This document shows positions 1 through 64,000 of a DNA stretch of 64,000 bases, in pieces. Each line of letters begins with the position of its first letter. Positions within the stretch are counted from its first letter, which is position 1. Under the pieces are notes generated by a model, which was given only the letters and a program-made list of their open reading frames with translations, was not told the DNA's origin and did not search any database. This stretch comes from Parazoarcus communis (GTDB lineage: Bacteria > Pseudomonadota > Gammaproteobacteria > Burkholderiales > Rhodocyclaceae). The DNA is taken from the NCBI RefSeq assembly GCF_003111665.1, contig NZ_CP022188.1, positions 2,604,001 to 2,668,000 of the forward strand. Direction: 5' to 3'. Made by a program: the position numbers and the translations under genes.

Positions 1-222
1 AGAAGCCAGCGAGCAAATTGAAGAGAGAGCGGGGAAGTCACGAGTATCCTCAATGCAGCCACGAGTCTCCATGGCTCCGCGCTGCAGCGTCGCGCACCTC
101 AGTCACGCCGACATCATGCGCATGTCGCCGGATCAGCTCCGGCAAGCCTATTTCTATTACAAAAGAACTAAGTTATCAAGCGCCGGGATGTGACATCTGC
201 CTGCTTGATGCAGGGTTTGCGG
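1..222. other. Left-edge stretch, no recognised gene
   Basis: No confident gene. One plus-strand frame is open from the window edge and stops with TGA at 191-193; its last residues read SPDQLRQAYFYYKR before a short tail. It could be the 3' end of a gene starting outside the window, but the rest of the frame has no recognisable motif and the overlapping frames are equally open. The base composition drops in GC at 150-180, which suits an intergenic boundary. Confidence 0.3.
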
Positions 223-257
223 GCAGGATGGCAGCGGTTGTGCGGCTGCCATCCTGC
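223..257 (-). terminator. 13-bp stem-loop after ilvA
   Basis: A perfect 13-bp inverted repeat (GCAGGATGGCAGC at 223-235 and its complement at 245-257, 9-nt loop) begins 5 bp past the ilvA stop codon. The stem is strong enough to be an intrinsic terminator for ilvA, but the minus strand shows no clear U-run after it, so it may instead be an mRNA 3'-end stabiliser. Confidence 0.5.
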
Positions 258-262
258 AGGGG

Positions 263-1783
263 TCATGACAGGAACATGCGATAGGCCGGGTTTGTCGTCT
301 CGTCGACATACTCGTAGCCGAGGCGCTCGAGAAACGCATCGAAGGCGCCGTTGTCTTCCGGCGGAACCTGCATGCCCACCAGTACCCGGCCGAAGTCGGC
401 GCCGTGGTTGCGATAGTGAAAGAGGCTGATGTTCCAGTCCGAACGCAGATTCGACAGAAAGTTGATCAGGGCGCCCGGACGCTCGGGGAAGGTGAAGCGA
501 TAGATCACCTCGTTCTCTGCCTGGGGCGCGCGCCCACCGACCATGTAACGGACGTGGGTCTTGGCCAGTTCGTCGTCGGTCAGGTCGACGGCCGGCAGAT
601 CGTGACGCGCCAGCATTTCGACCAGTCGCGTGGCTTCGTTGCGGTTATGTACCGTCACGCCGACAAAGATGTGTGCCTTCTCGGCATCGGCATAACGGTA
701 GTTGAACTCGGTGATGTTGCGATTGCCGAGCAGGCTGCAGAACTTGCGGAAGGAGCCCGCGTGTTCCGGGATCGTGACTGCAAGTACCGCTTCGCGCTGC
801 TCGCCAAGCTCTGCACGCTCGGCCACGAAGCGCAGACGGTCGAAATTCATGTTGGCGCCGGAGGCGATCGCGACCAAGTGCTTGTCACGCAGTTTGTTGC
901 GGCGCGCGTATTCCTTGGCGCCGGCAACCGCAAGTGCGCCGGCGGGTTCGAGAATCGAGCGGGTGTCCTCGAACACGTCCTTGATTGCGGCGCAGATCGC
1001 GTCGTTATCGACCAGGATCATCTCATCGACATATTGCTGGCACAGGCGGAAGGTTTCGCGGCCCACCTCCTTGACGGCAGCACCATCGGCAAAGATGCCT
1101 ACCTGATCGAGCGCCACCCGTTTGCCGGCCGCCAGCGAACGCGTCATCGCGTCGGCATCGACGGCTTCGACGCCAATGATCCGGGTCTCCGGGCGCAGAC
1201 GCTTGATGTAGGCCGCGACACCTGAGATCAGGCCGCCGCCGCCGACGCAGCAGAATACGGCATGAATGGGTTGGGGGTGGGCGCGCAGGATCTCCATGCC
1301 GATGGTGCCCTGGCCCGCGATTACATCCGGATCGTCGAAAGGATGGACGAAGGTGAGCTTCTCGGCCTTCTCCAGTTCAAGCGCGTGGGCATAGGCATCG
1401 GAGTAGGACTCGCCCACCAGCACGACTTCACCGCCCCTGGCCTTGACCGCGTCGATCTTGATCTGTGGCGTGGTGCTGGGCATGACGATGACCGCACGGA
1501 CACCGAGTTTCTTCGCCGACAGCGCCACACCCTGGGCGTGATTGCCGGCCGAGGCGCAGATGACGCCCCGCTGCAGGGCCTGGGGCGACAGTTTGACCAT
1601 CTTGTTGTATGCACCGCGCAGCTTGAAACTGAATACCGGCTGCATGTCTTCGCGCTTGAAATACACTTGATTGTGAATTCGGGCGGAGAGATTGCTGGCG
1701 AAATCCAGTGGCGTCTCGATGGCGACGTCGTACACCTGGGCGTTGAGAATACGTTCCAGATAATCCGGGCTTGCGGCGGTCAT
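263..1783 (-). CDS. ilvA: Threonine ammonia-lyase, biosynthetic (506 aa)
   Basis: Deaminates L-threonine to 2-oxobutanoate, the committed step of isoleucine synthesis, using pyridoxal phosphate in the cytoplasm. The PLP lysine lies in SFKLRGAY (Lys54) and the phosphate-binding glycine loop is CVGGGGLISG. After a catalytic domain of about 320 residues come two ACT-like regulatory repeats (about 330-410 and 425-500). This is the long, isoleucine-inhibited IlvA architecture, not the short catabolic TdcB form. The ATG at 1783 matches where E. coli IlvA homology begins; an upstream in-frame codon would only add eight basic residues. The gene is downstream of hprK on the same strand, 113 bp away with a small stem-loop between, so it is probably a separate unit. 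Confidence 0.95.
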   Translation of the reverse strand: MTAASPDYLERILNAQVYDVAIETPLDFASNLSARIHNQVYFKREDMQPVFSFKLRGAYNKMVKLSPQALQRGVICASAGNHAQGVALSAKKLGVRAVIVMPSTTPQIKIDAVKARGGEVVLVGESYSDAYAHALELEKAEKLTFVHPFDDPDVIAGQGTIGMEILRAHPQPIHAVFCCVGGGGLISGVAAYIKRLRPETRIIGVEAVDADAMTRSLAAGKRVALDQVGIFADGAAVKEVGRETFRLCQQYVDEMILVDNDAICAAIKDVFEDTRSILEPAGALAVAGAKEYARRNKLRDKHLVAIASGANMNFDRLRFVAERAELGEQREAVLAVTIPEHAGSFRKFCSLLGNRNITEFNYRYADAEKAHIFVGVTVHNRNEATRLVEMLARHDLPAVDLTDDELAKTHVRYMVGGRAPQAENEVIYRFTFPERPGALINFLSNLRSDWNISLFHYRNHGADFGRVLVGMQVPPEDNGAFDAFLERLGYEYVDETTNPAYRMFLS

Positions 1784-1841
1784 GGCTTTGGCTTTGTGCG
1801 AGCGCACTGCGGTAAAGGGGCTGAGGGTAGCAGTCGATGCG

Positions 1842-1862
1842 GCACTGCGGCAAGCGCAGTGC
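1842..1862 (-). terminator. Short stem-loop between hprK and ilvA
   Basis: GCACTGCG and CGCAGTGC form an 8-bp stem with a 5-nt loop, 35 bp past the hprK stop codon. There is no U-run after it on the minus strand, so its role as terminator of the hprK transcript is only possible. Confidence 0.3.
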
Positions 1863-1896
1863 CCGAAAAAACATCCGGGCGCAAGGGGGAGTACCC

Positions 1897-2859
1897 TTAG
1901 TTCGCGAGATCGGAGGCGGTGCCGTCCGGCTTGTCCGCTTCGAGCAGTTTGATCTGGCGCTCGATAAACTCCTGGGTGGAGTCCACTCCCCGCAACTGCA
2001 GGATGGTCGAGCGCACCGCCGCCTCGAGCAGCACCGCAAGGTTGCGGCCGGCCGCAACTGGCAGGGTGACGCGGGGGACGGAGTCGCCAAGGATGTTCTG
2101 ATGTTCGCGCTGCATCGGAAGCCGGGTCGGGTCGTCCTGCCCCGGCTGACGGCGTTCAAGGTGGCAGATCAGCCGCAGGCGCATCTTGCGGCGACAGGCG
2201 GTTTCGCCAAAGATGGTGCGGATGTTGAGAATGCCGAGTCCGCGCACCTCGATGAAGTCCTGCAGCAGTTCGGGGCAGCGGCCCTCGAGTACGCTGGGCG
2301 CGATCCGCGAGAACTCGACGATGTCGTCGGCAACCAGGCCGTGACCGCGCGAGATCAGCTCCAGCGCAAGCTCGGATTTGCCGGCGCCGGAATTGCCGGT
2401 GATGAACACGCCAAGTCCGAGCACGTCCATGAACACACCGTGCAGCGACACCTTTTCGGCGAGCTGTCGTGACAGGTAAAGGCGCAGCTGGTCGATGACC
2501 CCGGCTGCCGGTTGGGGTGTGGTGAACAGCCCGACGTTGTGCGCCGCGCAGACGCCGTGGACAATATTGGGCACTTCGCAGCCATCGGCAAGGATGAAGG
2601 CAGGCGGGTGTGCCGACAGGATGTCGTTGAGGTGGTGTGCGACCTTGTCACGTGATTGCCGCTGCGCCCAGGCCAGCTCGGCTGCGCCGAGGATCTGCAG
2701 GCGGGTAGGGTGAATCAGGTTGAGGTGGCCAATCAGGTCGGCCGGCCAGATGCGCTCTTCGGCAACAGAGAGAACCGCGTCGATACTGCCGCTGACATGG
2801 GTCAGCTGCAGACGTTCGCGGTTGTCGTCATACAGCTGCGAGAGGCTCGTTTGTCGCAT
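1897..2859 (-). CDS. hprK: HPr kinase/phosphorylase (320 aa)
   Basis: Phosphorylates and dephosphorylates the seryl residue of HPr-type phosphocarriers; in proteobacteria it belongs to an incomplete, regulatory PTS. Visible features are the N-terminal HprK domain (1-130), His140 in the conserved HGV segment, the P-loop GNSGAGKS (155-162), and the HprK signature EVRGLGILN (204-212). The ATG at 2859 is chosen because family homology starts with it; the frame extends further upstream only through the ptsN gene. It overlaps the 3' end of ptsN by 32 bp, which implies translational coupling. In many betaproteobacteria rapZ follows hprK; here ilvA follows. Confidence 0.93.
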   Translation of the reverse strand: MRQTSLSQLYDDNRERLQLTHVSGSIDAVLSVAEERIWPADLIGHLNLIHPTRLQILGAAELAWAQRQSRDKVAHHLNDILSAHPPAFILADGCEVPNIVHGVCAAHNVGLFTTPQPAAGVIDQLRLYLSRQLAEKVSLHGVFMDVLGLGVFITGNSGAGKSELALELISRGHGLVADDIVEFSRIAPSVLEGRCPELLQDFIEVRGLGILNIRTIFGETACRRKMRLRLICHLERRQPGQDDPTRLPMQREHQNILGDSVPRVTLPVAAGRNLAVLLEAAVRSTILQLRGVDSTQEFIERQIKLLEADKPDGTASDLAN

Positions 2860-3313
2860 CGGAACCCCAGTCGTTGAACAGGGTGTGGAGTGCCTGTGCG
2901 TCGGGTGCGGCCTGCAGCTGTTCGCGGAAGCCGCGATCGCTGAACATCTGTGCCAGCTCCGACAAGAGCTGAAGGTGGGTCTCGTTGGCCTGTTCGGGTA
3001 CCAGCAGGACAAACAGCATGTTCACCGGACGGCCGTCGGGCGCATCGAACTGCACCGGGGCTTCGAGACGGAGAAAGGCGCCGGCTGCGTCCTTCAGGCC
3101 CTTGATGCGGCCGTGGGGAATGGCTATGCCCTGGCCGAGGCCGGTCGATCCGAGGCGTTCGCGCGCAAACAGGCTGTCAAACACCATGCTGCGGGCGATG
3201 CCCTGATTGTTCTCGAACAACAGGCCGGCCTGCTCGAAGACGCGCTTCTTGCTGCTGGCGTCGAGGTCGGCAACCACGTTCGAAAGTGGCAGGAGTTGGG
3301 AGATGAGGCTCAT
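2828..3313 (-). CDS. ptsN: Nitrogen-PTS EIIA protein (161 aa)
   Basis: EIIA-Ntr is the terminal phospho-acceptor of the nitrogen phosphotransferase chain (PtsP-NPr-PtsN). It regulates potassium transport, phosphate sensing and sigma-54 output rather than carrying sugar. The sequence is a single EIIA domain of the usual length with the phosphorylatable histidine in GIAIPHGR (His67). It sits in the classic rpoN-hpf-ptsN-hprK order and overlaps hprK. No ptsP, ptsH or permease gene is in the window. A 133-bp gap with a GC-rich stem-loop (3371-3390) separates it from hpf, so part of its mRNA may be processed or separately started. Confidence 0.95.
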   Translation of the reverse strand: MSLISQLLPLSNVVADLDASSKKRVFEQAGLLFENNQGIARSMVFDSLFARERLGSTGLGQGIAIPHGRIKGLKDAAGAFLRLEAPVQFDAPDGRPVNMLFVLLVPEQANETHLQLLSELAQMFSDRGFREQLQAAPDAQALHTLFNDWGSDATNEPLAAV

Positions 3314-3446
3314 GCGCTTTGGGGCTCACGCAGCGCCGCCGGAGCGGACGCAACGCTGAAAGGTCTCTCAGGCCCGGGTGAAGCCGGGCCGCCAAATTAA
3401 GCGGCGGATTATAACTTCACCTGGGGCTGAAAGGCCTGGTGAAAAA

Positions 3447-3770
3447 TCACGCCTCGGGGGTCTGGTGCTTGTGCGAGTCGTGGTGGTGATCGGTGCTCTT
3501 CTGCTTGTACTTGAGCACCTGGCGATCGAGCTTGTCGGTCATTGCGTCGATGGCTGCGTACAGGTCAGCGTCGGAGCTTTCGACGTGGATGTCCTTGCCG
3601 CGCACGTGCACGGTGACTTCAGCCTTCTGGTCGAGTTTCTCAACGGAAAGGATCACGTTCACGCTGGTAACGTTGTCGAAGTGGCGGATGACGCGGTCGA
3701 GCTTCCCGGAGACGTACTCGCGGATGGCCGGGGTCACTTCAACGTGGTGTCCGGTGATGTTGAGATTCAT
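3447..3770 (-). CDS. hpf: Ribosome hibernation promoting factor (107 aa)
   Basis: Short HPF/YfiA-family protein that binds the decoding centre of the 30S subunit and promotes 100S ribosome dimers in stationary phase. The protein begins MNLNITGHHVEVTPAIREYV, typical of short HPF, and ends in a His-rich tail (HHHDSHKH) common in proteobacterial members. At about 107 residues it lacks the C-terminal dimerisation domain of long HPF. The ATG at 3770 has a strong AGGAG ribosome-binding site at 3775-3779. It lies 17 bp downstream of rpoN, its usual partner, and is probably co-transcribed with it. Confidence 0.94.
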   Translation of the reverse strand: MNLNITGHHVEVTPAIREYVSGKLDRVIRHFDNVTSVNVILSVEKLDQKAEVTVHVRGKDIHVESSDADLYAAIDAMTDKLDRQVLKYKQKSTDHHHDSHKHQTPEA

Positions 3771-3787
3771 GGTAACTCCTCTTGGTA

Positions 3788-5242
3788 TCAAAGCGCTTTA
3801 CGCAGACTGACCGGCGGGATATTGAGTGATTCGCGGTATTTGGCGATTGTGCGCCGCGCGACCACGATACCCTGCTGGCCCAACAGATCGGCAATCTTTG
3901 CGTCGGACAGGGGTTTCTTCCTGTCTTCGGCATCCACCAGCTGGCGAATCAATGCACGAATCGCCGTAGAGGAGGCCGCACCACCGGTGTCAGTGGCAAC
4001 GTGACTGCCGAAAAAATACTTGAGTTCGAATACGCCGCGCGGTGTCGCCATGTACTTCTGAGTGGTGACACGCGATACGGTGGATTCATGCAGCTCGAGC
4101 TGGTCCGCGATCTCCCTGAGGGTCAATGGACGCATTGCCACCTCGCCATGATCGAAGAACTGTCGCTGCTGGTCAACGATGGCCTGAGATACACGCAAAA
4201 TGGTATCGAAGCGCTGTTGTACGTTCTTGATCAGCCAGCGTGCTTCCTGCAGCTGGCCGGTGAGGCCGCCGCCCTGGCCGCGGTTCTGCTGCAGCAGGCT
4301 CGCGTAGAGCTGATTGATGCGCAGGCGTGGCATGGCTTCGGCATTGAGCGACACCGTCCACCGGTTGCGGATCTTGCGCACGACGACATCGGGCAGCACG
4401 TAACGGGTTTCTTCGTTGGAATGCTGTGAGCCCGGGTGCGGGTCGAGTCGGCAGACCAGCGCCTGGGCATCGCGCAGGGCGTCGTCGTCGCACCCGGTGA
4501 GGCGCTTCAGCTTCGCAAAGTTTCGTTCGGCCAGCAGTTCGAGGTGCTGTTCGACAATGACCAGCGCCAGGTCACGGCAGCTGCCTGCAGGCATGGCCCG
4601 CAGCTGCAGGCCGAGACACTCCTGCGGGGTGCGTGCACCAATCCCCGCCGGTTCGAGCTGCTGCACATGTCGCAGGGCAATCGCGAGGTCGTCGAGGTCG
4701 TAGTCGAGCTCGGGCGGGAGCAGTTCGAGCAGGTCTTCAAGTTCCTGGTGCAGGTAGCCGTCGCTATCGAGTGCTTCGATGATGAAGCGCACCAGCAGGC
4801 GGTCACGGTCCGACAGGGGGGACAGCGCAACCTGCTGGTCGAGATAGTCGCGCAGCGAGGTGCCGGCGGCCTGGAACTCCTGGAAGTCGCTGTCCTCGTC
4901 GTCGTCGCTCTTGCTGCTGGCGCCGCTGCCGGTGCCCGACCAGTCCATGCCTTCGTCAAAGTCGGCCGATTCGTTCTCGTTGCGGGGCTCGGCTTCCTGG
5001 GTGGTCTCGGTGCTGGTCTCGCGCGGGGTCTCGGTTGCGGGCTGCGCATCGTTGCCGACAGCGGCCGGTGCGAAGTCGCTGCCGTCGCCGTCTTCGCGCT
5101 CGAGCATCGGGTTTTCCAGCAGAAAGCGTTCGATTTCCTGGTTGAGCTCGAGCGTGGAGAGCTGCAGCAGTTTGATGGACTGCTGAAGCTGCGGAGTGAG
5201 CGTCAGGTGCTGCGAGAGCTTGAGCTGAAGGGTCGGTTTCAT
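3788..5242 (-). CDS. rpoN: RNA polymerase sigma-54 factor (484 aa)
   Basis: Sigma-54 recognises -24/-12 promoters and needs AAA+ enhancer-binding proteins such as NtrC. Region I (1-50) is the Gln/Leu-rich activator-interacting segment. Region II (50-130) is long and acidic. The core-binding and HTH regions follow, and the C-terminal RpoN box ARRTIAKYRE is intact near residue 465. The length is normal. It lies between lptB and hpf on the minus strand with short gaps, the standard proteobacterial arrangement. The factor is directly relevant to this window because a -24/-12 match precedes the ammonium-transporter fusion near 60.1 kb. Confidence 0.97.
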   Translation of the reverse strand: MKPTLQLKLSQHLTLTPQLQQSIKLLQLSTLELNQEIERFLLENPMLEREDGDGSDFAPAAVGNDAQPATETPRETSTETTQEAEPRNENESADFDEGMDWSGTGSGASSKSDDDEDSDFQEFQAAGTSLRDYLDQQVALSPLSDRDRLLVRFIIEALDSDGYLHQELEDLLELLPPELDYDLDDLAIALRHVQQLEPAGIGARTPQECLGLQLRAMPAGSCRDLALVIVEQHLELLAERNFAKLKRLTGCDDDALRDAQALVCRLDPHPGSQHSNEETRYVLPDVVVRKIRNRWTVSLNAEAMPRLRINQLYASLLQQNRGQGGGLTGQLQEARWLIKNVQQRFDTILRVSQAIVDQQRQFFDHGEVAMRPLTLREIADQLELHESTVSRVTTQKYMATPRGVFELKYFFGSHVATDTGGAASSTAIRALIRQLVDAEDRKKPLSDAKIADLLGQQGIVVARRTIAKYRESLNIPPVSLRKAL

Positions 5243-5269
5243 GATGCCAGTCGAGGGTGCGTGCCGGAA

Positions 5270-5992
5270 TCAGAGGCGGAAGTGTTCGCCGAGGTAGACC
5301 TGGCGCACTTGCTCGTTGGCGATGATCTCGTGCGGCTTGCCGCTGGCAAGCACGCGCCCCTCGGTAATGATGGTTGCGCGGTCACAGATGCCGAGGGTCT
5401 CGCGCACGTTGTGGTCGGTGATCAGCACGCCGATATTGCGCTCCTTCAGGAAGCGGATGATCTTCTGGATGTCGAGGACCGCGATCGGATCTACGCCGGC
5501 AAACGGCTCGTCCAGCAGGATGAGGCGCGGGTCGGTGGCGAGCGCGCGGGCGATCTCGCACCGTCTGCGTTCGCCGCCGGACAGCGAGATGGCGGTGTTG
5601 TCGCGCAGGTGGGTAATTCCGAGTTCCTGGAGCAACTCTTCCAGGCGCTCGTCGATTTGCGCCACTGGCAGCCCGCGGAGCTCAAGCACGGCGCGGATGT
5701 TCTCGGCGACCGTGAGCTTGCGGAACACGCTCATTTCCTGCGGCAGGTATGACAGCCCCAGGCGCGCACGAGCGTGGATCGGCAGATCGGTCAGGCGGGC
5801 GTCGTCGAGCGTGATCTCGCCGCCGTCGGCGCGCACCAGACCGACGATCATGTAGAAACAGGTTGTCTTGCCTGCGCCATTGGGGCCCAGCAAGCCGACC
5901 ACTTCGCCCGAGCCGACCTCGAACGAAACGTCATGAACGACTGTGCGTGCCTTGTAGCGCTTTTGCAGGTCGGTGACCTTAAGCAGACTCAT
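5270..5992 (-). CDS. lptB: LPS export ABC transporter ATPase (240 aa)
   Basis: Cytoplasmic ATPase of the LptB2FG complex that extracts lipopolysaccharide from the inner membrane and pushes it over the LptC-LptA bridge to LptD/LptE. Seen are the Walker A motif GPNGAGKTT, the signature LSGGERRR, Walker [14 protein letters not shown] and the switch histidine in ITDHN. The length is typical. It overlaps the 3' end of recX by 14 bp. The usual upstream partners lptC and lptA are absent; recA-recX lie upstream instead. lptE and lptD are elsewhere in this window. Confidence 0.95.
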
Positions 5993-6428
5993 CAGGGTCT
6001 TCTTTCAACAGTTTGCAGATCACGTCAGTGGAAAAACCACGGGTTTGCAGGAAACGCGCCTGTCGCGCCCATTCGCGGCGATCGTCAGGGGCGAGGCCGA
6101 ATCTAGACTGCCACACTGCACGTGCGCGGTCGAGTTCGGATTCCACACATTCGCTCTCGATGGCCTCGTCGATCAAGGCCTTCGATACGCCACGCCTCGC
6201 GAGTTCGTGCCGCAGACGCTGACTGCCAAACCTGGCGGCCTTGCTGCGAATCCACGCTTCGGCAAACCGGGTGTCGGAGAGCAGTTCGAGTTCGCTCATG
6301 CGAACCAGTACGGCTTCGATCTCCTCGGCGCTGCCATACGGGGACAGCTTGCGTGCGAGCTCCGCCCGCGAGTGATCCCGACGGGCGAGGTGGCGCAGCG
6401 CGCGCTCGCGCAGACTCGGTTCGCCCAT
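5979..6428 (-). CDS. recX: Regulatory protein RecX (149 aa)
   Basis: RecX inhibits RecA filament extension and so tunes recombination and the SOS response. The protein is a small, Arg/Leu-rich, all-helical repeat protein with the family's [20 protein letters not shown] N-terminal repeat and a C-terminal LLKEDPD end. Its start lies 29 bp after the recA stop on the same strand, the standard recA-recX arrangement. The ribosome-binding site before the ATG at 6428 is weak, which fits low expression by read-through from recA. It overlaps lptB by 14 bp. Confidence 0.92.
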
Positions 6429-6457
6429 CAGGGGTCAGCGTCCGGGCGGGGCGGAAA

Positions 6458-7495
6458 TCAGGCTTCGGAAGCGACGGGTGCCGCGCCACCGAGCGCGGCC
6501 ATTTCGCCCAGTCCGACGGCTGCGCGGACCTTGTTCTCGATCTCGCGAGCCAGCGCCGGGTTTGCGCGCAGGAACTCGCGTGAGTTGTCCTTGCCCTGGC
6601 CGATCTTGTCGCCGTTGTACGAATACCAGGCGCCGGACTTGTCGACGATCTTGTAAGTCACGCCGAGGTCGATGATCTCGCCTTCGCGGGAGATGCCTTC
6701 TCCGTAGAGGATGTCGAAGTGCGCCTCCTTGAACGGCGGGGCGACCTTGTTCTTGACCACCTTGACGCGCGTTTCCGAGCCGACGACTTCGTCGCCCTTC
6801 TTGATGGCGCCGGTACGCCGGATGTCCATGCGGACCGATGCGTAGAACTTGAGGGCGTTACCACCGGTGGTGGTTTCGGGGCTGCCGAACATGACGCCGA
6901 TCTTCATCCGGATCTGGTTGATGAAGATCACGAGGGTGTTCGTACGCTTGATGTTGGCGGTCAGTTTGCGCAGCGCCTGCGACATCAGTCGTGCCTGAAG
7001 GCCTGGCAACTGGTCGCCCATCTCGCCTTCGATTTCGGCTTTCGGGGTCAGTGCGGCGACGGAGTCGATGACGACGATATCCACGCCGCCCGAACGCACC
7101 AGCATGTCGGCGATTTCGAGCGCCTGCTCGCCGGTGTCGGGCTGGGAAATCAGCAGGTCGTCGATGTTGACGCCGAGTTTCTCAGCGTAGCCCACGTCGA
7201 GCGCATGCTCGGCGTCGATAAACGATGCGGTGCCGCCGAGCTTCTGCATTTCGGCGATGACCTGGAGGGTCAGCGTGGTCTTGCCGGACGATTCCGGACC
7301 GTAGATCTCGACTACGCGGCCACGCGGCAGGCCGCCCAGGCCGAGGGCAATGTCCAGCCCGAGCGAGCCGGTGGAGACGGTCTGGATGTCGCGCTCGATA
7401 CTGCCGTCGCCCATCCGCATGATCGAGCCCTTGCCGAATTGCTTCTCGATTTGCGAGAGCGCGGCGGCAAGCGCCTTGGCCTTGTTGTCGTCCAT
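6458..7495 (-). CDS. recA: Recombinase RecA (345 aa)
   Basis: ATP-dependent strand-exchange protein and SOS co-protease. Walker [10 protein letters not shown], the DNA-binding loops (for example the [17 protein letters not shown] segment) and the ATP cap are all present. The ATG at 7495 ([20 protein letters not shown]) is the usual family start and has an AAGGA ribosome-binding site; the frame upstream is only the antisense or read-through of pncC. An extended -10 promoter element overlaps the pncC stop. No clear LexA box (CTGT-N8-ACAG) was found upstream by eye. Confidence 0.97.
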
Positions 7496-7522
7496 GAGTG
7501 GTCCTTCCTGAGTGAGACGCGA

Positions 7523-7531
7523 ATTATGGCA
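7523..7531 (-). promoter_or_regulatory. Extended -10 element for recA
   Basis: On the minus strand TGCCATAAT matches an extended -10 box (TGn plus a 5/6 match to TATAAT). It overlaps the pncC stop codon and is 27 bp upstream of the recA ATG. The -35 region is poor, as expected for extended -10 promoters. The same TGCCATAAT occurs directly in front of pepP. Confidence 0.45.
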
Positions 7532-8042
7532 CAGAGCTTGCTGAGATGCTGCTGTCCGAATCGGTAAGGCGAAGGACCTCTTCAAGTGCGGCAATGACGG
7601 TCTGCCGTCGCACGGCTTCGCGGTCGCCATCGAAGTGGCGGGTGGTGGGGAAGACATCGCCCCGGCGCAGCGCAGTGGCGATGCAAACCGTGCCCACCGG
7701 CTTTGCCGCACTGCCGCCGCCGGGCCCGGCAATACCTGAAACCGCGACGGTAATGCTGGCAAGGCTGTGCTTCAGGGCGCCGGTGGCCATCTCCGCAACC
7801 GTGGCTTCACTCACCGCGCCATGCGCAGCGAGCGTCCCGGTGCTGACGTCGAGCATGTCGATCTTTGCCGCGTTCGAGTAGGTGATGAAGCCGCGGTCGA
7901 ACCAGGTCGAGCTGCCCGCCGTGGCGGTGACGACCTCGGCAATCCAGCCGCCGGTGCAGGATTCTGCGGTGCCCAGCATCCAGCCCTTGCGGGTCAGGGC
8001 CTCGCCGACGCGGGCCGAGAGGTGTTCTAGCGTGTTGTCCAT
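7524..8042 (-). CDS. pncC: Nicotinamide-nucleotide amidase, CinA C-terminal type (172 aa)
   Basis: Deamidates nicotinamide mononucleotide to nicotinate mononucleotide in pyridine nucleotide recycling. The stand-alone CinA C-terminal domain is present with its signature [12 protein letters not shown] near the N-terminus and the glycine-rich [19 protein letters not shown] segment. It lacks the N-terminal molybdopterin-like domain of full CinA. The ATG at 8042 is 4 bp after the pgpA stop, so it is in an operon with pgpA and thiL and lies just upstream of recA, a common order for this family. Confidence 0.93.
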
Positions 8043-8046
8043 GGGT

Positions 8047-8580
8047 TCAGGCGCCGAAAATGGCAACGAGTACGGCAAGGGAGAGCAGGGTGTAGCCCGC
8101 TGCAAGAAGGTCGTCGAGCATGACCCCGAAACCGCCCTTGACCCGGCTGTCGGCCCAGCGGATGGGCGGTGGCTTGGTGATGTCGAACAGGCGGAACAGC
8201 GCCACTGCAACCGCCTGCCAGATCAGGCTTGCGGGTGTGAAGGCGAGGACGAGCCACATCGCGACCATTTCGTCCCAGACGATGGCGCCGTGATCGGAGG
8301 CGCCGAGCGCGCGTCCGGTGCGCTCGGCTGCCAGAATGCCGGCAACGAAGAGCGCGCACACCAGCGCGAGGAAGGTCGCTTCCGATAGCGGTGTGCGCAG
8401 CAAGGGATAGAGCAGCCATGCCAGCAGTGTGCCGGCTGTGCCCGGGGCCTTGGGCGAGAGCCCCGAGCCGAATCCGAGTGAAATGAAATGGGCCGGGTGG
8501 CTCAGCAGCAAGCGCGTGGTGGGGCGTGTTTCAGGCAAAGTGGTCGTATCCGGAAAGCATGGGAGAAAGCAGGCGGCCAT
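8047..8580 (-). CDS. pgpA: Phosphatidylglycerophosphatase A (177 aa)
   Basis: Membrane phosphatase that converts phosphatidylglycerol phosphate to phosphatidylglycerol. The family N-terminus HFISLGFGSGLSPKAPGTAGT is present, followed by the acidic motif GAIVWDEMVAMW and the RVKGGFGVMLDD segment whose aspartates bind metal. Three to four hydrophobic segments are visible. The ATG at 8580 makes a 50-bp overlap with thiL. A TTG at 8538 would give a 163-residue protein starting just before the conserved region and overlapping the thiL stop by only a few bases, so the true start is uncertain. Confidence 0.92.
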   Translation of the reverse strand: MAACFLPCFPDTTTLPETRPTTRLLLSHPAHFISLGFGSGLSPKAPGTAGTLLAWLLYPLLRTPLSEATFLALVCALFVAGILAAERTGRALGASDHGAIVWDEMVAMWLVLAFTPASLIWQAVAVALFRLFDITKPPPIRWADSRVKGGFGVMLDDLLAAGYTLLSLAVLVAIFGA

Positions 8581-9490
8581 CGGTCTCGCGCAGCATCAAC
8601 TGGCGGGGGGGGCCGGTGAGGCGGCCAATGCGGTGCAATGCAATGCCCTGCTCATGAGCGATCTTGAGTACGGTGTCACGGCGCTCGGCGGGGGCGCAGA
8701 ACAGCAGTTCGTAATCGTCGCCACCTGCGAGCAGCGCGCGCCGCGCCTGGGCCTCGTCGGCCCCCGTCGCACGCAGTTCGGCCAGGGGGAGCAGGGCAAT
8801 GTCGATTTCGGCACCACAGTCCGAACGCTCGAGGATATGGCCGAGATCGCCCAGCAGGCCATCCGAGACATCGAGCATGGCGCTGGCGACGCCGCGCAGC
8901 GCCAGGCCGAGTTCGACCCGGGGGGTGGGGTGCTGCAGGGCGCGAATGCAGTGCTCACGTCCGGTCGGGCCAAGGTCTATCCTGTTTTGCAGGGCTGCGA
9001 GCCCGAGTGCGGCCAGTCCGGGCTGCCCGGAGACCCAGATATCGTCACCGGTGTGACCGCCAGCCCGCGTGATGGCCTTGCCCGCAGGGAGTTCGCCAAG
9101 GATGGTGACGCTCAGTGTGAGTGGTCCGCGTGTGGTATCGCCGCCGGCAAGATCAACGCCGTAGTGCGATGCGCAGGCGAACAGGCCCGCCGAAAACGCC
9201 GCGAGCCAGGCTTCGTCGGCGCCCGGCAGGGTCAGGCCAAGAAAGGCCCAGCGCGGCTCCGCACCCATGGCGGCGAGGTCAGACAGGTTCACCGCAAGGG
9301 TCTTCCAGCCAAGATCGTGCGGATCGGTGTCGGCAAAGAAATGGGTGCCGGCCACCAGCATGTCAGTCGATACGGCCAGTTGCATGCCCGGGCGCGGGCG
9401 CATCAGTGCCGCATCATCGCCGACGGCAAGGTCGGTATGCGCCGTGGGGCGGGTGAAGTGGCGGTGAATCAGCTCGAACTCGGAGGACAT
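8531..9490 (-). CDS. thiL: Thiamine-monophosphate kinase (319 aa)
   Basis: Phosphorylates thiamine monophosphate to thiamine diphosphate, the last step of cofactor synthesis. The sequence starts MSSEFELIHRHF and shows the PurM-like metal/ATP motifs GDDAAL (about 25-30), STDMLVAGTHF, NLSDLAAMGAEP, GGDTTRGP and DVSDGLLGDL, all typical of ThiL. The length is normal. It heads the thiL-pgpA-pncC run on the minus strand and diverges from the GGDEF-EAL gene across a 161-bp gap. Confidence 0.95.
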   Translation of the reverse strand: MSSEFELIHRHFTRPTAHTDLAVGDDAALMRPRPGMQLAVSTDMLVAGTHFFADTDPHDLGWKTLAVNLSDLAAMGAEPRWAFLGLTLPGADEAWLAAFSAGLFACASHYGVDLAGGDTTRGPLTLSVTILGELPAGKAITRAGGHTGDDIWVSGQPGLAALGLAALQNRIDLGPTGREHCIRALQHPTPRVELGLALRGVASAMLDVSDGLLGDLGHILERSDCGAEIDIALLPLAELRATGADEAQARRALLAGGDDYELLFCAPAERRDTVLKIAHEQGIALHRIGRLTGPPRQLMLRETDGRLLSPMLSGYDHFA

Positions 9491-9651
9491 GGATCTGAAC
9501 GGGAAAATTCGGGTTGGCGCCCGAGCTTACCGTACTCATTGGTGGTGTGGCGCTCCCGACGCTTTTGCAGGCACGGTATTTAACGACGATGAAACCGTTT
9601 TGCGTCGCTGCCGATGCCCCAAAATGGGTAAGATGCAGTGCAAAGCAGTAA

Positions 9652-12600
9652 ATGAATGGATATTTAATGGTTCAAGCCTCGCATCAAGGACTCCGTGGCA
9701 AGTTGCTGGCGATCGTCATCGTGATCGTCGGCATCGTCATGCTGCCTGTTCTCGTGATGGGTGATCGTTATCTCGTGAGGCAGTCGGGCGCCGAGGCCGA
9801 GGGGCAGCTCAAGGCCTTGAGCCGCCTGGCGCACGATCTCGTCGAAACGCAGTACGCCACGCTCGGGAATGGCCTCACCCAGCTCGCGGATGCCATGGCC
9901 TTGCGCTATGGCGGCGCTTACTCGGGCTCTCCGCAGGCAGGCCGCACGCCGGATTTCTTCATCGATGGTGTGGCGGTGAGTCAGCGTTCCGCCGAACTGG
10001 CGCGCTACGGCGGCGATCTTCGCGGGACGCTGGCTGCCGTGCTCTCTCGCGAAGGCGACGGGTTTCGGGTCATCGCCTCGACTCAGTGGGGAGATGACGA
10101 CGTGGCGCCGATCCTGCGGCTGGAGCCCGCATCGATCGGCTTGCTGGAGGCCGGTCAGCGGTGGCGTGGCCGGGTCATGATTCGGGATCGGCACTATCTG
10201 CTTGAGGTCGTTCCAGCACGTGATGAAAAGGGGCGGCTGGTGGGATTGATGGCTGTCGGCGTAGACCTCATCCGCGCGCTCAAGCCTCTGCGGGAACGAC
10301 TGCGAACGTTCGTGATCGGCGAGAGTGGCTATCTGTATGTGGTTGATGCCAACCCGGGCCCCAGTTACGGCCACTTCATCTCCCACCCGCTTCAGACGGG
10401 CGATGACCCTCGGTCTCCGCTCAATGAGGTCGGGCAGCAACTTGTCACGAACATGCTGGCGAATCAGCAGGGCGTGATCGCCTACGAGTGGCAGAACCTG
10501 GAGCGCGGCGAGACCGAACCCCGAAGCAAGCTTGTGGCCTTCGAGCACAGCGAGTCGCTGGGTTGGGTGGTGGGTGCCAGTGGCTACGTCGAGGAGTTTG
10601 GCCGCAGCGCGGTGCGGCTGCGCTACACCGTCGGCGTGGCGATGGTGCTGATGGCGGTTTTCTTGATGATCGGGCTGAAAGTGACCATCGAGCGCCTGGT
10701 GATGCGGCCGATGCTGCGCTTGCAGCGTACGCTGCGCACCCTGAGCAGAGGGAACGAGGCCCTTGTTCATTCCGAAGACGAGTCGGCCCTGGTCTCTGCC
10801 ATCTGCCGGATTCTGGTGCATACAGGCGGGTTCCGGCTGGCCCTGATCGACTGTCTGGACCCCGACGGCAGGCTCAGGCGCGTCGCGTCGGCAGGCGAGG
10901 CGCAGCGACTGTGCGCCGTGCTGGGTGCGGGGGAAGGGCAGGTACTGGCGCCTGCGTTGAGCGCGCTGCAGGCGGGCGAGCCGGTGCATCTGACCTCTGG
11001 TGAGGACTTCGATCCTGCGTTGCGAGATGCGGCGTTGCGCGACGGATGCGAGGCCATGATTGCCTTTCCGCTGCACGGAGGAGAGCGTCTGCTGGGCGTG
11101 TTATCCATCGGTGCAAGTAGCGTCCGCGACCTTGATCGAAGTGGTGTCGCACTGCTCAAAGAGCTGGCGGAGGATCTTGGCTACGGCTTGATGAGCCAGC
11201 GCAGCGAGATGGCGCGCAAGAGTGCGGAGCGTGCGCTGATCCTGCGCGAGCGTGCGATTGAGACAACGCGTGACGGCGTGCTGATCCTGCATGCCGAAGA
11301 CGGTGCTTTCGTGATTCGCGATGTCAATCCGGCCGCCGAGAAGATTCTGGCGATGTCCAAGGAGGCGCTCATCGGTCGTACGTCGGACGTGCTCGGCGTT
11401 CTCGATCGGGGCGGCGTCGCGGCGCTGGACGGGGCGCTCGCCTCCCTTCGCGAATCGGTGCTGGAGCTCGAAGGGGTTGGGGCCGACGGGGCGAGCTTCT
11501 GGTCCGAATGTGCGGTTGAGCCGGTTCGAGGGGAGGATAGCGACTGCGTGGTACTGGTGATCAAGGATGTCACCGAGCGCATGCGCTATCTGCAGCAACT
11601 TGAGCATCAGGCGCATTTCGATCCCTTGACCGGCCTGCCCAACCGCTCCCTGCTCGATGACCGGCTCGAGCAGGCGATCATCACCGCAAAGCGGCATCAG
11701 CGCGTGCTGGCGGTTGCCTACCTCGATCTCGATCATTTCAAGCGCATCAACGACGACCTTGGTCATCGCACAGGCGACCGGCTGCTGTGCGAAGTCGCGC
11801 AACGTTTGCGGGGTGTGCTCCGTGATGGCGATACTGCCGCCCGCCAAGGAGGAGACGAGTTCGTCGTGCTGCTTCCCGATCTTGATGGCGAGGAGCAGGC
11901 CTATGCTGTGCTGTGTCGGCTGCAGCAGATTCTGACCGCGCCGGTCGAAATCGAAGGTCGGCAGTTCTTTGTCACGACCAGCATCGGAGTCAGTCTCTAC
12001 CCGCGTGATGGCGATGAGGACGAGACGCTGCTCAAACGCGCGGACATTGCGATGTACCAGGCCAAGGCAGCCGGGCGCGATGCCATACGTTTCTTTACCT
12101 CGGAGATGAATGAGCTGGTGCAGGACCGGCTGATGCTCGAACAGGCTTTGCGCCACGCCTTGGGGAACGGCGAACTGTCAGTGGTCTATCAGCCGCAGAT
12201 GAGCGCAAGCACGGGTCATGTCATTGCCGCGGAGGCCTTGTTGCGCTGGACGCATGCCGAACTCGGTGCCGTTTCGCCCGCACGCTTCATCCCGCTGGCG
12301 GAGGAGCTCGGCTTGATCGAACGGATCGGTGAGTGGGTGTTGCGGACGGCTTGCGAGCAGGCGCTCGCCTGGCAGGCGGCGGGCACGCCCTTGCGCGTGG
12401 CGGTCAACGTGTCGGCACGGCAGTTTCGTTCTGCAAACCTGCCTGAAAGGGTGGCCGCCATTCTCCAGGAGACAGGCCTCGATCCTGCACTGCTGGAGCT
12501 CGAGCTGACTGAAAGCATGCTGATGGGCAAGGTGGATCAGGCCGAAGAAATGCTCCGGCGTCTGAAGGGGCTCGGTGTCACGATTGCGCTGGACGACTTC

Positions 12601-12876
12601 GGCACCGGCTATTCGAGTTTCGCGTACATACAGCATTTCCCCATCGATACGCTGAAGGTCGATCAGACCTTCGTGCGAGCCATGCTGACGGGCGAAAGCG
12701 CGGTTGCGATTGTGTCCGCCATCATCGCGGTTGCCCACAGTCTGGGGATGCGGGTTATTGCCGAAGGTGTCGAAATGGAGTCGCAGCGCCGTCAGCTTGT
12801 GGATCTGGGCTGCGACGAGCTGCAAGGCTATTTGCTGGGTCATCCGGTGCCGGGCGCAGACTTCGTCACCGTTTGA
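9652..12876 (+). CDS. Membrane sensor GGDEF-EAL c-di-GMP protein (1074 aa)
   Basis: Probable bifunctional or switchable diguanylate cyclase/c-di-GMP phosphodiesterase. TM1 is at 18-38, a periplasmic sensor of about 285 residues (Cache-like, by pattern) follows, then TM2 at 325-343, a GAF-like domain (375-510), a PAS domain (530-640), GGDEF (648-805) and EAL (830-1070). The cyclase motif GGDEF is intact at 733-737 and the inhibitory RxxD site is at 724-727. The phosphodiesterase side keeps EAL (861-863), ELTES, DDFGTGYSS, KVDQTF and AEGVE, so both activities look possible. The start is uncertain: ATG at 9667 (residue 6) is an alternative and neither has a strong ribosome-binding site. The gene is monocistronic and divergent from thiL. 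Confidence 0.93.
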   Translation: MNGYLMVQASHQGLRGKLLAIVIVIVGIVMLPVLVMGDRYLVRQSGAEAEGQLKALSRLAHDLVETQYATLGNGLTQLADAMALRYGGAYSGSPQAGRTPDFFIDGVAVSQRSAELARYGGDLRGTLAAVLSREGDGFRVIASTQWGDDDVAPILRLEPASIGLLEAGQRWRGRVMIRDRHYLLEVVPARDEKGRLVGLMAVGVDLIRALKPLRERLRTFVIGESGYLYVVDANPGPSYGHFISHPLQTGDDPRSPLNEVGQQLVTNMLANQQGVIAYEWQNLERGETEPRSKLVAFEHSESLGWVVGASGYVEEFGRSAVRLRYTVGVAMVLMAVFLMIGLKVTIERLVMRPMLRLQRTLRTLSRGNEALVHSEDESALVSAICRILVHTGGFRLALIDCLDPDGRLRRVASAGEAQRLCAVLGAGEGQVLAPALSALQAGEPVHLTSGEDFDPALRDAALRDGCEAMIAFPLHGGERLLGVLSIGASSVRDLDRSGVALLKELAEDLGYGLMSQRSEMARKSAERALILRERAIETTRDGVLILHAEDGAFVIRDVNPAAEKILAMSKEALIGRTSDVLGVLDRGGVAALDGALASLRESVLELEGVGADGASFWSECAVEPVRGEDSDCVVLVIKDVTERMRYLQQLEHQAHFDPLTGLPNRSLLDDRLEQAIITAKRHQRVLAVAYLDLDHFKRINDDLGHRTGDRLLCEVAQRLRGVLRDGDTAARQGGDEFVVLLPDLDGEEQAYAVLCRLQQILTAPVEIEGRQFFVTTSIGVSLYPRDGDEDETLLKRADIAMYQAKAAGRDAIRFFTSEMNELVQDRLMLEQALRHALGNGELSVVYQPQMSASTGHVIAAEALLRWTHAELGAVSPARFIPLAEELGLIERIGEWVLRTACEQALAWQAAGTPLRVAVNVSARQFRSANLPERVAAILQETGLDPALLELELTESMLMGKVDQAEEMLRRLKGLGVTIALDDFGTGYSSFAYIQHFPIDTLKVDQTFVRAMLTGESAVAIVSAIIAVAHSLGMRVIAEGVEMESQRRQLVDLGCDELQGYLLGHPVPGADFVTV

Positions 12877-13033
12877 GAAAGCGGGGTTGTACCCAAAACC
12901 AGAAAACCCGACATCGGTGTGCCGGTAAGCGAAAGGTGGTCGTGGTGTAGAGCATGGGCTGGCCGTTGATACCCGTTGGGCCTCACTCAGCCACGCAGGT
13001 GCTTCATTCGCCAACTCACCGGCGAGACTGGCT

Positions 13034-13348
13034 TCATGCGCCCCATCCCCGTTTCTTCACCACTTCCTGGCACTTTGCGCACCCTTCCCATGGAAGGCAA
13101 TCGCACGCCAGTACGAAAAACCCGGCGCCCGTATTCTGTACAGGGGGTGACTGAGTGCGGCCAGGCGTAGCCGGCTTCGCTCCAGAAGTGGGCTGTGGCT
13201 GTTGTGCGGAGGTCGTGAGCCATTTTGCAAAGGGCGTCAGGTCAGCTGCGTCCTTGACGTACCAGACGCGGGCTTTCGGGTCCCAGCGCGCGCCGAGCTG
13301 TTTGGCCTCGTCCTTCTCAGCAAAGGGCACTTGCAGGTTTGTCCTCAT
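13034..13348 (-). CDS. DUF5710-domain protein (104 aa)
   Basis: Small cytoplasmic protein of unknown role. Residues 1-45 match the short DUF5710 pattern (LQVPFAEKDEAKQLGARWDP followed by VWYV), a module often attached to DNA primases, helicases or other mobile-element proteins. A Pro/Gln/Thr-rich linker follows, and the tail carries four cysteines in a CDCLPWEGCAKC arrangement that could bind a metal. The ATG at 13348 has GGAG 8 bp upstream. It stands alone between the GGDEF-EAL gene and the tRNA, with no conserved partner visible, so it may be a remnant of transferred DNA. No function is proposed. Confidence 0.75.
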   Translation of the reverse strand: MRTNLQVPFAEKDEAKQLGARWDPKARVWYVKDAADLTPFAKWLTTSAQQPQPTSGAKPATPGRTQSPPVQNTGAGFFVLACDCLPWEGCAKCQEVVKKRGWGA

Positions 13349-13540
13349 GCCGACATCTCCAGATCTCTTGGGCGGGGGAAAAAAGATTAGCCAAAGCCAA
13401 ACAATCGCGATTCAGTCACCGTTGAAGCGCTTATTGCGATCACGTGTGTGGGCAGGCTCATGAGCTTGCCATTTTCTGCCTGCTTCACGCGTGGGCAGGT
13501 TTTGCCGGCAACCTTTCAATTGCAGCAAGAATGCAGCAAA

Positions 13541-13577
13541 AAAGAAAAGGGGTTAGAGAAAAAGTCTCTAACCCCTT
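13541..13577 (-). terminator. Intrinsic terminator after the tRNA/rpoD unit
   Basis: AAGGGGTTAGAGA (13547-13559) and its perfect complement (13565-13577) form a 13-bp stem with a 5-nt loop. On the minus strand the stem is followed by a T-rich tract (TTTTCTTTTTT). It is 8 bp past the encoded CCA end of the tRNA, so it ends the tRNA transcript and any read-through from rpoD. Confidence 0.85.
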
Positions 13578-13584
13578 GATTCCA

Positions 13585-13663
<79 letters not shown>

Positions 13664-13700
13664 TTTGCCCTTTCAGGCGTACCTGACAGGCGGTAGCGTG

Positions 13701-15710
<2,010 letters not shown>

Positions 15711-15752
15711 GGCACTCCTCGAATCAGGGCGAAATAAATGGGTAAACCGAAA

Positions 15753-15758
15753 ATTATA
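15753..15758 (-). promoter_or_regulatory. Consensus -10 box for rpoD
   Basis: A perfect TATAAT lies on the minus strand just past the dnaG stop, 42 bp before the rpoD ATG. The -35 at 17-bp spacing (CAGGCA, 15776-15781) is weak. It is likely an internal promoter that gives rpoD expression independent of dnaG, as in the E. coli rpsU-dnaG-rpoD operon. Confidence 0.5.
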
Positions 15759-17573
15759 CTATAGATCTGAGACTTTGCCTGTGCTGGCAAGGTTCCGTTT
15801 TTCCAGCAGAAGTTCCGACAGGCGGTGGCGGTCGCCTGCTGAGAGCGCTCCCTGCTTCGACAGTTCCAGCAGTTCGGTGATCTCGCGTGCGATCGCGTCG
15901 CCTTGCAGCTTGCGCAAGGTGTCCTCGAACAGGGTCTCGACAACGGACTCCTCGAACTCCGATTCGTCCTGTTCCGTTCCCAGTCTGGCCAGCGTGTCGC
16001 CGTGCGGCGTGTCGCGAAAACGTTCGATCAGTGCGCCAAGACCGCCGGCAGGGATTGGCTCGCCGAGGCTGACCAGATCAATGATGGCGATCATCGCGCG
16101 GCCCTCTGCGGAGTCGTCCGGGATGAGGTCGATCGGCAGTCGTGCTGCGCGCTCGGGGTGTTGGAGGATGAGTCGCAGCAAGGTGCCGATGGTTGATGGC
16201 GGCTTGCGTCGCCCTTGCGGGCGAAGAGGTTCGGTCCGGCGTGGTCCGCGCTTGAAGTCCTGCTTCTGGAAGCTCTGTCGCGGCGGTGCTGCGGCGGGCT
16301 TGAAGCCGAACGCCAGTTCGACTTCCGTCTGCGTCATCTCGGCTGCCTCGGCAATCGATTTGATGACCTGCAGACGGAGCATCGGTGCAGCAATTCGCGT
16401 GACCAGTGGGCGCGATTCATGGATCAGGCGTGCGCGTCCCTCGGCGGTGTCCAGTTCGCAGCGCTCCTTGAGTTCCTGCAGCAAAACGCTGGCCAGGGGG
16501 GATGCGCTCGCGGCGGCCTTGCGGAAGGCTTCTGCGCCTTCCTTGCGCACGAAGGAGTCGGGGTCGTGTTCGGCGGGCAGAAACAGGAAGGCGAGCGTGG
16601 TGTCGTCACGCAGTACTTCGAGTGCGTTCTCGAGCGCGCGCCATGCGGCCCGGCGGCCTGCGGCGTCGCCGTCAAAGCAGAACACGATGCGGTCGGTGTG
16701 ACGAAGCAGGGTGGTGATGTGGTGAGGCGTGGTCGCTGTGCCAAGGGTTGCGACTGCGTTATCGACGCCGAACTGGGCGAGCGCAACAACGTCCATGTAG
16801 CCTTCGACGACAAGGGCGAAGCTGGCGTCCCGAATGGCCTTCTGCGCCAGGTACAGGCCGTAGAGTTCGCGACCTTTTTCGAACAGCGGCGTCTCTGGCG
16901 AGTTGAGGTACTTGGGTTCGCCGCTGTCGAGCACGCGGCCGCCAAAGGCGATGATGCGGCCCCGCCGGTCGTGGATCGGAAACATGATCCGGTGGCGGAA
17001 GCGGTCGTAGCGCCGACCCTGGTCGTTGTCGATTACCAGTCCGGCTTCAGCCAGGTGCTTGCTCTGGTAGTCGGGAAAGACGCGCTGGAGTGCCTGCCAT
17101 TCGTCAGGAGAGAAGCCGATGCCGAAGCGGGCTGCAACCTCGCCGGAGAGGCCGCGGCGCTTGAGGTAGTCGATTGCTTCAGGGGCGTTCTTGAGCTGGT
17201 CGCGATAGAAGCGCGCCGCTTCAGCCATGGCGTCGACGAGCTTCGCATTGCCGTCATCAATGGCATTCTGGCCGGGCTTGCCGTCGTCCGGCACCTGCAG
17301 TCCGGCCTGATTTGCGAGTTCCTTGACTGCTTCAACGAAGCCGAGGCCGCTGTACTCCATCAGGAAGCCGATCGCGCTCCCGTGCACGCCGCAACCGAAG
17401 CAGTGGTAAAACTGCTTGCTCGGGCTTACGGAAAAGGAGGCTGATTTTTCGCCGTGGAAAGGGCAGCAGGCGAAATAGTTCGCGCCACTCTTCTTGAGGG
17501 GCAGGTAGCGCTCGATGACGTCGACGATGTCGACGCGGGCAAGCAAATCCTGAACGAAAGACTGTGGAATCAT
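15759..17573 (-). CDS. dnaG: DNA primase (604 aa)
   Basis: Synthesises RNA primers for chromosome replication. The N-terminal zinc-binding domain (CPFHGEKSASF then HCFGCG) is followed by the TOPRIM catalytic core with EGYMD and FDGDAAGRRA, and a C-terminal DnaB-interaction region. The length is normal. The ATG at 17573 gives the standard MIPQSFVQDLLARVDIVDVI start. A strong terminator lies between it and rpsU upstream, so expression depends on read-through or a weak promoter, which fits the low primase need. rpoD follows directly. Confidence 0.97.
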   Translation of the reverse strand: MIPQSFVQDLLARVDIVDVIERYLPLKKSGANYFACCPFHGEKSASFSVSPSKQFYHCFGCGVHGSAIGFLMEYSGLGFVEAVKELANQAGLQVPDDGKPGQNAIDDGNAKLVDAMAEAARFYRDQLKNAPEAIDYLKRRGLSGEVAARFGIGFSPDEWQALQRVFPDYQSKHLAEAGLVIDNDQGRRYDRFRHRIMFPIHDRRGRIIAFGGRVLDSGEPKYLNSPETPLFEKGRELYGLYLAQKAIRDASFALVVEGYMDVVALAQFGVDNAVATLGTATTPHHITTLLRHTDRIVFCFDGDAAGRRAAWRALENALEVLRDDTTLAFLFLPAEHDPDSFVRKEGAEAFRKAAASASPLASVLLQELKERCELDTAEGRARLIHESRPLVTRIAAPMLRLQVIKSIAEAAEMTQTEVELAFGFKPAAAPPRQSFQKQDFKRGPRRTEPLRPQGRRKPPSTIGTLLRLILQHPERAARLPIDLIPDDSAEGRAMIAIIDLVSLGEPIPAGGLGALIERFRDTPHGDTLARLGTEQDESEFEESVVETLFEDTLRKLQGDAIAREITELLELSKQGALSAGDRHRLSELLLEKRNLASTGKVSDL

Positions 17574-17580
17574 CGAACAG

Positions 17581-17628
17581 AAAAAATATCACGCCGGGCG
17601 AAGATCATGACGATCTTCGCCCGGCGTG
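17581..17628 (-). terminator. Strong terminator between rpsU and dnaG
   Basis: CACGCCGGGCGAAGATC (17590-17606) and its perfect complement (17612-17628) form a 17-bp stem with a 5-nt loop, followed on the minus strand by ATATTTTTT. It lies 28 bp after the rpsU stop and 8 bp before the dnaG ATG. It acts as terminator for rpsU and presumably attenuator for dnaG. Confidence 0.9.
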
Positions 17629-17656
17629 CAGGCAACCGGAAAAAACCGGTGCGGGA

Positions 17657-17869
17657 TCAGTAGAGCTTCGGCGGCAGCGTCTGGCTGCGAAGGCGCTTGT
17701 GATTGCGCTTCACCGCGGCGGCCAGCTTGCGCTTGCGCTCGGCGGTGGGCTTTTCGTAAAACTCACGCGAGCGCAGCTCAGTCAGCACACCGGTCTTCTC
17801 GATCGTGCGCTTGAAGCGACGAATAGCGACTTCAAACGGCTCGTTTTCCTTGACGCGGATACCCGGCAT
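17657..17869 (-). CDS. rpsU: Small ribosomal subunit protein bS21 (70 aa)
   Basis: 30S protein needed for normal initiation on Shine-Dalgarno-bearing mRNAs. The short basic sequence [21 protein letters not shown] continues with [23 protein letters not shown], the standard bS21 pattern and length. The ATG at 17869 has AAGGAAG as ribosome-binding site. A near-consensus sigma-70 promoter lies 41 bp upstream and a 17-bp-stem terminator follows, so most transcripts are monocistronic, with limited read-through into dnaG-rpoD. Confidence 0.97.
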
Positions 17870-17909
17870 TGCTTACTTCCTTGAGTGTCTGGAGGGCAGA
17901 AAGATCGCA

Positions 17910-17938
17910 AATATAGCCGGTTAGTCAGACTCTGGCAA
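17910..17938 (-). promoter_or_regulatory. Sigma-70 promoter of rpsU
   Basis: On the minus strand TTGCCA (17938-17933) and TATATT (17915-17910) are spaced by exactly 17 bp, each matching 5 of 6 consensus bases. This is the best -35/-10 pair seen in the window and places the rpsU start site about 33 bases ahead of the ATG. Confidence 0.75.
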
Positions 17939-17982
17939 GCATCTTGGTATTTTTCATTGCCGGAAAAACGCTCGGCGGAAGG

Positions 17983-17988
17983 TAAAAT
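17983..17988 (+). promoter_or_regulatory. Likely -10 box of tsaD (GGTAAAAT)
   Basis: TAAAAT preceded by GG lies 28 bp before the tsaD ATG in the gap that diverges from rpsU. The same GGTAAAAT or GTTAAAAT sequence occurs ahead of dnaE, dusB and uvrD. No good -35 is visible. Confidence 0.35.
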
Positions 17989-18016
17989 GACGCATTGACG
18001 ACCGGGAATGCAGGGA

Positions 18017-19045
18017 ATGAAGGTACTGGGTATCGAGACGTCGTGCGACGAAACAGGCGTTGCAGTGTATGACACCGAGGCGGGTTTGCTTGGACAGAGC
18101 CTGCATTCGCAGATCGATCTGCATGCGGTGTATGGCGGGGTTGTGCCCGAACTCGCATCGCGCGATCACATCCGGCGCTTGCCGATCCTGGTACGCCAGG
18201 CCCTTGCCGAGGCAGGGCTCGATATCGGGGCGATAGACGCCATCGCGTACACGGCAGGGCCCGGTCTTGCAGGCGCCTTGCTGGTGGGTGCGAGCGTGGC
18301 CGAGTCGATGGCGATGGCGGCCGGCATTCCGGCGCTCCCCGTGCATCACCTTGAGGGACACCTGCTGTCGCCACTGCTTGCTGCGGACCCACCGGATTTT
18401 CCCTTTGTCGCCTTGCTGGTGTCGGGCGGGCACACGCAGTTGATGGCGGTGACCGGCGTCGGTGCCTACACGCTGCTGGGTGAATCGCTCGACGATGCCG
18501 CAGGCGAGGCCTTCGACAAGACGGCCAAGTTGATTGGTCTCGGATATCCGGGCGGCCCTCAGTTGGCGGCGCTGGCGCTGCAGGGAAAGCCGGGACGTTT
18601 CAAGCTGCCGCGGCCGATGCTGCATTCGGGAGATCTTGATTTCAGCTTCAGCGGCCTCAAGACGGCCGTGCTGAACGTTGTCTCGGGGCCAGGTTGGCAA
18701 GCCGAGTGGGCGGCGGATCTGGCTGCAGACTTTCAGCAGGCCGTGGTGGAGGTGCTGACCGCGAAGTCGCTGGCGGCATTGAAGCAGACGGGACTGAAGT
18801 CGCTGGTGGTGGCAGGCGGCGTGGGAGCCAACGTGCAGTTGCGTGCCGGGCTCGATAGCGCCACACGTCGACGTGGGGCTCGCGTGTACTACCCCGAGCC
18901 TGCGCTGTGCACCGACAACGGCGCGATGATTGCGTTTGCCGGCGCGCTGCGGCTAGCAGGCGGAGCTCGTCCGGAGCAGGCGCCCGGCGTGCGGATCCGG
19001 CCACGCTGGCCGCTGGCAGAGCTGCTGACGCCAGCCGGAGGGTAG
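18017..19045 (+). CDS. tsaD: tRNA N6-adenosine threonylcarbamoyltransferase (342 aa)
   Basis: Transfers the threonylcarbamoyl group from TC-AMP to A37 of ANN-decoding tRNAs, together with TsaB and TsaE. The start [19 protein letters not shown] and the metal-binding HxEGH motif ([12 protein letters not shown]) are typical of the Kae1/TsaD family, as are [10 protein letters not shown] and SFSGLKTAV. The ATG at 18017 matches the family N-terminus; an ATG at 18008 would add three residues but has its purine run too close. It is divergent from rpsU, a widely conserved neighbour relation. Confidence 0.96.
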
Positions 19046-19074
19046 TTTTCTTGATGCGGGTGGGTAGGGGTAAC

Positions 19075-19671
19075 TCAGCTCTTCTTGCTGCTGCCCAGCC
19101 GGCCCTCGGTGCCGGCCAGCAGGCGCTGGATATTGGCAGCGTGACGCCAGATCAGCACCGCGCTCATGGCAAGCAGCACTGCGATGACCGGATTTGCGCC
19201 CAGCAGAAGGTAGCCTGCTATCGGCGAGACGATGGCTGCCCCAAGCGATCCAGCCGACGAGTATCGGCTCGCAGCGGCGATCAGCAGCCAGGCTCCAAGG
19301 CAGGCAAGCGCAATCCGCCAGTCGATCCCGGCCAGCACGCCAAGTGCGGTGGCGACGCCCTTGCCGCCGTTGAAGCGCAGAAAAATCGTGAATACGTGGC
19401 CAAGGAAGGCGGCAAAGCCGGCAAGCGCCGCTTCAGGGGCGGTGAAGCCCAGCTTGAGTGCAATCGATACCGCAACCCAGCCCTTGACGCAGTCGCCAAT
19501 CAGGGTGAAGGCTGCCGCGGCCTTGTTGCCGCTGCGCAATACGTTGGTCGCGCCGGGGTTGCCCGAACCGTAGCTGCGCGGATCCTGCAGGCCGAACAGA
19601 CGGCTGGAAACCAGCGCAAAAGGAATGGAGCCGAGCAGGTAGGCAGCGACAAGCAAAAGCAGGACAGACAT
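19075..19671 (-). CDS. plsY: Glycerol-3-phosphate acyltransferase PlsY (198 aa)
   Basis: Inner-membrane enzyme that acylates glycerol-3-phosphate from acyl-phosphate, the first step of phospholipid synthesis. It is very hydrophobic, with about five membrane segments. The family motifs GSIPFALV, RSYGSGNPGATNVLRSGN and FNGGKGVATALG are present. ATG codons at 19674 and 19671 are adjacent; the second is best placed relative to the GGAG. The gene converges with tsaD, and its 5' end faces folB, a common arrangement for these three genes. Confidence 0.94.
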   Translation of the reverse strand: MSVLLLLVAAYLLGSIPFALVSSRLFGLQDPRSYGSGNPGATNVLRSGNKAAAAFTLIGDCVKGWVAVSIALKLGFTAPEAALAGFAAFLGHVFTIFLRFNGGKGVATALGVLAGIDWRIALACLGAWLLIAAASRYSSAGSLGAAIVSPIAGYLLLGANPVIAVLLAMSAVLIWRHAANIQRLLAGTEGRLGSSKKS

Positions 19672-19782
19672 CATTTCTCCGTGACCCCTGAGTTCAGGTG
19701 GTCTTGTGATTCGCGCCACACATCGTGCGCAAGCAGCCTGAGCATCCGGCTAGAATTGCGGCGATTCTAATCGGGAAACGAC

Positions 19783-20160
19783 ATGGATTTCATCTTCATC
19801 GAAGAGTTGCGGGTGCAGGCCTGGGTGGGCATCTATCCGCGGGAGAAAATCGCACCGCAGACAGTCGAGCTGCACCTGACCTTCGGGGTGCCCGATGCCG
19901 CAGCGGAGCAGGACGATATTGCGGATACGATCAATTATGCGGAAGTGATCGAGCGGATCCGGGGGGAATTGGCCGAGCGCCACTTCAACCTGATCGAAAC
20001 GCTCGGCGAATTCGTCGTGAACCTGCTGTTCGAGGAGTTCGGTGCGCCGTGGGTAAAGATTCGCATCGCAAAAATCGGTGTGATGAAAGGCGTGCGCCGG
20101 GTTGGCGTATTCATTCAGCGCGGACGGGAAGGCGTTACCCTGCCGCCGGGAATGGGCTGA
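19783..20160 (+). CDS. folB: Dihydroneopterin aldolase (125 aa)
   Basis: Cleaves 7,8-dihydroneopterin to 6-hydroxymethyl-dihydropterin in folate synthesis. The protein has the FolB T-fold sequence with GIYPREK (the catalytic glutamate region near residue 22), INYAEVIERI and the C-terminal lysine in KIGVMKGVRRVGVFI. The length is standard. A TAGAAT at 19751-19756 may be its -10 box. It diverges from plsY and converges on the H-NS-like gene. Confidence 0.92.
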   Translation: MDFIFIEELRVQAWVGIYPREKIAPQTVELHLTFGVPDAAAEQDDIADTINYAEVIERIRGELAERHFNLIETLGEFVVNLLFEEFGAPWVKIRIAKIGVMKGVRRVGVFIQRGREGVTLPPGMG

Positions 20161-20173
20161 AATCACGTGACGT

Positions 20174-20198
20174 AAAAAAACCCGGCGCTGCCGGGTTT
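20174..20198 (-). terminator. Terminator of the H-NS-like gene, possibly bidirectional
   Basis: AAACCCGGC and GCCGGGTTT form a 9-bp stem with a 3-nt loop, followed on the minus strand by seven consecutive T residues counting the stem end. It lies 17 bp past the H-NS-like stop and 13 bp past the folB stop, so it can serve both convergent genes. Confidence 0.85.
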
Positions 20199-20214
20199 GA
20201 ATTTGCCTGAATTT

Positions 20215-20574
20215 TCAGACCGCGAGTTCTTCGATCGACTTGCCTTGGGCGAGCCAGTCGAGTGCCCATTGCGGCTTGCGGCCACGACCGCTCCAGCCCT
20301 GATCCGGGTTGGCCGGGTTGCGGTACTTGACGACACTGACCTTGGCCGGCTTTTTTGCCTTCGGTGTTTTGGCTGCCTTTGCCGGCTTTGCCGCAGCTTT
20401 CTCCGTGCTCGAGGTGCCGAGCACGTCATCGAGCGACAGGCCTTGTTCGGCAGCCATCTTCTGCATGCGCTTGATCAGGTCGCGCCGCGCAGTGTCGCTG
20501 CGGCGCCGGATTTCGGTTTCAACTTTCGATTGCAGGCGGCGCAATTCGGTCAGCGACAGATTGCCAAGTTCCAT
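20215..20574 (-). CDS. H-NS family histone-like protein (119 aa)
   Basis: Nucleoid protein of the betaproteobacterial H-NS group that binds AT-rich DNA and silences genes. The N-terminal coiled-coil (1-50, rich in Leu/Arg/Glu) is for oligomerisation. An Ala/Lys/Pro-rich linker follows (about 65-85), then the DNA-binding tail YRNPANPDQGWSGRGRKPQW, whose GRGRKPQW end is the H-NS AT-hook-like loop. The ATG at 20574 has GGAGAA upstream; an earlier in-frame start is unlikely. The upstream 180 bp is markedly AT-rich for this genome, consistent with autoregulation. Confidence 0.93.
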   Translation of the reverse strand: MELGNLSLTELRRLQSKVETEIRRRSDTARRDLIKRMQKMAAEQGLSLDDVLGTSSTEKAAAKPAKAAKTPKAKKPAKVSVVKYRNPANPDQGWSGRGRKPQWALDWLAQGKSIEELAV

Positions 20575-20755
20575 GATTTTTCTCCGGCTTATGTCCATAA
20601 TTGAAATGTGGGGATGTTGATCCTGCTGTTGAATGCAATTGCACGGGCGTATTTTGACAGTAAATCACTCTGAAAATAAAACGATTTTTCTGAAGTCCGG
20701 ATAATCTCCGTTTTTCAGACGTCAATTCGTCCGTGAGGAGGCCGCTGCAAAGTGC

Positions 20756-21244
20756 TCAGTTTGCGACCTGAACAAGATTGGCCTGCAATACGCGGAGCAG
20801 GTCGTGCGGGTGAATGCCAACCAGATAGCCGCGCTTGCCGCCATTAATATAGATCAGCGGCAGGTCGAGAATCGATTTTTCCATGTATACGGGCATTTTC
20901 TTACGGGTGCCAAAGGGCGACGTGCCGCCGATCAGAAAGCCCGAGTGCCGGTTGGCGACCTCCGGTTTGCACGGTTCGATGCGCTTTCGACCGGCCTGCC
21001 GCGCCAGTTCCTTGGTTGAAACCTTGTGGTCGCCATGCATGAGCATGACGAGCGGCTGGGCGTTTTCGTCTTCCATGATCAGGGTCTTGATGACGGCGTG
21101 TTCGGCCACATTCAATTCGCGTGAAGAGACCTCTGTCCCGCCGTGCTCTTCATATTCGTAGAGGTGATCGGAGTGGGCGATCCCGTGCTGTCGCAAGAAG
21201 CGGGTTGCGGGTGTTTCCGGTGCGTGTTTTTCAATTTTGCTCAT
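20756..21244 (-). CDS. ybaK: YbaK/EbsC-type aminoacyl-tRNA deacylase (162 aa)
   Basis: Trans-editing deacylase of the YbaK/ProX family, which in E. coli hydrolyses Cys-tRNA(Pro). The sequence MSKIEKHAPETPATRFLRQH, then TLIMEDENAQPLVMLMHGDHKVSTKELA and GGTSPFGTRKKMPVYME, follows the family closely, including the conserved lysine in HKVSTKEL and the GGTSPFG loop. The ATG at 21244 matches the family start and has GGAAAT upstream. It is monocistronic between the H-NS-like gene and xerD. Confidence 0.88.
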   Translation of the reverse strand: MSKIEKHAPETPATRFLRQHGIAHSDHLYEYEEHGGTEVSSRELNVAEHAVIKTLIMEDENAQPLVMLMHGDHKVSTKELARQAGRKRIEPCKPEVANRHSGFLIGGTSPFGTRKKMPVYMEKSILDLPLIYINGGKRGYLVGIHPHDLLRVLQANLVQVAN

Positions 21245-21326
21245 GATCGGATTTCCTGATGACGGCAATATCGCGTGACGGCCATTAAGGACTGACAATT
21301 GGCGAAGTATCAGTCGGTCTCGTGGT

Positions 21327-22247
21327 TCAGGCGCGCGGGTGATGAAGTTGATGAAGTTGTTTCAAGCGTTCGCGGGCGACATGCGTATAAACCTGCGTGG
21401 TCGAAATGTCCGCATGGCCGAGCAGCATTTGCACGACCCGCAGATCGGCGCCGTGATTGAGCAGGTGGGTGGCAAACGCATGTCGAACGGTGTGCGGCGA
21501 TATACGCTGTACCGGAATGCCAACCTGCACGGCGTATTGCTTGATGATCCGCCAGAACATCTGTCTTGTCATTCCGCTACCGCGCCGCGTGACAAAAATG
21601 GCGTCGCAATTGCGTCCGGCGAGCAAGGTGTTACGGGCATCGCCGACGTAGCGGGCAATCCATTCGGATGCAATTTCACCGAGCGGGACGAGTCGTTCCT
21701 TGCTGCCTTTCCCCATGATGCGGACCACGCCTTCGTTCAGGCTGATCGCGAACAGCTTGAGTTCGGTCAGTTCGGAAACGCGCAGACCACATGCATACAA
21801 TACCTCAAGCATGCAGCGATCCCGGATGCCGAGTTCGGTGTCGGTGTCGGGGGCGGCGAGCAGGGCTTCGACCTGGACTTCCGAAAGCGTCTTTGGAAAC
21901 CGGTCGGAGGGCAGGGGTGAATCCAGTTGCAGGGTGGGGTCTTCGCTGATCCGGCCCTGCGTCAGCAGATGGCGGTAATAGCGCCGCCAGGCCGATAGCA
22001 GTCGGCGCTGGCTGGTGGCCTTGGCGCGCAGGCTGAATTCGGCCAGATAGGCGCTCAGCTCGGCTGCCGGTGCCGATTGAAGGGGAATTCCGCGAGCGGC
22101 GAGCCATTTGCCGAACAAGGCGAGGTCGCTGCGGTAGCCGGACAGGGTGTTGCGCGCCAGTCCGTGCTCCAGCCACAGGGTGTCGACGAAGGCGTCAAGC
22201 TCATCGCGCAAGGTGTCGGGCAGGGGAGGTGCAGGTGTCCGGCTCAT
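21327..22247 (-). CDS. xerD: Site-specific tyrosine recombinase XerD (306 aa)
   Basis: Works with XerC at the dif site to resolve chromosome dimers. The N-terminal SAM-like domain (1-105) is followed by the catalytic domain with all active residues: Arg in CGLRVSE, Lys in MGKGSKER, HTVRH, the second His in LGHADIS and the nucleophile Tyr in TQVYTH. It has chromosomal XerD length and no integrase-style extension or flanking element, so it is not a mobile integrase. Its ATG overlaps the ogt stop by 4 bp. Confidence 0.93.
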   Translation of the reverse strand: MSRTPAPPLPDTLRDELDAFVDTLWLEHGLARNTLSGYRSDLALFGKWLAARGIPLQSAPAAELSAYLAEFSLRAKATSQRRLLSAWRRYYRHLLTQGRISEDPTLQLDSPLPSDRFPKTLSEVQVEALLAAPDTDTELGIRDRCMLEVLYACGLRVSELTELKLFAISLNEGVVRIMGKGSKERLVPLGEIASEWIARYVGDARNTLLAGRNCDAIFVTRRGSGMTRQMFWRIIKQYAVQVGIPVQRISPHTVRHAFATHLLNHGADLRVVQMLLGHADISTTQVYTHVARERLKQLHQLHHPRA

Positions 22248-22729
22248 TGCATTTCGTTGTTCAGCAACCAGCGCTTGGCGGCAATCAAGTAGCCGTCGCG
22301 GGCGTTGGCAAAGCCGCCGATACCCTGTGCAGCGACAACGCGGTGGCAGGGGACGGCCAGCGGAAACGGATTGGCACCACAGGCCTGCCCGACTGCACGT
22401 GGGGCGCTGTCGAGCAGGCGGGCTATTTCGCCGTAGGTGCGCACCTCGCCCGCCGGAATAGCCTGCAGAGCATCCCGCACCCGGCGCTGAAAGGCCGTGC
22501 CGCACGCAGCGAGGGGGAGCGCCAGCGCCTGTCCTGGCGATGCGATCCAGTCGCGGATATGAGTGGCGACCGCGGCAGCGACCGGCGAGCACGGAGCCTG
22601 TTCTGGCGTGTCTGGCGGCAGAAATACCATCTCTGTGACGCTATCGCCGGCGATACGGATGCCGAACTTGCCGAAGGGCAGGTTCAGCACGGCGGCGAAC
22701 GCTTGCTGTCGGGGTTGCCGTGTGGGCAT
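22244..22729 (-). CDS. ogt: Methylated-DNA--[protein]-cysteine S-methyltransferase (161 aa)
   Basis: Suicide repair protein that moves the methyl group of O6-methylguanine to its own cysteine. The active site PCHRVV, the helix-turn-helix IPAGEVRTYGEIARLL and the GANPFPLAVPCHR context are present. At 161 residues it is the Ogt/short AGT form without an Ada-type N-terminal domain. It overlaps xerD by 4 bp and is probably co-transcribed with it. A strong stem-loop separates it from proA upstream. Confidence 0.92.
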   Translation of the reverse strand: MPTRQPRQQAFAAVLNLPFGKFGIRIAGDSVTEMVFLPPDTPEQAPCSPVAAAVATHIRDWIASPGQALALPLAACGTAFQRRVRDALQAIPAGEVRTYGEIARLLDSAPRAVGQACGANPFPLAVPCHRVVAAQGIGGFANARDGYLIAAKRWLLNNEMQ

Positions 22730-22799
22730 CGTGTTACCTGAGTGCTGGCGCCGTCCCTGCAGCGAGTGCGGATGCGCCGTCGATCACGGGGCTGAAAGC

Positions 22800-22827
22800 G
22801 GAACGCCCGTGCAATGACGGGCGTTCC
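22800..22827 (-). terminator. 11-bp stem-loop between proA and ogt
   Basis: GGAACGCCCGT (22800-22810) and its perfect complement (22817-22827) surround a 6-nt loop, 45 bp past the proA stop. The run after the stem on the minus strand (GCTTTC) is only mildly T-rich. It is a likely terminator for proA. Confidence 0.65.
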
Positions 22828-22872
22828 AATGCTATCTGTTCGATATACGGTGCGATAGTGCTTCGAGCGCAA

Positions 22873-24150
22873 TCAGCGGCGGATTTCTCCGTTGCCGAAA
22901 ACGATCCACTTCTGGCTGGTCAGGCCTTCAAGTCCGACAGGGCCGCGGGCGTGGATCTTGTCGGTCGAGATTCCGATCTCTGCGCCGAGGCCGTATTCGA
23001 AACCATCTGCGAAGCGCGTGGACGCATTCACCATGACGGAGGCCGAATCGACCTCGCGCAGAAAGCGCATGGCGTTCGTGTAATTCTCGGTCAGGATCGA
23101 CTCGGTGTGTCCCGAACTGTAGGTGTTGATGTGCTCGATGGCTTCATCCAGGCCAGCAACGATCTTCACCGCGATGATCGGCCCGAGGTACTCCTCGCTC
23201 CAGTCCTGCTCCGTCGCGGCCACGAGCTTGTCGGCGGCGATGCCGGCTTCCGTCAGCAGCGCGAGTGATTCCGGGCAGGCGCGCATCTCGACGCCTTTGC
23301 CGGCGAGCATGGTGCCGATGGCGGGCAGGCAGAGGTCGGCCACCGTGCGCGAAACGAGCAGCGACTCGGCGGTGTTGCAGGTGCCGTAGCGCTGGGTCTT
23401 TGAGTTCTCGACGATGGGTACGATACGCGTCGGGTCGGCTTCGTCATCGACGTACACATGACAGTTGCCATCGAGGTGCTTGATCACGGGGACTCTGGAT
23501 TCGCGCGAGATGCGCTCGATCAGGCCCTTGCCTCCACGCGGCACGATAACGTCCACGAACTCGGGCATGGTGATGAGGGCACCGACGGCAGCCCGGTCGG
23601 TGGTGTCGACAACCTGTACTGCATGTTCCGGCAAACCAGCGGCGGCAAGTCCGTTGCGCACACACTCGGCAATCGCCTGGTTGCAGTGCAGGGCCTCGCT
23701 GCCACCGCGCAGGATGGCCGCATTGCCTGACTTGAGGCATAGCGCGGCAGCATCCGCTGTGACGTTGGGCCGGGCTTCGTAAATGATGCCGATGACGCCG
23801 AGCGGCACCCGCATCTTGCCGACCTGAATGCCCGACGGGCGGCGCTTGACGTCGGTGATCTCGCCGACCGGGTCGGGCAGTGCCGCGACCTGTTCGAGGC
23901 CGACGGCGATGGCCTCGACGCCCTTCTCGGTGAGCGTCAGGCGGTCGATCATGGACGGCTCGAGACCGGCGCGACGCGCAGCTTCAAGGTCCTGCGCGTT
24001 GGCGGCCAGCAAGGTGGCGGCACGTGCCCGAATGTCAGCTGCCATGGCCAGCAGGGCAGTGTTCTTGGCCTCGGATGAGGCCGCAGCCAGCAGACGGGAT
24101 GCGGCGCGGGCCTGTCGCCCGAGAGTTTGCATGTAGTTCTGGATGTCCAT
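22873..24150 (-). CDS. proA: Gamma-glutamyl phosphate reductase (425 aa)
   Basis: Reduces gamma-glutamyl phosphate to glutamate-5-semialdehyde with NADPH in proline synthesis. It is an aldehyde-dehydrogenase-fold protein with the catalytic cysteine in [12 protein letters not shown] and the [11 protein letters not shown] and [12 protein letters not shown] segments of ProA. The length is normal. proB is not adjacent. holA lies 87 bp upstream on the same strand. Confidence 0.96.
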
Positions 24151-24237
24151 CTGTATCTTCGCAGCGCTAGAGCCAAACAGGAATTAAAGCATTGAAAGTG
24201 CTTCGTGTGGTTCGCTTGTGCAATCCGGCCATTGAAC

Positions 24238-25245
24238 TTATCGGCGGGCGAGTCGCAGTGCCAGTTGCAGAAACTCGTCCCAGACATCGCCGGCGACCAG
24301 CCCCTTGATCATGCGATCGATGCGCGCTGCGTGCATCAGCGCGGCGCGCAGCCCGGACTGGCTCAGGCGCTCCAGCGCACGACCCAGCGCCTGCTGACGC
24401 TTGTTGTCGAAGATGCGCTCGCTCTTGAACAGCGCGGCGAGTGGCTGCCCTGCATCGCGCCCGGCGCGCAGACTGGCGAGACTGCGGGTTTCGTTGGCGA
24501 GCGCCCACAGGATCAGCGGAGGGGCAGCACCTTCTCCCTTGAGTCCTTCGAGGAGTCGCGCACAACGTGCAGGGTCGCCTTCGAGCACCGCCTGACGCAG
24601 CTTGTCGATGTCGTAGCGGGCAACGTTGAGCACGGCGTCCTGAATCTGTTCGAGGCTGAGTTTGCCTTCCGGATGCAGCAGACCGAGCTTGCGGATCTCC
24701 TGGTGGGCCGCAAGCAGGTTGCCTTCGACGTGGTCCGCGATGAAGCTCAGTGCTTCGGGGTCGGCAGACTGCTGCTGGGCGGCAAGGCGATGCGCGATCC
24801 AGGCAGGGAGGCGTTCGCGCTCGGGCGCATTGAGCTCGATGATGATGCCGTGCTCGCCGAGCGCCTTGAACCAGGCCGTCTTGCGCGTCTGCCAGTCGAG
24901 TTCGGGGAGCGTGATCAGGGTGAGCACGCCCGCAGGCAAGTGGGCGAGGTAGCGTTGCAGTGCGTCCCCGCCTTCGCGGCCGGGCTTGCCTGTGGGAATG
25001 CGCAGGTCGACCAGCTTTTCGCCGCCGAACAGCGACATGTTGCCGGCCGCCATGGTCAGGCTTTCCCAGCGGAAACCCTGGCCGACGACCAGCGTTTCAC
25101 GTTCGGAGAAGCCCTGCCGCCTGGCGCTTGCCCGGATTGCATCGCCGGCCTCGAGCACCAACAGGGGCTCGTTGCCGAAAAGCACCCACAGTGGCGCCAG
25201 TGGCTTGTCGAGCTGGCTCGCGAGCTGGTCTGGCCTCAGGTTCAC
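24238..25245 (-). CDS. holA: DNA polymerase III subunit delta (335 aa)
   Basis: The delta subunit of the clamp loader opens the beta sliding clamp. It is identified by the N-terminal sequence MNLRPDQLASQLDKPLAPLWVLFGNEPLLVLEAGDAIR (first half of an AAA-like domain lacking a P-loop) and by its position in the conserved leuS-lptE-holA order. The start is GTG at 25245, overlapping the lptE stop by 4 bp (GTGA), which supports translational coupling and this start choice. Confidence 0.93.
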   Translation of the reverse strand: MNLRPDQLASQLDKPLAPLWVLFGNEPLLVLEAGDAIRASARRQGFSERETLVVGQGFRWESLTMAAGNMSLFGGEKLVDLRIPTGKPGREGGDALQRYLAHLPAGVLTLITLPELDWQTRKTAWFKALGEHGIIIELNAPERERLPAWIAHRLAAQQQSADPEALSFIADHVEGNLLAAHQEIRKLGLLHPEGKLSLEQIQDAVLNVARYDIDKLRQAVLEGDPARCARLLEGLKGEGAAPPLILWALANETRSLASLRAGRDAGQPLAALFKSERIFDNKRQQALGRALERLSQSGLRAALMHAARIDRMIKGLVAGDVWDEFLQLALRLARR

Positions 25246-25757
25246 TGTGGCCGGCGATAGGCCGCCAGGCGGCGCATGATCTGCTGCACGAGGTCGGCCT
25301 GCATGTCGCGATAGAGCAGCGCTTCTTCCTGCTCCTTGCCTAGCACCTCTTCATCGTCGAAGGTGTACTCGCGCTGTCCCGAGATGTTCGTTGGCGGGAT
25401 CAGCTCGACGTTCTTGTTGTCGATGAGGCGGAAACGGATGCGCTGGGTGAGCTGGTACTCGCGCACCGTACCGGAGCTCGTGAGGCTGAGGATTTCCCGG
25501 CCACGCTCGTTTGCAAGAATCTGAAGTCTGGCCTCCGCCTTGCCTGCATTTTCGGTGACCGTTGTGGTACCGCTGTTTTCCACCTTGCGGCGAATCGCCG
25601 AGCCAAGGTCGGAGAACTCGCTGACACTGACATGCAGGGTGGAGAAGGCAAGGGGTTGAGGCCCGCGCAGATGGAAGCCGCAGCCGGCAAGCATGGCCGA
25701 GGCTGCGAGTGCCGCGCCTGCTTTGAGCAGGCGGCGGCGGGCAGTATTGGAGTGCAT
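25242..25757 (-). CDS. lptE: LPS-assembly lipoprotein LptE (171 aa)
   Basis: Outer-membrane lipoprotein that plugs the LptD barrel and helps insert LPS. The N-terminus is a lipoprotein signal peptide ending in lipobox LAGC, then GFHLRGPQPLAFSTLHVS, typical of LptE. The n-region ARRRLLKAG has consecutive arginines and resembles a twin-arginine signal. The gene lies between leuS and holA, the conserved location. Together with lptD (52.5 kb) and lptB (5.3 kb), three Lpt components are in this window. Confidence 0.93.
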   Translation of the reverse strand: MHSNTARRRLLKAGAALAASAMLAGCGFHLRGPQPLAFSTLHVSVSEFSDLGSAIRRKVENSGTTTVTENAGKAEARLQILANERGREILSLTSSGTVREYQLTQRIRFRLIDNKNVELIPPTNISGQREYTFDDEEVLGKEQEEALLYRDMQADLVQQIMRRLAAYRRPQ

Positions 25758-25767
25758 GAGTGCGTCC

Positions 25768-28524
<2,757 letters not shown>

Positions 28525-28529
28525 TCAGC

Positions 28530-28563
28530 AAAAAAATGGCACCCGGCGGAGGGGCCGGATGCC
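28530..28563 (-). terminator. Intrinsic terminator of the small gene at 28.6 kb
   Basis: GGCACCCGGC (28538-28547) and GCCGGATGCC (28554-28563) form a 10-bp stem (one G-T) with a 6-nt loop. On the minus strand it is followed by seven T residues (28536-28530). It lies 74 bp past the stop of the 109-residue gene. Confidence 0.88.
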
Positions 28564-28636
28564 AAATCTCCGATGAAGGAGAGGGAGGGAGGCGGTGGGC
28601 GCTGCGCAGTGGTGGCAGCGGCCGAATTCGAATCGA

Positions 28637-28966
28637 TCAGGCGGCTTTCTGGGGTTTGATGCCGGTCTGGCGCTGCCAGTTGGTGGACATCGCCTTGAGC
28701 ATGTCTTCCATCGCGGTCAGGGGCATGTTCCACATGCGCTGCTGGCTGCGAAGAATGGGCGTGACGCACGGTGTGCACAAGGTTTCCTTTTCGGCTTCGA
28801 GCAGGTCGAGGAAAATATCATTGGCAGCACCCCAGTACTCTGAATTGCCCACCCAGCCGGTTTCGGCGGTGGCTTCGCGTACGGCCTTGCGCCATAGTGC
28901 ATTGGCGCGCTCGATCGGGACGCCAGCCTTGCGGGCGTACCAGGGAAGTAGTTTGGGTGCTTTCAT
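28637..28966 (-). CDS. Uncharacterised small protein with CxxC (109 aa)
   Basis: Not recognised. The protein is soluble, begins MKAPKLLPWYARKAGVPIER, is Trp-rich and mostly helical by composition, and has a CTPC motif near residue 63-66 that might be redox-active or metal-binding. No signal peptide or membrane segment is seen. The ATG at 28966 has GGAG 7-8 bp upstream, and a clean terminator follows, so it looks like a real monocistronic gene. Its coding sequence has the same codon bias as its neighbours. The C-terminus (MPLTAMEDMLKAMSTNWQRQ) is vaguely phasin-like, which is too weak to use as a name. Confidence 0.75.
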   Translation of the reverse strand: MKAPKLLPWYARKAGVPIERANALWRKAVREATAETGWVGNSEYWGAANDIFLDLLEAEKETLCTPCVTPILRSQQRMWNMPLTAMEDMLKAMSTNWQRQTGIKPQKAA

Positions 28967-29066
28967 CTGTATTCTCCGTGTGGCCGTTGTCGGCCCTCGT
29001 GCGCGTTCGGGGTCTTGTGGACCTGCGCCTTGCGCTCCGTATGTTGTGCTGCGATAAAAAATATTG

Positions 29067-29080
29067 GCTTCTTAAGAAGC
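29067..29080. promoter_or_regulatory. Perfect 14-bp palindrome
   Basis: GCTTCTTAAGAAGC reads identically on both strands and sits about 100 bp upstream of the 109-residue gene in AT-rich DNA, next to an AT-run (ATAAAAAATATT). It could be an operator for a dimeric repressor; no regulator is known. Confidence 0.35.
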
Positions 29081-29284
29081 ATTCTATGCGGTGTCTGGCA
29101 AGATTGCCGTGAAAAAGTTCATCAATTTGTTGCTGTGCACAATTTCAGCGTATCGCAGCCCCCAGCCGGGATCAAGTTTCTGTGTCGGAAACGCAACACT
29201 ATTCCATTAGTTATAGTCACCCCCCGCTCACCACAACCGGTCCCGCTCGACGCCAGCGCTAGCGGGCTGTGCGGCATCAGCGGT

Positions 29285-29290
29285 TAAAAT
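29285..29290 (+). promoter_or_regulatory. Likely -10 box of uvrD
   Basis: TAAAAT in the context CGGTTAAAATAG is 21 bp upstream of the uvrD ATG, with AAAGGA as ribosome-binding site between. No clear -35 and no LexA box were found by eye. Confidence 0.4.
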
Positions 29291-29311
29291 AGAAGCAGTA
29301 AAGGAAAACTC

Positions 29312-31540
29312 ATGTCCCAACTGCTTGCCAATCTGAATCCCGAACAACTTCAGGCCGTTACCCTGCCGCCGCAACATGCGCTCATTCTCGCGGGCGCAGG
29401 TTCGGGTAAGACCCGCGTCCTGACCACCCGTATTGCCTGGCTGATCCAGTCCGGCCAGGTCGATCCGTCCGGCATTCTCGCCGTCACCTTCACCAACAAG
29501 GCGGCAAAGGAGATGCTCGCCCGCCTTGGCGCGATGCTGCCAGTCAGCCCGCGTGGCATGTGGGTCGGCACGTTCCATGGTCTGTGCAACCGGCTGTTGC
29601 GCGCACATCATCGTGATGCCGGCCTGCCGCAGCTGTTCCAGATTCTGGATTCGGCCGACCAGCTGGCCGCGATCAAGCGCTTGCTGAAGACGCTGAATGT
29701 CGACGACGAGAAATTCCCGCCACGTGAGCTTCAGCACTTCATCAATGGCCAGAAAGAGGCGGGAAATCGCCCCCATGCAGTCGAGGCCTGGGACGACTTC
29801 ACCAAACAACGCGTTCAGCTCTACCAAGAGTATGAAGCGCAGTGCCAGCGCGAGTCTGTTGTGGATTTCGCGGAGTTGCTGTTGCGCACCTACGAGTTGC
29901 TCGAACGCAATGAGCCGATTCGGCGCCACTATCAGCGGCGTTTCCGGCACATCCTGGTCGATGAGTTTCAGGACACCAACAGGCTGCAGTACCGTTGGCT
30001 GAAGCTGCTGGCGGCAGATGGCGCCGAGGGGGGCGCTGCCTTGCTGTGCGTAGGGGATGACGACCAGAGCATCTATCGGTTTCGCGGTGCGGAAGTTGGC
30101 AACATGCGCGATTTCGAGCGTGAATTTCAGGTCAAGAACGTCATTCGCCTCGAGCAGAACTATCGGTCGCACAGCAATATCCTGGATGCGGCGAATGCGA
30201 TCATTCGCTTCAATACGCACCGCCTGGGCAAAAACCTGTGGACCGACCAGGGGGCGGGCGAGCCGATCCGTGTGTTCGAGGCCTATGCCGACTCTGACGA
30301 GGCGCGCTGGATCGTGGAGGAAATACAGGGCTTGGTGCGCGATGGACGTTCCCGCGCCGAGATTGCGCTGCTGTACCGTTCAAACGCGCAGTCGCGCGTG
30401 CTGGAGCATCGCCTTTTCTCGGCCGGTATTCCGTACCGGGTCTATGGCGGCCTGCGCTTTTTCGAGCGCCAGGAAATCAAGCACGCGCTTGCCTATCTGC
30501 GCCTGATCGCCAATCCGGACGACGACACTGCGTTCGCGCGGGTGGTGAATTTTCCCACGCGCGGTATCGGTGCCCGTTCGATCGAGGTGCTGCAGGACGC
30601 CGCGCGCACCTACAACACCAGCCTGTATGCCACCGTGCCCCACCTGACGGGCAAGGCGGGAACCGCGCTGGGCCAGTTCCTGAGGATGATCGAGGATCTG
30701 CGGCGTGATACCGGGCCGCTGACCCTTCCCGAACTCATTGATCACGTACTGGATCGTTCCGGTCTTCGAGATCACTACAAGAGTGAGAAAGAGGGGAGCG
30801 AGCGCCTGGAGAACCTGGACGAACTGTTGAACGCGGCAGCCAACTTCGTTGCAGAGCAGCAGGCGGGCGCGCCCGGCGCAGATCCGGCGGATGCCGGCGA
30901 GCACCGTCAGCTTGCCGACTTTCTTGCCCATGCGTCGCTCGAGGCGGGCGACCATCAGGCGGATCAGGGGGCGGATGCGGTGCAGTTGATGACCGTGCAT
31001 TCGTCCAAGGGGCTGGAATTCGACGTGGTCTTCCTGTCGGGGCTTGAAGAAGGCCTGTTTCCGCATGAGAACAGCATTCTCGAAGCCGAGGGGCTCGAGG
31101 AGGAGCGGCGGCTGATGTATGTGGCGGTGACGCGCGCCCGCGAGCGCCTGTATCTGTCATTTGCACAGAGCCGGATGCTCCACGGTCAGACTCGCTACAA
31201 CCTGCGCTCACGCTTTCTCGAGGAGATTCCGGTCGGGCTCACCAAGTGGCTCAGCCCGCCGAGTCCCCGTGCGGCACTTGGTGGCGCGACCGGCGGCGCT
31301 GGCGGAGCCTACTTCACGTCGTCCGCGAAACCGGCCGCAACGCAGCGCGAACCGCGGCCTGCGTTTGCCAGTTTGCCCGGCGGTCTGCGCATTGGTCAGA
31401 ACGTGAGCCACGCCAAGTTCGGGCAGGGCGTGATCGTCGCCGCCGAGGGCGGCGGCAGTGACGCCCGTGTTCAGGTGAACTTCGGCTCGGCGGGGATGAA
31501 GTGGCTTCTGCTCGCAGTGGCCAAGCTCGATCCGGCCTGA
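29312..31540 (+). CDS. uvrD: ATP-dependent DNA helicase UvrD/Rep family (742 aa)
   Basis: Superfamily 1 3'-5' helicase for nucleotide-excision and mismatch repair. Walker A GAGSGKTR lies near residue 28-35; motif Ia is AVTFTNKAAKEM, motif II VDEFQDTN, motif III GDDDQSIYRFRGA, motif IV LEQNYRS, motif V VHSSKGLEFD and motif VI VAVTRARERL. The C-terminal 60 residues form the Tudor-like segment (GQNVSHAKFGQGVIVAAEGG) of UvrD/PcrA. This tail supports UvrD over Rep. It is monocistronic, converging on parA. Confidence 0.94.
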   Translation: MSQLLANLNPEQLQAVTLPPQHALILAGAGSGKTRVLTTRIAWLIQSGQVDPSGILAVTFTNKAAKEMLARLGAMLPVSPRGMWVGTFHGLCNRLLRAHHRDAGLPQLFQILDSADQLAAIKRLLKTLNVDDEKFPPRELQHFINGQKEAGNRPHAVEAWDDFTKQRVQLYQEYEAQCQRESVVDFAELLLRTYELLERNEPIRRHYQRRFRHILVDEFQDTNRLQYRWLKLLAADGAEGGAALLCVGDDDQSIYRFRGAEVGNMRDFEREFQVKNVIRLEQNYRSHSNILDAANAIIRFNTHRLGKNLWTDQGAGEPIRVFEAYADSDEARWIVEEIQGLVRDGRSRAEIALLYRSNAQSRVLEHRLFSAGIPYRVYGGLRFFERQEIKHALAYLRLIANPDDDTAFARVVNFPTRGIGARSIEVLQDAARTYNTSLYATVPHLTGKAGTALGQFLRMIEDLRRDTGPLTLPELIDHVLDRSGLRDHYKSEKEGSERLENLDELLNAAANFVAEQQAGAPGADPADAGEHRQLADFLAHASLEAGDHQADQGADAVQLMTVHSSKGLEFDVVFLSGLEEGLFPHENSILEAEGLEEERRLMYVAVTRARERLYLSFAQSRMLHGQTRYNLRSRFLEEIPVGLTKWLSPPSPRAALGGATGGAGGAYFTSSAKPAATQREPRPAFASLPGGLRIGQNVSHAKFGQGVIVAAEGGGSDARVQVNFGSAGMKWLLLAVAKLDPA

Positions 31541-31555
31541 GTGCGTTCCAGAGTG

Positions 31556-31583
31556 GCGGCGGGCCTGTGCAGGCCCACGCCGC
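31556..31583. terminator. Stem-loop between convergent uvrD and parA
   Basis: GCGGC-GGGCCTG and CAGGCCC-(AC)-GCCGC pair around a TG loop, filling the 43-bp gap between the convergent uvrD and parA stop codons. There is no T-run, so its efficiency as a shared terminator is uncertain. Confidence 0.45.
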
Positions 31584-32363
31584 TCAGGCGCCGTACTTGC
31601 GTGCCAGATTGTCGTGCAGGGAGACGAATTCCTGCGCGAGTTTGTGCTTGGGCTCGAGGTGGATCATCGGCTTGGCCTGTTCGTGTGACTCCTTGATCTT
31701 CACCGAGGCCGACAGGTAGGGCTCAAGTACGGGCAAGCCCTCATCGATCAGTTCCTGCACCACTTTTTGCGGCAGGCTGGCGCGTGCCTGGAACTGATTC
31801 ACCACGATGCCTTCGACTTTCAGGTCGCGGTTGTGGTCGGTCTTGATTTCCTCCACGTTCTCGAGCAGGGAGTAGAGCGCGCGGCGCGAGAAGTCGTCGC
31901 AATCGAACGGGATCAGGCAGGCGTTGGCGGCAATCAGGGCCGAGCGGGTGTAGAAGTTGAGCGCGGGCGGCGTGTCGATATAGACGCAGTCGTATTCCTC
32001 GGCGAGTTCGTCGAGTGCGTCGCGCAATTTGTAGATCTTGTAGCGCGATTCCAGCTTGCTTTGCAGCTCTTCCAGTTGCGGGTGGGAGGGCATGACGTGC
32101 AGGCCGTCGAAGGGGCTGGCGACGATGAAGTCGCTGGTTGCTTTCGGATTGAGCTTGAAATTTAGCGTCTGGTCGAAGAAGTCGGCCAGCGTGCTGTCAA
32201 GCGAGTCGCCCGAGACGCCGAGAAGGTACTGCGTGGAGTTGCCCTGCGGGTCGAGGTCGATGACCAGCGTGCGCTTGCCCTGTTGGGCGCTGATTGCTGC
32301 CAGATTGCAGGTAATGGTGGATTTGCCGACCCCACCTTTCTGATTGAACACCACGCGTCGCAT
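31584..32363 (-). CDS. Orphan ParA-family ATPase (259 aa)
   Basis: Deviant Walker-type ATPase of the ParA/MinD group, which forms gradients on the nucleoid to place DNA or protein cargos. KGGVGKST is at residues 9-16, the second Walker segment is VIDLDPQGNST, and the third is YDCVYIDTPPALN. There is no N-terminal HTH (unlike plasmid P1 ParA) and no parB, parS or partner gene next to it, and the neighbours (uvrD, maeB) are unrelated. The true ATG at 32363 is set by homology and a GGGGA ribosome-binding site. Cargo unknown; chromosome segregation proper is usually done by a parAB pair near gidAB, so a different role is likely. Confidence 0.85.
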   Translation of the reverse strand: MRRVVFNQKGGVGKSTITCNLAAISAQQGKRTLVIDLDPQGNSTQYLLGVSGDSLDSTLADFFDQTLNFKLNPKATSDFIVASPFDGLHVMPSHPQLEELQSKLESRYKIYKLRDALDELAEEYDCVYIDTPPALNFYTRSALIAANACLIPFDCDDFSRRALYSLLENVEEIKTDHNRDLKVEGIVVNQFQARASLPQKVVQELIDEGLPVLEPYLSASVKIKESHEQAKPMIHLEPKHKLAQEFVSLHDNLARKYGA

Positions 32364-32682
32364 CGTCGATTCCCCTCCGGTTGTTGCGGCATTGTGCCAA
32401 AAATCGGCAAACCTATCCCGGATAGCTGTTTTGCGCAGGGCACACCTGCCCAAGCCGCGAGCGCTGCGCTAAACTTCCGACTCGTTATTCATGACCGTTG
32501 CAGCCTACTCCCCGGGGCGCTCGGCATGCGGGCCCGGTCGGGTCCGGTCCGTGGCAAGGCAGCTCGTGCCAGAGCAAAAAGAAAACGCTGCGGATGATCG
32601 CAATTGGCAGGACAAGGGCAAGCGCCTATTGTCCTGTCCGGATGTTCACACGAACACCATACTGTACCGAGAGGGAGAACTC
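32364..32682. other. 319-bp divergent intergenic region
   Basis: Gap between parA (minus) and maeB (plus). It contains a strong imperfect stem-loop 47 bp before the maeB start (32608-32636) and GC-rich stretches; no gene is recognised. The purine-rich GAGAGGGAGAA before the maeB ATG is its ribosome-binding site. Confidence 0.6.
32608..32636 (+). repeat. Stem-loop ahead of maeB
   Basis: CAGGACAA (32608-32615) pairs perfectly with TTGTCCTG (32629-32636), and the inner GGGC/GCCT extends the stem to about 12 bp with one bulged A and an AAGC loop. It lies 47 bp before the maeB ATG and could be a leader hairpin or an operator. Confidence 0.45.
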
Positions 32683-34980
32683 ATGGATCAGGATTTCATC
32701 GCAGCGGCTCTGGACTATCACCGTGCGCCGACACGCGGCAAGATTTCGGTCGTGCCCACCAAGGGCCTGACCAACCAGCGCGATCTCGCGCTTGCCTATT
32801 CGCCCGGTGTGGCAGCCGCCTGCGATGCCATCGTCGCAGACCCCGCACAGGCACGTGAACTCACCAGCCGTGGCAACCTGGTAGCCGTGGTCACCAACGG
32901 CACAGCAGTGCTCGGTCTGGGCAATATCGGCCCGCTGGCGTCGAAGCCGGTCATGGAAGGCAAGGGCTGCCTGTTCAAGAAATTTGCCAATATCGACGTG
33001 TTCGATATCGAGCTCAACGAGAATGACCCCGACAAGCTGATCGACATCATCGCCTCGCTTGAGCCGACGCTGGGTGGTATCAACCTCGAGGACATCAAGG
33101 CGCCGGAGTGCTTCTACATCGAGAAGAAGCTGCGCGAGCGCATGAAGATTCCGGTCTTCCACGATGACCAGCACGGTACCGCAATCATCTCGTCGGCGGG
33201 CCTGATCAACGGTCTCAAGGTCGTCGGCAAGGACATCGCCACCGTGAAGCTGGTGTGTTCCGGCGCCGGCGCGGCCGCCATTGCCTGCCTGGACCTCATG
33301 GTCAGCCTTGGTCTGAAGCGTGAGAACGTCTACGTTTGCGACTCCAAGGGCGTGATCTATCAGGGCCGTGACGAGAAGATGGAGCCGACCAAGGCCCGTT
33401 ATGCTCAGGTCACCGATGCGCGCACCCTGGGTGATGCCATCGTTGGTGCCGACGTCTTCCTCGGCCTGTCCACCGCGGGCGTGCTCAAGCCCGAGATGGT
33501 CGCCAATATGGCTGACCAGCCGCTGATCTTCGCGCTGGCGAACCCGAATCCGGAAATCCTGCCCGCTGATGCGAAGGCGGTGCGCCCGGACTGCATCGTG
33601 GCGACCGGGCGTTCGGACTTCCCGAACCAGGTCAACAACGTGCTGTGCTTCCCCTTCATCTTCCGCGGCGCGCTCGACGTGGGCGCCAGCACGATCAATG
33701 AGGAGATGAAGCTTGCCTGCGTGAAGGCGATCGCCGAACTGGCCCAGGCCGAGCAGAGCGACATCGTGGCTTCGGCCTATGGCGGCGCGGAGCTGACCTT
33801 CGGTCCCGACTACATCATTCCCAAGCCTTTCGATCCGCGCCTGATCGTGAAGATCGCGCCCGCAGTGGCCCAGGCTGCGATGGATTCCGGTGTTGCGAGC
33901 CATCCGATCGAGGACATGCAGGCGTATGCGGCTACGCTGAGCGACTTCGTGTACACGACCGGCATCGTCATGAAGCCGGTGTTCTCCGCAGCCAAGCGCG
34001 TGCCGATGGAGCAGAAACGCGTGCTCTACGCCGAGGGTGAGGACGAACGTGTTCTGCATGCCGCGCGCGTGGCCATCGACGAGGGCCTGGCGCGTCCGAT
34101 CCTGATCGGTCGTCCCAGCGTGATCGAGATGCGGATCAAGAAGATCGGTCTCAACCTCGTGCCCGAGCGCGACTTCGATATCGTCAATCCGGAATCCGAT
34201 CCGCGCTATCGTGAGCTGTGCAACGACTACTACCGCATGATGGCCCGTGACGGCGTGACGCCGGATCTGGCCAAGGCCAAGATGCGTCGCGACACGACCC
34301 TGATCGGCGTGATGCTGCTGCGTCGTGGCGATGCGGATGCGCTGGTGTGCGGCACGTTCGGGACCTATGACTATCACCTGCGCCAGGTGCAGGACGTCAT
34401 CGGCCTCAAGCCGGGCGCCAAGCAGTTTGCGGCGATGAACCTGCTGCTGCTGCCCAAGCGCATGCTTGCGGTGACCGACACCTACGTCAACGAGAACCCG
34501 AATGCGGATGAAGTGGCCGAGATCGCGCTTATGGCGGCTGCCGAGTTGCGCAGTTTCGGTATCGAGCCGCGCGTGGCCCTGTTGTCGCACTCCAATTTCG
34601 GCAGCTCAAGCTCGGCGTCGGCGCGAAAGATGCGTGCAGCCAGTGAGATCCTGCGTACCACGGCACCCGAACTCGAATGCGATGGCGAGATGCACGGCGA
34701 TGCGGCACTGTCGCCCGAGATCCGCGCCAAGCTGCATCCGGATTCGGCTCTGACGGCAGATGCCAACCTGCTGGTGATGCCCAACCTCGATGCAGCCAAC
34801 ATCTCCTTCAACCTGATGAAGATGGCGAATGGCGACGGCGTGTCTGTTGGTCCGATTCTGCTGGGTGCTGCACAGCCTGTGCATATCCTGACGCCGTCGG
34901 CCACGGTTCGTCGCCTGGTCAACATCACCGCGCTGGCAGTGGTCGATGCCGCCGAACTGAGGCGCTCCAAGGGTGGCTGA
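32683..34980 (+). CDS. maeB: NADP-dependent malic enzyme, MaeB type (765 aa)
   Basis: Oxidatively decarboxylates malate to pyruvate with NADPH formation. The N-terminal malic-enzyme domain (1-420) has [19 protein letters not shown] and the nucleotide fold [15 protein letters not shown]. The C-terminal domain (about 430-765) resembles phosphotransacetylase and in known MaeB enzymes is a regulatory acetyl-CoA-binding module, not an active Pta. The hybrid length is typical. The ATG at 32683 has a strong ribosome-binding site. The stop codon overlaps the GTG start of the phospholipase gene. Confidence 0.96.
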
Positions 34981-36148
34981 GTCCGGTCTGGTGGCCCGCC
35001 TCGTGCGGGCCAGCCTGCTTCCCCTTGCGCTGGCCGCGGTTGCGCCGGCGCAGGCGGGGGGCTGGTTGCTTGCGTCGCCCGAGCCCCGAGTGGTGCCCGG
35101 GCAGTCGTTTGAACTGATTGTCATCGGTGCGCCGGTGGATGGCATGTGGCCGGAGCGTCTGCCGGCTCAGGTCGAGCTGCCGGACGGCGGGCCGCGTATT
35201 GCGGTCGAACTCGTGCGGGCGAGCTCTCTCGGGGAAACGCAGCGGCGCTACATTGGCCAATGGCCTGGCGAAGTGGTCGGCATGGCAACGCTTTCCCTGC
35301 TCGAGTCGCCTTCTGCACGGCTGATTTTCGATTCCGGGGCCGCGTTGCGGTCGCCTGCGGCGTCCGCGCAGGCGGGCAACGTCGCCAACGCAGGGTCGGT
35401 GACCCAGCAGAAGCGTTCGGATGAGCCCGTAGCCCCTGCCGCGCTGAGTTTTCACGAGCCGATGTATTTCGTCGTCGGTGGCACGGATCCGAAGTCGGCG
35501 CGCTACCAGATCAGCTTCCGCTACCGTCTGTTCGACGATCAGGGCGTCGTGGCCGAGAGCTTTCCGCTGGTGCGCGGTCTGTATTTCGGCTTTACGCAGA
35601 CCTCGTTGTGGGACCTGTCATCAGAGTCCAAGCCGTTTCGCGATACCAGTTTCCGGCCTTCGCTGTTCTATCAGTGGAAGCTGTCCGATCCCAGCGAGGG
35701 GAATTCGGTCGCACTGGCTGCCGGTTACGAGCACGAGTCCAACGGGCGCGATGAAGAGGATTCGCGCAGTATCGACACCCTGTTTGCGCGTATCGATGCT
35801 CGTTACTACTTCCCGAACGGTCGCACCTATCTGGGCGTTGAGCCCAAGGTCTGGGGTTATATCGACAAGGACGACAATCCCGATATCACCGACTATCGGG
35901 GTTACGCCCAGCTCGGTTTGCGGCTGGGAAGCGACGACGGCCTGATGCTCGCCGCATTATTGCGCAAGGGCAAGGCGGGCGTGGGTAGCACGCAGCTCGA
36001 TCTGTCCTATCCGCTGCGCCAGAGCGTGTTTTCGGGGGTCGGTGCTTTCGCACATCTGCAGTATTTCAACGGGTACGGCGAGACGCTGCTCGATTACAAC
36101 GTGGGCCGTGGTCCTCAGTTTAGAATCGGGGTTTCGATCGTAAGATAA
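34973..36148 (+). CDS. pldA: Outer-membrane phospholipase A, PldA-like (391 aa)
   Basis: Beta-barrel phospholipase that removes mislocalised phospholipids from the outer membrane. A signal peptide ending AQAG (about residue 29) is followed by an unusual N-terminal region to about 160, then the OMPLA barrel: FRYRLF, the active-site strand GYEHESNGRD (His254, Ser256), DNPDITDYRGYAQL and the final FRIGVSIVR strand. The residue aligned with catalytic Asn156 of E. coli PldA is Asp268. The E. coli protein has far less sequence before the barrel. The GTG start overlaps the maeB stop by 8 bp. Calcium-dependent dimer activation is expected but not shown. Confidence 0.85.
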   Translation: MAESGLVARLVRASLLPLALAAVAPAQAGGWLLASPEPRVVPGQSFELIVIGAPVDGMWPERLPAQVELPDGGPRIAVELVRASSLGETQRRYIGQWPGEVVGMATLSLLESPSARLIFDSGAALRSPAASAQAGNVANAGSVTQQKRSDEPVAPAALSFHEPMYFVVGGTDPKSARYQISFRYRLFDDQGVVAESFPLVRGLYFGFTQTSLWDLSSESKPFRDTSFRPSLFYQWKLSDPSEGNSVALAAGYEHESNGRDEEDSRSIDTLFARIDARYYFPNGRTYLGVEPKVWGYIDKDDNPDITDYRGYAQLGLRLGSDDGLMLAALLRKGKAGVGSTQLDLSYPLRQSVFSGVGAFAHLQYFNGYGETLLDYNVGRGPQFRIGVSIVR

Positions 36149-36197
36149 GGCGTCATCCGGCGGTTTCCGCAGCGGGTGCGCCCGCCAGGAGACCGCC

Positions 36198-37172
36198 ATG
36201 CCGCACGCCATCCGCTTTCATCAGACTGGTAAGCCCGACGTCCTTCAATGGGAGTCGTTCGACCCCGCCGCGCCTGCTGCCGGTGAGGCACGCGTGCGCC
36301 ACCACGCCGTCGGCCTGAACTACATCGATACCTATCACCGCAGTGGCCTGTATCCGGTCCCCTTGCCTTCGGGCATCGGTCTCGAGGGGGCTGGCGTGGT
36401 CGAAGCGCTCGGTGACGGGGTCGATGGACTCAAGGTGGGTGACCGCGTCGCGTATGCGGGCGGCCCGCTCGGTGCCTATGCCGAAGTACGTAACATCCCC
36501 GCAGACCGTCTGGTCTCCCTTCCCGAGTCGATTTCGTTCGAGCAGGGCGCGGCAATGATGTTGCAGGGCCTGACCGCCCAGTATTTGCTGCGCCGCACGT
36601 ATCGCGTGCAGCCGGGTGACACCATCCTCATCCACGCCGCTGCGGGCGGGGTGGGACTGATGGTGTGCCAGTGGGCGAAGGCGCTCGGGGCGACGGTGAT
36701 CGGTACGGTCGGTTCGGACGAAAAGGCCGAGATCGCACGCGCCCACGGTTGCGATCATCCGATTGTCTATACCCGCGAACGCTTTGCCGAACAGGTCCGC
36801 TCCATCACCGGTGGGCGCGGTGTGCCGGTGGTCTACGACTCGATCGGTGCGGATACCTTCATGGATTCACTGGCCTGCCTGCGGCCCATGGGCATGATGG
36901 TGCTGTTCGGCGCAGCATCCGGCCCGGTCCCACCTTTCGATTGCGGCCTGCTGGCGAAGATGGGGTCGCTGTTCCTGACCCGTCCGACACTGTTTACCTA
37001 CACCGCGGAGCGGGACGATCTGGTCGCAATGGCGGCTGATCTGTTCGATGTCGTGAGTGCTGGAAAGCTGAAGATCGAGATCAACCAGCGTTATCCGCTG
37101 AGCGAAGCTGCCCGCGCGCATACCGATCTTGAGGCGCGCCTGACGACGGGTTCCAGCATTCTGTTGCCCTGA
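36198..37172 (+). CDS. qor: NADPH:quinone oxidoreductase, zinc-independent MDR (324 aa)
   Basis: Reduces quinones using NADPH, a medium-chain dehydrogenase without zinc. The start MPHAIRFHQTGKPDVLQWE and the motifs GLNYIDTYHRSGLYP, LPSGIGLEGAGVV and AAAGGVGLMVCQWAK (nucleotide binding) match E. coli QorA closely. The zinc-ligand cysteines are absent. The ATG at 36198 has AGGAGA upstream. It follows the phospholipase by 49 bp on the same strand and may share its transcript. Confidence 0.93.
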   Translation: MPHAIRFHQTGKPDVLQWESFDPAAPAAGEARVRHHAVGLNYIDTYHRSGLYPVPLPSGIGLEGAGVVEALGDGVDGLKVGDRVAYAGGPLGAYAEVRNIPADRLVSLPESISFEQGAAMMLQGLTAQYLLRRTYRVQPGDTILIHAAAGGVGLMVCQWAKALGATVIGTVGSDEKAEIARAHGCDHPIVYTRERFAEQVRSITGGRGVPVVYDSIGADTFMDSLACLRPMGMMVLFGAASGPVPPFDCGLLAKMGSLFLTRPTLFTYTAERDDLVAMAADLFDVVSAGKLKIEINQRYPLSEAARAHTDLEARLTTGSSILLP

Positions 37173-37333
37173 CCGGTCTGCGGTGGCTCGGGTCGTTTGG
37201 TGAGTTTATGTTTGTTGCAAAGTTGTTGGGTCTGGCATATGTTCCCTGTATGACGCGGTGCAGCATTTGCGTGATGAAACAAGCGTCACGTGTGCTACCG
37301 CTCATCTCATGACGACCAGGGAGATCGACAACA

Positions 37334-38809
37334 ATGGAACAGAACACGCTGATTGCGAGCTTGCAATCGACCTTGGGCGGCAGCCTGCCGGGCATACTCG
37401 GTGCGCTTGCCATCCTGGCGCTGGGCTGGTTTGCCGCAGTCCTTGTTCGCGCGGGCAGTCGCCGCATATTGCGGGTCGCGGGCATCAACCAGAAGCTTCA
37501 GAGTGGCACCGGGCAGGCGTTCGACCTTGAGTCGATGCTCAGCCTCGGCTTGTTCGGACTGGTATTGCTGATTACCGTCGTCGCGGTACTCAATATTCTC
37601 GATCTGGAGAGCCTGTCGTCTCCGTTTGCCGCCTTGCTGGCCCAGATCACCACCTACCTGCCACATCTGCTGGCGGGTGCCATCCTTTCGGTGCTTGCCT
37701 GGGTGCTCGCGACCGTCCTTCGGGCGCTCACGAGCAAGATGCTGGCAACAACCACGCTGGATGAACGCCTCGCAACTGAGGCCGGCATGGAGCCGATGAG
37801 CGCCAACATGGGCAATGTCGCGTTCTGGCTGGTGATCCTGCTGTTCCTGCCGGCCATTCTCGGTGCCTTTCAGCTCCAGGGCCTGCTTGAGCCGGTGCAG
37901 GGCATGGTCGATCGCGCCTTGTCGATGGTGCCCGACATCTTTGCCGCGCTGGTCATCGGATTCGTAGGCTGGCTGGTGGCCAGGGTCTTGCGCGGGCTGG
38001 TCAGCAATCTCCTTGCGGCTGCGGGCGCCGACAAGCTCGGCACATGCATCGGACTGGATGAGACCGTGAAACTGTCGCGCCTTGCCGGCGTGCTGGTGTT
38101 CATCCTGGTCTTCGTGCCGAGCCTGATCGCAGCACTCGACGCCTTGAAGATCGAGGCCGTGTCCGCCCCGGCGATCAGCATGCTCGACCAGTTCTTTGGT
38201 GCCGTGCCCAATATCCTGGCTGCGGCGGTGATTCTGGGCGTGACCTGGTTCGTTGCCCGCTTCGCGTCGGGTCTGGTTGCGCGACTGCTCGCAGGCGTCG
38301 GGTTCGACCTGCTGCCGGCGAAGCTGGGCCTTGGGCACGCGATTGGCGAAGGGCGCACCGCATCGGCGCTGGTGGGGCGCCTGGTGCTGTTCTTTGCGAT
38401 GCTGTTTGCTGTGGTGGAAGCGGCAAATCGCCTGGGGTTCGGTCAGATCAGCGAACTGGTGACGATGTTTGTTCAGTTTGGTGGCGACATCCTGCTCGGC
38501 GCGGTGATCCTCGTTGCCGGTTTCTGGCTCGCCAACCTCGCTGCCGAGGCCATCAGCCGGGCCAGTGGCGAGCATACAAGCGGCCTGGCTCGCATTGCCC
38601 GCATTGCCATTCTCGGACTGGTGATCGCAATGGGCTTGCGTGCGATGGGCATCGCCGACGATATCGTCAATCTGGCTTTCGGCCTGGGTTTTGGCGCGGT
38701 CGCAGTGGCGGTGGCCCTGTCCTTCGGACTGGGTGGTCGCGAAGCGGCCGGTCGCCAGATGGAGTACTGGCTGGCCAAGTTGCGCAAGGACGAACCCGGC
38801 AAGGACTGA
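37334..38809 (+). CDS. Multi-helix mechanosensitive-channel relative (491 aa)
   Basis: Inner-membrane protein with about ten hydrophobic helices arranged as internal repeats, each with a polar segment such as VPDIFAALVIGFVGWLVARVLRGLVSN or VPNILAAAVILGVTWFVARFASGLVAR split over the repeats. This is the 'conserved TM helix' family often annotated as a mechanosensitive ion channel. The last helix and GLGGREAAGRQMEYWLAKL tail resemble the MscS pore helix and its following segment, but no full MscS cytoplasmic beta domain is seen. Gating and ion are unknown. It has its own 161-bp upstream gap. Confidence 0.75.
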   Translation: MEQNTLIASLQSTLGGSLPGILGALAILALGWFAAVLVRAGSRRILRVAGINQKLQSGTGQAFDLESMLSLGLFGLVLLITVVAVLNILDLESLSSPFAALLAQITTYLPHLLAGAILSVLAWVLATVLRALTSKMLATTTLDERLATEAGMEPMSANMGNVAFWLVILLFLPAILGAFQLQGLLEPVQGMVDRALSMVPDIFAALVIGFVGWLVARVLRGLVSNLLAAAGADKLGTCIGLDETVKLSRLAGVLVFILVFVPSLIAALDALKIEAVSAPAISMLDQFFGAVPNILAAAVILGVTWFVARFASGLVARLLAGVGFDLLPAKLGLGHAIGEGRTASALVGRLVLFFAMLFAVVEAANRLGFGQISELVTMFVQFGGDILLGAVILVAGFWLANLAAEAISRASGEHTSGLARIARIAILGLVIAMGLRAMGIADDIVNLAFGLGFGAVAVAVALSFGLGGREAAGRQMEYWLAKLRKDEPGKD

Positions 38810-38888
38810 AGCTGGACTTGGGTCCGGTGGCGGCATGACGGCACCGGACTTTTTCTTCCCGAGTACGGGGGGGATGGCGTCGCTCGGG

Positions 38889-38894
38889 TAAAAT
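38889..38894 (+). promoter_or_regulatory. Possible -10 box of dnaE, next to its ATG
   Basis: TAAAAT in GGGTAAAATTG ends 7 bp before the dnaE ATG at 38902. If used, the transcript would be leaderless or nearly so, and no ribosome-binding site precedes the ATG. The -35 region (CGGGGG) is poor. Confidence 0.3.
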
Positions 38895-38901
38895 TGCGCC
38901 C

Positions 38902-41900
38902 ATGAGTTCCGCACATTCCCCCCGTTTCGTTCATCTTCGTCTTCACACCGAATATTCGATCACGGACGGCATCGTCCAGATCGATCAGGCCATTTCGACC
39001 GCAGCGGCTGACGGCATGCCTGCGCTTGGCATCTCCGATCTCGCCAACCTGTTCGGGATGGTCAAGTTTTACAAGGGTAGCCGCGGCAAGGGCATCAAGC
39101 CGATCATTGGCGCGGATGTCTGGATCGAGAACGAGGTCGAGCGCGACAAGCCGTATCGCGTACTGTTGATCTGCAAGAATCGCAATGGTTATGGGCAGTT
39201 GTCCGAACTGCTGACGCGCGCCTACCTGGAGAACAAGCACCGCGGGCGGGCAGAACTGCGCCGCGCGTGGTTTGAGGACGGCGCCGCGAGCGATCTGCTC
39301 TGTCTTTCCGGCGCCATGATGGGCGATATCGGCCAGAACCTGGTCAACGGCAATCCCGAGATTGCAGAACTGCTGGCGGCCGACTGGAAGCGGCTATTTC
39401 CCGGCGGTTTCTATATCGAACTGCAGCGCGCCGGGCATCCTGGCACCGAAGCCTATATCCGCCAGGCGCTGGTGCTGGCGAACAAGCTCGGTCTGCCGGT
39501 GGTGGCGACGCATCCGGTACAGTTCCTCACCCGCGAGGATTTCAAGGCACACGAGGCGCGCGTATGTATCGCGCAGGGCTACGTGTTGGCTGACAAGCGT
39601 CGTCCGCGTGACTTTACCGAAGAGCAGTACCTCAAGAGCCAGGACGAGATGTGCGAACTGTTCGCAGATCTCCCCGAGGCACTTGAGAACGCGGTCGAGA
39701 TCGCGCGCCGCTGCTCGCTGACGGTGCAACTGGGCAAGAACTTCCTGCCGCAGTTCCCGACGCCAGAAGGCATGACGCTGGACGACTTCCTGGTGCAGGA
39801 GGCCAAGGACGGGCTGGAACGCCGGCTCGCCCAGTTGTACCCGAGCCCGGAGGAGCGCGAGCGTCAGCGCCAGCGCTACGAGGATCGGCTGAAGTTCGAA
39901 ACCGACACCATCATCCAGATGGGCTTTCCCGGTTACTTCCTGATCGTTGCCGACTTCATCCGCTGGGGCAAGGCGAACGGCGTGCCAGTGGGGCCGGGGC
40001 GAGGTTCCGGTGCCGGTTCGCTGGTGGCCTATTCGCTTGATATTACCGACATCGATCCGCTTGAGTACGCACTGCTGTTCGAGCGCTTCCTCAACCCGGA
40101 GCGGGTGTCGATGCCCGACTTCGATATCGACTTCTGCCAGGACAACCGCTATCGCGTGATCGAGTATGTGCGCGAGCGCTATGGCAAGGATGCGGTCAGC
40201 CAGATCGCCACCTTCGGCACGATGGCCTCGAAGGCCGTGGTGCGCGACGTGGGGCGCGTGCTGGATCTGCCCTATGGCCTGTGTGACAGGCTGTCCAAGC
40301 TGGTGCCGGTTGAAGGCGCGAAGCCGGTTTCACTGACCCGTGCCTACGAGATGGAGCCGCAGATCGGCGACATGATGAAGGACGGCAACGACGGCGAATC
40401 AGTGCAGGAGTTGTGGAGCCTGGCGCTGCCGCTCGAGGGCCTGTCGCGTAACGTGGGCATGCACGCCGGCGGCGTGCTGATCGCGCCGGGCAAGCTGACC
40501 GATTTCTGTCCGCTCTACATCGCCGATGGTGATGATGCGACCCCGGTGTCGCAGTTCGACAAGGACGACGTAGAAGCCGTAGGCCTGGTGAAGTTCGACT
40601 TTCTCGGTCTGCGCAACCTGACGATTATCGAACTTGCGCTGCAGTACGTGGAGCGCGAGACCGGCAAGCGCCCCGACCTGATGAGCCTCGGCTTCAAGGA
40701 CCCCGCGGCCTACCAGATCCTGAAGGACGCCAATACCACGGCGATCTTCCAGGTCGAATCGGACGGCATGAAGAAGCTGCTCAAGAAGCTCGCGCCCGAC
40801 CGTTTCGAAGACATCATCGCCGTGCTGGCGCTCTATCGCCCCGGCCCGCTCGGTTCGGGCATGGTGGATGACTTCATCCTGCGAAAGAAAGGCCAGCAGG
40901 AGATCGACTACTTCCACCCCGACCTCAAAGCCTGCCTGGAGCCGACCTACGGCGTGATCGTGTACCAGGAACAGGTGATGCAGATCAGCCAGATCATCGG
41001 CGGCTACACCCTGGGCGGGGCGGACATGCTGCGCCGGGCGATGGGCAAGAAGAAAGCCGAGGAGATGGCCAAGCACCGCGCCACCATTGCCGACGGTGCG
41101 AAGCAGAAGGGCTACGATCCGGCGCTGGCTGAGCAACTGTTCGACCTGATGACCAAGTTCGCGGAGTACGGCTTCAACAAGTCGCACACCGCGGCCTATG
41201 CGGTGGTCACCTACCACACGGCATGGTTGAAGGCCCACTACTGCGCGGCCTTCATGGCGGCGACGATGTCGTCCGACCTCGACAACACCGACACGGTGAA
41301 GATCTTCTACGAAGACACCGTTGCCAACAAGATCGAGGTGCTGCCGCCCGACGTCAACGCATCCGATTACCGCTTCGTGCCGGTCGATCGCAAGGTGATC
41401 CGCTATGGTCTGGGCGCGGTCAAGGGCGTTGGCGAGCCGGCGGTGCGCGCGATCATCGCGGCACGCGAGAAAGGCGCGCCTTTCCGTGACCTGTTTGATT
41501 TCTGCGAGCGTGTCGACCGTCGTCTGGCCAACCGCCGGGTGATCGAGGCCCTGATTCGCTCAGGGGCGATGGATACGCTGGAGGGCCACAAGGGGCTCGA
41601 TCGCGCGCAACTGATGGCGACCGTGTCGCTGGCGATGGAGGCCGCCGAGCAGGTGGCTGCCAATGCGATGCAGGGCGGCCTGTTCGACATGATGCCGGAG
41701 GCGGCAGGGGCAGGTGTCGAGTTCGTCAAGGTGCGGCCGTGGACCGAGCGCGAGCGCCTCAAGGAAGAGAAGACCGCGATCGGCTTCTTCCTCTCCGGTC
41801 ACCCCTTCAATGCCTTCAAGGGCGAAGTGCGCCGCTTCGTGCGCCGTACGCTGGCCCAGATCGAGCCGTCGCGTGACCTGACCATGATGGCCGGTGTGGT

Positions 41901-42396
41901 GATGGAGGTGCGGACGAAGGTGGGCAACCGCGGCAAGATGGCCTTCGTGCTGCTCGACGACGGCACGCAACCGCGCGAGGTGGCGGTCTATTCCGAAGTG
42001 CTCGATGCCAACCGCGGCAAGATCGTCACCGACGAGGTGCTGGTGATCGAGGGCAAGGTCAGCAATGACGAGTTCTCGGGCGGTTTCCGCATCATCGCCG
42101 ACAAGCTGCTGACACTGGGTGAGGCGCGCAGCCGATTCGCGCGTGCGCTGCAACTGAAGCTCAACGGTGAAGTGGGCGAGAGTGGCGGCGCGGCGGCAAC
42201 GGCCGACCGTCTGCAGACCTTGCTGACGCCGTTCCGCGATGGTGGCTGCCCGGTCAAGGTGCGTTATCGCAACGCCGTGGCGGAGGCGGAACTGCCTTTT
42301 GGCGATGGCTGGCGCGTGCGACTGGAGGAAAGTCTGCTCGAGAGCCTGCGCGAGTGGCTGCCGCCCGAGGCGGTAGAAGTGGTGTATCCGAACTGA
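38902..42396 (+). CDS. dnaE: DNA polymerase III subunit alpha (1164 aa)
   Basis: Catalytic subunit of the replicative polymerase. The N-terminal PHP domain starts FVHLRLHTEYSITDG. The palm carries MPDFDIDFC near 404-412, with the catalytic aspartates, and VGPGRGSGAGSL. The fingers, tandem HhH and OB-fold regions follow to the C-terminus. The length is typical of proteobacterial DnaE1. It is a single gene converging on hemF with a 25-bp gap. The start is supported by the conserved N-terminus rather than by a ribosome-binding site. Confidence 0.97.
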   Translation: MSSAHSPRFVHLRLHTEYSITDGIVQIDQAISTAAADGMPALGISDLANLFGMVKFYKGSRGKGIKPIIGADVWIENEVERDKPYRVLLICKNRNGYGQLSELLTRAYLENKHRGRAELRRAWFEDGAASDLLCLSGAMMGDIGQNLVNGNPEIAELLAADWKRLFPGGFYIELQRAGHPGTEAYIRQALVLANKLGLPVVATHPVQFLTREDFKAHEARVCIAQGYVLADKRRPRDFTEEQYLKSQDEMCELFADLPEALENAVEIARRCSLTVQLGKNFLPQFPTPEGMTLDDFLVQEAKDGLERRLAQLYPSPEERERQRQRYEDRLKFETDTIIQMGFPGYFLIVADFIRWGKANGVPVGPGRGSGAGSLVAYSLDITDIDPLEYALLFERFLNPERVSMPDFDIDFCQDNRYRVIEYVRERYGKDAVSQIATFGTMASKAVVRDVGRVLDLPYGLCDRLSKLVPVEGAKPVSLTRAYEMEPQIGDMMKDGNDGESVQELWSLALPLEGLSRNVGMHAGGVLIAPGKLTDFCPLYIADGDDATPVSQFDKDDVEAVGLVKFDFLGLRNLTIIELALQYVERETGKRPDLMSLGFKDPAAYQILKDANTTAIFQVESDGMKKLLKKLAPDRFEDIIAVLALYRPGPLGSGMVDDFILRKKGQQEIDYFHPDLKACLEPTYGVIVYQEQVMQISQIIGGYTLGGADMLRRAMGKKKAEEMAKHRATIADGAKQKGYDPALAEQLFDLMTKFAEYGFNKSHTAAYAVVTYHTAWLKAHYCAAFMAATMSSDLDNTDTVKIFYEDTVANKIEVLPPDVNASDYRFVPVDRKVIRYGLGAVKGVGEPAVRAIIAAREKGAPFRDLFDFCERVDRRLANRRVIEALIRSGAMDTLEGHKGLDRAQLMATVSLAMEAAEQVAANAMQGGLFDMMPEAAGAGVEFVKVRPWTERERLKEEKTAIGFFLSGHPFNAFKGEVRRFVRRTLAQIEPSRDLTMMAGVVMEVRTKVGNRGKMAFVLLDDGTQPREVAVYSEVLDANRGKIVTDEVLVIEGKVSNDEFSGGFRIIADKLLTLGEARSRFARALQLKLNGEVGESGGAAATADRLQTLLTPFRDGGCPVKVRYRNAVAEAELPFGDGWRVRLEESLLESLREWLPPEAVEVVYPN

Positions 42397-42421
42397 TGAG
42401 GGTGAGCGCCCTGCGGGGTGC

Positions 42422-43330
42422 TTACACCCAGTCTTTGGGCTGCAGGAAGACGTCGTAGAGACGGGCCTCCGGCGAACCGGCTTCGGGGTGCCAGTCGTAG
42501 CGCCATTTGACGATGGGCGGCATCGACATCAGGATGGATTCGGTGCGTCCGCCCGATTGCAGGCCGAACAGGGTGCCGCGGTCGAAAACCAGATTGAATT
42601 CGACGTAGCGACCGCGACGATATGCCTGGAAGTCGCGTTCGCGCTCGCCATATGGCGCGTCGCGATGACGTTCGATGATGGGCAGATAGGCGTCGACAAA
42701 GGCGTCGCCAACCGATCGCGTCAGGCCGAATGCGGTGTCGAAATCGGTCTTGCCGTCAGCGCCGAGATCGTCGAAGAAGAGTCCGCCGACGCCGCGCGGT
42801 TCGTTGCGATGCTTGAGGAAGAAATAGCGGTCGCACCAATCCTTCAGACGCGCATGCTCGGCTTCGCCGCCAAAGGGCAGGACTGCCGCTTTGCAGGTCG
42901 CGTGAAAGTGGCGGACGTCATCCTCGTAGCCATAATAAGGCGTCAGGTCCATGCCGCCGCCAAACCACCACACCGGTTCCTTGCCTTCGGCCAGGGCGAT
43001 GAAGCAGCGCACGTTCATGTGCACCGTGGGGCAGTAGGGGTTGCGCGGATGCAGGACCAGCGACACGCCCATTGCCTCGAAGCGCCTGCCGGCCAGTTCC
43101 GGCCGGTGAGCGGTGGCCGAGGCGGGCATGCCGTCGCCCATGACATGCGAAAAATTGACCCCGCCGCGCTCGAAGAAGTTGCCTTCCTCGATGACACGGC
43201 TCAGACCGCCACCGCCGCCCGGTCGCTCCCATCCATCTGCCTTGAACGCCTGCCCGTCGAACTGTTCGAGGCGGGTGACGATCCGGGTTTGAAGATCGGT
43301 GAAGTAGGGCTTGACGGTGCTCGGGGTCAT
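42422..43330 (-). CDS. hemF: Oxygen-dependent coproporphyrinogen-III oxidase (302 aa)
   Basis: Converts coproporphyrinogen III to protoporphyrinogen IX in haem synthesis using O2. It shows [32 protein letters not shown] and the C-terminal [13 protein letters not shown] of HemF. The length is normal. It is downstream of the DUF1508 gene by 6 bp and of purD in the same direction, so it is probably the last gene of the purH-purD-hemF block. Confidence 0.96.
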
Positions 43331-43336
43331 TGATTC

Positions 43337-43669
43337 TCAGCTTTGATCGTCTACGGCCGCAGCAGCGGCGCCGGTCTTCATTGCAGCGATGGCGGCCTCA
43401 CAGGCGGCTGCGTCTGCAAACATCGGGCTGGTGCCGATGACCTGGCCGTTGGTGGCGGTCAGGTTGAAGTAGGGACGTCCGTCGGACGCGGTCTTCTGTG
43501 CATAGCGCTTGTCTTCGGTCGAATTCTTGCGGACCGATTCGACGCCATTGGTACAGCTTGCCTTGGCGTTGTAGCCCTCGCTGCGAACCAGGGTCTTGCC
43601 GTTTTCGCCAACGAGCTTGAAAAAGAACTCGCCGCCGGCGGACTTGGTGATCTCGAACTTAAGGGTCAT
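43337..43669 (-). CDS. DUF1508 (YegP-like) protein (110 aa)
   Basis: Two copies of the DUF1508 repeat are visible: FEITKSAGGEFFFKLVGENG (2-50) and RPYFNLTATNGQVIGTSPMF (60-100). The family has no firmly assigned biochemical role; several members are small, abundant, stress-linked cytoplasmic proteins. An Ala-rich tail ends the protein. The ATG at 43669 has AGGAGAAACC as a strong ribosome-binding site. It lies between purD and hemF on the same strand, 121 bp after purD, a pair of genes often adjacent in relatives, so it looks inserted into a conserved block. Confidence 0.85.
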   Translation of the reverse strand: MTLKFEITKSAGGEFFFKLVGENGKTLVRSEGYNAKASCTNGVESVRKNSTEDKRYAQKTASDGRPYFNLTATNGQVIGTSPMFADAAACEAAIAAMKTGAAAAAVDDQS

Positions 43670-43790
43670 CGGTTTCTCCTTCCTGCGCTTGATGGGGATG
43701 TCGCGGTCAGCTGTATCCAGACCGCACCTTCACAAGCATAACCCGTGTAAAGATCATACCGCCGTGGCATATGTCCTTGTTTGACCCGAT

Positions 43791-45068
43791 TCAACCTTTG
43801 CGCGCAACTGCGCGATAGCCGATATCGCGGCGGTACTGGCAGCCATCGAACTGAATCGTTGCTGCGAGATCGTATGCCGCCTTCTGCGCCGCCTTCACGT
43901 TGTCTCCGAGCGCGGTCACACACAGCACTCTGCCGCCGGAGGTGACGACTTCACCGTCGCGTTCGGCGGTGCCGGCGTGAAAGACGTGTGTGCTGTCCTC
44001 GCCAGCGGGTGTCAGGCCGGTGATCGGGTCGCCCTTGCGCGGACTGTCAGGGTAGCCCGCAGCGGCAAGCACCACGCCGAGCGCGACCCGACGGTCCCAT
44101 TCGGCCTCGATCTGATCGAGTTTGCCGGCAATGGCTGCTTCGATGAGATCGGCAAGATCCGTCTTGAGGCGCATCATGATCGGCTGGGTTTCGGGGTCGC
44201 CCATGCGGCAGTTGAACTCGACCACCCGTGGCTTGCCTTCGCCATCGATCATCAGACCAGCATAGAGGAAGCCGGTGTAGGGCAGGCCGTCGGCGGTCAT
44301 GCCGGCCAGCGTCGGCAGGATGACTTCGCGCATGACGCGGGCGTGGACGTCAGGCGTCACCACCGGGGCGGGCGAGTACGCGCCCATGCCGCCCGTGTTG
44401 GGGCCCTGATCACCGTCGAGCAGACGCTTGTGGTCCTGGCTGGTGGCCAGAGGCAGTGCGTTCTTGCCGTCAGCCAGCACGATGAAGCTGGCTTCCTCGC
44501 CCTGCATGAACTCTTCGATGACGACACGTGCGCCGGCGTCGCCCATCTTGTTGTCGAGCAGCATCATGTCGATGGCAGCGTGGGCTTCCTCCGCTGTCAT
44601 CGCCACCACCACGCCCTTGCCTGCGGCAAGGCCGTCGGCCTTGATCACGATCGGTGCGCCTTCGGCGTCGATGTAGGCATGGGCTTCGGCGGCGTCTGAG
44701 AAGGTCTGATACTTCGCGGTCGGAATGCCGTGGCGCAGCAGGAAGCGCTTGGCGAAGTCCTTCGAACTCTCGAGCTGGGCGGCATTCTTCGTCGGCCCGA
44801 AGATCGGCAGGCCGGCGGCGCGGAAGGCGTCGACCACGCCGGCTGCAAGCGGTGCCTCGGGGCCGACCACGGTGAAGCCGACCTGCTCGCTGCGGGCAAG
44901 CGCCACGAGGTCGGCGACTTCGGTTGCTGCCACGTTCTGCAGCTTGGGCTCGCGCGCGGTGCCCGGGTTGCCGGGGGCGACCAGAACGCGCGTGACCTTG
45001 GGCGACTGTGCGAGTTTCCAGGCCAGCGCGTGTTCGCGTCCGCCCGAGCCGATGACGAGGACTTTCAT
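43791..45068 (-). CDS. purD: Phosphoribosylamine--glycine ligase (425 aa)
   Basis: GAR synthetase, the second step of purine synthesis (phosphoribosylamine plus glycine and ATP). It starts MKVLVIGSGGREHALAWKL and shows the ATP-grasp elements GLAAGKGVVVAMT, EEFMQGEEASFIVLADG and EFNCRMGDPETQPIMMRL. The length is standard. It follows purH by 22 bp, so purH-purD form an operon. Confidence 0.97.
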   Translation of the reverse strand: MKVLVIGSGGREHALAWKLAQSPKVTRVLVAPGNPGTAREPKLQNVAATEVADLVALARSEQVGFTVVGPEAPLAAGVVDAFRAAGLPIFGPTKNAAQLESSKDFAKRFLLRHGIPTAKYQTFSDAAEAHAYIDAEGAPIVIKADGLAAGKGVVVAMTAEEAHAAIDMMLLDNKMGDAGARVVIEEFMQGEEASFIVLADGKNALPLATSQDHKRLLDGDQGPNTGGMGAYSPAPVVTPDVHARVMREVILPTLAGMTADGLPYTGFLYAGLMIDGEGKPRVVEFNCRMGDPETQPIMMRLKTDLADLIEAAIAGKLDQIEAEWDRRVALGVVLAAAGYPDSPRKGDPITGLTPAGEDSTHVFHAGTAERDGEVVTSGGRVLCVTALGDNVKAAQKAAYDLAATIQFDGCQYRRDIGYRAVARKG

Positions 45069-45090
45069 GTGCTGCTCCGGGTGTGAGCGA

Positions 45091-46674
45091 TCAGTGACGG
45101 AAGTGGCGGAAGCCGGTGAGCACCATCGCGATGTTCTGCTCGTCGGCAGCGGCGATCACCTCGGCGTCACGCATCGAGCCACCGGGCTGAATCACCGCAG
45201 TGGCGCCAGCCTGCGCAAGGACGTCGAGACCGTCGCGGAAGGGGAAGAAGGCATCCGATGCCACCACGCAACCGGCGATCTGCAGGCCTGCGTTCTCCGC
45301 CTTGATCTTGGCAATACGGGCAGAATCCACGCGGCTCATCTGGCCGGCGCCAACGCCGATGGTCATGCCGTCACGGCAATAGACGATGGCGTTCGACTTG
45401 ACGTACTTGGCGACGCGCCAGGCAAACAGCATGTCGCGCATCTCGGTCTCGGTCGGCGCACGCTTGGTCACCACCTTGAGGTCGGCGATCTGGATGCGGG
45501 CTTCGTCCGCACTCTGCACCAGCAGGCCACCGCCCACGCGCTTGTAGTCGAAGGCGCCGGCAGGCTTGCCCAGCGGGCAGGTGAGCACGCGCACGTTCTG
45601 TTTGGCACGCAGCAGTTCGAGGGCTTCAGCCGTGTAGGACGGGGCGATCAGCACTTCGAGGAACTGGGCGGAGACGGCTTCGGCTGCAGCACGATCGACT
45701 TCGCTGTTGAAGGCGATGATGCCGCCGAAGGCCGAGGTCGGGTCGGTGGAGAAGGCTTTCTTGTAGGCTTCGAGCGGCGTAGCGCCGATCGCCACGCCAC
45801 AGGGGTTGGCGTGCTTGACGATGACGCAGGCGCCGGTGTCGAAAGCCTTGACGCATTCCCACGCTGCATCGGCGTCGGCAATGTTGTTGTAGGACAGTTC
45901 CTTGCCCTGCAGCTGTGCGTAGCTGGAGATCGAGCCCTCGGGCGCATTCGGCTCCTTGTAGAAGGCCGCGCTCTGGTGCGGGTTCTCGCCGTAGCGCAGG
46001 TTCTGGACCTTGTCGAAGGCGAGCTGGAAGCGCTCGGGGTAGGTCTGCTTCGACACGTCACCGACTTCGTTGGTGACCAGTGCGGTGAGGTGGTTGGAGA
46101 TCGCGGAGTCGTAGCGTGCGGTGTGCGTAAAGGCCTTTACCGCGAGGGCGAAGCGGGTCTTGTAGCTCAGCTTGCCCGCGCCGGCCTTGAGTTCGGCCAC
46201 GATGTCGGCGTAATCCGCAGGGTCGGTCACGATGCCGACGCCGCCGGCTTCAGTGCCGTGGTTCTTTGCTGCAGCGCGGACCATGGTGGGGCCGCCGATG
46301 TCGATATTCTCGATCGCATCTTCGAGCGTGCAGTCGGGGCGGGCAACGGTCTGCTGGAAGGGGTAGAGGTTCACCACGACCAGGTCGATACGGCCGATGT
46401 CGTGCTCGGCGATCGTTGCCATGTGCTCGGGCAGGTCGCGACGGGCGAGGATGCCGCCGTGCACCTTGGGGTGCAGGGTCTTGACCCGGCCATCGAGCAT
46501 TTCTGGAAAGCCCGTGTGATCGGCCACATCGGTGACGTCGAGGCCGGCTTCGCGCAGCAGGCTGGCGGTGCCGCCGGTGGACAGGAGCTTGACGCCGAGT
46601 CCGGCGAGTTCGCGGGCGAATTCGAGCACGCCGCTTTTGTCGGAGACGCTGATCAGGGCTTGGGTGACGTTCAT
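45091..46674 (-). CDS. purH: Bifunctional AICAR formyltransferase/IMP cyclohydrolase (527 aa)
   Basis: Catalyses the last two steps of IMP synthesis. The N-terminal MGS-like cyclohydrolase domain includes [24 protein letters not shown] and [11 protein letters not shown]. The C-terminal formyltransferase domain includes the catalytic Lys-His pair region ([10 protein letters not shown]) and the end [10 protein letters not shown]. The length is normal. It is followed by purD and preceded by fis across a 90-bp gap, a common betaproteobacterial order. Confidence 0.97.
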
Positions 46675-46764
46675 CGTGGGGCCTGGCTTGGAGAGTTGAA
46701 TCGGAAATCGGTGTTGCGGCGCGGCGCCGTTACTGGGGGGGGGCCGGCAGCCGCAGCGTGTGTA

Positions 46765-47001
46765 TCAGAGCAGGTCGTAGTCGGTCAGCTTGCGACGCAG
46801 GGTATTGCGGTTGATGCCGAGCATGTCGGCAGCCACGGTCTGGTTGCCCTTGGCCTGCTGCAGCACAAATTCGAGCATCGGGCGCTCGACGTTGCGGATC
46901 ACCATGTCGTAGATCGCAGCCGGACGTTCGCCGTCGAGGTCGCGGAAGTACTGATCGAGTGTCCGGAATACGGAATCGGCAATCTCGTTGCTGCGGCTCA
47001 T
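46765..47001 (-). CDS. fis: Fis-family DNA-binding protein (78 aa)
   Basis: Small nucleoid-associated regulator (factor for inversion stimulation family). The C-terminal helix-turn-helix GNQTVAADMLGINRNTLRRKL is the Fis/NtrC-type motif. The N-terminal half is shorter than in E. coli Fis (98 aa) and lacks its beta-hairpin sequence, as usual for betaproteobacterial Fis. Its ATG overlaps the dusB stop by 4 bp, the classical dusB-fis operon, so dusB-fis are co-expressed. Confidence 0.93.
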   Translation of the reverse strand: MSRSNEIADSVFRTLDQYFRDLDGERPAAIYDMVIRNVERPMLEFVLQQAKGNQTVAADMLGINRNTLRRKLTDYDLL

Positions 47002-48020
47002 GCGGCAAGTTCCTGAGGCAGTTCTTCTTCGTAGCGCAGACGGGTGTCGGCTTCAGCGAGACGACCGAAAAACTCGTCTACTGCTGCAAGCTGTGCCGAC
47101 ACGTCCGGCAGTTGATTCATGGTGTGGCGGAAAGCCGCCGATCCGACCAGACCCTTGGTGTACCAGGAGATGTGCTTGCGCGCGATGCGCACGCCGGTCT
47201 CTTCGCCATAGAAGGCGTAGAGGTCGGCGAGGTGCTCGCGGCAGACCTGAAGAATCTCGGTGACCAGGGGGGGCGGCAGTTCTTCGCCGGTGCGCAGGAA
47301 ATGCTCGATCTCGCGGAAGATCCACGGCCGGCCCTGCGCGGCACGCCCGATCATGACGCCATCGGCGCCGGTGTAGTCGAGCACGAACTTGGCTTTCTGC
47401 GGGGTGGTGATGTCGCCGTTGGCGATCACCGGGATGTTCACCAGCGACTTGACCAGTGCAATGGTGTCGTACTCCGCCTGGCCCATGTACTGGTCGGCGC
47501 GGGTGCGGCCATGAATGGCGATCGCGCGGATGCCCGACTCCTGGGCAATGCGGGCGATGGTCGGTGCGTTCTTGTTCTCGCGGTTCCAGCCGGTGCGGAA
47601 CTTGAGCGTGACCGGGGTGTTCGGCACTGCATTCACGACGGCTTCGAGGATGCGGGCAACCAGGGGCTCGTCCTGCATCAGCGCGGAGCCGGCCATGACG
47701 TTGCACACCTTCTTTGCCGGGCAGCCCATGTTGATGTCGATGATCTGGGCGCCGCGGTCGGCGTTGTGGCGTGCGGCCTCGGCCATCATTGCCGGGTCGG
47801 CGCCTGCGATCTGCACCGAGATCGGGTCGACCTCGCCGTCGTGGTTGGCGCGACGCTGGGTTTTCGCGCTGCCGTACAGCAGTGAGTTCGAGGTCACCAT
47901 CTCGGATACGGCAACACCGGCCCCCAGTTTCTTGCACAACTGGCGGAACGGACGGTCGGTCACACCGGCCATCGGGGCGACAAAGAGGTTGTTGCGTAAG
48001 GTGAATCCGGCGAACTGCAT
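46998..48020 (-). CDS. dusB: tRNA-dihydrouridine synthase B (340 aa)
   Basis: FMN-dependent reductase that makes dihydrouridine in the tRNA D-loop. NNLFVAPMAGVTDRPFRQL, INMGCPAKKVCNVMAGSALM (with the catalytic Cys region) and NGDITTP/AQGRPWIFREI are present. The start is set at 48020 because E. coli homology begins at MQFAGFTLRN. An ATG at 48050 adds ten residues but lies within a GGTAAAAT -10-like box, which would leave it untranscribed if that promoter is real. It overlaps fis downstream. Confidence 0.93.
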   Translation of the reverse strand: MQFAGFTLRNNLFVAPMAGVTDRPFRQLCKKLGAGVAVSEMVTSNSLLYGSAKTQRRANHDGEVDPISVQIAGADPAMMAEAARHNADRGAQIIDINMGCPAKKVCNVMAGSALMQDEPLVARILEAVVNAVPNTPVTLKFRTGWNRENKNAPTIARIAQESGIRAIAIHGRTRADQYMGQAEYDTIALVKSLVNIPVIANGDITTPQKAKFVLDYTGADGVMIGRAAQGRPWIFREIEHFLRTGEELPPPLVTEILQVCREHLADLYAFYGEETGVRIARKHISWYTKGLVGSAAFRHTMNQLPDVSAQLAAVDEFFGRLAEADTRLRYEEELPQELAA

Positions 48021-48048
48021 GGGCTGAGGCGGGCGGGAAAAGAGCGGC

Positions 48049-48054
48049 ATTTTA
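48049..48054 (-). promoter_or_regulatory. Possible -10 box of dusB-fis
   Basis: On the minus strand GGGGTAAAATGCC contains TAAAAT; initiation about 7 bp after it would give a leader of about 20 bases before the ATG at 48020. No convincing -35 is seen. Confidence 0.35.
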
Positions 48055-48136
48055 CCCCATGCCGGGGGCGCTGGGGGGCAGCGTGGCGCGGGTGCAACCC
48101 TTCACCCCGGCTTCCGCTGCCTTGCCGCAGCCGCGA

Positions 48137-49282
48137 TTACGGCCAGGCGCGCGCGCCAAACATCATGCGCTTGGCAACGAAATGGCGCAGAGGCGGGCAC
48201 AGATCGAGTGCGAACAGGCCCGCGCCACGGGCGTGGCGCAAGGGGGCGATGTCGTTGCTGAACAGTCGCACCAGACTGTCTGTGAAGCGGATCGTGCCGA
48301 GACGGTCGAGGCCACGGGTGCTGCCATAGGCGCCCAGTAGCGCCGCGTTACCGGGATCGCCGCCACGTTCGACCAACAGGTCGGCAAATGCGCGCACGTC
48401 GCGCAGGGCAAGGTTGAAGCCCTGGCCTGCCACCGGGTGCATGGTCTGTGCCGCGTTGCCGAGCCACACCGTGCGCTGTCCGACCGGAGTTTTGCGGTAG
48501 CGCAGCACGAGCGGGTAGCGCAGACGATCAGTGACGGCGGTCAGGCTTACGCGATGGCCGAAGATGGCCTGAAGGCGGGAAAGGTAGGTGTGGTCGTCGA
48601 GTTCGAGCAGGCTGTCGGCAGCGTCGGCGGCGACGACATGGACGACTGCGAAGCCCTGTGCGCAGGGCAGCAATGCTGCCGGTCCTGCGCTGGTGAAGCG
48701 CTCAAAGGCGGTGTTGCGGTGGCCGCCCGAGACGGCGACCTGGGAAATCAGTGCATGCTGGTGGTAGTCGTGCTCGACCATTTCATCGTCGCCAGCGTTC
48801 ATGCCGCCTTCGGCGCAGGCTGCCAGTTGCACGGACAGCGTGCCGGCGTGCCGCCCTTTGAGGCTGGCGATGACGTCGTCCGCGCCAGGCGCGAGATGGC
48901 TGACTTTGGTTTCGTCGAGAACCCGAATGCCGGCTTCGTCCACCTTGCGTCGCAGCGCGCCAGCCAGCGCCCCGGCCGGCATGACGTGCCCCAGCGCGGG
49001 AATATCGTAATCCGCTGCGTGCAGCATGGCTCGACCGAAGCTGCCCTGCTGCGAGATGTGGATGGTCTTGATCGGGGTGGCCGGCAGGCCTTGCCACACG
49101 CCAAGCTGTTCGAGCGTGAGGCGGGTTCCATGCGCCAGCGCGAGGATGCGGGGGTCCTCGGTGGCTGCGTTTCTGGCCCGGGTGTCGGCCAGGATGATGT
49201 CCAGTCCGGCGTCTTTGAGAAACAGCGCCAGCGCCAGCCCGACCGGGCCGGCGCCGACGATCAGGAGGTCATGCCGCTGCAT
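48137..49282 (-). CDS. ubiH: UbiH/UbiF-family FAD monooxygenase (381 aa)
   Basis: Aromatic-ring hydroxylase of ubiquinone synthesis. The N-terminal FAD-binding motif GAGPVGLALALFLKDAG is followed by the second FAD site GNAAQTMHPVAGQGFNLALRD near residue 290, diagnostic for UbiH/UbiF/VisC proteins. The ring position cannot be read from sequence; the symbol rests on pairing with pepP, which matches the E. coli pepP-ubiH order. It overlaps the pepP stop by 14 bp and is 86 bp upstream of dusB. Confidence 0.88.
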   Translation of the reverse strand: MQRHDLLIVGAGPVGLALALFLKDAGLDIILADTRARNAATEDPRILALAHGTRLTLEQLGVWQGLPATPIKTIHISQQGSFGRAMLHAADYDIPALGHVMPAGALAGALRRKVDEAGIRVLDETKVSHLAPGADDVIASLKGRHAGTLSVQLAACAEGGMNAGDDEMVEHDYHQHALISQVAVSGGHRNTAFERFTSAGPAALLPCAQGFAVVHVVAADAADSLLELDDHTYLSRLQAIFGHRVSLTAVTDRLRYPLVLRYRKTPVGQRTVWLGNAAQTMHPVAGQGFNLALRDVRAFADLLVERGGDPGNAALLGAYGSTRGLDRLGTIRFTDSLVRLFSNDIAPLRHARGAGLFALDLCPPLRHFVAKRMMFGARAWP

Positions 49283-50621
49283 CGGCCTGGTCCCGCATCA
49301 GGGCTTCGATCTGATCGATTTCGCGCGGCACGCCATCGGTGATGTACTCGCAGCCATCTGCGGTGACGACCGCGTCGTCCTCGATGCGGATGCCGATGTT
49401 CCAGAATGCCTCGGGCACGTCGGCCGACGGGCGGATGTAGCAGCCGGGCTCGACCGTCAGCACCATGCCAGGCTCAAGTGGGCGCCACTCGCCTGCGAGC
49501 TTGTATTCGCCGGCGTCGTGCACGTCCATGCCCAGCCAGTGCCCGGTGCGATGCATGTAGAAGCGGCGGTAATCGCCCTTTTCCATGACTTCGTCGAAGC
49601 TGCCGCGGAGCAGGCCGAGGTCAACCATGCCGCGGGCGAGTACCTCGACAGCGGCTTCGTGGGCCTCGTTCCAGTGTGCGCCGGGTCGGATGGCTGCCTT
49701 TGCTGCATGCTGGGATGCCAGCACCAGTTCGTAGACATCCCGTTGCGGGCCACTGAAACGACCGTTGACCGGGAAAGTGCGGGTGATGTCGGAGGCGTAG
49801 CCGTCGAGTTCGCAGCCGGCATCGATCAGCAGCAGTTCGCCATCGCGCATTCGGCGCTCGTTCTCGACGTAATGCAGCACACAGGCGTTCGCGCCGCTGG
49901 CGACGATCGAGGTGTAGGCAGGCGCCTGGCTGCCGTTCGAGCGGAACGCATGCAGCAGTTCTGCCTCGATCTCGTATTCGAAGCGGCCCGGTTGCGTCTG
50001 CTGCATCGCGCGGCAGTGGGCTGCAGCCGAAATGCTCGCGGCGCGGCGCATCGTGTTCAGTTCGCTGGCGTCCTTGATCAGGCGCATCTCGTCGAGGTCG
50101 GCGCGCAGGTCGCGCACCGAGTGCGGTGGCGTGACGCCGGTACGGGCGTTGGCGCGCACTGCGTTGAGTGCGGTCATGATCCGCGCGTCCCACTCGTTGT
50201 CGTAGCCCAGTCCGCACCACAGCACGGCCTGGTTTGCGAGCAGGTCGGGCAAGCGCTTTTCGAGTTCGCCGATGGTCCATGCTTCGTCGAAGCCGAACAG
50301 GGCACTGGCCGCTTCCGGCCCGTGGCGGTAACCATCCCAGATTTCGCGCTCTTCGTTCTTCTCGCGGCAGAAAAGAATCTGCTTCGGCGCATCGCCCGCA
50401 ATCAGTACCAGTACCGCTTCCGGCTCACGGAAGCCGCTCAGGTAGTAGAAGTAGCTGTCGTGGCGATAGGGGTAGTGCGCATCGCGGTTGCGCGTGCGTT
50501 CCGGTGCGGTGGGCAGGATGGCGATGCCGCCGCCGGCTGCATCCATTCGCGCCAGCAGACGCTCGCGACGGGCGCGGAAGGGAAGGGTGTCCAGGTGCAG
50601 GGGGTCTGTCAGTGCGTTCAT
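49269..50621 (-). CDS. pepP: Xaa-Pro aminopeptidase (450 aa)
   Basis: Metallopeptidase removing the residue before an N-terminal X-Pro. The creatinase-like N-domain (1-170) is followed by the pita-bread catalytic domain. Metal ligands appear in LLIDAGCELDGYASDITRTFPV (two Asp), YMHRTGHWLGMDVHD (His) and LTVEPG and GIRIEDD (Glu). The ATG at 50621 has no ribosome-binding site and follows an extended -10 box by 6 bp. It overlaps ubiH by 14 bp. Confidence 0.94.
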   Translation of the reverse strand: MNALTDPLHLDTLPFRARRERLLARMDAAGGGIAILPTAPERTRNRDAHYPYRHDSYFYYLSGFREPEAVLVLIAGDAPKQILFCREKNEEREIWDGYRHGPEAASALFGFDEAWTIGELEKRLPDLLANQAVLWCGLGYDNEWDARIMTALNAVRANARTGVTPPHSVRDLRADLDEMRLIKDASELNTMRRAASISAAAHCRAMQQTQPGRFEYEIEAELLHAFRSNGSQAPAYTSIVASGANACVLHYVENERRMRDGELLLIDAGCELDGYASDITRTFPVNGRFSGPQRDVYELVLASQHAAKAAIRPGAHWNEAHEAAVEVLARGMVDLGLLRGSFDEVMEKGDYRRFYMHRTGHWLGMDVHDAGEYKLAGEWRPLEPGMVLTVEPGCYIRPSADVPEAFWNIGIRIEDDAVVTADGCEYITDGVPREIDQIEALMRDQADAAA

Positions 50622-50627
50622 GGTGAA

Positions 50628-50636
50628 ATTATGGCA
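50628..50636 (-). promoter_or_regulatory. Extended -10 box directly before pepP
   Basis: The minus strand reads TGCCATAAT, then 6 bases, then the pepP ATG. This is the same extended -10 as before recA. A start site 6-7 bases after it would coincide with the ATG and give a leaderless mRNA. Confidence 0.45.
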
Positions 50637-50689
50637 CGTGTCGGCGACCCAGACTCCGACCGCCGGTTCGGGAAAAGGTGCGGCGCGAT

Positions 50690-51397
50690 TCAGGATGGTC
50701 TTTCGGTCGGCCTGGCTGCGCGGGTAAGCAGGGCGTCGAGCGCCTCCAGGCGCTGCGGTGTGCCGACATCGATCCACCGGCCGGTATGCACAATGCCGCT
50801 GACCCGGCCTGCCTCCATCGCCAAGCGTAGCAGCGGGGCGAGCTTGGCAGGGACATCTGCGGCGAGTTCGCCGAAGAGCTGCGGATGATAGGCGCCGACG
50901 CCCGAGAAGGTGAGCCGTGGCGCCCCTTGTGCAAGCACCCGTCCGGCCTCAAGCGCGAAATCGCCATCGACGTTGTGCTCGGGGTTGGCGACCAGAACGA
51001 GGTGGGCAAGGTCGGCGCTGGCGCCCAGGCACTTGGCGGCCGTCTGCAAGGCAGTGAAATCGACGTCACAGTACACATCGCCATTGACCGCGATGAAGGC
51101 GCTGTCGCCGAGCAGTGGAAGCGCCTTGCGGATGCCGCCGGCGGTTTCGAGTGCGCTGGTCTCCGGGGACCAGGCGATGGAAACGCCCAAGGCGCTGCCA
51201 TCGCCAAGTGCGGCTTCGAGCTGATGTCCGAGGTGCGCATGGTTGATGACCAGCTCGCGGATACCAGCGTCGCGCAGGCGCTCGATATGCCACACGATCA
51301 GCGGCTTTCCGCCTGCCATCAGCAGCGGCTTCGGGCAGTCGTCGGTGAGCGGTCGCATGCGCTCGCCGCGGCCGGCAGCGAGGATCATTGCCTTCAT
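50690..51397 (-). CDS. murU: N-acetylmuramate-1-phosphate uridylyltransferase (235 aa)
   Basis: Makes UDP-MurNAc from MurNAc-1-phosphate in the peptidoglycan recycling bypass that avoids de novo MurA/MurB. It is a nucleotidyltransferase with MKAMILAAGRGERMRPLTDDCPKPLL (pyrophosphorylase signature), NGDVYCDVDF (metal Asp) and the C-terminal TGRWIDVGTPQRL. The ATG at 51397 shares one base with the amgK stop (TGATG), so the two genes are translationally coupled. Confidence 0.92.
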   Translation of the reverse strand: MKAMILAAGRGERMRPLTDDCPKPLLMAGGKPLIVWHIERLRDAGIRELVINHAHLGHQLEAALGDGSALGVSIAWSPETSALETAGGIRKALPLLGDSAFIAVNGDVYCDVDFTALQTAAKCLGASADLAHLVLVANPEHNVDGDFALEAGRVLAQGAPRLTFSGVGAYHPQLFGELAADVPAKLAPLLRLAMEAGRVSGIVHTGRWIDVGTPQRLEALDALLTRAARPTERPS

Positions 51398-52416
51398 CAG
51401 AAGGTGTAACCGTACTGGACCGGAACCGGGTCGAGCTTGTCGATGACCTTGAGCAGCGGGCCCAGCGCCCGATAGCGGTCGCAGGCCTTGCGCAGGTATT
51501 CCATTACCAGCGGCATGTCCTGGAGATAGGCCTCCTTGCCGTCGCGATGGCTCAGCCGGGCAAAGATGCCGAGCACCTTCAGGTGGCGCTGGACACCCAT
51601 CCATTCGTAATCGCGATGGAAATCGCCGAAATCCTCGCGTACCGGCAGGCCGAGCTGGCGCGCCGTTTCCCAGTAGCGCGCGAGAATATCCAGCGCAAAG
51701 TCCTCGTCCCAGCGAATGTAGGCGTCCTTGAGCAGGGAGACGAGGTCGTAGGTGATCGGCCCGTAGACCGCATCCTGGAAGTCGATGACGCCCGGGTTGG
51801 TGCCGTCCTCGATGTGCATCAAATTGCGGGAATGGTAGTCCCGGTGAACGAACACCCGTGGCTGTGAGAGGTTGGCCGCGATGATCTGGTCGAAGGCGGA
51901 CATCAGCGTGGCCTCGTCCTTGGCGTCCAGCGTCATTTTCTTGTGGTGGCCGATATACCATTCCGGGAACAGCATCAGTTCGCGTCTGAGCAGCGTTTCG
52001 GAATATTCGGGCAGGACGTCCGGCCGGCTGGCAGCCTGGATCGCAATCAGCGAGCCGATTGCGTCTGCATACAGATGGGCCGCCTGAATCTGATCGCACC
52101 CGGGCGCCTGCAATGCAGACAGATAGGTCGTGCTGCCGAGGTCCGAGAGAAGTAGGAAGCCCTGCTGCAGGTCTTCCGCAAGGACGTCGGGGACGTGTAC
52201 GCCGGCAGTACGGAACAACCCGGCGATGGCCAGCCAGGGGTGGCAGTCTTCCTGTGCCGGCGGTGCATCCATCACGATCAGGCTGGGGCTGCCGTCAGCG
52301 AAACGAATGCGAAAATAGCGCCTGAAACTGGCATCGGCCGAGGCCGGACTGAGCTCGTAGCTGCGGCCGGAAAGCTGGCCGTCGAGCCAGTGCTGGAGTT
52401 GGGCGAGTCTGGGCAA
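51397..52416 (-). CDS. amgK: MurNAc/GlcNAc anomeric kinase (339 aa)
   Basis: Phosphorylates MurNAc and GlcNAc at the anomeric carbon, feeding MurU. It is an aminoglycoside-phosphotransferase-fold kinase: SFRRYFRI near the N-terminus, then the catalytic loop VHRDYHSRNLM and metal-binding VIDFQDAVYGP. The start is set at TTG 52416, which has GGAGAA 5 bp upstream and gives MPRLAQLQHWLDGQL, the family start; a further-upstream TTG has no such site. It is divergent from lptD, a frequent pairing. Confidence 0.92.
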   Translation of the reverse strand: MPRLAQLQHWLDGQLSGRSYELSPASADASFRRYFRIRFADGSPSLIVMDAPPAQEDCHPWLAIAGLFRTAGVHVPDVLAEDLQQGFLLLSDLGSTTYLSALQAPGCDQIQAAHLYADAIGSLIAIQAASRPDVLPEYSETLLRRELMLFPEWYIGHHKKMTLDAKDEATLMSAFDQIIAANLSQPRVFVHRDYHSRNLMHIEDGTNPGVIDFQDAVYGPITYDLVSLLKDAYIRWDEDFALDILARYWETARQLGLPVREDFGDFHRDYEWMGVQRHLKVLGIFARLSHRDGKEAYLQDMPLVMEYLRKACDRYRALGPLLKVIDKLDPVPVQYGYTF

Positions 52417-52512
52417 GCAGGTTCTCCGCGATCGTTCGTGTAGAATTCGCGAGTTTATCAATACGGCTGCCTGTGCGGGCAGTCGTTCACATTCTGCCGA
52501 CTGGGGTTCGCT

Positions 52513-55062
52513 TTGCCAGACTTGGGTTTGAACACGCGGATGCGACTGATTCCGCTACTGTTGTGCTGGATGTCCGGCTCTGCCATGGCTGCCGACATGC
52601 CGGCGCTGGTGGTGTCGCCGGACCTGATTCGTAACCCGGTAACCGCACGGGGCACGAAAACCGATGCTGCGACGACTTCGAAACCGGCTGCAGCGGCAAA
52701 CACTGGCGTCGAAGTGCGCGAAGTGAAGCCGCAGGCCGTGCAACGGGTTGAGCCGGCGATGCCGGCAACGCGCGAACCGGTGAAGGCAGCGGGCGCAACG
52801 GCACCTGTGGCGCCTGCCGCCAAGGCGAAGCCTGCTGCGCTTACGCCGACGCGTCCGGAGCCCGTCGTGCAGAGCACCAAGGCTGCATCGGGCGCGACGG
52901 AGGTGAGCGCGGTTCGTATCAGCGGCACCCGCGCGGTCGAACTCGTTGCCGATGGCGATGCCGAGTTGCAGCGCGGCGAGCTGTTGCTGACAGCCGACAA
53001 GCTGATCTATCGCGAGCCGACCGATGAAGCCGTGGCCGAAGGCAATGTGCGCCTGCGCCAGGGCAGGGACGAGATGTCCGGTCCGTCGGCGTCTATCGTG
53101 CTGGGTGAGCGCACCGGCTCCTTCGATGCGCCGCGCTACTCGATCGTTCGAACCCGCGAGCCGCTGGAGCAGGGTGACCCGCCGCGCGAGGTTAACGGTG
53201 GCGGGCGCGCGAGCGTCCTCTACTTTGAAGGCGAGAACCAGTACCGCGCCGAAAATGCCACCTGGTCTACCTGTAGCGTCGACGATCCGGACTGGTACAT
53301 CAAGGCCGGGGACATGTCGCTGGACTACGATCGCGACCTGGGCGTGGCACGTGACAGCACCGTCGTGTTTCAGGGCGTACCGCTGTTCTGGATGCCGTGG
53401 GCGGAGTTTCCCCTGGCAGGGCAGCGGCAGTCGGGTGTGCTGCCACCGACCATCGGTTACTCGAACACCACCGGTTTCGACCTTGCCGTGCCGTACTACT
53501 GGAATATCGCGCCCAACTACGATGCGACGATCACACCGCGCTGGATGAGTCAGCGTGGACTTCAGCTTGGTGGTGAAGTCCGCTACATGGGTGAAACCTA
53601 CCGCGGTGATGTGAGTGCCGAATGGTTGTCGCGCGACAACAAGACTGGCGAAGAGCGCACGCTCGGCTCGCTTCAGCACCAGCAATGGATTACACCGACA
53701 CTGTATGGCTCGCTCGACCTGAACGGGGTTTCCGATGACGATTACTTCGAGGACCTGAGCTCCAACATCTCGATCGCCTCCAAAGTGAACCTGCTGCGTG
53801 AAGGGCGTCTGATCTACACCGGCAGCGAGTGGTGGAGTGCGTCCGCGCTGGTCCAGAGTTATCAGACCCTGAACCCCGATCCGGATGAAACGGTCACCAC
53901 GCCGTATCGCAGATTGCCGCAGTTGCAGCTCAATGCATCGCGGCCTGATCTCCCAGGGGGGCTGAATCTTGCGTGGAACAGCGAGTTCGTCAATTTTTCA
54001 CACCCGGACGAGGACAACCCCGACGCTACCCGTTTCGTGGCGTATCCACAGCTGTCGCTGCCGATCGAGCGCTCGGGCTACTACATCACGCCGAAAATCG
54101 GCGTGCATTACACCAGCTACAACATAGACCGTGATCCGACGGCAACGCTGCGGGATTCAATTACCCGCTCGATTCCCATTTTCTCGATCGACTCGGGCAT
54201 GACGTTCGAGCGTGAAGCCAATTTCTTTGGTCGCGATGTCATCCAGACGCTGGAGCCGAGGCTCTACTACCTGAAGACGGCCTACCGTTATCAGGACGAT
54301 ATTCCGCTGTTTGACACCAGTAGCTACGACTTTGGCTTTGCGCAGATCTTTTCCGAGAACCTCTACTCCGGTAGTGACCGTATTGCCAACGCCAACCAGC
54401 TGACTGCAGCGGTGACCTCGCGATTGATCAATCCCGAAACCGGTGAGGAGTGGATGAAGTTCCTGCTTGGTCAGCGCTATTACTTCGAAGATCAGCGCGT
54501 CACGAGCAACTACTACGACGAGAGCGGAACGCTGGTTGAGAACGAAACCGCGCGTACCAGTAAACGGGCCGACGTCCTTGCCGGTTTCAGTGGCAGGATT
54601 GCGACCGACGCCACCCTCGAGTCCCTGTGGCAGTACAACCCGCGTGACGACCGTACCGAGCGCTTCAACACCACGCTGCGTTACCAGCCCGGCTTTGCCA
54701 AGACCTTGAACCTGAGCTACCGCTATACGAAGGACACCTTGCGTGACCTCGATATCTCCGGCCAGTGGCCGCTTGGCGGGCGCTGGTACGGTGTGACCCG
54801 CCTGACGCATTCGCTCAAGGAAGATCGTCTGACCGAAGCGATTGGCGGCATTGAGTACGATGGCGGCTGCTGGGTCGTGCGGGTGGCGATGCACCGCTTC
54901 GCGACTGATGCCAACGATGTGACCAAGTCAGTCTTCATTCAACTCGAACTCAACGACCTTGCCAGCATCGGCACCAGTCCGGTCAACCTGATCAAACGCA
55001 GTGTGCCGGGCTATGGCAAGATCAACGAGTCCGGCGGTAACCGTGTCTTCGGCGTCGAATGA
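52513..55062 (+). CDS. lptD: LPS-assembly protein LptD (849 aa)
   Basis: Outer-membrane barrel that inserts LPS into the outer leaflet with LptE. After a signal peptide (hydrophobic LIPLLLCWMSGSAMA) comes a low-complexity Ala/Pro/Lys-rich stretch (about 30-130), then the OstA/LptA-like periplasmic domain (about 135-250, with the cysteine in NATWSTCSVDDPDWYIKA), then the barrel. The start is uncertain: TTG at 52513 with GGGG upstream, or ATG at 52540 (MRLIPLLL), which alone would give a good signal peptide. It is followed by surA, pdxA and rsmA in the standard order. Confidence 0.93.
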   Translation: MPDLGLNTRMRLIPLLLCWMSGSAMAADMPALVVSPDLIRNPVTARGTKTDAATTSKPAAAANTGVEVREVKPQAVQRVEPAMPATREPVKAAGATAPVAPAAKAKPAALTPTRPEPVVQSTKAASGATEVSAVRISGTRAVELVADGDAELQRGELLLTADKLIYREPTDEAVAEGNVRLRQGRDEMSGPSASIVLGERTGSFDAPRYSIVRTREPLEQGDPPREVNGGGRASVLYFEGENQYRAENATWSTCSVDDPDWYIKAGDMSLDYDRDLGVARDSTVVFQGVPLFWMPWAEFPLAGQRQSGVLPPTIGYSNTTGFDLAVPYYWNIAPNYDATITPRWMSQRGLQLGGEVRYMGETYRGDVSAEWLSRDNKTGEERTLGSLQHQQWITPTLYGSLDLNGVSDDDYFEDLSSNISIASKVNLLREGRLIYTGSEWWSASALVQSYQTLNPDPDETVTTPYRRLPQLQLNASRPDLPGGLNLAWNSEFVNFSHPDEDNPDATRFVAYPQLSLPIERSGYYITPKIGVHYTSYNIDRDPTATLRDSITRSIPIFSIDSGMTFEREANFFGRDVIQTLEPRLYYLKTAYRYQDDIPLFDTSSYDFGFAQIFSENLYSGSDRIANANQLTAAVTSRLINPETGEEWMKFLLGQRYYFEDQRVTSNYYDESGTLVENETARTSKRADVLAGFSGRIATDATLESLWQYNPRDDRTERFNTTLRYQPGFAKTLNLSYRYTKDTLRDLDISGQWPLGGRWYGVTRLTHSLKEDRLTEAIGGIEYDGGCWVVRVAMHRFATDANDVTKSVFIQLELNDLASIGTSPVNLIKRSVPGYGKINESGGNRVFGVE

Positions 55063-55091
55063 CCGTCTGCGGCCCATTTCATAGAGAAACC

Positions 55092-56408
55092 ATGAACCGA
55101 TTCCTGTCCCGTTCCCGTGCCCTGGTGGCCGTCGGCCTGTCTTGTGCTGCACTCGCATTGCCGGCCCATGCCGCTGTCAAGGCGATCGAAGTCGATCGTA
55201 TCGTCGCCGTTGTCAACAATGAGGTGATTACCGCCCTGCAACTGCGTGAGCGTGTTGCGCAGGCGACGCGCCAGCTTCAGCGTCAGGGCGGTCAGTTGCC
55301 GCCTGCTGAGGTGCTCGAGCGCCAGTTGCTGGAGCGGCTCATCGTCGAGCGTGCGCAGTTGCAACTTGCGCGTGAAACCTCGCTGCGTGTCGACGACGGC
55401 ATGCTTGAGCGCGCTATTGCCCGGATTGCCGAGAACAACAAGCTCTCTGCGACCGAACTGCGTGCTGCGCTTGAACGCGATGGCGTGAGCTGGAGCCGGT
55501 TTCGCAACGAGATCCGTACCGAGATCGTGCTGACTCGCTTGCGCGAGCGCGAGGTCGACAACAAGGTTGTCGTAACCGATGCGGAAATCGAGAATTTCCT
55601 GACCAACAATCCGGATGCCTTCTCCGGCATCGAATTCCAGCTCGCGCACATCCTGTTGCGCGCGCCCGAAAGTGCCAGCCCGGAGCAGATCGCCCGGCTG
55701 CGCGAGCGTGCGGAGAAGGTGATGGCGCGGCTACGTTCGGGCGAGGATTTTGCCCGCGTGGCGGCTGAAACCTCGGACGCGTCCGACGGCATCAGCGGTG
55801 GCAACATTGGCTGGCGCGAACGCGACCGCTTGCCGGCACTCTATGCGGATGCCGCTCGCGACCTGAAGCCGGGCGAGCTGTCGCCGGTGCTGCGCAGTGC
55901 CTCCGGCCTGCATATCGTCAAGCTGGTGGACAAGCGCGGCGGCGCGGCGGCTGGCCCGCAGCAACTTGAACAGACCCGTGCCCGTCATATCCTGATCAAG
56001 ACTTCCGAGGTGCTTTCCGATACCGAAGCCGAGGCCCGTCTGCTCGCACTTCGTGAGCGCGTGGTCAATGGCGCGGATTTCGGTGAGCTTGCCAAGGCCA
56101 ACTCTGCCGACCTGTCGGCGGCCAAGGGTGGAGATCTGGGCTGGGTGAATCCGGGCGACACCGTGCCCGAGTTCGAGCGTGCGATGAATGCCCTCAAACC
56201 CGGCGACATCAGCGCCCCGGTGCGCTCGCCCTTCGGCTGGCACCTGATCCAGGTAACGGAGCGCCGCGTGCAGGACGTGACCGAAGAGCGCAAGCTGAAC
56301 GCAGCGCGTGCCATTCTGCGTGAGCGCAAGGCCGAGGCCGCGTACGAGGACTGGTTGCGTCAGCTGCGTGACAGCACGTACGTCGATTACCGCATGGAAC
56401 GCGAGTGA
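55092..56408 (+). CDS. surA: Periplasmic chaperone/peptidyl-prolyl isomerase SurA (438 aa)
   Basis: Escorts outer-membrane proteins including LptD to the Bam complex. A signal peptide ends at LPAHA (about residue 28). The N-terminal chaperone domain starts VKAIEVDRIVAVVNNEVIT. Two parvulin domains follow (about 175-275 and 285-390), each with the FQLAHILLR or TRARHILIKT strand and the GGNIGWRERDRLP or KGGDLGWVNPGD motif. The ATG at 55092 lies 29 bp after the lptD stop. Its stop overlaps the pdxA GTG start. Confidence 0.96.
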   Translation: MNRFLSRSRALVAVGLSCAALALPAHAAVKAIEVDRIVAVVNNEVITALQLRERVAQATRQLQRQGGQLPPAEVLERQLLERLIVERAQLQLARETSLRVDDGMLERAIARIAENNKLSATELRAALERDGVSWSRFRNEIRTEIVLTRLREREVDNKVVVTDAEIENFLTNNPDAFSGIEFQLAHILLRAPESASPEQIARLRERAEKVMARLRSGEDFARVAAETSDASDGISGGNIGWRERDRLPALYADAARDLKPGELSPVLRSASGLHIVKLVDKRGGAAAGPQQLEQTRARHILIKTSEVLSDTEAEARLLALRERVVNGADFGELAKANSADLSAAKGGDLGWVNPGDTVPEFERAMNALKPGDISAPVRSPFGWHLIQVTERRVQDVTEERKLNAARAILRERKAEAAYEDWLRQLRDSTYVDYRMERE

Positions 56409-57406
56409 GCATCGTGACCGGCGATTTGCCGGTGCTCGCGGTTACCAGTGGCGAGCCGGCAGGCGTCGGTCCCGAGCTTTGCGCCAGTCTGGCCGATCGT
56501 GAGTGGCCTGCCCACCTGGTTGTGCTGGGCGATGCCGAACTGATCGAAGAGCGCCTCGCCCGCATCGGCAGCGCAGTGCAGGTGCGCAGTTTTCAGCCCG
56601 GACTTGCCCCCGCGCTGGGCATGATCGACGTGTTGCATCAGCCGCTTGCCTCCCCCGCGGTGGCCGGTGAGTTGAATGCGGAGAACGCGCCCTACGTGCT
56701 TGCCCTGCTTGACCGTGCCTTGCAGGGCTGCGTGTCGGGCGAGTTTGCTGGCATGGTGACCGCGCCGGTGCACAAGGGCGTGATCTGCGATGCCGGTGTG
56801 CCCTTTACCGGCCATACCGAGTACCTCGCGGAAAAGACGTCTACGCCCCTGGTGGTGATGATGCTGGTCGGCGGCGGAATGCGGGTGGCCCTTGTCACGA
56901 CCCACCTCCCGCTGTCGGCGGTGCCGGCTGCGATTACCCCGGCACTGCTCGAACAGACGCTGCGTATCGTGCATCGTGACCTTGAGAGCCGCTTCGGCCT
57001 CGAGGCTCCCCGGATTCTGGTGGCCGGCCTCAATCCGCACGCGGGCGAGGGCGGGCACATGGGACGTGAGGAGATTGAGGTGATCACACCCGTTCTCGAT
57101 CGTCTGCGCGCGGAAGGCATGATGCTTGTCGGCCCGCTGCCGGCAGACACCCTGTTTGTGCCGCACACACTGGCACAGGGCGATGCGGTGCTGGCGATGT
57201 ATCACGATCAGGGCCTGCCCGTGCTCAAGCACGCCAGCTTCGGCGGCGGCGTCAATGTCACTCTGGGCCTGCCAGTCATCCGGACCTCGGTTGATCATGG
57301 TACGGCACTGGATCTGGCCGCCAGCGGTCGCGCCGACCCCGGCAGCCTTTTTGCTGCGGTGGAGCTGGCGATTTCGATGGCGGCCTCAAAACGGAAATCC
57401 GCATGA
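56405..57406 (+). CDS. pdxA: 4-hydroxythreonine-4-phosphate dehydrogenase (333 aa)
   Basis: NAD-dependent oxidation step of vitamin B6 synthesis. Family motifs [57 protein letters not shown] and [26 protein letters not shown] contain the metal-binding histidines. The start is GTG at 56405, overlapping the surA stop as GTGA. Its own stop overlaps the rsmA ATG (ATGA). This is the conserved surA-pdxA-rsmA order. Confidence 0.96.
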
Positions 57407-58206
57407 GCAACGATCGCGAAACAGACGGCCATCGCGCACGCAAGCGCTTTGGTCAGAACTTCCTGTCCGACCCCAACATCATCCGTCGCATCATCGATGC
57501 CATTCGTCCGCAGCCCGGCGAGACCATGGTCGAGATCGGGCCTGGGCTGGGCGCGATGACCGCGCCCTTGCTTGACCGTATCGATCATCTGCATGTCGTC
57601 GAGATCGACCGCGATCTGATTGCCCGCCTGCGCGAGCGTTACTCGCCAGAACGCCTCAGCATCCACGAGGGCGATGCGCTGAAGTTCGATTTCGGCACGC
57701 TGGGTAATCCGCTGCGCATCGTCGGCAACCTCCCGTACAACATCTCGACCCCCATCCTGTTTCACCTCGCGGTCTTTGCGGAGCAGGTGCAGGACATGAC
57801 CTTCATGTTGCAGAAGGAAGTGGTGATGCGGATGGTGGCCGAGCCGGGTACCGAGGACTATGGCCGCCTGTCGGTGATGTTGCAGTACCGGTTCCGCATG
57901 GGGCGGATGTTCGATGTGCCGCCGGGGGCATTTCGTCCGGCGCCCAAGGTGATGTCGAGCATCGTGCGCCTGGTGCCGCTGCCGGCCGAGGAACTTACCG
58001 CCAGGGATGAAGCCCTGCTGGGGGCCATCGTGACCGCGGCCTTCGGTCAGCGGCGCAAGACGCTGCGCAATACCCTGCGGGAGTTTCTCGATGAGGCAGG
58101 GTTCGCTGCGCTGGGGCTCGACCCCGGGCTGCGCGGCGAGCGCCTGTCGGTTGCCGAGTTTGTTGCTATCGCCAACTACTGCAGCAGTGCGGGCAAAAAG
58201 GCATGA
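57403..58206 (+). CDS. rsmA: 16S rRNA dimethyladenosine transferase (267 aa)
   Basis: Dimethylates A1518 and A1519 of 16S rRNA in late 30S assembly (KsgA). RKRFGQNFL starts the family-specific N-terminus. [12 protein letters not shown] is the SAM-binding motif [11 protein letters not shown] motif II, and NLPYNIS is the catalytic NPPY-type motif. The C-terminal helical domain is complete. It overlaps pdxA by 4 bp and ends in a bidirectional terminator. Confidence 0.96.
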
Positions 58207-58230
58207 AAAAGCCGGGCTTGCCCGGCTTTT
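58206..58230. terminator. Bidirectional terminator after rsmA and the DUF2892 gene
   Basis: AAAAAGCCGGG and CCCGGCTTTT pair around a CTTG loop. The stem lies directly after the rsmA stop and 18 bp past the DUF2892 stop. T-runs are present on both strands, so it can end both convergent transcripts. Confidence 0.88.
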
Positions 58231-58248
58231 GCGTGTGTGCCGTGAAGC

Positions 58249-58443
58249 TTACTGTTTCTTCATCGGGCAGGTGTTTACACCGAGCAGGGTGTAGGCCGGG
58301 CACCAACCCATCACGCCGGTGACCAGCGGTACGATACCGATATAGGTCCACGGCGTACCAATGCCCATGATGGCCAGTGCCAGCAAGACGATGCCGGCAA
58401 CGATGCGAAGAATCTTGTCCATGCTGCCCACGTTCGATTTCAT
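58249..58443 (-). CDS. DUF2892 (YgaP-type) membrane protein (64 aa)
   Basis: Small inner-membrane protein with two helices in one domain: MDKILRIVAGIVLLALAIMG, then YIGIVPLVTGVMGWCPAYTLLGVNTC. The CPAYTLLG-NTC ending is the DUF2892 signature also found fused to rhodanese in E. coli YgaP, suggesting a sulfur-related or redox role, not proven. The ATG at 58443 has GGAG 6 bp upstream, but that GGAG lies inside a 9-bp hairpin arm. A Crp/Fnr-type regulator is the next gene upstream, a pairing suggesting regulation by it. Confidence 0.9.
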   Translation of the reverse strand: MKSNVGSMDKILRIVAGIVLLALAIMGIGTPWTYIGIVPLVTGVMGWCPAYTLLGVNTCPMKKQ

Positions 58444-58446
58444 GAT

Positions 58447-58480
58447 GTGCTCCAAGGGGAAAGTGACGCTATTGGAGCAC
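58447..58480 (-). promoter_or_regulatory. Hairpin sequestering the ribosome-binding site
   Basis: On the minus strand GTGCTCCAA (58480-58472) is followed by 16 nt and its exact complement TTGGAGCAC (58455-58447), then ATC and the ATG of the DUF2892 gene. The GGAG ribosome-binding site is inside the second arm. In RNA this would hide it. As DNA, the same repeat could be an operator. Confidence 0.55.
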
Positions 58481-58561
58481 GCGGCAGGAGGCCCGGTCTG
58501 TAACCGGGGATACATAGCACGGGATTTCAGCTGCGTGGCTGTTATTGCCTCGAACCGCGAG

Positions 58562-59233
58562 TCAGGGGCTGCGGTTGTCGGCGCCGCTGGCAATCCGGCG
58601 CAATCCTGCAGGATCGAGGATCTCGATCTGCTCCCTCGATAGTCTGACCAGACCCTGCGCGGAGAAGCCCTTGAGCAGGCGGCTGACGAATTCGCGCACG
58701 CTGCCGAGTTCGTCTGCGAGGTGTTGATGCGTCGTATGCAGGATACGTCCCTTGCCCAGCAGCAGGGTGGCGAGGCGTTGGTCCAGGCGGTGGAAAGCCA
58801 CTTCCTCGATCAACTGCATCAGATCGGCAATGCGTTCGGCGAACAGGTTGAAGACGAAGCCGCGAAAAGCCGGCTCGGCCAGCAGTTCGTCGAACACCGG
58901 CTTGGGCAGCAGCATCAGCAGGGTGTCGGTCTCGGTGATGCCGCGGGCGTTGTAGTCCTCGTTGCCGAGCAGGCAGGACGAGGAAATGATGCAGGTCTCA
59001 CCTGGCGTAACGCGATAGAGCGGCAGTTCCCGGCCATTGGGGGCGCACTTTGCGACCCGCACCGAGCCTTCGATCACGAAAGGGAAACCTTCGCAGGACT
59101 GATGGTCGTCGAAAAGCAGCGTGTCCGCCGGCACTTCCATCCATCGTGCAGCGTTCAGCAGGCGCGCGCGCGCAGCGGGCGACAGTTCGTCGATGACCGG
59201 ATAGTTTTTCTGCAAACGCTCGGCACTCGTCAT
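58562..59233 (-). CDS. Crp/Fnr-family transcription regulator (223 aa)
   Basis: Cyclic-nucleotide-binding-like sensor domain (about 15-130) joined to a C-terminal winged helix-turn-helix (HQHLADELGSVREFVSRLLKGF, about 170-190). It lacks the N-terminal cysteine cluster of Fnr, so it does not hold that Fe-S cluster; cysteines at 47, 63, 81 and 87 are spread through the sensor domain, two of them in CIISSSC. The cAMP-binding residues of Crp are not evident. The ligand is unknown. It is 7 bp downstream of xth on the same strand and upstream of the DUF2892 gene, its most likely target. Confidence 0.9.
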   Translation of the reverse strand: MTSAERLQKNYPVIDELSPAARARLLNAARWMEVPADTLLFDDHQSCEGFPFVIEGSVRVAKCAPNGRELPLYRVTPGETCIISSSCLLGNEDYNARGITETDTLLMLLPKPVFDELLAEPAFRGFVFNLFAERIADLMQLIEEVAFHRLDQRLATLLLGKGRILHTTHQHLADELGSVREFVSRLLKGFSAQGLVRLSREQIEILDPAGLRRIASGADNRSP

Positions 59234-59240
59234 GAGGTGC

Positions 59241-60002
59241 TCACCCAGCGAGTTCGACGACGACCGGTGCGTGGTCCGAAGGGCGCTCGAGCTTGCGCGG
59301 CGCCTTGTCGACGGTGCAACTGCTGCAATCGGCCTGCAACGCGGGCGACACCAGGATGTGGTCGATGCGCAGACCGAAATTGCGCCGGAAGGCCATCATT
59401 CGATAGTCCCACCATGAAAAGCTGCGCTCGGGCTGCTCGAACAGCCGGAAGGCGTCGATGAGCCCCAGTGCGGTGAGGGCGCGGAAGGCCGCGCGCTCGG
59501 GCTCTGAAACGTGAATCTCGTCCTTCCAGTCGGGATGTGCATCGGCCGCTTCGGGGGCGATGTTGAAGTCGCCGGTCAGGACCAGTTTCGGATACTGGCG
59601 CATCTCTTCCTTGACCCATTCGGTCAGGGCCGAAAGCCAGCGCAGCTTGTATTCGAACTTGTCGGAGCCGACCGCCTGACCGTTCGGAAAATAGCCGCAG
59701 ATCACCCTGACGCCATCGATCGTAGCCGCAATGATGCGCTTCTGTTCGTCTTCGAAGTCCGGGATGTTGCGCACGACAGCGTCCATCGGTTTGGGGCTCA
59801 GGATCGCCACACCGTTGTAGGTTTTCTGTCCGATAAAGGCAGCGTGATAGCCCGCCGCTTCCAGTTCGGCGACAGGAAAGGCCTTGTCCTCCATCTTCAG
59901 TTCCTGCAGGCACAGGGCATCGGGCTTGTTGGCCGCCAGCCAGTCGAGGACGTGAGGCAGGCGGACCTTCAGGGAGTTGACGTTCCAGGTGGCGATTTTC
60001 AT
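59241..60002 (-). CDS. xth: Exodeoxyribonuclease III (253 aa)
   Basis: AP endonuclease and 3'-5' exonuclease of base-excision repair. MKIATWNVNSLKVRLPHVLDWL, LQELKMEDKAFP (metal-binding Glu), LTGDFNIAPE, SWWDYRMMAFRRNFGLRIDHILVS and PSDHAPVVVEL (catalytic His) match the ExoIII family throughout. The length is normal. It diverges from the ammonium-transporter fusion across 242 bp and is followed at 7 bp by the Crp/Fnr gene, probably co-transcribed. Confidence 0.95.
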   Translation of the reverse strand: MKIATWNVNSLKVRLPHVLDWLAANKPDALCLQELKMEDKAFPVAELEAAGYHAAFIGQKTYNGVAILSPKPMDAVVRNIPDFEDEQKRIIAATIDGVRVICGYFPNGQAVGSDKFEYKLRWLSALTEWVKEEMRQYPKLVLTGDFNIAPEAADAHPDWKDEIHVSEPERAAFRALTALGLIDAFRLFEQPERSFSWWDYRMMAFRRNFGLRIDHILVSPALQADCSSCTVDKAPRKLERPSDHAPVVVELAG

Positions 60003-60109
60003 GAAACTCTTATGGCACCGGGCGACGCGCGCTTGCGTCAGGCCGACCGGTGCGACGGACAGTGGGAACAGCGCCTATTGTGCCATGAGCGTCGGCGCAA
60101 GGTTCGGAG

Positions 60110-60125
60110 CGGCACTCTTCTTGCT
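60110..60125 (+). promoter_or_regulatory. Sigma-54 -24/-12 promoter match
   Basis: CGGCACTCTTCTTGCT fits the sigma-54 consensus (TGGCAC-N5-TTGC[A/T]). GG at 60111-60112 and GC at 60123-60124 are spaced by the required 10 bp, and only the first base differs. It points toward the ammonium-transporter fusion, with transcription expected to start near 60136, about 110 bp before the ATG. Confidence 0.6.
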
Positions 60126-60144
60126 GACAACGAGGGAGCATCCG

Positions 60145-60228
60145 CCTGCACCGTGTGCAGGCTGGCCTAATGCACCAGGCTGGTGCGGTCGATGGGGCGT
60201 ATCGCCCCATCCCGTGCGGCAGGCACGG
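60145..60228 (+). repeat. Four consecutive stem-loops in the leader
   Basis: Four short perfect inverted repeats follow each other: CCTGCAC/GTGCAGG (60145-60161), GCACCA/TGGTGC (60172-60186), GATGGGGCG/CGCCCCATC (60191-60211) and CCGTGC/GCACGG (60212-60228). The last ends at the ribosome-binding site GGAG (60227-60230). They could fold in a 5' leader started at the sigma-54 site, or be protein-binding palindromes. Confidence 0.5.
60171..60187. promoter_or_regulatory. NtrC-consensus palindrome
   Basis: TGCACCAGGCTGGTGCG contains GCAC-N5-TGGTGC, the core NtrC-binding pattern known from glnA regulatory regions. It lies 58 bp before the ATG but about 36-50 bp downstream of the start site predicted from the sigma-54 match, an unusual position for an enhancer. 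Confidence 0.5.
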
Positions 60229-60244
60229 AGAACGGGATGATCCG

Positions 60245-63200
60245 ATGAGTGCGGTCGACATTGATGTGATGTGGGTGGTGTTGTGTGCGGGCCTGGTGTT
60301 CCTGATGCAGGCGGGCTTCCTGTGTCTTGAGTCCGGGCTCACTCGCAGTCGCAATGCGATCAACGTCGCGATCAAGAACGTGGTGGACTTTGCGGTTGCG
60401 GTGGCGCTTTACTGGGCGTTCGGATTCGCGCTGATGTTTGGCTCGTCAGCGGCCGGACTGACCGGTACCGATCACTTCATGCTTTCGGTTGGACATGGCA
60501 GCACGAGTGCGCTGGCTGCCTTCTTCCTGTTTCAGGCCATGTTCTGTTCGACTGCGGCGACGATCGTTTCCGGCGCCGTTGCGGAGCGCATGCGCTTTTC
60601 TGCCTATCTCGGTGTGGCTGCGATCATTGGCGGTTTGATCTATCCGGTGTTCGGTCACTGGGCCTGGGGTGGCACACTCGGCGGCGAACGCGGCTGGCTG
60701 GCAGCCCTCGGTTTCATCGACTTCGCGGGTTCAACGGTCGTTCATGGCGTCGGGGGCTGGGTTGCACTGGCCGGCGTACTGATCATCGGCCCGCGCAGCG
60801 GACGCTTTGATGCGGAGGACAGGGAGCAGCCCATCTCGGGCGGCAATCTGCCGCTGGCGATGCTCGGTGTCATGCTCCTGCTGTTCGGCTGGCTGGGGTT
60901 CAACGGCGGCAGCACGCTGGCGCTCGACGGACGGGTGCCGGGCATTCTGGTCAATACCGTGCTGGCAGCGGTGGCGGGCGTGCTCGCAGGTCTGGCCCTG
61001 GGCTGGCGTCAGCGCGGCTACGCTGACGTGGTTCATACCCTGAATGGCGGCATTGCAGGTCTGGTCGCGGTGACGGCGGGGGCGCACGTGCTCGATTCCG
61101 GCGCGGCGCTCATTGTCGGCGCAGGCGGTGCGCTGGCGATGGTGTCCTGCCATGAGTTGCTGCTGCGATACCGCGTCGACGACGCCGTCGGGGCCATCCC
61201 GGCGCATCTTGCGGCAGGCATATGGGGCACGCTCGCGGTTGCACTGTTTGCCGACCCGCTTGCGCTGGGTACCGGCCTCGGGCGCGGGGAGCAGTTTCTG
61301 GTGCAACTGCTCGGGGTGGTTACGTGCGGCGTGTGGTCTTTCGGGCTGGCCTGGGTGCTGCTGCGCGGACTGGACCGCTTCATCCCCCTGCGAGTCTCTG
61401 CGGAGGAGGAGGTTCTCGGTCTCAACGTGTCGGAACATGGCGCGCGCACCGAACTGCTCGAGTTGCTGCGGGCGATGGAGGTGCAGGAAAAGACCGGCGA
61501 ACTGTCGGTACGGGTGCCGGTCGAGCCGTTTACCGAAGTCGGGCAGATCGCCTCCGCATACAACCGCATGATGGAGGCACTGGAGCGTGCGGTGGGGCAG
61601 ACCCGCGCCATCATCCGCGATGTGCGCGATGGCATTGTCACCTTTGGTCAGGATGGCCTCCTGCGCAGCCTGAATCCGGGCGCGGAGAAACTGCTTGAGG
61701 TGCAGGGTGCAGACGCTGTCGGCATGCCGCTGGCCAATCTGCTGGCTGACCCGCCGCTGCGGCCGGCGCGTCAGATCGAACGGCTGATGGGACTGCAGGA
61801 CAAGATGGAACTGCGACTGCACCGGCAGGGGAAGACGCCCCGTGTGCTCGAGATCTCGGTCAGCGAGGGCCGCGCACAGGGTGAGAAGGTCTATACCGGA
61901 TTGATGCGGGATGTGACCGAACGCCGCCAGATTGCCGATCAGTTGCAGAACGAACGTGATCTCGCGCAGGTGACGCTGGCGTCCATCGGCGACGGCGTGA
62001 TCACGACCGACGAAACCGGCACGGTGCAGTACCTCAATCCGATGGCCGAGCGCCTCACCGGGTGGACGCTGGACGAGGCCAAGGGCCGCAACATCGCAAG
62101 CATCTATTGTCTCGAAGAGGAGCTCACCGGGCGTGCGCTGGAGAATCCGGTCCGCACCGTGCTCTCGAACGGCCGCGAGATGCGGGCGCCCGATCATGGC
62201 CTGCTCGTGCGCCGGGACGGGGAGCGCATTCCGGTGCAGGATTCCGCTGCCCCGATACGCAGCCGCCTGGGCTACCTGATCGGCGTGGTGCTCGTGTGTC
62301 AGGACGTCACTGTGACCCTGAATCTGACCCGCGAACTGACCCGGCAGGCCAGCCAGGATGCGCTGACCGGTATCCCCAACCGGCGCGAATTCGAACGCCG
62401 GCTTGCCGACCTGCTGACACCCGGCGTACCTCCAGGGACAACGCACATCCTCTGTTATCTCGATCTCGACCAGTTCAAGGTCGTGAACGACACCTGTGGC
62501 CACGTGGCCGGCGACGAACTCCTGCGTCAGGTGTGCACGCTGATGCGCGAACGCATGCGCGCAGCAGATCTGCTCGCACGTCTCGGCGGCGATGAGTTCG
62601 GCGTGATTTTCTTCAACTGCCCGGTGGAAAAGGCCATTGCGATGGCAGAGGGCTTCCGCGAGGCGATCCGTGCCTACCGCTTTGCCTGGGAGGGAAAGTC
62701 GTTCTCGATCGGCGTCAGCATCGGGTTGGTGCCGGTGACCGAAACCGAGCGCGAGATGGGCCGCATCCTCTCTGCCGCGGATACCGCCTGTTATGCGGCG
62801 AAGGAGGGCGGGCGCAACCGTGTGCACGTCTACCGCCCCGATGACGATCAGTTGATGGAGCGCCACGGCCAGATGCAATGGGTCGCGAGACTGCATGGCG
62901 CACTCGACGAAGACCGGTTGCGGCTGTTCGTGCAGCCCATCGTGCCGCTTTCGGTGGCGCACTCCATTCACTACGAGGTGCTGGTGCGGCTGGAGGAGGA
63001 CGGACGCCTGATCAGCCCGGGGAGCTTCATTCCGGCTGCAGAGCGCTACAACCTGATGCCGCGCATCGACGAATGGGTGTTCCGTAATGTACTCGCGTGG
63101 GTGAGCGACACTTACCGCAAGGAGGGTCGGGTCGAGGGCACCTGGTGCATCAACCTGTCGGGAAACTCCCTGAGTGACGAACGTCTGCTGGAGGACATCT

Positions 63201-63637
63201 GTGCCGGCCTGGTGCGCGCAGCGCTGCCGCAGGGGGCAATCTGCATCGAGATCACCGAAAGCTCGGCAGTGGCCAACCTGTCACGGGTGGTCAGCTTCAT
63301 GGGGGAGCTCAGAAAGCTGGGGTGTGCGTTTGCCCTTGACGACTTCGGCAGTGGCCTGTCCTCATTCGCTTACCTGAAGACGCTACCGGTCGATTACTTG
63401 AAGATCGACGGCTCCTTCGTACGTGACATCGCGACCGACCCGACAAACCGCGCCATGGTGCAGGCCATCAACACCATCGGCCACACCATGGGCCTGGTCA
63501 CGATTGCAGAGTTCGTGGAGAACGAGGCAGTTCTGGAGGTCTTGCGCGAGATTGGCGTCGATTATGGGCAGGGCTTCCATCTTGGCGTGCCCAAGGCGCT
63601 GTCAGAGATGGGGCGGGTGCGCATGATGCCGCGCTGA
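60245..63637 (+). CDS. Ammonium transporter fused to PAS-PAS-GGDEF-EAL (1130 aa)
   Basis: Membrane sensor joining an Amt channel domain to c-di-GMP turnover. Residues 5-380 form about 11 helices of the Amt/Rh fold. Asp159 (IDFAGSTVVHG), the twin histidines His167 and His321, and the gate phenylalanines Phe100 and Phe219 match the conducting E. coli AmtB pore. A HAMP-like linker (395-447, ending FTEVGQIASAYNRMMEAL) leads to two PAS domains (about 450-560 and 575-690). GGDEF is intact at 781-785 with RxxD at 772-775. The EAL domain has EVL (911-913), EITES, DDFGSG, LKIDGS and AEFVE, so catalysis is plausible. The ATG at 60245 has GGAG 14 bp upstream, and the Amt fold starts at once. It is monocistronic. 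Confidence 0.93.
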   Translation: MSAVDIDVMWVVLCAGLVFLMQAGFLCLESGLTRSRNAINVAIKNVVDFAVAVALYWAFGFALMFGSSAAGLTGTDHFMLSVGHGSTSALAAFFLFQAMFCSTAATIVSGAVAERMRFSAYLGVAAIIGGLIYPVFGHWAWGGTLGGERGWLAALGFIDFAGSTVVHGVGGWVALAGVLIIGPRSGRFDAEDREQPISGGNLPLAMLGVMLLLFGWLGFNGGSTLALDGRVPGILVNTVLAAVAGVLAGLALGWRQRGYADVVHTLNGGIAGLVAVTAGAHVLDSGAALIVGAGGALAMVSCHELLLRYRVDDAVGAIPAHLAAGIWGTLAVALFADPLALGTGLGRGEQFLVQLLGVVTCGVWSFGLAWVLLRGLDRFIPLRVSAEEEVLGLNVSEHGARTELLELLRAMEVQEKTGELSVRVPVEPFTEVGQIASAYNRMMEALERAVGQTRAIIRDVRDGIVTFGQDGLLRSLNPGAEKLLEVQGADAVGMPLANLLADPPLRPARQIERLMGLQDKMELRLHRQGKTPRVLEISVSEGRAQGEKVYTGLMRDVTERRQIADQLQNERDLAQVTLASIGDGVITTDETGTVQYLNPMAERLTGWTLDEAKGRNIASIYCLEEELTGRALENPVRTVLSNGREMRAPDHGLLVRRDGERIPVQDSAAPIRSRLGYLIGVVLVCQDVTVTLNLTRELTRQASQDALTGIPNRREFERRLADLLTPGVPPGTTHILCYLDLDQFKVVNDTCGHVAGDELLRQVCTLMRERMRAADLLARLGGDEFGVIFFNCPVEKAIAMAEGFREAIRAYRFAWEGKSFSIGVSIGLVPVTETEREMGRILSAADTACYAAKEGGRNRVHVYRPDDDQLMERHGQMQWVARLHGALDEDRLRLFVQPIVPLSVAHSIHYEVLVRLEEDGRLISPGSFIPAAERYNLMPRIDEWVFRNVLAWVSDTYRKEGRVEGTWCINLSGNSLSDERLLEDICAGLVRAALPQGAICIEITESSAVANLSRVVSFMGELRKLGCAFALDDFGSGLSSFAYLKTLPVDYLKIDGSFVRDIATDPTNRAMVQAINTIGHTMGLVTIAEFVENEAVLEVLREIGVDYGQGFHLGVPKALSEMGRVRMMPR

Positions 63638-63719
63638 GTTTCTGCCGACTGACGACAATTGCGCGTTATTTGTGCGATCCGGATGCGCCAGCCGGAACAT
63701 GCGGTGATAATGACGGCCT

Positions 63720-63737
63720 TTCGCGCGCATGCGCGAA
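63720..63737 (+). repeat. 7-bp inverted repeat after the Amt fusion
   Basis: TTCGCGC and GCGCGAA flank a GCAT loop, 82 bp past the stop codon and 24 bp before the next ATG. It has no T-run, so it is a weak terminator candidate at best or an operator. Confidence 0.25.
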
Positions 63738-63761
63738 GCTTTCCGGGCTAAAGAGGATGTT

Positions 63762-64000
63762 ATGGGCAAGGCAGTAGTGGTAGCAGGGGCGATCGGTGCG
63801 GCAGCGCTGGCGCTGGTCGGTGGGAGCTATGCGATCGGCGGCAATATCGAGTCAGGTTTCAGGGACAGCATGATGGCGATGAGCAGTCCCGCGGTGCAGA
63901 TCCGGGTGCTCGACTACAAGCGCGGCATCTTCGGTGCCGAGGCGCACACGCTATGGACCTTGAACGATGGCGACGAGCCGATCGACTTTCGCGTGACGCA
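63762..64000 (+). CDS. DUF945 (YdgA-like) protein, N-terminal part
   Basis: Open frame of 79 complete codons cut by the window end. It starts MGKAVVVAGAIGAAALALVG with a hydrophobic segment (signal anchor) followed by GGNIESGFRDSM and the YKRGIFGAEAHTLW segment, as in YdgA/DUF945 proteins, which are membrane- or periplasm-associated and of unknown role. The ATG at 63762 has GAGGA 6 bp upstream. It is 124 bp downstream of the Amt fusion and may have its own promoter (GATAAT at 63706-63711). Confidence 0.7.
   Translation, partial: MGKAVVVAGAIGAAALALVGGSYAIGGNIESGFRDSMMAMSSPAVQIRVLDYKRGIFGAEAHTLWTLNDGDEPIDFRVT

Follow-up and report, generated by a model that had tools for sequence, protein, structure and literature searches.

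The stretch of DNA analysed here (the window, 64,000 nucleotides of the Parazoarcus communis genome) encodes on its + strand a protein of 1130 amino acids (60245..63637), in which an ammonium transporter (Amt) domain is joined through a HAMP-like linker to two PAS domains, a GGDEF domain and an EAL domain. Comparisons of sequence place it in the sensor-Amt lineage and lead us to consider it likely that the protein serves as an ammonium receptor, its output being an RbdA-like PAS-GGDEF-EAL part; in all likelihood it is the counterpart of AmtE of Azoarcus. As AmtE and the Protein Data Bank (PDB) entries 8qj3, 8qj4 and 8qpf precede it, the receptor is of a type already described; what is added here is its lineage, the spread of outputs among its relatives and a conserved promoter box.

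Architecture and integrity of the fusion gene

In the list of open reading frames of the window, the gene occupies a single frame that runs uninterrupted from the GTG at 60155 as far as a stop at 63637. Within this frame, the ATG at 60245 appears to be a better start than the GTG, because conservation of the orthologous proteins starts there and because residue 9, counted from the ATG, pairs with residue 9 of 8qj3. Two orthologues (L064 and L007) have in-frame ATGs further upstream, but the residues ahead of their MSAVDID sequence are unconserved. Residues are numbered below either from the GTG (P0001) or from the ATG (P0002), with P0001 minus 30 giving the ATG numbering.

A frameshift or a pair of separately translated halves, which the initial annotation had named as what would undo its reading, was checked. 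Two separate genes are ruled out by the one open frame together with full-length matches in at least six of 61 genomes, the protein's own included, these being all five genomes of the genus in the set and one genome of another genus (G030, at 77%). Since the match is present in other genomes, a lone fusion arising from misassembly is ruled out as well. One of these genomes, G004, has a single TGA inside the match, yet its frame (L005/L063) is open from upstream of MSAVDID. The closest named relatives are found in Azoarcus sp. L1K30 (87% identity), an Azoarcus metagenome assembly (84%) and Parazoarcus communis SWub3 (81%), and a second genome of another genus (G480) has 79% identity over the Amt domain and linker.

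The order Amt, HAMP-like linker, PAS, PAS, GGDEF and EAL-type domain, as first read from the letters of the DNA, agrees with both the Pfam matches and the single open frame. The Amt domain (60269..61447, + strand; PF00909 Ammonium_transp, P0001 residues 39-431, 375 bits) keeps the pore residues known from transporters of this fold: the twin histidines H167 and H321 and the phenylalanine gate F100 and F219, all of which had been claimed and are all there, as well as W140 and S223 (ATG numbering). It is followed by the linker (61493..61585, + strand; PF00672, P0001 residues 447-477), for which the wording "HAMP-like" is apt, as its HAMP score of 20.5 bits lies under the Pfam cut-off of 25. For both PAS_4 and PAS_9, Pfam signalled two stretches each, the best of them at P0001 residues 609-719. 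This corresponds to the second PAS domain (61979..62311, + strand; PF08448), while the limits of the first (61598..61918, + strand) are approximate and were transferred from a homologue, L052, in which Pfam places PAS at residues 452-557.

The GGDEF domain (62348..62821, + strand; PF00990, P0001 residues 732-889, 128 bits) carries the RxxD motif of an I-site, spelled RAAD (P0001 residues 802-805), shortly before the GGDEF motif itself (811-815). Across 13 aligned fusions GGDEF is invariant and R802 and D805 are nearly so, in line with the earlier claim of an intact GGDEF domain with its RxxD. In the EAL domain (62888..63586, + strand; PF00563, P0001 residues 912-1144, 209 bits) the signature motif is spelled EVL, and the residues with catalytic roles in such domains are kept: E941, N1000, E1032, D1062, D1063, K1083, E1119 and Q1139 (P0001 numbering). 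An AlphaFold2 model built with four sequences had a mean pLDDT of 37.5 and was set aside.

Lineage of the Amt domain and outputs of its relatives

To place the Amt domain, 41 such domains, those of Ks-Amt5, 8qj3, Af-Amt1 and AmtB among them, were combined in a maximum-likelihood tree. In this unrooted tree, all 23 fused rows fall on one side of a single branch (support 98/95); the 18 single-domain rows on the other side, which comprise nearest hits, further Amts from this genome and a pair of PDB transporters, do not amount to a census. A fragment at a contig edge (L043) was excluded from this tree; in an earlier tree of 38 rows the fused rows were also found together, the fragment L043 among them. 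L037 was left out of both trees and of the residue tally given below, and L030 was used without its first residues. Thus, with selected single-domain rows and no root, the 41-row tree groups the protein with known sensor Amts and apart from transporters, whereas the combination expected of an assimilatory type, namely grouping with AmtB and Af-Amt1 plus linkage to a PII gene, was not found. The fused clade includes Ks-Amt5 and 8qj3 and is mixed in its outputs, which comprise c-di-GMP enzymes, histidine kinases and chemotaxis domains. This mixture fits a single sensor domain whose output was exchanged.

Fusions of this kind were also counted in the genomes around this one. Within the family (150 genomes), eight genomes, counting the protein's own, have a frame of at least 1140 amino acids in which the Amt match extends through the linker (E ≤ 1e-95); in a ninth genome that passes this E threshold, the Amt is unfused and lies in a frame of 448 amino acids. 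Within the class (369 genomes), at least 15 genomes, own included, carry at least 16 such proteins in frames of at least 672 amino acids, and within the phylum (398 genomes) the Amt match lies in a frame of at least 741 amino acids in 20 genomes, own included (E ≤ 1e-75), a set in which domains were scanned in the protein itself, G424 and G073 only. When the 15 non-own proteins of the class were scanned for their outputs, six had the architecture Amt-PAS-GGDEF-EAL, two were Amt-GGDEF-EAL (with no PAS match) and one was Amt-GGDEF; the remainder were one Amt-histidine kinase, two Amt-histidine kinase-receiver proteins and three Amt-MCP proteins. One genome, G179, encodes both an Amt-PAS-GGDEF-EAL protein (L050) and an Amt-MCP protein (L056).

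Among the proteins in the PDB, 8qj3 aligns with P0002 residues 9-446, and thus through the HAMP-like linker, at 435 bits, matches again in the GGDEF domain (50 bits) and has its Amt part in the same clade. Like 8qj4 and 8qpf (all named "Ammonium transporter" in the PDB, 644 and 661 amino acids), it is, judged by sequence, a single chain made up of Amt, linker and GGDEF, but, unlike the protein studied here, these chains have no PAS match and no EAL match. We take them to be Sd-Amt1, a Shewanella denitrificans protein published in Science Advances in 2024. The fusion of Amt domains to other domains is reportedly also the subject of a review by Tremblay and Hallenbeck from 2009. By contrast, AmtB and Af-Amt1 (2nmr, 2b2f) share the Amt fold and the pore motifs but are single-domain proteins outside the fused clade and lack the Q/E/N/D residues discussed below.

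Ks-Amt5 of Kuenenia stuttgartiensis (6eu6) has a sensor-type Amt domain of the same clade. It differs in having a histidine kinase output and a bulkier plug in helix 1 and, according to the available part of PMC5764959, has neither PAS nor HAMP. The same part of that paper describes two ammonium ions held by Ks-Amt5 at Q24, E31, N47, D50, T51, T109 and T112. By alignment, the equivalents here are Q22, E29, N45, D48, F49, T106 and S109 (ATG numbering), so that the site residues are largely common to the two proteins: five of the seven are identical (Q24, E31, N47, D50 and T109 of Ks-Amt5), T112 is conservatively replaced by serine and T51 is changed to phenylalanine. The Q/E/N/D core of the site is complete in 20 of 21 fused rows, with three of the four residues present in the other (L054). 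It is, however, also complete in 12 of 17 unfused rows, or 11 of 16 once the contig-edge fragment L043 is set aside; three other unfused rows have two of the four residues, and the core is complete in neither of the PII-linked Amts from this genome. Because so many unfused Amts carry the core, we dismissed these residues as a marker confined to sensors; as judged from the alignment, the ammonium site is common to a wider lineage and is not on its own a mark of sensing.

The genome itself (4.89 Mb) contains four Amt matches and four matches to the PII family. Of the other three Amt genes, two are directly preceded by a PII gene; no PII gene lies near the third of them or near the gene studied here. 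Since two other Amt genes are PII-linked and this one is not, ammonium uptake seems to be covered by other Amts. The genome also has one match each above cut-off for nifH, ntrC and rpoN.

As for the novelty implied in the initial annotation, the joining of an Amt to GGDEF/EAL domains has been published for AmtE of Azoarcus olearius, which the available part of PMC8467165 describes as a likely transceptor, an ammonium transporter joined to GGDEF/EAL; the PDB entries of an Amt-linker-GGDEF chain are further precedents. A prior description of the architecture with another role had been anticipated there as an outcome that would count against the proposal. The architecture is indeed on record in AmtE, but, as far as that text goes, with a similar proposed role. 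Judged from this description, in which a related bacterium has a protein with an N-terminal Amt and a C-terminal GGDEF/EAL part, the protein is likely to be orthologous to AmtE of A. olearius BH72, from which it is not known to differ. Our literature search came upon no study in which an Amt-GGDEF or Amt-GGDEF-EAL protein had been assayed, which is not proof that none exists.

The upstream region

Sites resembling the consensus sequences of sigma-54 and NtrC lie ahead of the gene. A sigma-54-type -24/-12 box (CGGCACTCTTCTTGCT, 60110..60125, + strand) lies 119 nucleotides ahead of the ATG and is present, with 0 to 5 changes, in all six orthologues, the window included; the stretch around it is poorly conserved. 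As a mean over 14 pairs, with the pair of window and L064 omitted, the pairwise identity of the box is 83% compared with 31% and 28% in the ungapped 60-nucleotide flanks. A search pattern built from the orthologues matches the window exactly, as it must; when the textbook sigma-54 consensus was used instead, the box was the best site in five of the six and tied for best in L007, with two to three mismatches. The conservation of this sigma-54-type box suggests that the gene would be expressed under nitrogen limitation, in agreement with the nitrogen-dependent expression reported for AmtE, where the available part of PMC8467165 gives a 36-fold induction of amtE in A. olearius under nitrogen fixation.

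A palindrome resembling an NtrC site (TGCACCAGGCTGGTGCG, 60171..60187, + strand; one mismatch to TGCACCANNNTGGTGCA) is found downstream of the promoter box, which is an unusual location. With at most one mismatch in three of the six orthologues (window included) and three to four mismatches in the other three, it is a weak match: sites with at most two mismatches are expected 0.26 times per window, and at least one occurred in 24 of 100 shuffles. The palindrome can also form a hairpin. A conserved RNA leader was dismissed, as folding z-scores for the leaders of the six orthologues, -4.4 (window), -2.3, -1.25, -3.3, -0.05 and -0.4, indicate that strong folding is not general, and positions 59900-60400 gave no Rfam match above the gathering score. 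No NifA-type TGT-N10-ACA site was found on the + strand of 360-nucleotide stretches around the start in the six orthologues, the pattern being its own reverse complement.

A predicted route from ammonium to c-di-GMP

Given an Amt domain and a c-di-GMP output in one chain, and given that a demonstrated ammonium sensor belongs to the same lineage, the feeding of ammonium into c-di-GMP turnover is a natural prediction, and as a prediction this part of the initial annotation stands. Where it states that external ammonium "directly sets the sessile or motile state", the annotation reaches further than the sequence does. In the route that we propose, RpoN and an NtrC-type activator would drive synthesis of the protein under nitrogen limitation, as the promoter box suggests. 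External ammonium would then enter the Amt part, presumably a trimer, through its outer vestibule and be held at the intramembrane site, as the conserved residues and Ks-Amt5 lead one to expect, and occupancy of this site may shift the C-terminal helix and the HAMP-like linker, thereby altering the pairing of the PAS-GGDEF-EAL parts. By similarity, the GGDEF domain could serve in part as a GTP-binding regulator, as it does in RbdA.

RbdA (PA0861) of Pseudomonas aeruginosa has a membrane part of its own. It lacks an Amt domain but shares the arrangement PAS-GGDEF-EAL, and its structure (5xgb) is the best PDB match to the protein as a whole (567 bits, residues 590-1150), spanning the second PAS, the GGDEF and the EAL domain. 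Although both of its domains are intact, RbdA is described in the available part of PMC10874727, a paper on PA0285, as predominantly a phosphodiesterase in vitro, with an activity raised by GTP on the GGDEF domain. Because the C-terminal part of our protein is closest to an enzyme so reported, its net output is, with modest confidence, probably c-di-GMP hydrolysis by a phosphodiesterase tuned by external ammonium. A cyclase output, in which ammonium would switch the module mainly to c-di-GMP synthesis and so favour attachment where ammonium is present, is conceivable but rather doubtful: GGDEF and RxxD are intact, 8qj3 has a GGDEF domain without an EAL domain, and an Amt-GGDEF protein (L057) also belongs to the clade, but the second PAS-GGDEF-EAL part is nearest to RbdA and the EAL residues are intact too. 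The probabilities that we attach to the receptor, conduction and cyclase readings overlap.

A different question is whether the Amt part also carries ammonium. If it were a true transceptor, the term used for AmtE by its authors in the available text of PMC8467165, the Amt part would still conduct ammonium and the c-di-GMP part would report the flux. Every pore motif is kept, and of the plugging residues of Ks-Amt5 (F27, Y30 and F34) only one of three is kept here (F25), with L28 and L32 replacing Y30 and F34. Ks-Amt5, however, retains all pore motifs and yet, according to the available part of PMC5764959, reportedly does not translocate efficiently, so that pore residues are no argument for conduction. 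As the protein also belongs to the fused-Amt clade with Ks-Amt5, and the PII-linked Amts of the same genome can handle uptake, we regard this as unlikely. The most daring version, in which a receptor induced by nitrogen starvation would in one chain both let ammonium through and shift the cyclase/phosphodiesterase balance, writing flux and not just occupancy into c-di-GMP while a three-fold membrane sensor drives two-fold enzymes, is as a joint claim less likely again. Signalling might also run from inside to outside, if this were an Amt of the assimilatory type with a tail that, through its c-di-GMP or GTP state, gates ammonium uptake, and contacts of loop 5 with the C-termini do matter for transport in assimilatory Amts (PMC5764959, available part); the kinase and chemotaxis outputs in the same clade, though, make sense as those of receptors, and we consider such a tail highly improbable.

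If the protein is an ammonium receptor with a c-di-GMP output, as we favour, its input would be one that seems little noticed in a 2022 review of the stimuli of c-di-GMP systems (PMC8846402), since in the available part of that review the words ammonium, ammonia and Amt are all absent. The protein would give an experimentally accessible example of c-di-GMP signalling linked to the sensing of ammonium, in a bacterium with nifH. Moreover, a lineage in which one sensor domain is combined with c-di-GMP, two-component and chemotaxis outputs may be useful for understanding how enzymes that work as dimers come under the control of a trimeric channel fold.

The leader and unfused relatives

Upstream of the gene encoding the Amt-PAS-PAS-GGDEF-EAL fusion, the leader (60144-60228) carries a series of perfect short palindromes, with arms of 8, 7, 9 and 6 nt. 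Its folding z-score is -4.4, and values range from -4.4 to -0.05 across the six orthologues compared, this one included. The same 64-kb window also contains the host genome's match to rpoN (sigma-54), on the reverse strand at 3797-5218. When single-domain Amts were aligned with the fused proteins, those at loci L030-L036, L038-L040 and L042 were found to share the Q/E/N/D core of the ammonium site seen in fused Amts.

An altered EAL domain

In one PAS-GGDEF-EAL-bearing Amt fusion (L054:4879-8316), alignment of the fusions revealed DHFG in place of DDFG in the EAL domain, together with an intact GGDEF domain. This EAL domain scored 150 bits in the Pfam scan, as compared with 209-227 bits for the window protein and five other scanned PAS-GGDEF-EAL homologues. 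Judged from sequence, it looks degenerate, and the protein is possibly a cyclase-only version.

Fusions to chemotaxis domains

The domain scan also identified three fusions of Amt to a methyl-accepting chemotaxis (MCP) domain (L056:4901-7138, L058:4852-7104 and L059:4551-6767), whose Amt parts fall within the clade of the window protein in the Amt-domain tree, making them candidate ammonium chemoreceptors. A narrow literature search, too restricted to establish absence, returned no paper on Amt-MCP chemoreceptors. One genome, G179, encodes both an Amt-PAS-GGDEF-EAL protein (L050) and an Amt-MCP protein (L056). Their presence together suggests that, in a single G179 cell, a common type of sensor may feed both c-di-GMP signalling and chemotaxis.
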